Source of the DNA: Saccoglossus kowalevskii
Lineage: Eukaryota; Hemichordata; Enteropneusta; Harrimaniidae
Length of the DNA: 24,876 nucleotides
NCBI RefSeq assembly: GCF_000003605.2
Contig: NW_003156746.1
Coordinates: 200,804 to 225,679 of the forward strand
Direction of reading: 5' to 3'
Part shown: piece by piece, positions 1 through 24,876 of the stretch
How the letters are laid out: every line of letters begins with the position of its first letter
How positions within the stretch are numbered: the stretch's first letter is position 1
Position numbers and translations under genes: made by a program
Notes under the pieces: generated by a model
The model's database searches: none
Told to the model about the DNA's origin: nothing
Seen by the model: the letters and a program-made list of their open reading frames with translations, nothing else

Positions 1-740
1 TGGTGCATAGATTTCAAGCTTTTTCGCATTGTGGGCAAAACTAAAAAATGTTTAAACAAATTTTTACTCCAACGGCATTTTAAAACTGAAGTAAACATTT
101 TTCGTTTCGATGTAATGATTATCGTGCTGAAAGAATTGTGATGCAATTGACAAACAACACTGTTGTTGCTGTCATCGATAACTAACTTTTCAGTGCCAAA
201 ATACACAAACATAAAACACTCGGTTAATTAAAAATAAAAAAAATACCCTGGAAATTACCGAAAAATCGGCAATGAGATGCTGTTTTTAAACACCGCAGAA
301 AAATCATGCACTCTGCGATGCCATCTTGGTTACCTTAATCGGAAACCCCCTTGTCAGCTAGCATGCACCGGTAACGATGTCGCAAACTACGTTGTATGGT
401 CGTGATTACGAGCTCGAATCACAGAATGGTAGATAAGGTCAACTGTACTAATAATGTCGCCTCGGTATATGTCACATGTCCAAGTCTTTACAAGATACTC
501 GTATATTATATTATATACAGATACATCTGAAACAATGTTTCTATTGGAGAAAGGGCCCATTGCCCTGTTCCTGAAGCATATTTCCAGGCTGCATTCTCGC
601 ATTCAAGATCAAACAAATCAAAAATGTTATTATACATACATGCATTAATAATTATAAAAATGTCATAATAAAACACAAAACCGATACATTCATCTGATTT
701 GATTCATGCAACGTATTTGTGTTCAACAAACAAATTAGAA
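1..740. other. non-coding, nothing recognised
   Basis: A+T-rich sequence. Only short overlapping open frames on opposite strands around 387-648 are present, and neither shows a recognisable motif or a splice context. I see no gene or repeat here apart from short A/T runs. Confidence 0.5.
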
Positions 741-754
741 TAGTCATATCAATA

Positions 755-1007
755 TACTGTAAAACATGTTGAAAAAGCGACATGCAATATTAGCGAATCT
801 CTCGTCACTGTTGATTTCCTGTTTTCACAATATTTGTCTGTCGCGTGCCAAAACAAATGCGCAGTTATCGCCTCCATAAATACAAGGAAAAACTGTCAAG
901 CCTTGGCCATTTTTAATTTATAATAAAGTCATTATCGACATCTTGAATTAGCGAATCAGTTTTCTCGCTAAATTGACATGCCCGCGAAAAAGACATGTTT
1001 TACAGTA
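755..1007. mobile_element. miniature inverted-repeat element (MITE-like)
   Basis: A perfect 19-bp inverted repeat, AATATACTGTAAAACATGT at 751-769 and its reverse complement at 993-1011, bounds a non-coding interior. Read as TACTGT...ACAGTA, the element is 253 bp long and flanked by TA on both sides, which fits a TA target-site duplication. Because the flank is itself part of the palindrome (AATA/TATT), the exact boundary is ambiguous by 2-4 bases. Inside the termini both arms carry related words (GAAAAAGCGACATGC on the left, GACATGCCCGCGAAAAAGACATG on the right, and TTAGCGAAT in both halves). There is no transposase, so it would be non-autonomous. TA targeting fits Tc1/mariner-like or other TA-inserting families, but I cannot assign one. 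Confidence 0.65.
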
Positions 1008-1259
1008 TATTACTATGAAATTCATGAATCTACTCCCCCCCTCCACTTGTATACATTTTATTTATGCATTATAATTACAATTTATGTACCTATTAACAGA
1101 TTAGATTCTTGCATTCTTTCGGTCAATGTAATCGAATAATAACCGTCGGACAAGACACGTTATATCATTTTCCACACCTGCTCTCACACGTGTAATTAAG
1201 TAATCTACGATTGCTGCTTTTGCGCAAGTGTCGTACATTATCACATGATCTGTGCTGTT

Positions 1260-1263
<4 letters not shown>

Positions 1264-1330
<67 letters not shown>
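1264..1330. repeat. (AT)n microsatellite
   Basis: An uninterrupted AT dinucleotide array of about 33 units. Tyr-Ile open frames read through it on both strands are artefacts of the repeat. Such tracts can extrude as cruciforms and are unstable in length. Confidence 0.97.
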
Positions 1331-1331
<1 letters not shown>

Positions 1332-3060
1332 TTAAAACATACATATACACGGACGGCACGACTGTATTCTCTAGATTTGTTAACCCACAGCGAGAAAGTT
1401 GAACCCTGTCTTGCCTCTGTCACCAGTGCTCTTCTCGAGTCGACACACCAGTAAATCAACATTGGCCAGGGTCATCATTAAATATTATGTATTCCAAAAC
1501 ATTACTTCACAGGAATATGACGTAATCCGGTAAGAAATATACCACTTCATCAATTAATTAGACAATTACTGCACATTATTTACACATTGGCGTTAGTTTT
1601 AATATATGCATTATATTCACTCTACATAAGCGCATCCAACATACAGTGGGGTCAAATTTCACACCATCTGCGACGCTGTATACACACTGCACCTTGCTAC
1701 AAGTTTTTTTTTCTCCGTACAATCTGTATTTTGTTTTTCTCATATGATATTTTGCTTTCGAGTTGACGAAACAGTTCATGAAGTATTTAATATTCAATCA
1801 CTGTGTGAATGTGACTGTTCATTAAACATGTATGAACAAATTCAAAAGCTGATGTCGTGAAGCATGCTATAATTCATGGTGTCTGGCACATATATAGACG
1901 GGATAATTTGTAAATCAGGACAGGGCAAGAACGAGGATGTACGCAAAGAAGGGCTAAACGCAGTCGAGCCGGTTATTTAAGTGAATACCTCTTTCTACCC
2001 GCAACAATAAGTGATCCTATATTTGATTATAATATCACGAAAAACCGACATATTGAATGTACATGCAATGGTAGCTACTAAGGGAAGAGTGAAATCGACA
2101 ATGTAGTTAGCCCATCGCAGACGTATGTATGTCAGTTTCTGTACAAATAAAAACATTGGATATTGCTGACTTAAGGTAGCGAGAGGGGAAACATAATTTA
2201 TAGTTTAATGGAGTTTAGGACTTTCCTCACATGTTCGACTGTTCATGCGTTGACCTCGAGAACTGTCCAGTTGTAGTCTAACAACATGACTGGCCGAGGT
2301 ACGGATTAACCAATGAGCTCACGGCGTTTCAATAATATGCAGCGCACGGCATAGGGTTGTACGTGTCCATCTTTTCGGAAAATGTCGAATAGTGGATGGC
2401 AATAAAGAGCATGGGAATAATAGGAAAAACAGTATGTGCTATCGTCGTTTGTCGTGTGTTACGAATCTAGATTGAATAATCTAAATAGTAACGTAGTTGC
2501 TAAGCGTGCTGTTCAACAATACACAGTGTAATACATGATGTGAAACACGAATATCGTAAAAAACTGAAAGCCTTACTCGACCACGATGATAATAAAATTC
2601 CACTTATCCAATTTGATAAGGTGTTACGTTATGATATTGAATCTCGTTCCATTCCTCCGTTGTCATATCCTTAAATGCATCACGTGAATGAACATTACCC
2701 GGGGGGGGGCATATTCCAACTGTACAATGTGGATAGACTTAAATTATTCTTTATTACAACGAATGCCTATATAGTTTTTGTATTAACAAATACATTTTTG
2801 GGTTTAATAATATTAATTATTTTAAAAATAATACCATAGAAAATGTACAACTTTGTATTTTCTTATAATTAAATCTAAAAACACATCGAAGTAATCAAAA
2901 TTGCAAACATTAAATTAATTTTCAGCGTAAATGTGTTTCACAGTACTTAAGATACGTTTGCATTGCAAATAAATATGCAATAATATTGCTAGTATACGAT
3001 GTATTTGCAAATAAAACAGCTCCTCTTTACTTTATAAATTTAAGTTTTAATGGAATATAG
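1331..3060. other. gene-free stretch
   Basis: No coding frame longer than about 70 codons and none with a recognisable motif. The only simple-sequence feature is a run of nine G preceded by CCC at 2698-2709. The last 300 bases are very A+T-rich. Confidence 0.5.
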
Positions 3061-3120
3061 AGCAACGCATCTGAGGAGTAGTCTCATAGCAACCGCTACT
3101 ACAATACAGCGCATGTCTGC

Positions 3121-3225
3121 CTTTCTAGCGGTTTAGGCCTAACCTTATAAGTCGCGCGCGTCAGTGCTACACTGCGCGTATGAACGTGTTGTTCAAATAC
3201 GCGTGCCCGCGACGACCACAAACGC
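3121..3225. promoter_or_regulatory. CpG-dense TATA-bearing promoter candidate
   Basis: Within otherwise A+T-rich DNA this stretch packs about 13 CpG dinucleotides into roughly 100 bases (GTCGCGCGCG, CTGCGCG, ACGCGTGCCCGCGACG). A TATA-like TTATAAG lies at about 3145-3151, just before the CpG cluster. An AGCAAC half-site, resembling part of an RFX X-box, sits near 3087. The combination resembles a core promoter but no transcript is known. An ATG followed by a strong splice donor lies about 450 bp downstream on the plus strand. Confidence 0.3.
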
Positions 3226-3663
3226 TTTATTGTTTACATGCACACTAACACGCAGTTGTACTCTATGCAGGAAATGAAGCAATCTTATCGGACGACCGTA
3301 AATATTGCGCGTTACTCTTAAGTGCTAACACCATCGACGCAACTCGCGACGCACCCATCACTCTTTTTTTGTTTCCACAATTAATCATCTCTAAGTGCTT
3401 TTAAAAAATTACATTTCAGCATGAGAACCGGATTAGAATAGATACTTTAATAAATCATCGAAACAGACAACCTTGAATTTTGAAACATCTCGTATTTTAA
3501 CGATCATCCCCAAACACCAATGTCTACATGATGCATGTCAGACACCATGTTTTATATCGTTTAATGTGTAAATCGTTTCCGTCACACATACGCCACAGAA
3601 TACGCAAGTAGATACACACATATTGCGAGAGACAATAATAATAACTTTCTAATTTAAATATCT

Positions 3664-3709
3664 ATGCACGTTGATTCTGTGGCGTTAATTGCAATCACGT
3701 TCGAAAAAG
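3664..3709 (+). CDS. candidate short first coding exon
   Basis: An ATG at 3664 opens a frame of 15 codons (MHVDSVALIAITFEK) plus one base. It runs directly into AAAAAG|GTAAGT, a near-consensus splice donor at 3710. An in-frame stop lies just upstream of the ATG, so this would be a first coding exon with a phase-1 intron. It follows the CpG-dense promoter candidate by about 450 bp. No family can be recognised from 15 residues, and I cannot point to a partner exon with confidence. It may be a chance donor. Confidence 0.2.
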
Positions 3710-3710
3710 G

Positions 3711-6700
3711 TAAGTTCGAGACAATCCCAAGTCGTACGTCAGGTTGGATATATTTGTAACTTATCACCGATTGTTTTGAATATAACATTGTGAGAATAAA
3801 GTTGGTTCCTCTATCGTTATATTTAAGGCCGTATGGTTTCTTTTATATACGATCATCTTCATAATTGTAAGTCAAACACACACATGCCTATGGCTGCATA
3901 TTCTCATTATGTTTAATTTGATCAGAATGTTAGGAACTTAGAATATCTGAAAAAAATACTGTATTAAAAGATCCTCTAATGACTTACTAATTTGGCTAAT
4001 TTTTGGAACATATGCCCCAGAATGATTAAACCAAATAGCAAATATGTATATATGTGTATCCACCATTTTTTTGGACTTACACTGTATGCATAAGGGAACA
4101 GTTTCATGACACCTTCTCTGATTTGATAATATTACTAGATTACTAGTGTGTGAAAACCTATCATATTGGCGACGTGGAATTATATTAAATGTCACCCTTG
4201 GCGGCAAGTACAGCAACAAATATCTATGTATAAAGTGAGGGCCGATGTCATTCTACACTATCGCACCTCTTGCACTCCAATTGCATACATGTAACTAAAC
4301 TTTACTATGCTATATAACCCACTTCTTTTGAACCAAATACTTCTTACCTTAACGCATATAAAACACGTACAACTGTGTTCACGACAGCTTAATACATTTG
4401 CAGACACAAAGGTCGAGACTTTAGGTAATTCTTGGCGAGTTTAGCGTGCGGCCTCTTAGTCACGTCTTTGAGTATATTCCGCTCGTTGGACGGAGTGTTC
4501 AACATCGGCGCCATGTGTAGTAATTGGTGAAACGAAAGTGTTGATCAATTACATCAAAACGAGTGCATTTCATACAACTTTAGCGTCACACCAACCGTGA
4601 ATTCTGCAAGGTAACACATTTATGTGCAACGATACGATTGATGATGACATTCTATTTCTAACATATTCAGAAAGACCGACCCTAAAGGAAATCTATATCA
4701 ATGAAACACGTTATGGATAACACAATACATTAATGTGGATAGCTGCAATGTTCCAAACATTGTTTCAGGCTTGAATGGAAGTGTACCGAGTCATATTTGG
4801 TACAACAAAAAATGTATGGCATAACGTGCGATTCAGAATTAAACCGTCAGTATTTAATAAAACAATACCAACCGGTTATAGGAAAAGTCACATACATGGA
4901 TACAAAACGTGCGTCCTTTATAATCACAATTAACCATTTCATTTCATTTGATAAAGCATTTCTTTTACTAATCGATTATTAATTATCAATTTATATTCAT
5001 CTTTCTATACACTAATGTGTCGATACTGACACATTATTTATCTTCAGACTTACACACATTACGATGTCGAAAAAGTAGTGATACGTATCCTGAGTCAGAA
5101 TAATCGGAGAGTTTCATTCATGTCCTTCAGAAAAATAAATCATGCGCTTTCACAGGAATGTACGGTTCAGTTATTCCTACACTGGCTTCAACTCATCAAG
5201 ATGTTTATTGATTCTCTCCTCGTTTCACCCATTCACTGAACCAAGCAGCATATGTACGGGAGTGTGTTCGCACATGCACATTCGAAATTGAAGAGACTGT
5301 GAACAACTTAGACCTTTGGATAGGTCAACTATCGCCCAAGTTGTTCCAAAAAAGCAAGGGCTATTCCCACAATGCCACAAGAAACTGGGATTGTGGTATC
5401 AACACGTGTGTAGTTTTTGTTGTATTTGTTGAACTCACAGGGTAGTATTAGGAAACAATGCTACATAATTGTGACTAATCATGCTGAAACGAACACACAT
5501 TCATATTCCCCATTGCCAGTGTTGCGTATGTGTATACTATATGCTTGTTTAGCTAGCTAATTGCATGGTCATTATTCCCGAGATGAAATGCTCTTTTTTG
5601 CAAATTTGAGAGCGAAATGTGTATAGTATTTCATATTGAAGACAAAATCACAAATTAGCGCCCGCAACCTTTGACATCGTTATAATGTTAAGACCATCTA
5701 CGCTGTGGCGGTGAAAGTGATTAACATGAAAAAAGGAGAACATACATTCGGCGTACAAAAAAACAAACAAAAACAAACCAAAAGACTTTATCTAGGGAAC
5801 AGTATTGCCCGGGGCAGTTTTGAAAGCATGGTCTTTTGAATACGTTTAATGACGCTTTTCAATGTGAAAGTGAATCAAACATAAATATTGTAATGAGACC
5901 TTGAGGATATCGGCACCAACATAGTCATATACTTCGCCATATTCAATAACAATGTACTGTTGCCGCAACAAATGTTTCCATGTACCTCACACACAATCAA
6001 CATCATTAAACATATTAGTTGAATACTCCAATCATTTCCATTCAAAAACAGTATTACGCCTATATTATAAGTTTTTGGAGCGTTAATTTTTTGTACGGAT
6101 AACAATTGAAGAAATTAAGTTAAACTTTTCGGTGATTGATGTTGTTGGAACATTTTATTACTGACAGATAACGAGTACTGTACTGAGTATCACATGCGTA
6201 AGCATAGCTTCTGGTCTATGAAGTTGATTAATGCAAATATTCAAGCCATTCCCATGATTGTACAAGCCGCCATGAAGGGATAATGAGTTGCTGGAAACCT
6301 TTAAACAACATGTTTGCATGAAATAATGTGTTATCCTTGATCCGATTCGTGCATTTCTCGGAAAACTTCGTGTCTTCGGGTTAAACAAGGGAAAGCCGTC
6401 CACGTTGTGTTATTTAGCATGTACATTACATATTCCACGATACATAAGCTAAATGTATAATGGGTAGCTAGCTAGTAGTTGCACTTTGCTAACGGTATAG
6501 TGGTTAACGGCGCCAAGAAACCTTTACATAAATACGGGATGTTATTCTCCAGGGGCAATATGCGTAACTTTGTTAATACAGATCGCTCGACGTTACATGT
6601 GGGTGGATCTATACTTTCGATTTATTGGTTTTCAGTACATGCATATCATTCGTTCTCACGTAAATCGAATTACTATAGCGTATTTTCGCTGAGTCAAAGT

Positions 6701-7789
6701 TTTTAGTTATAACAAACAAGAAACATCAATAAAAAACAAATCAATGAAGGGTAGTAACCAACATTGCTAAAATACACACACGAACACACGAAGGCCACTT
6801 TAATTATTATTATCGCAATATTCATGTTGCGTTCCAAAGATTGCCAAAACATGAAAAAAACATACACAAATTGTCTAGATCTTTACTAAAATGGAAAAAA
6901 GACCTATATTAAATCAAACGTTAATATTTGTGAGTAATTATAGCATAGCAAGTGCAAATATAAACACATTGAAATCTGTTTGAAATGTACGACTACTTAT
7001 TCAATAATTAATTCTAAGAACAAGATAAATCTCCATCATCTTACAGTGCATTGAAAGTGATATGTATGAAAATGTGAAAAAAACACATCAGCCACTGACC
7101 TCATTCTTACCCACGTACGTTGCCCCCACGGAAATAATCTTCACGAAGAGTTGAAACTAATTCAAATCTCAGCATTTCTAGCCTTCAACGTGTTATATAT
7201 TAAATATGTTGTGCTTCGGACATTGATTGAAACGCACGCAATTAAGAAACGAGTATGAAAGAATTAAAAAAAACAACATTTGTAACGACGCTATGTTTTA
7301 AACAACGTTATTCTGTCTGTTCATTCTTCACGTAAACTCATATGATACCTTACCGAGTACAACTGACTACAATAGTATACATTACATTCACACGACACGG
7401 TATTAACATTTAGGCGACTACAAAAAATACAAGAGTTGCAAAAATTTGATAATTACAATTAAGAATAAAGCTGAGAAATATTTGATTGTATGAAAATGAA
7501 AATTTCGCGACATGTTTTTGCGGATTCGCGATTGTTTCGTATAATCCCGAACAGTGCCGATTCTGGGCGAATGCACGCGCGTCGGAACAGAAAAGCGTAG
7601 TCCAATTAATGTCGAATAAACAGTCAAGTGCATAATTCAACGTTTACTACGTATTTCTTTCAATTTGCAAACAATCGAACGCTTCTCATGATAACAGACC
7701 CATAATATCAGAGTGCAAGCTGTGTTGCTTCATACAATGGTACGCATAAGTAACAGCGGCATCCCATTCTACAATTTTACTCCTACTGT
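3711..7789. other. gene desert upstream of the GPCR 3' end
   Basis: About 4 kb without a supportable gene. Open frames here are all under 95 codons, lack motifs and lie in both strands as expected by chance. A nested inverted repeat lies at 5301-5346. I find no AATAAA or ATTAAA for the minus-strand GPCR within about 590 bases beyond its stop; the first ATTAAA on that strand is near 6797. Confidence 0.5.
5301..5346. repeat. nested inverted repeat
   Basis: GAACAACTT (5301-5309) pairs with AAGTTGTTC (5338-5346). Inside it, GACCT (5311-5315) pairs with AGGTC (5322-5326). It could fold as a small stem with an inner hairpin, but an inverted repeat of this size is not rare by chance. Confidence 0.35.
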
Positions 7790-8887
7790 TCAGAGAGATG
7801 TTAAAATATTCATCTGAATTCCGAGTTGAGGATCTACGTGAACAATACTTCCGCCACTAATCTCTACATTTTTCGTGGATGACCGTGAGCGATGTGCTGC
7901 GTATTGGCACTGCGCGTACTGCTGAGCCAGTCGACGAGAGAATGCCAGTCTGAAAGCGATACGATGATTACCACTTGGAAGGTTGTACACAAACGGGTTA
8001 AGGGCAAAGTTAATAATCATCATGACTGGGGAAAGAGTGATCATGCAGTAATCAAACTCGCTATTGAAAGCTACATCAGGGTAGAAAAATGTGATCGTTG
8101 ATATTAAGAGAATGTATACACTTGGAGCAATGCATACAAAGAACACCACGACGATAATTAAACAAATACCCAGGACTTGTCGCTCTTCTCTCAGTCGCGC
8201 CGGTGCATGGGCCACGCCCTCCGATGCTCTTTGCAGACATTTCACGGCAAATTCCTTTGCAATCAAACTATAGAGGAGTATCACAAAAAGCAGGAAAAAT
8301 ACAGTCACACAGGCAAATATCGAAATGATTACTGTTGCAGCGATGCGACCGTATAACACAGTGACAACTAGGTACTCGCAGAGCCCCAATAGTAGCCCGA
8401 CGATCCAAGTGATGGTGATCATTGCCAGCACGCGCACTTTGTAATGATCTCCACTGGGCTGCATTGGTCTACACAGTGCGTTATAGCGATCAACACTAAT
8501 CATGGCCACTGTTAAAATAGAAGTGAAAGTACCAGTGTCCATCATGAACGACCTCAGGAACACGAAGGTGTCTGTGTCGGCGAATGAAAACGGGTACACC
8601 AGAGGTTGTAGCAAAAAGCTAATCAAACATAGCACATCAGCAACCGCCAAATTGATTATATAATAGTTTGGCAAGGTTCGCATTGATTCAACTCTGCCGA
8701 CAACGAAAATGAAAGCAGCGTTTCCTAGGAAACCAATGGAGCCGAAAGTGATAACTAAGATGAGCATTGTAGTGTTGCCGATTCCGCAAATTGTAATGGA
8801 CAATTCACACTTATCTCGAGACTCGTTGTAGAGAAGAGCGTTCGACGTGCAATTATTGTAGTACAATTCGTCATATACCAGCGGCAT
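7790..8887 (-). CDS. orphan rhodopsin-class (class A) G-protein-coupled receptor
   Basis: A seven-helix membrane receptor of 365 residues from the first ATG (8887). The N-terminus is extracellular with three glycosylation sequons (NCT 12, NES 21, NTT 38). Class A landmarks follow in order: GFLGN in helix 1 (N56), NLAVAD in helix 2 (D84), SVDRY ending helix 3 (133-135), W161 in helix 4, Tyr206 in helix 5, NPFVY ending helix 7 (297-301), then an amphipathic helix 8 and a basic, Ser-rich tail. Unusual points: no cysteine at the helix-3 position expected for the class A disulfide, a very short second extracellular loop with no cysteine, no conserved helix-5 proline, and CIAP in place of CWxP in helix 6 (252-255). 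The first three also occur in melanocortin and lysophospholipid-type receptors, but the rest gives no firm placement. The ligand is unknown. The frame stays open for 34 codons upstream without an ATG, so the true start is unsettled. Confidence 0.93.
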   Translation of the reverse strand: MPLVYDELYYNNCTSNALLYNESRDKCELSITICGIGNTTMLILVITFGSIGFLGNAAFIFVVGRVESMRTLPNYYIINLAVADVLCLISFLLQPLVYPFSFADTDTFVFLRSFMMDTGTFTSILTVAMISVDRYNALCRPMQPSGDHYKVRVLAMITITWIVGLLLGLCEYLVVTVLYGRIAATVIISIFACVTVFFLLFVILLYSLIAKEFAVKCLQRASEGVAHAPARLREERQVLGICLIIVVVFFVCIAPSVYILLISTITFFYPDVAFNSEFDYCMITLSPVMMIINFALNPFVYNLPSGNHRIAFRLAFSRRLAQQYAQCQYAAHRSRSSTKNVEISGGSIVHVDPQLGIQMNILTSL

Positions 8888-9074
8888 GTTGTGTGCGGTG
8901 ATTACTCCAATTCGGCGGCGAGTGCAGACTGACCCGATGAACGGTGATGAGAAGAAAACAATTATCAGAAGCGCCTGCAACTTCAACAGTTAGGGTGGTT
9001 CTAAGTAACGCAGTCGACAAACAAACTCCTCACTACCAGCGACGGCCGTTCTTCGTCTGATCGCGACCACTTAC

Positions 9075-9137
9075 ACTGCAAGTATTGAAATCCTGTGTTC
9101 CAATGACCACGCGGCAAGCACAAATGCTAATACTCAT
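9075..9137 (-). CDS. possible upstream coding exon of the GPCR gene
   Basis: On the minus strand an ATG at 9137 opens 21 codons (MSISICACRVVIGTQDFNTC plus Ser) that end exactly at AGT|GTAAGTGG, a strong donor at 9074. The GPCR frame extends upstream of its first ATG to a TTGCAG|GCG acceptor-like site at 8975, preceded by a CTAAC branch-point-like word at 8989-8993. Joining the two removes a 100-base intron in phase 0 and keeps the frame open through a hydrophobic stretch, LLIIVFFSSPFIGS. The polypyrimidine tract is poor and the joined N-terminus is not a textbook signal peptide. The alternatives are that the exon is 5' UTR, or that translation starts at the ATG at 8887. Confidence 0.25.
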
Positions 9138-11548
9138 CCCTGCCTGAATCGTATCATTAGACGGCACGGATTTAAGCTGTTCATCCGGCAACGTTCATTG
9201 GACAATTGATATTTAAATAATTACGCAAATGGGATATTATCAATCGATTTAGTTTCATCAGTCATATTCATAATTACCACCCCACGCTATATTTAGATAT
9301 AACCACGTATCGAATATCGTTTTTTATTTTACTCAAGGCGTAATATTATTTACAATTATCCTTGCATTTGTAGGGGAATGGTGAATGCAATGACGTCATG
9401 ATTGGTGTCAGACACAATTCCATGGCTTCGAGACTTGACAAATGATCTACGATCTAGCGAACAATACAAAGTCGCACTCTCTAAAACATAACGTTTGTGA
9501 CATTTCGAGAGTGTTAATTTCACGATTATATTATCATAAAAAGTGTGCTCGCTATATAATTTTGTGTTCGTGACCGTCTGACATTTCACCGTGCATAGCA
9601 AGAAGTCTACTGTTTAATCAGACACAGGCAGTCATGTGACTACGCACGCACGTCGTGACATGGCAGTTTGCGCCTTCTTAGTCTTCAACCTTGTATTAAC
9701 CATTATATATAGTTTCTGTGTGTGATTATGGAGGAAGAGGGAAGGACATTCGTTATTAACTCGCTAATATAGCTAACTTCCATCATTTGCGGTGTTAACA
9801 GTTGCCGATTTGATTCTAACCAAGTAGAACCTTTATAGACACACTCCGAAACAGATTAAAAAGTATGCAAAGGATTGTTATCATTTTTATTATCATCCAC
9901 TTTCGTATTTCCGTACGCTGTCCTCATGAATTTACTATATTGACAACAAGTCGAATTTTGCGTTAACACTATTATAAACATCGCCAATCACTATGTTCCA
10001 ATAATTTCGTAATTATACTGCTGTGTCAAATTCATTGAAAAAAAACGTTGTTAAAATTCGGTCGCTGATATGGACTGTCTAATTTTACTATTTGTTTATA
10101 ATTTACATATTATTGTGGTCAAACGTTAGCGAGCAGAACATTTTATCCAGGTCAAAAGTTTCAATATGTAGTTCTCAAGATACTCATTTATTAAATACAA
10201 ATTAGAAATTCTCTATTTGAGTAATACGAAACATTTCTCAATTTAACTTTCAGGATTTGAAGACTTGAAGACATTTTTCATACCAAAACATGGAGATTTA
10301 CTTACATTCTTTCCATATGCTGGAATAAAAAAAAGGCATATAGTCTTTGATTTGCATATTTATAGGGAAAATGTCGAGATAGGAGAACATTTTTGCCAGG
10401 ATTATTTGCCGGATAGGTTATTTAGTACATAAATATACGAGGTTTTCAAAAATCGACTTAATAATTAAAGACCAACATAATAGAAATGCCTATTATTAAG
10501 CAAAGTACAGTCAGATATAGTTTACCCAATATCACACATGACTTACATCATAAATGTATCCCTCCGCAGTACACTCATAAGATAACCTTGACGTTAGCGA
10601 AATATAATACGGACTTACTTACCAGTCTTACGGAAAATGCATATTTTCATTATTGAAACTGCAATCTATAGAGAAGTATATATATATCCTTGAAAAATAA
10701 TCAGTGAAATGCCAAACGTTTGCAATATAACACATTCATGATAACTAACAGCAAACGTATCACATAATCAAGCAAATATTTATAAAGGTGACATGTTTGT
10801 GTGTAACATTTCAAAGAAAAAGCATTGATAATAAAGGCTGTGTATTAATTTGAAACTAAATTTGTGCTTGGCATATGTAAAGCTGATTAAGTATATTATT
10901 TACTGTAATTCAAACCTTCTATGATTTTACTCGTCTTACTTACCTTACCAAAATTGGATTCAGTGGGCTAAATGTCAGTATTCGGCCCGCGGTGAGAAAT
11001 TTAGCACACCAGATGTCAATAAAATCGGTCACCTAAGGGGTCCAGTACTCCCTATTGCCAGGACAGAGAGGTAATTTCTTCTGATTTTGTTTATAAAGTA
11101 GCTAGCTGAATTACTCAGAATTCCACATGGCCGTGTCCGCCATTTTAATGGTTGTGTTTTCATTTTTTTCATGTTTTAAATTACAAATCATAGACGTCTA
11201 GACGTCTTTATTGCGTGAATACTAATATACTCTTTTCTTCGGAAAAACGATTGTTTGACCTTAGGGGGCTGCACGGTGTGATATAAATTGTGTGAATTCC
11301 CAAGTCAGTAAATTGGTCGATGCTACACACATTTATTTGAGGGCACTGTCCTTCACGCTGAATAAGGGGCGGCATGTGGTGTCAACTATTCTGATTTAAC
11401 GAGAAGTGTTTCAGTTTATAACTCGGAGCTGCACTCGATAGATGAATGCAAAAATCAGGGCCACCCCACGTCTACACGGCCGATATTACTCATAATGTTG
11501 TAGTGTAGTACTTTCCAGTTTATTAAGTGACATTCTGCAATTAATTCA
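9138..11548. other. gene-free stretch upstream of the GPCR
   Basis: No coding frame is supportable. On the minus strand, the GPCR strand, strong donor-like sites occur: CTG|GTAAGT with its GT at 10622-10621, and tandem TTTTG|GTAAG|GTAAGTAAG with GTs at 10948-10947 and 10943-10942. A 36-base segment at 10623-10658 lies between a TTGCAG acceptor-like site and the first of these donors. They could belong to 5' UTR exons of the receptor gene, but this is inference. The rest is A+T-rich with no recognised repeat. Confidence 0.35.
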
Positions 11549-12058
11549 AGAAATAATTAATTATTCTTTTAGTCCTTTTAGTGTGATCGCGAAAACTAAT
11601 CTGACCGCTAAAGAAATCCCGACTGGACGCATCTGCGGGCATTTGACTGCTATTAATTATTCATGATGCATTGATTATTCATGAGTGGGTGTGTGTGAAA
11701 GTCAACATGACCTTTTAAAGTTTGATTCGATTCGATTGTAGAGATGGCTATTTTAACTTCCTAAGTGCAAAGATGATACTTTCATCCATGTTCACTGAAA
11801 ACAAGTCCATTTAAATGTCCAATGTATATATGTAGTCGTTCAATATCGCCGGGACCTCAGAAGTGAAAGGTCACGTACATTAACATAGATATGATATGAT
11901 GTATATAGCTGCATTCTGATTCGTTGTCAATGCTAGTCAGCAACTTTTAATTAGCATAATGACCGGAGTGATGCATCCAGTCGGGATTTCTTTCGCAGAC
12001 ATGCTAGTTTTTGCGACCACGTTAAAAAGGCTAAATTGACAATTAATTATATATTTTT
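11549..12058. mobile_element. fold-back / MITE-like inverted-repeat element
   Basis: Two arms of about 85-89 bases are imperfect reverse complements: left about 11549-11633 and right about 11970-12058. The best block is 17 identical bases, CCAGTCGGGATTTCTTT on the right arm and its complement AAAGAAATCCCGACTGG on the left. Similarity continues outward through TTTTCGCGATCAC versus TTTTTGCGACCAC, AAAAGG, and AATTAATTAT. The interior of about 335 bases has no open frame. This is the structure of a fold-back or MITE copy that has since diverged. No target-site duplication is evident and the family is unknown to me. Confidence 0.6.
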
Positions 12059-13250
12059 TTGTAAAACAAAAAAAAAAGTCCCGACTTTGCCAGTCTATTC
12101 AGAAGCAAACAAAAAGTGATAACTCTCATGGTTAGGTAGTCATCTTTGATATTGTAAAACGAGGAAGTGTCCAATTTCACAATTTTTAGGGTTTTTTGGA
12201 CTTCCAATGTTTCCAATTCTGAGTGTATATCTTCAAAGTGACTTTTCAGATTTTGTTATTAGTCCGGCGGCCATCTTGAATTTTGTAATTAAAGAGAAAA
12301 TTACTCGTGATGTTTTAATCGACCTGGCATTTGGCATGAGTTACCTACTGTACCAGCGCAATCTACCCTGTGAAAATCATGAAAAATGGAAACTGCCTAT
12401 TCTCAATTTGATAGGTTTGCATAATTTTCATTTGCATAATTCGTATTGAATAACAATTGAACAGTCATTTTAGTGGCCATTAAACACACAACTAAATCTC
12501 ATGTTCTCTTCACACAACTCAGCCGTTCAGGGAAAGAATATTTTTTAATGTTTTTTTTTTTTAATGTTTCTTATTGTGCAGTGAAGCATTGCATCATGGG
12601 AAGGAATCAGGATAGACTGCATGTCCCCTACTATCAATTAGCCAATCAGCGTTTGCAGCTTAAAAATCGCATGATTGTTGTAAGCCAATGGGCTTCTTTT
12701 GCGCCTGAAACGCTATGTACGTCTGTTACGTCAACTGTCTGTGTATTGACAAGTACCGCTGATCTGAGGATCTGGGCAATTCTCGATTAGACATCTCATA
12801 ACTGGCTGCTTTTCTGAGAATATTGACGGTTGAATACCTGGCAAATCTGTCTGTTTATTTTACATCCATATTTCAGGAGATTGAGCTGGTGAACATCTGT
12901 TTTTCTGGATAGAATTTATTACAAACATGTGGTTTCAACAAATTGAAACAATATTTTGATCTTTGTAGCCTCTTTTTTTAGGAGAAATTCACCAAAACGC
13001 TAACATTGTCGTTTATGGAAATCTAATTAATGGTCTGAACCTCGAATACTGCTGAATGGGCAATACATAATATGGAGTTGCCACTCAAAATTTGTGTTTT
13101 AATGCAATTTCCTTTAAGAAAAAATAGTAGATGACAACAATCCCTATAACTGCATTTCATATCTTCAATACTTCTAGCACTATAAAAGATATGGACATGC
13201 AACCAATGCTATATTTAAGGTAGTGGACAAAAGATATGACTAATAATCAA
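12059..13250. other. gene-free stretch with promoter-like words
   Basis: No credible gene. The 105-codon frame near 12473-12790 has no domain and low-complexity phenylalanine runs. Two copies of TTTGCATAATT lie within 12410-12441. Around 12590-12735 there are two CCAAT boxes (12642-12646, 12685-12689) and a TACGTCA CRE-like heptamer (12727-12733). Confidence 0.4.
12590..12735. promoter_or_regulatory. CCAAT/CRE-like cluster
   Basis: GCATCATGGGA, two CCAAT pentamers 43 bases apart and a TACGTCA half-CRE fall within about 145 bases that are richer in G+C than the flanks. This is the composition of a proximal promoter or a promoter-derived repeat. No start codon with a donor follows closely, so its target gene is not visible. 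Confidence 0.2.
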
Positions 13251-13268
13251 ATGACCATATATGGTCAT
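13251..13268. promoter_or_regulatory. perfect 18-bp palindrome containing a CArG box
   Basis: ATGACCATATATGGTCAT is its own reverse complement. Its centre, CCATATATGG (13255-13264), matches the CC(A/T)6GG consensus for MADS-box factors such as SRF. It is followed at once by GTGACCTCA and TATGCATAAAT. Binding in this organism is inference. Confidence 0.45.
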
Positions 13269-13581
13269 GTGACCTCACTAATATGCATAAATGTAATATC
13301 TTGTTGCAGATACTAGAGCAGCAGTTATCCCCTTCACAGAGACATGGCACCTAGCACCGGCAGTTGAGTCATAGAGGTGGTGGAAGAATAGTAGTAGCTG
13401 TGAGTGTAGTCGCATCTATGGAGGTGGACGGGTCGAGGTCAGCGTGCTGCGAAAGTGAAGATGTACCACCACAACATTTTTGAATTATCGGTAGACGTGT
13501 TTTCAGGGCTGTGGATTTCTGGGTAGTACCCGTTCCTCACTTACTCTCCATCTCCCGGCTTTATTGGAGGACTTTTTTTAG
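13269..13581. other. non-coding, nothing recognised
   Basis: A G-rich purine stretch (about 13370-13460) and no coding frame worth reporting. It may be part of the retroelement whose remnant follows. Confidence 0.4.
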
Positions 13582-13860
13582 CATGTTCGACAATTTCTCC
13601 TTCCCAATTTCATTTATGAGCTTATCCATGAAAAAACTCCACACTCCACGTTTATGTACAATGTAAAGTATATCCATCACAATATCAACACAATATCGGG
13701 GGAACCTTGTTGTACCAAAAATGAACACTTCTATGGGGACATTTGCAACAACTTATGCTGGCCCTCTGATTGGAATAATCTTGCAGATTCCTTAAGAGCA
13801 GAGAGCAAGAACAAATTCAAAAATACACTCAAAATAAACCTCGTGGAACTCTCTCCCTAA
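13582..13860 (+). pseudogene. probable LINE-type retrotransposon ORF2 C-terminal remnant
   Basis: An open frame from a stop at 13579-13581 to the TAA at 13858-13860 gives about 92 residues. It ends in DWNNLADSLRAESKNKFKNT followed by LKINLVELSP. The pattern W-N-N/S-L-x-D-S-L-R ... F-K-x-x-L-K is the usual C-terminal signature of non-LTR reverse-transcriptase proteins (CR1/Jockey/RTE-like families). The upstream NFIYELIHEKTP fits the preceding 'LYKIIHNKTP'-type segment. No palm-domain catalytic motif lies in the window, so this is a 5'-truncated copy. The assignment rests on motif memory; a short cellular exon cannot be excluded. Confidence 0.4.
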
Positions 13861-13934
13861 GACAATACTAACTGGCGTTCTTGCATTTCACTATAATGCT
13901 GTTTATGCCGTCGTTTATCTGTTTTAGTATTGTC
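13861..13934. repeat. 11-bp inverted repeat after the LINE remnant
   Basis: GACAATACTAA (13861-13871) directly follows the stop codon and pairs perfectly with TTAGTATTGTC (13924-13934) across a 52-base loop. It could be a 3' UTR stem of the retroelement or a terminator-like fold. Confidence 0.45.
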
Positions 13935-14884
13935 CATTAGTTAAGAGATATGTACAAATTTTATTTAATGTTACTAGTCAAAGAATTAGCTATTTAAGCT
14001 ATTTACAGTTCCTTTCATCCAAATTATTGCCTTTCCTTTGTTTTTGTAGTTTATTTATTCCATTTGGATATTAAAGATTAATCTTTATTATTATATCGCC
14101 AGGCTCACTATTAAATTTTACGGATATGATATTGAGTAGTCAGTGGCAGGCAGATAAATTAGGGATCACTATTCCATAGAAGCCGATTTTTTATTGTTTT
14201 AGTATTTATTTTATACTGAAGATCTCTCACCCGCCACATGGATACATAGCTAGACTTGGGCCAGTAGTGTGTACTTACACTGGCGTTAATTAGGAACTGA
14301 TTCATGTTTTATTCATAGCAGTAACCCATCAAGCGTTCTCTAGATGGTCACCAGATTACAGCATTAGTCTCGTCTTAGATTTGTTACGTAAGCCTTCGTA
14401 CAAACCGCTAACATTAGAAGCAGTGAAACATTTTTCCTAGGATCGCTGAAATTTGAGAATCAGTTGTATACCATGGAGTGGATTTAATTTCTAAAATAAT
14501 TTCTCAGGTTAGGATATTGAGTCGTCACAGAACTCAACTATATTGTAGATAAAGAATGAATCAATCATGTCTGGACTGCCAAAACTAGTTTCTTCTAAAA
14601 CAGTTGTTTTAAAGAGTATTTTAGTAATTTTGTTCAAATAGTAGTTTTGAATGTCAATTGCAATAATTACGTAATTGAATATTGAGAAGCCCAATTTGAG
14701 TTTTTTGTAATAAAGTTGAATGTTTTATTTTTCAAACGTTCTGTTATGGCAGTTTTCTCCAAGACGTACGCGTACGATTGCACTATTTGCGCAATTCATT
14801 CATGTTGGCACCATTAAAAAACTAATGAATGGGCAATGAATGGAATTTTATGATGTGTTTATGCATACAGGAATTGTTAATTGA
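13935..14884. other. gene-free A+T-rich stretch
   Basis: No coding region or recognised repeat. An ATTAAA at about 14071 could serve as a poly(A) signal for the upstream retroelement fragment. Confidence 0.4.
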
Positions 14885-14953
14885 ACATCGAGTTACAATT
14901 TGGGCGTGGTTTCTCAAAAGTGGGCGTGGTAAGATGTTTTCGTAACTCGATGT
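14885..14953. repeat. inverted repeat enclosing duplicated GGGCGTGGT boxes
   Basis: ACATCGAGTTAC (14885-14896) and GTAACTCGATGT (14942-14953) are perfect reverse complements around a 45-base loop. The loop carries GGGCGTGGT twice, at 14902-14910 and 14922-14930, 20 bases apart. GGGCGTGG is a KLF/EGR-type zinc-finger site in other animals. The unit could be the end of a short repeat or a regulatory stem. Confidence 0.55.
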
Positions 14954-15083
14954 CCAAAACATGAACAATTCAGGATCTCATCTTAAAGAGGTCGAACAAA
15001 TGCTTGAATGTCCACAACTGAAGGCGAAGGAAATCCATGAAGTGATGAAATGGTTCGCTTTTTATTACGCTCTCCAAACAGTT

Positions 15084-16164
15084 TATATATCTCAACCACA
15101 CATCAGACTCAATGAAACTTGGTACATATATGCCCAGGGATAAGCCGCATACATGGTCAGTTAAGGGTTAACAATTGTGCTCACTAATTACCTAATTTGC
15201 ATAAATTAACCAATGTATAGGTGCTCCAGAGTACCATTCATCAAATGTCAATGAAACTAATAAATGCTTTCTGTGTACTTCATGCCTTCAATACAATCCA
15301 ATATCTTCTAAGCAGTCTTTGATTTAATGCATATTATTCCAGTTCTCGCGCACCTCAACATAATTTTCCAAAAAGATGACATCAATATTGATATCGCAAC
15401 ATCATTAGACCAGATAAAACAGATATGTGATGGATCATTGATTACTGCTCAGTTGAAAAACTGACCTAACAAATAAACAGTATTCTCATGGGACGAAAAC
15501 CTAAAAACATGGTAAATGGTGTTAAACAATTTAATCAGTAATATTGAAGCCAGATTTCCTTCAGATGGTACAGGAGTGATATCTATATTTGACGTCCTTG
15601 ACATGAGATATCACTTCCAGTGATAAATTGGGCCAGTATGACAATACCAAATTGTATATTTAATATCACATTATGAAGTACAGAAAAAAACTAAACCGTA
15701 TGTTTGTTTTGGATGAAACTCAATGCATAGATGTTTTGGGCTAATGCGCATGCGCAGATTAGATTAATGTTCGCTAAAAATATGTGCATATTAATTGCCT
15801 CATTTACATAATCAGTAAATTTTGGTTTTTCTGCTTTATTATGCAAGTACTAATTATTACACTTCAATAAGCAGTCTTGTTTAGTTTTGGTTTGGTTTAA
15901 ATATGTACACATTAATAACCTAATTTGCATAATATATATTTTTTTGGATTGTCCATCTATAACTCAAGTTCTAATCACATTTCAATGAAACTTGGTGCAT
16001 TGATGGTCTGTGACATTACAGTTTCTCTTATAATATCTCAAGTATTCCAAAGAAACTTGGTACACAAAGTAAATACACCAAGACAATAATTAATGCATTC
16101 CAATAAGACTTGTATAATTTTGAATTGAGATTCGAGCATATTAATTGCCAAATTTGAATAATCA
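15084..16164. repeat. degenerate periodic repeat with two alternating motifs
   Basis: Two words recur. Motif 1, ATTAATTGCCTAATTTGCATAAT and variants, occurs at about 15184-15206, 15790-15812, 15911-15933 and 16140-16162. Motif 2, CAATGAAACTTGGTACAT and variants, occurs at about 15110-15127, 15249-15262, 15711-15728, 15983-16000 and 16048-16064. Motif 2 is often preceded by ATCTCAA or ACTCAAG. All copies are on the plus strand, with uneven spacing where units have decayed. No gene is present between them; the 60-codon frame at 14961-15143 runs into a motif-2 copy and looks accidental. Confidence 0.6.
15576..15614. repeat. short inverted repeat
   Basis: GTGATATCT (15576-15584) pairs perfectly with AGATATCAC (15606-15614). 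A further GGA/TCC pairing outside it needs one bulged base. It lies within the periodic-repeat region. Confidence 0.35.
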
Positions 16165-16190
16165 TCATATTGACATTTGGTTCATGTATA

Positions 16191-16978
16191 CCCTCGGGGC
16201 GTTCAATAGGTAATGCCCCTGACCCATTTCCCTGACAGGAGATTAATGAAACTTGGCACAGTTATTAGTCTTTCTCTACATAGGAACCTCTTGATTTAGA
16301 TAGCTTCTTTAGATAGCGTAATAGGTTCCTGTAATTGTGGTACCCTTTGTCAGGAAATCTGTCATCACTACTTCGTCCTGGTCCCAGAAGACTGTGAGCA
16401 TGACCTTGCCAGCGGAGAGCTGCACCCTTGCCTTCTTTGGACGTGGTGAGTCCAAGTGCTTCCACTGCATTGACTTGGCTTTGGTTTCTGGATCATAGTG
16501 ATGGACCTAAGTTTCAACGAGTGTAATCAGTCTTTTGAATAACTTTGACTCATCTTCTTGGCACATCTCCAAATTCATCCTCAGCACTCGACGTGTTATT
16601 GCTTCAGGAAAGGTGTGAGCAACCTGGGAATCTATCTGTCAAACAACTTACGCATATGCAAATTGCTCATGAATGATAGTTTCCACAGACCCTGTACTAA
16701 TCTTGATCTCTTAGGATATTTGGCGAACAGTAATCTTCCAAAATGGCTGCCTCAACTTGACGGACAGATGCCTCATCAATGACAGAAGAGGTCTGGGAGC
16801 TGTTTCCACAGACTTCCGGCCATGTTTGAATTCATGATGCCAGCGTTTTACAAGGTCAGCGTTGTACATCTCAAATAGCAGTCACATATTAGTTGCCAAG
16901 CTTCTTGTTTGAAAGGCTAATATATAATACGTCTCCAATACTCTCAGCACAAGGGACTTCTTCCAATTTCGATTCCAT
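16191..16978 (-). pseudogene. fossil mariner-family transposon with broken transposase
   Basis: Read on the minus strand, fragments in shifting frames match a mariner transposase in order. They are MESKLEE at the ATG (16978), VKRWHHEFKHGRKSVE with PRP, VIDEASVRQVEAAILED, ITVRQIS-stop-EIKISTGSVE with TIIHE (helix-turn-helix), HMRKLFDR-stop-IPRLLTP, LFKRLITLVET-stop-VHHYDPE, VQLSAGKVMLTVFWDQDE and DFLTKGTTITGTYYAI-stop. Several of the stops replace the family tryptophan (TGG to TAG). The first catalytic Asp of the GDETW motif reads Val. The second and third (HDN, YSPD) are missing, because the copy is deleted after GTYYAI. At the 3' end a terminal repeat, CCCTCGGGGCGTTCAATAGG onward at 16191, abuts a TA. 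The partner repeat beyond 16978 is not found. The copy is inactive. Confidence 0.88.
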
Positions 16979-17384
16979 TTACGTTCTCCGTGGAGCTTGA
17001 TTGAAAAAAATCTAATCTTAATGACAAACAGAAATGGTGAAATTGGATCTTTCCTTTGAACACTTCGATGTATAACAAATACCCTGTGCTCTGTGTTTCA
17101 TGAAAGCCCTCTGAGCTTGAATAGGAAAATTCTACTGAAAAGCATTTTCGAAATTAATTAACCTTCTCCTCTAGTGCTCTGTAGAATGTATCTACAACCA
17201 AAGAATACTAATAATAACTGATTCACTTATATTGTGCCTTTAACAGTCGAAAACATATTAAGAACTTGTACCAAAACAATTTTCGCATTTATTAATCATA
17301 ACTAAATAAACAATGGGATTATATAAATGACGACGTTTCAAATTTAGTATTAAATAGAGAAATGTTTCTAACATAATTTGGCAG
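16979..17384. other. non-coding, nothing recognised
   Basis: I looked here for the missing 5' terminal repeat of the mariner copy and did not find it. The stretch is A+T-rich with no coding frame up to the acceptor-like site before 17385. Confidence 0.4.
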
Positions 17385-17566
17385 CACATTCGTTTTCATT
17401 TTCTTCTCATGCAAAAACAGCGAATGGTCTGTCTCCAAAGGCAGTTAATCTCGATCTAGGAACAACTAGGAGACAGTCTGAAGATGAACTTATAATGGAA
17501 CGTATTGACGTAGCAGAAACAAATAACATATATCCTTATATCTTAAACTCAGCGCCTAACATGTAG
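17385..17566 (+). CDS. candidate terminal coding exon, unknown protein
   Basis: TTTCTAACATAATTTGGCAG precedes this segment and contains a CTAAC branch-point-like word and an AG acceptor. The open frame entered in phase 1 continues for about 60 codons to TAG. It is polar, with stretches such as SPKAVNLDLGTTRRQSEDEL and MERIDVAETNNIYPYILNSA, and shows no domain. An upstream exon was not identified and no AATAAA follows within several hundred bases. It reads like a cytoplasmic tail or linker, but that is only an impression from composition; the frame may be accidental. Confidence 0.22.
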
Positions 17567-17785
17567 CTAATGTACTTAGTCTTACCAAATGTTGCCTATT
17601 GTACTTTCTTCCACCGCTGCTACAAAATTCTGCAAATTGCTTCTTGCGAAATTGAAGAATGTTTACAGCACAACAGCTGCCTGTAAAAAAAGAAAAGTTG
17701 ATAGTTAAAAAGAGAATAATCCTCGTGTTGTATTTACTAAGCCGGGGTATTTGAAACTGAAATTATCATCTAAGCGTTAGGTCGT
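17567..17785. other. non-coding, nothing recognised
   Basis: No open frame, repeat or motif of note. Confidence 0.4.
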
Positions 17786-18053
17786 CGCTGATTGGCTGCT
17801 GAGCCGAAATGCCAATATTTAGTTTTAAATACCCCCAGGAAAGTGTTCTAGGTTCTTCGCGTAATTAGGTGTTCGTATGCAAGGGATTTTTCCACACAAA
17901 AACGACGAGTTAGGCCCAATTTTGTTATCGGTTGGCTTAATATGATCCCAACGGACCGTATTTTTGTCCTGATTTGTAGGAATCTGAAAAACGCGTTTCA
18001 CAACTTTTCTCTTATTTAGTTTTATGCGTCATTCAAGATGGCGGCTCCATATG
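17786..18053 (+). promoter_or_regulatory. promoter-like stretch ending in a short ATG exon with splice donor
   Basis: An inverted CCAAT box (ATTGG, 17791-17795) and a TTTAAATA TATA-like word (about 17824-17831) are followed by CAAGATGGCGGC. The ATG at 18038 has a strong context and reads MAAPY plus one base. It then meets ATG|GTAAAT, a usable splice donor at 18054. CAAGATGGCGGC is also the core of a YY1-type element that often overlaps the start of animal genes. If real, the rest of the gene lies downstream after an intron. No partner exon is identified, and a repeat-derived word is possible. Confidence 0.28.
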
Positions 18054-18394
18054 GTAAATATCGCATTTATTTTATTATCACGTGCGCCAGCTGACTGTGG
18101 GCACGACCGACTGTCCGGTGCTGCAATTCACTGGTAAGATTTCATACCAGATCCGGGTAATTTCATATGCAAATGAATAGTCGCGAAAAGGGGATCGCCG
18201 GCTACAACGGTCGCCCACGACTTACGCGAAATTTCCACAACAGTTTTTGATATCATGTAACAAACTGAACAAATCTTGACGTAAACAACCAACGCATTCA
18301 TGGCGTCATTCAGAATAAATTTGCATACATTATGTTAATATAATTTATTTCGTGACGTCTACATCAACTATGAATTATTCATATCAACTAGAAA

Positions 18395-18507
18395 CCTGCA
18401 GACGGTGAAAGTCTCTCGGACTAAAGTCCCTCGCGTGAAGTGGTTCGCATTCCCAATAAAACGCCACCGGCGTTCGAATGTCTTGGAAAGGACTGTCGAC
18501 AGTCTAC
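18395..18507 (-). repeat. structured element, copy B (diverged)
   Basis: On the minus strand this segment reads in order: GTAGACTGTCGACAGTCC (with the 14-bp palindrome GACTGTCGACAGTC), the hairpin AACGCC-GGT-GGCGTT, a decayed second hairpin, GCGAGGGAC-TTTA-GTCC-GAGAGACT, eight bases, then CTGCAGG. The same blocks occur in the same order at 24225-24368 on the plus strand. The two are therefore diverged members of one family. I do not recognise the family. Confidence 0.6.
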
Positions 18508-18779
18508 AGTTCCGTGTATAACAGTCACGTAAAGCAGAATTTACTGTTGGTACTACAATTCGAACTTATTATGAATCCAACACAAATTTAACAATAAAAG
18601 TATATTACTTCTTGGCAAGATTGAATCTATAATGTACAAGTTGAATAACATTTGCGGACTTGAAAGTTTCACAGCGTCAATACATGGACGTTTTGGGGCG
18701 GAACGTCTGTAAATTATATACACATCATCTTTATTTAGCCGCACCCTAACGCCGCAAAATAAATCTAGGATTCTGGAAT
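18508..18779. other. non-coding, nothing recognised
   Basis: The minus-strand frame spanning 18553-18882 runs through a G12 homopolymer and a GC palindrome and has no recognisable protein. Confidence 0.4.
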
Positions 18780-18873
18780 GGGGGGGGGGGGCGGCGATAA
18801 GTTGGCCCAAGTTCGCGAGCGCCGATGGCGCGAAGCCATGTTGATTGTTAAAAATAGGGGGCCGCGGCCCCCT
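18780..18873. repeat. G12 run and GC-rich 18-bp palindrome
   Basis: A run of 12 G (18780-18791) is followed by a GC-rich segment that ends in AGGGGGCCGCGGCCCCCT (18856-18873), a perfect palindrome. Downstream, ATCTAAATCCGCCAATGG resembles the edge sequence of dispersed repeats. The local G+C content is far above the surroundings, so an inserted repeat is likely, but its boundaries are unclear. Confidence 0.45.
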
Positions 18874-19410
18874 CGGCCCCATCTAAATCCGCCAATGGCT
18901 GCAGGTCCAACTGTGGAACAAAATGGGGAAAATGGCGCTACCGACCCAGATAACTAGCCGGAAAACAAAAATGTGCAGACTTCCCTCAAATAAAAAATCT
19001 CCAAAGGTAAACTAATGTTCCCTCCACAGAAATACTGCATTTTGATCCAGAATGTGTATTATTTAATAATAAAAATACTGATGTTATTGTTTTCACACTT
19101 TAACATCATGAATTCTCCATCAAAGTCTGCTGGCAAAAGAAAAAGCATTATTGTATTGTATTGTGTTCTCAAAAACCAGTGATACCTCCGAGTAAGACAA
19201 GGCGATTGCCACCCAAATTGATGAGGAAATACTATTAAAAGCAATTTACGCAATATTTATATATATTGAATGTATATTCATGATTTTAAGCTCAATTATT
19301 CATAGCTCTAATTGACATCAAGAGCACATCACTTTTCACACTATTTTCACACAACTTGTTTTCATTGTAATTTAAATTCTTTCCATGACCTTATTAACCA
19401 CTGCATACAT
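18874..19410. other. gene-free stretch
   Basis: No coding frame with a motif; A+T-rich from about 19060 onward. Confidence 0.4.
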
Positions 19411-19542
19411 TTAAAGCGCGGTGGTCGTCGCACAGCGCGTGTTCGAATTTCATGTAAATAAACAATGCATTTCACACGCGTTGTATACGTCGTTATGAGT
19501 CCCATATCGAACAGAACGCGGCGCGACGACTGTCGCCCTTTA
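19411..19542. mobile_element. short GC-rich fold-back element (MITE-like)
   Basis: The left arm at 19411-19439 (TTAAAGCGCGGTGGTCGTCG...) and the right arm at 19517-19542 are imperfect reverse complements. TTAAAG and the core GTCGTCGC are identical, giving roughly 80 percent agreement. The loop is about 78 bases and non-coding. The G+C-rich arms stand out from the A+T-rich flanks. No target duplication was seen. Confidence 0.45.
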
Positions 19543-20900
19543 AGTTTGGTGGCAGGCAAAATGAAGTCTTCTGAATACAGTACCATTGTTTGGGGTCATG
19601 CGCTATTTTGTGACATATTTGCTGAACACAATTAGTCAGTCTCCATATTTCTGTCATTTTTATCAGAATTATAATTTTCAGCAAGTCTGTTCTAATTCAT
19701 CTTCATTGTGTAACAGTTGCTTGAGAAGGCAATGCATCATTTATTTTTAACATGTTGAGTTATGAAATGCTACTTAAATTTCTCAATTGCCTAGTGATAC
19801 ATATAATGTATATATCATGTGATTGTGTTTAGCTGTGTGCCAACCTGCACCAACATTCTTATATCACGAGTTCCTGTGGCCCATATATCATATGTCCTTT
19901 ATTCCATGATTTTGACAATGTATTTCAAATTACTATTTTAAATTGTCATGATCATCTTCTGACCAGTAGAATATAAATGCTATTGGAAATTTGCTACACT
20001 GCTACACATTGCCAATATCCAAGAATATTGAGAATTTTGTGGCATTTTATGTTTTCTTGTATGAAGACTTTAAAGACATTGACATGAATAAATCTGTTTC
20101 TCATATCATTGGATTTGTTTGTTTGACATTAACTTGAAGAAATGGTGGACATAACAGAAATTTTAATAACAATGAGAGGCATTTTCATTCAACGTGAAAA
20201 TGAACCAGACATAAATAAAATGTTGAATTTGCTTAATTATTTGGTCTAATTTTTTTGTCTGGTCTCGGGGCTGGACAACTAAAGTTTGTGTATGGTATTT
20301 GTAGTGGGTGCATAAGGATTTAAAACAATTTCTTGCGAAAATCAAACAATCTGCAGAACTGAAGTTTCCACACAAATTAGTTCACCACAGTACTAACATT
20401 TTAATTGTCCATCACTGGGCACTCCTGAATGATTTTACAAGTTTAATAATCTCAATATTTGAAAGTTTGTTTATTGGGGTGGAAGCATGCATACTTCTAC
20501 ATTACTTCAATATGCTAAATATATGGTTATTGTACTTGCTCTATTGGAGTATAAGATTAAATACACACAGAGGCTTGTTAAATTCCAGCTAATCAATTCA
20601 ATTTGTAGTACATGGTAGTACATGAAAGAAACGCAGTATTCATTATTATTAATTGTTTTCAACGTGTTAGTTGTGATTATTTGATATTTACTGCTAGTAT
20701 TTATGTATTTAACATGTTACTTTTTTACCCAGTTTCCAGTTAATGACTTTATTAAACAATAAGGTCTCTCAGCAGTTAATGTATTTATAAATAAAACAAG
20801 TGATAATACAATTGTTTTATAAGAATTCTAGTTGTTTTGACAGTTTGAAGTTCAATTCATTTCATGCATTCTCTGATGCTGTATTTGTGTATTATCATAT
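19543..20900. other. gene-free A+T-rich stretch
   Basis: Only chance open frames under 95 codons on both strands (for example around 20163-20592), without motifs. No repeat recognised. Confidence 0.45.
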
Positions 20901-20945
20901 TGAATGAATGAATTAAGTTTATTTCACTATAAAACATATATACAG
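20901..20945 (-). repeat. possible 3' tail of a LINE-type element
   Basis: On the minus strand the sequence reads TTTTATAGTGAAATAAACTT followed by AATTCATTCATTCAATA. An AATAAA just before a short (ATTC)n tail is typical of non-LTR retrotransposon 3' ends. No coding portion is recognised upstream of it on that strand. Confidence 0.25.
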
Positions 20946-21033
20946 ATAATAATATACAAATGAATTTGATATATAAACAAATTAGTAAATAAAATTGAGT
21001 AAATAAGTATATAATTTGAATTTTAAATATATG

Positions 21034-21211
21034 TATTTTTAGAATATATATATATATTCTTTAAAAACAATTCACCAAGATAACGATGCTTAATGCTAAA
21101 CAATGTGCAGCATTTAAGTTGGCGAAATATGGCCACAACTTTTTACTATTGAGTCAATCTGGATGTTATCATATTATAATCCAAGTACATTAATTTTTTT
21201 CGAAAAAAATT
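21034..21211. repeat. two perfect 20-bp A/T palindromes
   Basis: AGAATATATATATATATTCT (21041-21060) and AATTTTTTTCGAAAAAAATT (21192-21211) are each their own reverse complement. The first can be extended by five further T:A pairs after a two-base mismatch. Both could form cruciforms, but A/T-rich DNA makes such palindromes less surprising. Confidence 0.5.
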
Positions 21212-21229
21212 TCACCTAGTACGTTAAAG

Positions 21230-21740
21230 TTGATTCTCCCTCGGAAAATCCACCTGGGGGGTAACGCTGGTATGTGGCGTAATAGTCTCCGCTGGAGAGA
21301 GCCGAGTTACAATGCATGGTTCAGCGCCAAAGAGAACCCTAGACATACAATAAAGTTTTCAAGCCGTCTGATTGTCTATTTGCTTTGATGTTAATTACCA
21401 TATGTTGCCTTGCGCCAACCACGAAGGCTACACTAAAGAAAGTTGATCGATGCAGCCGACCAGCGCAAGAAATTTTATTGACGCCCGTCGGCACGCAAAT
21501 CAAGAAAAGTATTGTCTTTGCAACTGCTCACCATTGTACTGATTGGCTGGAAACGTTCTCAGCAAGGCCGACTCGGGTAGTGATTGGTTTGCTATTTGAT
21601 TAGATCTTGCGTCCTGGCAAACGGAAACATTTGGCGGCGAGTCAAAGGCTGTCGACAATCGTGCCATGGTTACAGTGGGCGGAGCTTGCTACAGACTCTC
21701 GCCACAGATGCGGGCTTGTTTATTCCGTTTATTGGAGTGT
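21230..21740. promoter_or_regulatory. G+C-richer stretch with CCAAT and GC boxes
   Basis: This roughly 500-base stretch has two inverted CCAAT boxes (CTGATTGGCTGG near 21541, GTGATTGGTTTG near 21581), an E2F-like TTTGGCGG near 21630 and GGGCGG near 21680. The words resemble a proximal promoter of a housekeeping or cell-cycle gene. No start codon with a donor is evident. The short open frames across it carry no domain. Confidence 0.25.
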
Positions 21741-21779
21741 CTTCCCTGATAGCAGAGTTTGCAATAAACTGTGAATAGA

Positions 21780-22289
21780 ACTTATTTATGTATACAAGTT
21801 ATTAGCTGGTAAATGGCCAATTTATGACAATTTAAGTGGCAACTGTTTTTTGATTTCAACAAAATATTTTCTGTGTTATCATATGTGGTCCACGAAACGC
21901 AATAACAGATATATGCCATTTAAATAATAACATGACTTGTTATCTGGCCAAGGGAGGGTGGTCATGATCAACAGCCCAATTTCGGAGAGCATTGACGTTG
22001 CACACATAAAACCCTCACAGTCTAGAACGTGCCAAAGTGACCCTGAATGCAAATACTATGCAATACCTACTTTGTAGGTTTGTGTGCTGGCCACTGAGAT
22101 ACAGTTAGCCTCTCTGGAAGACGCTATCTATGGCGAATTCAGATATGTAATGAAATAAATGACAATATAATAAAGTAGTAAAAAATAGAACTTTAATACT
22201 ATAAATAAATAAACAATAAAATCTGTAATTGCTTTGTATGGGGTGAATGTTGAACAAATTAAGTAAGGTTGTACAGATTGTATTCTTAC
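21780..22289. other. gene-free stretch
   Basis: A+T-rich with no supportable coding frame. The minus-strand frame at 22105-22317 overlaps the first exon-like cassette in another reading frame and has no motif. Confidence 0.4.
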
Positions 22290-22332
22290 CATCGGATTGA
22301 AACAGATTTCTTTTCACTGATATCCATTAGAT
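22290..22332 (-). other. exon-like cassette B (43 nt)
   Basis: On the minus strand, TTATTTCCAG|ATC forms a good acceptor and CGATG|GTAAGAATAC a good donor. The 43 bases are open in the frame entered in phase 1 (LMDISEKKSVSIR). The sequence around its donor resembles that of the cassette at 22710-22771. Whether it is coding, UTR or long non-coding RNA is unknown. Confidence 0.3.
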
Positions 22333-22709
22333 CTGGAAATAATTCAAGTATTCAAAATTACACAAAATATCACATGACATTTGAAATAACAGTAATGATT
22401 CAGCTATTCAAGCACAAAACTAAAAAAATAATACATAAGTTTTAAGTATGTTTAAATAAATGTTTCATAATGTTTATTATGTATAATAAAATAGAAAATA
22501 CAATGGCAAGTAGTGGGTATTTTTTTTATGAAACTTAGGAACTCATGATCTACCCCGGTAATTATTACACTGAGTTTTTAATTTATATCTTGTCTTATTG
22601 TTTTCAAGAAATATATGGAGAAATTTTATGTACATGTAGCAGAGAAATCTAATTTTTGTCTGTAAATTAGATGAAATTGAAATAGTGCTCGTAGAGATTG
22701 TTTTCTTAC
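22333..22709. other. intron-like spacer between two exon-like cassettes
   Basis: 377 A+T-rich bases running from a GTAAG donor to a TTTCCAG acceptor on the minus strand, with nothing else recognised. Confidence 0.25.
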
Positions 22710-22771
22710 CAGTTTATGGAGTTTTCTTCTAACTGGGAGTTGTCCTTGGAGTGTATCATTGTTTATTTGAT
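22710..22771 (-). other. exon-like cassette A (62 nt)
   Basis: On the minus strand, TATTATTTTCAG|ATC is a strong acceptor and AAACTG|GTAAGAAAAC a strong donor. The interior is open only in the frame entered in phase 1 (QINNDTLQGQLPVRRKLHKL). Both cassettes begin ATC, are open only in this frame, and have near-identical donor flanks, suggesting a local duplication. Outgoing phases differ (0 here, 2 in cassette B), which argues against simple mutually exclusive coding exons. Confidence 0.3.
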
Positions 22772-23814
22772 CTGAAAATAATATTCAGAAAATAAATAAA
22801 ACATAACTAACATTTTAGTAAATTATGGTAAATTCTATTTTTTCATAAAAATGTTGCCCACTGACACTAAAATTTAGTTGAATAGAAGCTTGACCTCTTC
22901 TACAACATGCCAAAGTAAGTGACAATAACAGAATATCATAGCCAAACTGTCAATTGCTGATTTATTTTGACATTTGTTGCATTGATTTGATTTGTGTTGG
23001 TAGCTCATATTATCGATTGCTAACGCAACACATCTGTAATAATACCACAATTGCTCTATTCTCACTATAGTTTCGTTAGTTTGTTGCATTCAAAAGAAGA
23101 AAGCAAATAAACATGACAATGCACTAGACTAGAATTATTGGGAAAAATACAAGTAAAGTACGATTACATCCATGACTGACCTCCATCATTGACTGTGGAA
23201 GACTAGACAACAAAGTTTATCGGTAAAACACACCAGAGAAACCAGTAACACATTTTCATAATCAGTTATTTGTCTTGCAGATTAAGTCAGGAGAACAGTT
23301 TAATTGTTTAGCATGCACAATTAACCTTAATTTTGAATAGGAAAATACAGATACGACATATTTGAATTGTATATAACTGTAACCAATTAACAATATTAAC
23401 AACTACATATGTAATATATTTTTGGCAATATATCCCATTTTAATTAGCTAAAGTGTTTCACTGTATACAGTGTTCATTTAAAAAAATATAACTGTATATT
23501 ATGTTAATTAGTATGCAAATTATCCACAACGCACAATTTTCTGGAAAATGCACTGTCACAATTCTATTTATAAAGTTATGTTTATCCAAGGAATTAGTGC
23601 TGCCTGAACAACCTGATGAACTGAGGAAGTCTGCTATTTTTAGAATTGTTTTACGGAAATGGCCGAACTTATCCGAGAACGTCCGATCATATGTACTTAA
23701 ATATTCACGTTCAGCAACCGCCCGATAAATCCGTGAAGTTTAATCTATTGAGCACATAGTCAGCAGAAGTGACGATAGCAATAGCATCGAAGTGAGTCAA
23801 GTCTCATTTTTTAG
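22772..23814. other. gene-free stretch
   Basis: CACTGTATACAGTG at 23459-23472 is a perfect 14-bp palindrome. A plus-strand frame at about 23580-23728 has a plausible composition (ELVLPEQPDELRKSAIFR) but no motif or splice support. Nothing else is recognised. Confidence 0.4.
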
Positions 23815-24010
23815 GTCTATGCATGGACTAAGGTCAGATTTCGTTGAAGAAAGTTTTTTGCTTAACGAATATGAAGATGCTTTCAAATTGTTTATTATAG
23901 GCATTGATTCAAGATTAAACAATCAAAGTCAACAAAATTCACTGATTGAAATCGTTGAACGAAAGTGCTGTCGTAATTGCCTGTCCGTGATCCCTGTGAC
24001 AAGTGTGTGA
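23815..24010 (+). CDS. candidate terminal coding exon, unknown protein
   Basis: TCTCATTTTTTAG is a strong acceptor-like site directly before this segment. Entered in phase 2, the frame runs about 64 codons to TGA and includes SDFVEESFLLNEYEDAFKLF and a cysteine-bearing end, ERKCCRNCLSVIPVTSV. No domain is recognised, no upstream exon is identified and no AATAAA follows closely. It may be a genuine last exon or a chance frame. Confidence 0.22.
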
Positions 24011-24153
24011 GGATGTTCCTTCATGTCTATTTTTAGTAACACGACATTTTCAAGTTCTGGGGAACACTAAAAACAGTTCGTAAATCAAAGAAATAACAGC
24101 ATATATTGCGATAGTATAAGATGAAAGTATACCGCCAATATTATTACGCTTAC

Positions 24154-24209
24154 CTGAAACTGTATCGTGTTGAGTTGGGGCACGGTGGTTGGGGGTGTTG
24201 CGAAATCAT
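24154..24209 (-). CDS. candidate short first exon, minus strand
   Basis: An ATG at 24209 opens 18 codons (MISQHPQPPCPNSTRYSF) plus two bases, ending at TTTCAG|GTAAGCG, a strong donor with its GT at 24153-24152. It diverges from the structured element and the ZAD-like reading frame that lie on the plus strand just to the right, so the interval could be a divergent promoter. The same donor flank (ACCTGAAAC) is repeated in inverted form at about 24217-24226, which may mean the site is part of a small inverted repeat instead. Confidence 0.18.
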
Positions 24210-24224
24210 CTCCAACTGTTTCAG

Positions 24225-24368
24225 GTAGACTGTCGACAGTCCCTCTGGCCTTACGTGTGTGTGTTTTTTTTATTATTAATATTAATCAAACGCCGTAGGC
24301 GTTTGCGAAATGCCGAAGGCATTTCAGGCGAGGGCCGTAAGGCCCGAGAGACTGTTATAGCCTGCAGG
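24225..24368 (+). repeat. structured element, copy A (stem with two hairpins)
   Basis: The palindrome GACTGTCGACAGTC (24228-24241) overlaps the left arm ACAGTCCCTCTGGCCTTACG (24236-24255). That arm is complementary at 18 of 20 positions, without gaps, to the right arm CGTAAGGCCCGAGAGACTGT (24336-24355). The 80-base loop holds two perfect 8-bp hairpins with three-base loops: CAAACGCC-GTA-GGCGTTTG (24287-24305) and GAAATGCC-GAA-GGCATTTC (24307-24325). A third, GGGCC-GTAA-GGCCC (24332-24345), would compete with the long stem. CTGCAGG follows eight bases after GAGAGACT. It could act as a folded RNA in a 5' UTR, a cruciform, or a non-autonomous mobile element. No protein is encoded. Confidence 0.7.
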
Positions 24369-24597
24369 ACTGGCCTTGCTATTAATTATGCATGCATCTC
24401 GATGACGTAGTAATAATTTGCATATGGGCGGAGTTAAACTGTTATGCAAAGGTCAAATCGCGGTTTTTTTTTATGTCACGCATGACTTTGATCGTCTCGC
24501 CGAGTATAGATCGTTTTCTGCCAAGTATTATCCAGAACTACAAGTTGCGAACGCGAGTTATCTAATTTTAAACAAAGGAAGAGTGCGTTGGTGTCTC

Positions 24598-24876
24598 ATG
24601 ATGTACGACAACATTTCGCCCAGTAAAACTCCGACGAAAGTAGTGAGTAAATTGTGCATTCCCCCCCCCCCCGATCCAAGGAGCTAATTTGTATTCTATG
24701 CGGAAGAGAATTCTCTGGTAAAAAAGGATGCAGAATGTCGGCGAAAGTTATTTAAAGGCTCGTCGAAAACCGTCGTATGTAACAACATTGAGGTGGTGAT
24801 AGGAGAGGAAATTGACCGACATCTGAACACTGATGTTTCTTGCCGATCTTGTGCTGATAAGGTGCAGACTGTCGTC
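24598..24876 (+). pseudogene. 5' part of a cysteine-rich (ZAD-like) protein gene, frame broken at two homopolymers, cut by window end
   Basis: The frame begins at tandem ATGs (24598, 24601; MMYDNISPSKTPTKVVSK), though the open frame extends upstream to 24418. It then reaches a C12 run (24661-24672), after which the original frame stops at 24685-24687. In the next frame a CxxC appears (ELICILCGREFSGK, cysteines at 24690-24701). After an A6 run (24720-24725) sequence resembling the family resumes in the first frame (ECRRKLFKGSSKTVVCNNIE) and ends in a second CxxC (CRSC, 24841-24852). Two opposite one-base changes would give CxxC-x46-CxxC, the spacing of a ZAD-type treble-clef zinc domain, with CADKVQTVV after it like the ZAD end. 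Such domains mediate dimerisation in zinc-finger proteins. Homopolymer sequencing error or a real pseudogene both fit. Confidence 0.5.

What the first reader, a model, noticed from the sequence alone, without database searches (positions are those of the whole stretch)
18395..24368. Two diverged copies of an unrecognised structured element with conserved order and a compensatory base-pair change
Seen: 24225-24368 (plus) and 18395-18507 (minus) share, in order, GTAGACTGTCGACAGTCC (18/18), an AACGCC-NNN-GGCGTT hairpin with different loops (GTA, GGT), GCGAGGG...GAGAGACT, then exactly eight unrelated bases and CTGCAGG. In the GCGAGGG hairpin a C:G pair in copy A is an A:T pair in copy B (GGGCC-GTAA-GGCCC versus GGGAC-TTTA-GTCC), so pairing is kept while sequence changes. 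Stems are conserved while loops and spacers drift, which suggests selection on a fold, or a family whose ancestor was structured. Two copies give only one covarying pair, and the second hairpin is decayed in copy B.
Basis: partly seen in the sequence, partly recalled or inferred. Interest (0 to 1): 0.72.

Follow-up and report, generated by a model that had tools for sequence, protein, structure and literature searches.

The report
Folded ends of a jumping gene
The two look-alike hairpin elements are ends of old "jumping genes" (DNA transposons) scattered through this genome, and the ends of several related families can fold back on themselves in a similar way.

Summary
The letters are as reported, but this is not an RNA-type element: both copies are ends of DNA transposons. 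The tip TAGACTGTCGACAGTYC (one mismatch allowed) occurs 284 times in the 572-Mb own genome, against 10 for the reversed-pattern control. Convergent tip pairs are flanked by target-site duplications, mostly 9 bp: exact in 4 of 16 pairs, 0 of 240 mismatched flank pairs. Copy A is the left part of an element cut off by the contig end, with a broken piece of a Cys4-finger gene. Copy B is a deleted member of a second family, without its right tip.

Relatives carry a Cys4-finger exon reading inward from one end and a RecQ helicase start from the other. In the same genome a 10.9-kb element with identical 105-bp terminal repeats and an exact 9-bp duplication carries DUF6589 and convergent RecQ genes. 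I infer that such elements moved A and B.

Most ends tested fold as an outer stem around small hairpins; three stem columns change in a compensatory way between five end types, yet stems of old copies decay without excess compensation. Nearest known group: probably AcademH, unproven.

The parts
24226..24876 (+). Copy A: left part of a family-1 transposon, running into the end of the contig
   Evidence: Matches family-1 relatives L002-L015; contig C4622 ends at the window's last base
24226..24241 (+). Transposon tip TAGACTGTCGACAGTC
   Evidence: 284 places genome-wide for TAGACTGTCGACAGTYC with up to 1 mismatch, control 10
24236..24254 (+). Outer stem, arm 1
   Evidence: Fold; same plan in L004
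24287..24305 (+). Hairpin 1, CAAACGCC-GTA-GGCGTTTG
   Evidence: Sequence, fold
24307..24325 (+). Hairpin 2, GAAATGCC-GAA-GGCATTTC, a near-copy of the hairpin-1 palindrome
   Evidence: Sequence, fold
24336..24355 (+).
   Evidence: Fold
24601..24876 (+). Piece of the Cys4-finger gene; reading frame broken in this copy
   Evidence: 83% to the 90-residue query over the window end with 1 stop inside; the same stretch is open in C4505
18100..18506 (-). Copy B: family-2 transposon with a large internal deletion; right tip missing
   Evidence: BLASTN to family-2 loci, e.g. L056 86.5% over 207 bases and 89.5% over 95 bases
18491..18506 (-). Tip of copy B, TAGACTGTCGACAGTC
18100..18185 (-). Part of copy B that matches the inner part of family-2 right ends
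   Evidence: 91.9% to L045 over 86 bases, 94.0% to L054 over 84 bases

Best explanation
Copies A and B are ends of two families of defective DNA transposons. Shown: the shared tip is repeated genome-wide, it occurs in convergent pairs, and these are flanked by mostly 9-bp target-site duplications. Shown: tip-bearing copies of families 1, 2 and 3 carry a RecQ-like helicase start reading inward from one end, and copies of families 1 and 2 carry a Cys4-finger exon reading inward from the other. Shown: in the same genome a 10.9-kb element, also starting TAG and flanked by an exact 9-bp duplication, holds a DUF6589 gene and a convergent RecQ gene. Inferred: the finger exon is the start of a DUF6589 transposase that binds palindromic sites in the ends, cuts at the TAG tip and inserts with a 9-bp stagger, helped by RecQ; A and B are deletion derivatives moved by such an enzyme. 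Inferred: arms and hairpins were kept in source elements as binding sites or as a fold, and decay freely after insertion.
For: 284 tips against 10 in the control. Nine-bp duplications: exact in 4 of 16 convergent pairs, mean agreement 0.64 against 0.25 for mismatched flanks. C4505 element: finger exon and RecQ start on opposite strands between two tips with an exact 8-bp duplication; the RecQ fragment matches Pfam DEAD at 6.1e-14 and solved RecQ at 4.8e-11. RecQ starts beside tips also in C1309, C1603 and C1554. C1306:33686-44589: identical 105-bp ends, duplication TATGATTCT 9/9, DUF6589 3.9e-29, Helicase_C 7.6e-17, RecQ_Zn_bind 1.2e-5. A Cys4-finger frame precedes DUF6589 in C1075.
Against: No single copy was seen with this tip, the finger, DUF6589 and RecQ together; none of the 9 contigs with a DUF6589 match is among the contigs of the listed exact tips (only the first 100 of 284 tip places are listed). 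The finger of C1075 is not similar enough to the C4505 finger for a BLAST match. Three pairs fit 8 bp rather than 9, and L029, L060 and L063 fit 9 bp poorly. DUF6589 as a transposase is untested: the structure model is unusable (mean pLDDT 33).
Confidence: 0.83

Rival explanations
1. The arms and hairpins were kept only as double-stranded binding sites for the transposase (inverted copies of one motif); the fold of a single strand is a by-product. This is compatible with the best explanation and concerns only why the ends are palindromic.
For: Arms of different families are variants of one motif; own arms are the best match in 4 of 6 families and not in families 3 and 4. The permutation test leaves 6 of 120 arrangements as good as the real one. 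The related C3744 element has ends with no unusual fold (z -0.49 and -0.53).
Against: Three stem columns change on both sides. The C1306 ends, of unlike sequence, have the same plan of an outer stem and a GAA-looped hairpin (z -5.49).
Confidence: 0.55
2. A structured RNA element (regulatory or untranslated-region element) dispersed by duplication.
For: Stable hairpins and one compensatory pair between the two window copies.
Against: Convergent pairs with target-site duplications, coding remnants of helicase and finger between the tips, 0 Rfam matches at gathering scores, and copies that decay without excess compensation.
Confidence: 0.02
3. A Mutator-like element: 9-bp duplications and long terminal repeats are usual there.
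For: Nine-bp duplications; Mu of maize has 9-bp duplications and about 215-bp repeats (abstract of PMC2774946, search listing).
Against: The related complete element carries DUF6589 and RecQ; a MULE transposase was not searched for.
Confidence: 0.06

Closest known systems
AcademH DNA transposons (Kojima 2020, Mob DNA 11:15; the paper is not held; known here from a passage of PMC10045372)
   Same: Helicase-bearing DNA transposon; the passage gives 9 or 10 bp duplications for AcademH, here mostly 9.
   Different: Three pairs here fit 8 bp and none fits 10 best. Whether AcademH has DUF6589 or a separate convergent helicase gene could not be checked.
Kolobok with RecQ (KolobokH; Kolobok-1_CCri with RecQ on the complementary strand; passages of PMC9587614)
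   Same: A transposon with RecQ, in one case on the opposite strand.
   Different: The passage gives TTAA 4-bp duplications for Kolobok; here 9-bp duplications of varied sequence.
Parvovirus-type inverted terminal repeats (recalled, from no call)
   Same: An outer stem enclosing two small hairpins at a DNA end, as a resemblance only.
   Different: Here an inserted transposon with target-site duplications; no sequence or protein relation was tested.

Membership tests
DNA transposon with terminal inverted repeats | Inverted terminal repeats in convergent pairs | tested here: met
   16 convergent pairs examined, one of them a chance internal match
DNA transposon with terminal inverted repeats | Target-site duplication of constant length | tested here: met
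   9 bp exact in 4 of 16; three pairs fit 8 bp; control 0 of 240
AcademH | 9 or 10 bp target-site duplications | tested here: met
   Mostly 9 bp and 9/9 in C1306; 8 bp in three pairs is a departure; criterion from PMC10045372 passage
AcademH | Encodes a helicase | tested here: met
   RecQ starts in tip-bearing copies; fuller RecQ in C1306
AcademH | Academ-type DDD/E transposase | not testable with these tools
   No Academ reference sequence held; DUF6589 model of pLDDT 33
Kolobok | TTAA target-site duplication | tested here: not met
   Duplications such as CAAGTAATA, GGCACCATG, ATATAGAAG
Mutator-like (MULE) | MULE transposase domain | not tested
   The genome was not searched for it
Rfam RNA family | Match at gathering score in the window | tested here: not met
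   0 matches

The most novel reading that the evidence does not exclude
The transposon end works as a folded single strand or cruciform: the element's own RecQ helicase opens the terminal repeat, it folds into an outer stem starting near base 11 with small triloop hairpins, and the DUF6589 transposase reads this shape and not only the letters, so that ends of unlike sequence (five end types with this tip, and C1306) share one plan.
Probability: 0.13. Interest if true: 0.75.

Novelty: new variant of a known kind. Interest (0 to 1): 0.42.

Why it matters
It explains an apparent structured element as a transposon fossil, suggests a role for DUF6589 (a Pfam family of unknown function) as the transposase of RecQ-bearing elements with 9-bp duplications, and offers a testable case of transposon ends whose fold is kept while sequence changes.

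Tried and rejected
RNA element and chance repeat: rejected. B as a decayed copy of A: rejected, they belong to different families.

Tests of the fold that gave weak or contrary results. Family matrix of arms: arm 2 was chosen by best match to arm 1, which favours own pairs; not found in 2 of 34 tips; own arms best in 4 of 6 families (family 2L only narrowly), not in families 3 and 4. Five-family permutation test: one hand-read arm pair per family, columns 1-16 of 18; 27.0 of 33 variable cells against a mean of 22.2, 6 of 120 arrangements as good (the real one included); columns 17-18, left out, hold mismatches in families 3 and 4. Outer-stem scan: own score above the largest of ten shuffles in 40 of 82 tips, in 33 of these with the arm-1 match ending by base 31. 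In hairpin 1, 5 of 17 double changes are hairpin-2 sequences caught by the pattern; in hairpin 2, 12 of 15 double changes (against 4.5 expected) are hairpin-1 sequences, so neither excess was counted as compensation. In one search the ends were picked because their arms were visible (L053 right and C3744 excepted as tests): the L053 right end does not form the outer stem in its best fold.

No terminal repeats were found for C14 and C1561 in the stretches fetched; the left flank of C3659 reads N. Structure prediction of DUF6589 from one sequence was unusable. Papers: none holds the 17-letter tip or the word DUF6589; one search gave 0; some searches were seen as listings. PMC9587614, PMC10045372 and PMC10799480 were seen as found passages.

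Full report
What is there. The window is C4622:200804-225679 of an unnamed 572-Mb genome in 4,830 contigs. It encodes a rhodopsin-type receptor (7tm_1, 6.4e-26), so I take it for an animal (inference).

It is a repeat. A DNA search with copy A gave 40 scored places of 52 candidates, a lower bound. Several are convergent pairs on one contig (C4505, C3219, C1309, C2563). The pattern TAGACTGTCGACAGTYC with up to one mismatch has 131 + 153 matches against 4 + 6 for the reversed pattern; 100 places were listed. I read 30 loci, 40 stretches at listed tips and loci fetched for other reasons; after setting aside L031-L050, sequences with N, those with under 150 bases after the tip and identical ones, 82 distinct tips remained.

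It is a transposon end. For 16 convergent tip pairs (one, L051 1001-2216, is a chance internal match) flanks agree best over 9 bp: 9/9 in L010, L061, L062 and L099, 8/9 in L017 and L098, 7/9 in L021, L053 and L085; L004, L022 and L051 fit 8 bp (7/8, 7/8, 8/8); L029 (6/9), L060 (5/9) and L063 fit poorly. Two further pairs printed and left out for short flanks read 9/9 (L090) and 8/9 (L075).

The two copies. Copy A begins at 24226 and runs to the contig end; it matches family 1 and contains the first part of a Cys4-finger gene that is open in C4505 and broken here. Copy B (18506 to 18100, minus) is a family-2 member with a large internal deletion; it has lost 20 bases after the tip and its right tip.

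What moves it. In the 1,853-bp C4505 element the finger exon reads inward from one end and a 134-residue RecQ start from the other. The RecQ start is also in C1309 (family 1), a family-2 form with a stop in C1603 (45% over 40 residues), and a family-3 form beside a tip in C1554 (52%, one stop). DUF6589 has 11 matches on 9 contigs of this genome and none in the 14 control genomes. At C1306 and C3659 it lies beside a convergent RecQ gene, 35% and 38% identical to the C4505 fragment; C14 and C1561 show the same order by coordinates. C1306:33686-44589 (10,904 bp) is bounded by identical 105-bp repeats starting TAG and by the exact duplication TATGATTCT. In C1075 a frame with a Cys4 finger precedes DUF6589 on the same strand, though its finger gives no BLAST match to that of C4505. 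That the finger exon of families 1 and 2 leads into DUF6589 is inferred from this. C3744 holds another element with finger and RecQ matches, repeats starting TAGACTTGCTTGCAGTC (92% over 169 columns) and a 7/9 duplication.

The fold. Twelve ends were folded. Ends of family 1 (L004), 2 left (L069, L070), 3 (L017, L026), 4 (L072, L096) and C1306 give z from -2.61 to -6.69; the two family-2 right ends give -1.88 (L053) and -2.83 (L055); the two C3744 ends give -0.49 and -0.53. The outer stem starts at base 11 in L004, L017, L026, L055 and L096, as in copy A, at base 10 in L069 and L070, at base 6 in L072 and at base 8 in C1306; it is absent from the best fold of the L053 right end. Across five end types, columns 8, 11 and 12 change on both sides with pairing kept, while columns 5, 7, 11, 13 and 14 hold a mismatch or G-T in some family. 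Hairpin 1 shows no clear excess of double changes in copies (17 against 14.1). So pairing was kept between source families and is not maintained in the fossils. Whether the fold itself or paired binding sites were selected is open; I lean slightly to binding sites.

Filing. A helicase-bearing transposon with 9-bp duplications resembles AcademH as described in a passage of PMC10045372. Its transposase could not be compared, so I do not file it there. RecQ-bearing Kolobok (passages of PMC9587614) differs in its TTAA duplication. Whether this family is already in Repbase could not be checked. The odds for the best explanation were lowered slightly (0.85 planned, 0.83 now) after listing the contrary results.

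Noticed in passing
window 7790-8986 (-): 398-residue open frame of a rhodopsin-type 7-transmembrane receptor (Pfam 7tm_1, 6.4e-26).
   Followed up: no
window about 18790-18890 (-): GC-rich palindrome AGGGGGCCGCGGCCCCCT followed by ...GGCTTCGCGCCATCGGCGCTC... and a C run; closely similar letters lie inside the tip-bearing element L021 (C3647), so it looks like another repeat family.
   Followed up: no
window 21645-21660 (+): Third place similar to the tip core (AAGGCTGTCGACAATC, 3 mismatches) without the following arms or hairpins; probably unrelated.
   Followed up: partly
window 24287-24325 and relatives: Hairpins 1 and 2 are near-copies of one palindrome, AAAYGCC-N3-GGCRTTT, that differ by one compensated pair.
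   Followed up: partly
L112:2191-3480 (C3744): A 1.3-kb element with repeats starting TAGACTTGCTTGCAGTC, finger and RecQ matches and a 7/9 duplication, whose ends show no unusual fold: the fold is not universal among the relatives.
   Followed up: partly
L101, L103, L104 (C1306:33686-44589): A 10.9-kb DUF6589-RecQ element with identical 105-bp ends, which suggests a recent insertion.
   Followed up: partly
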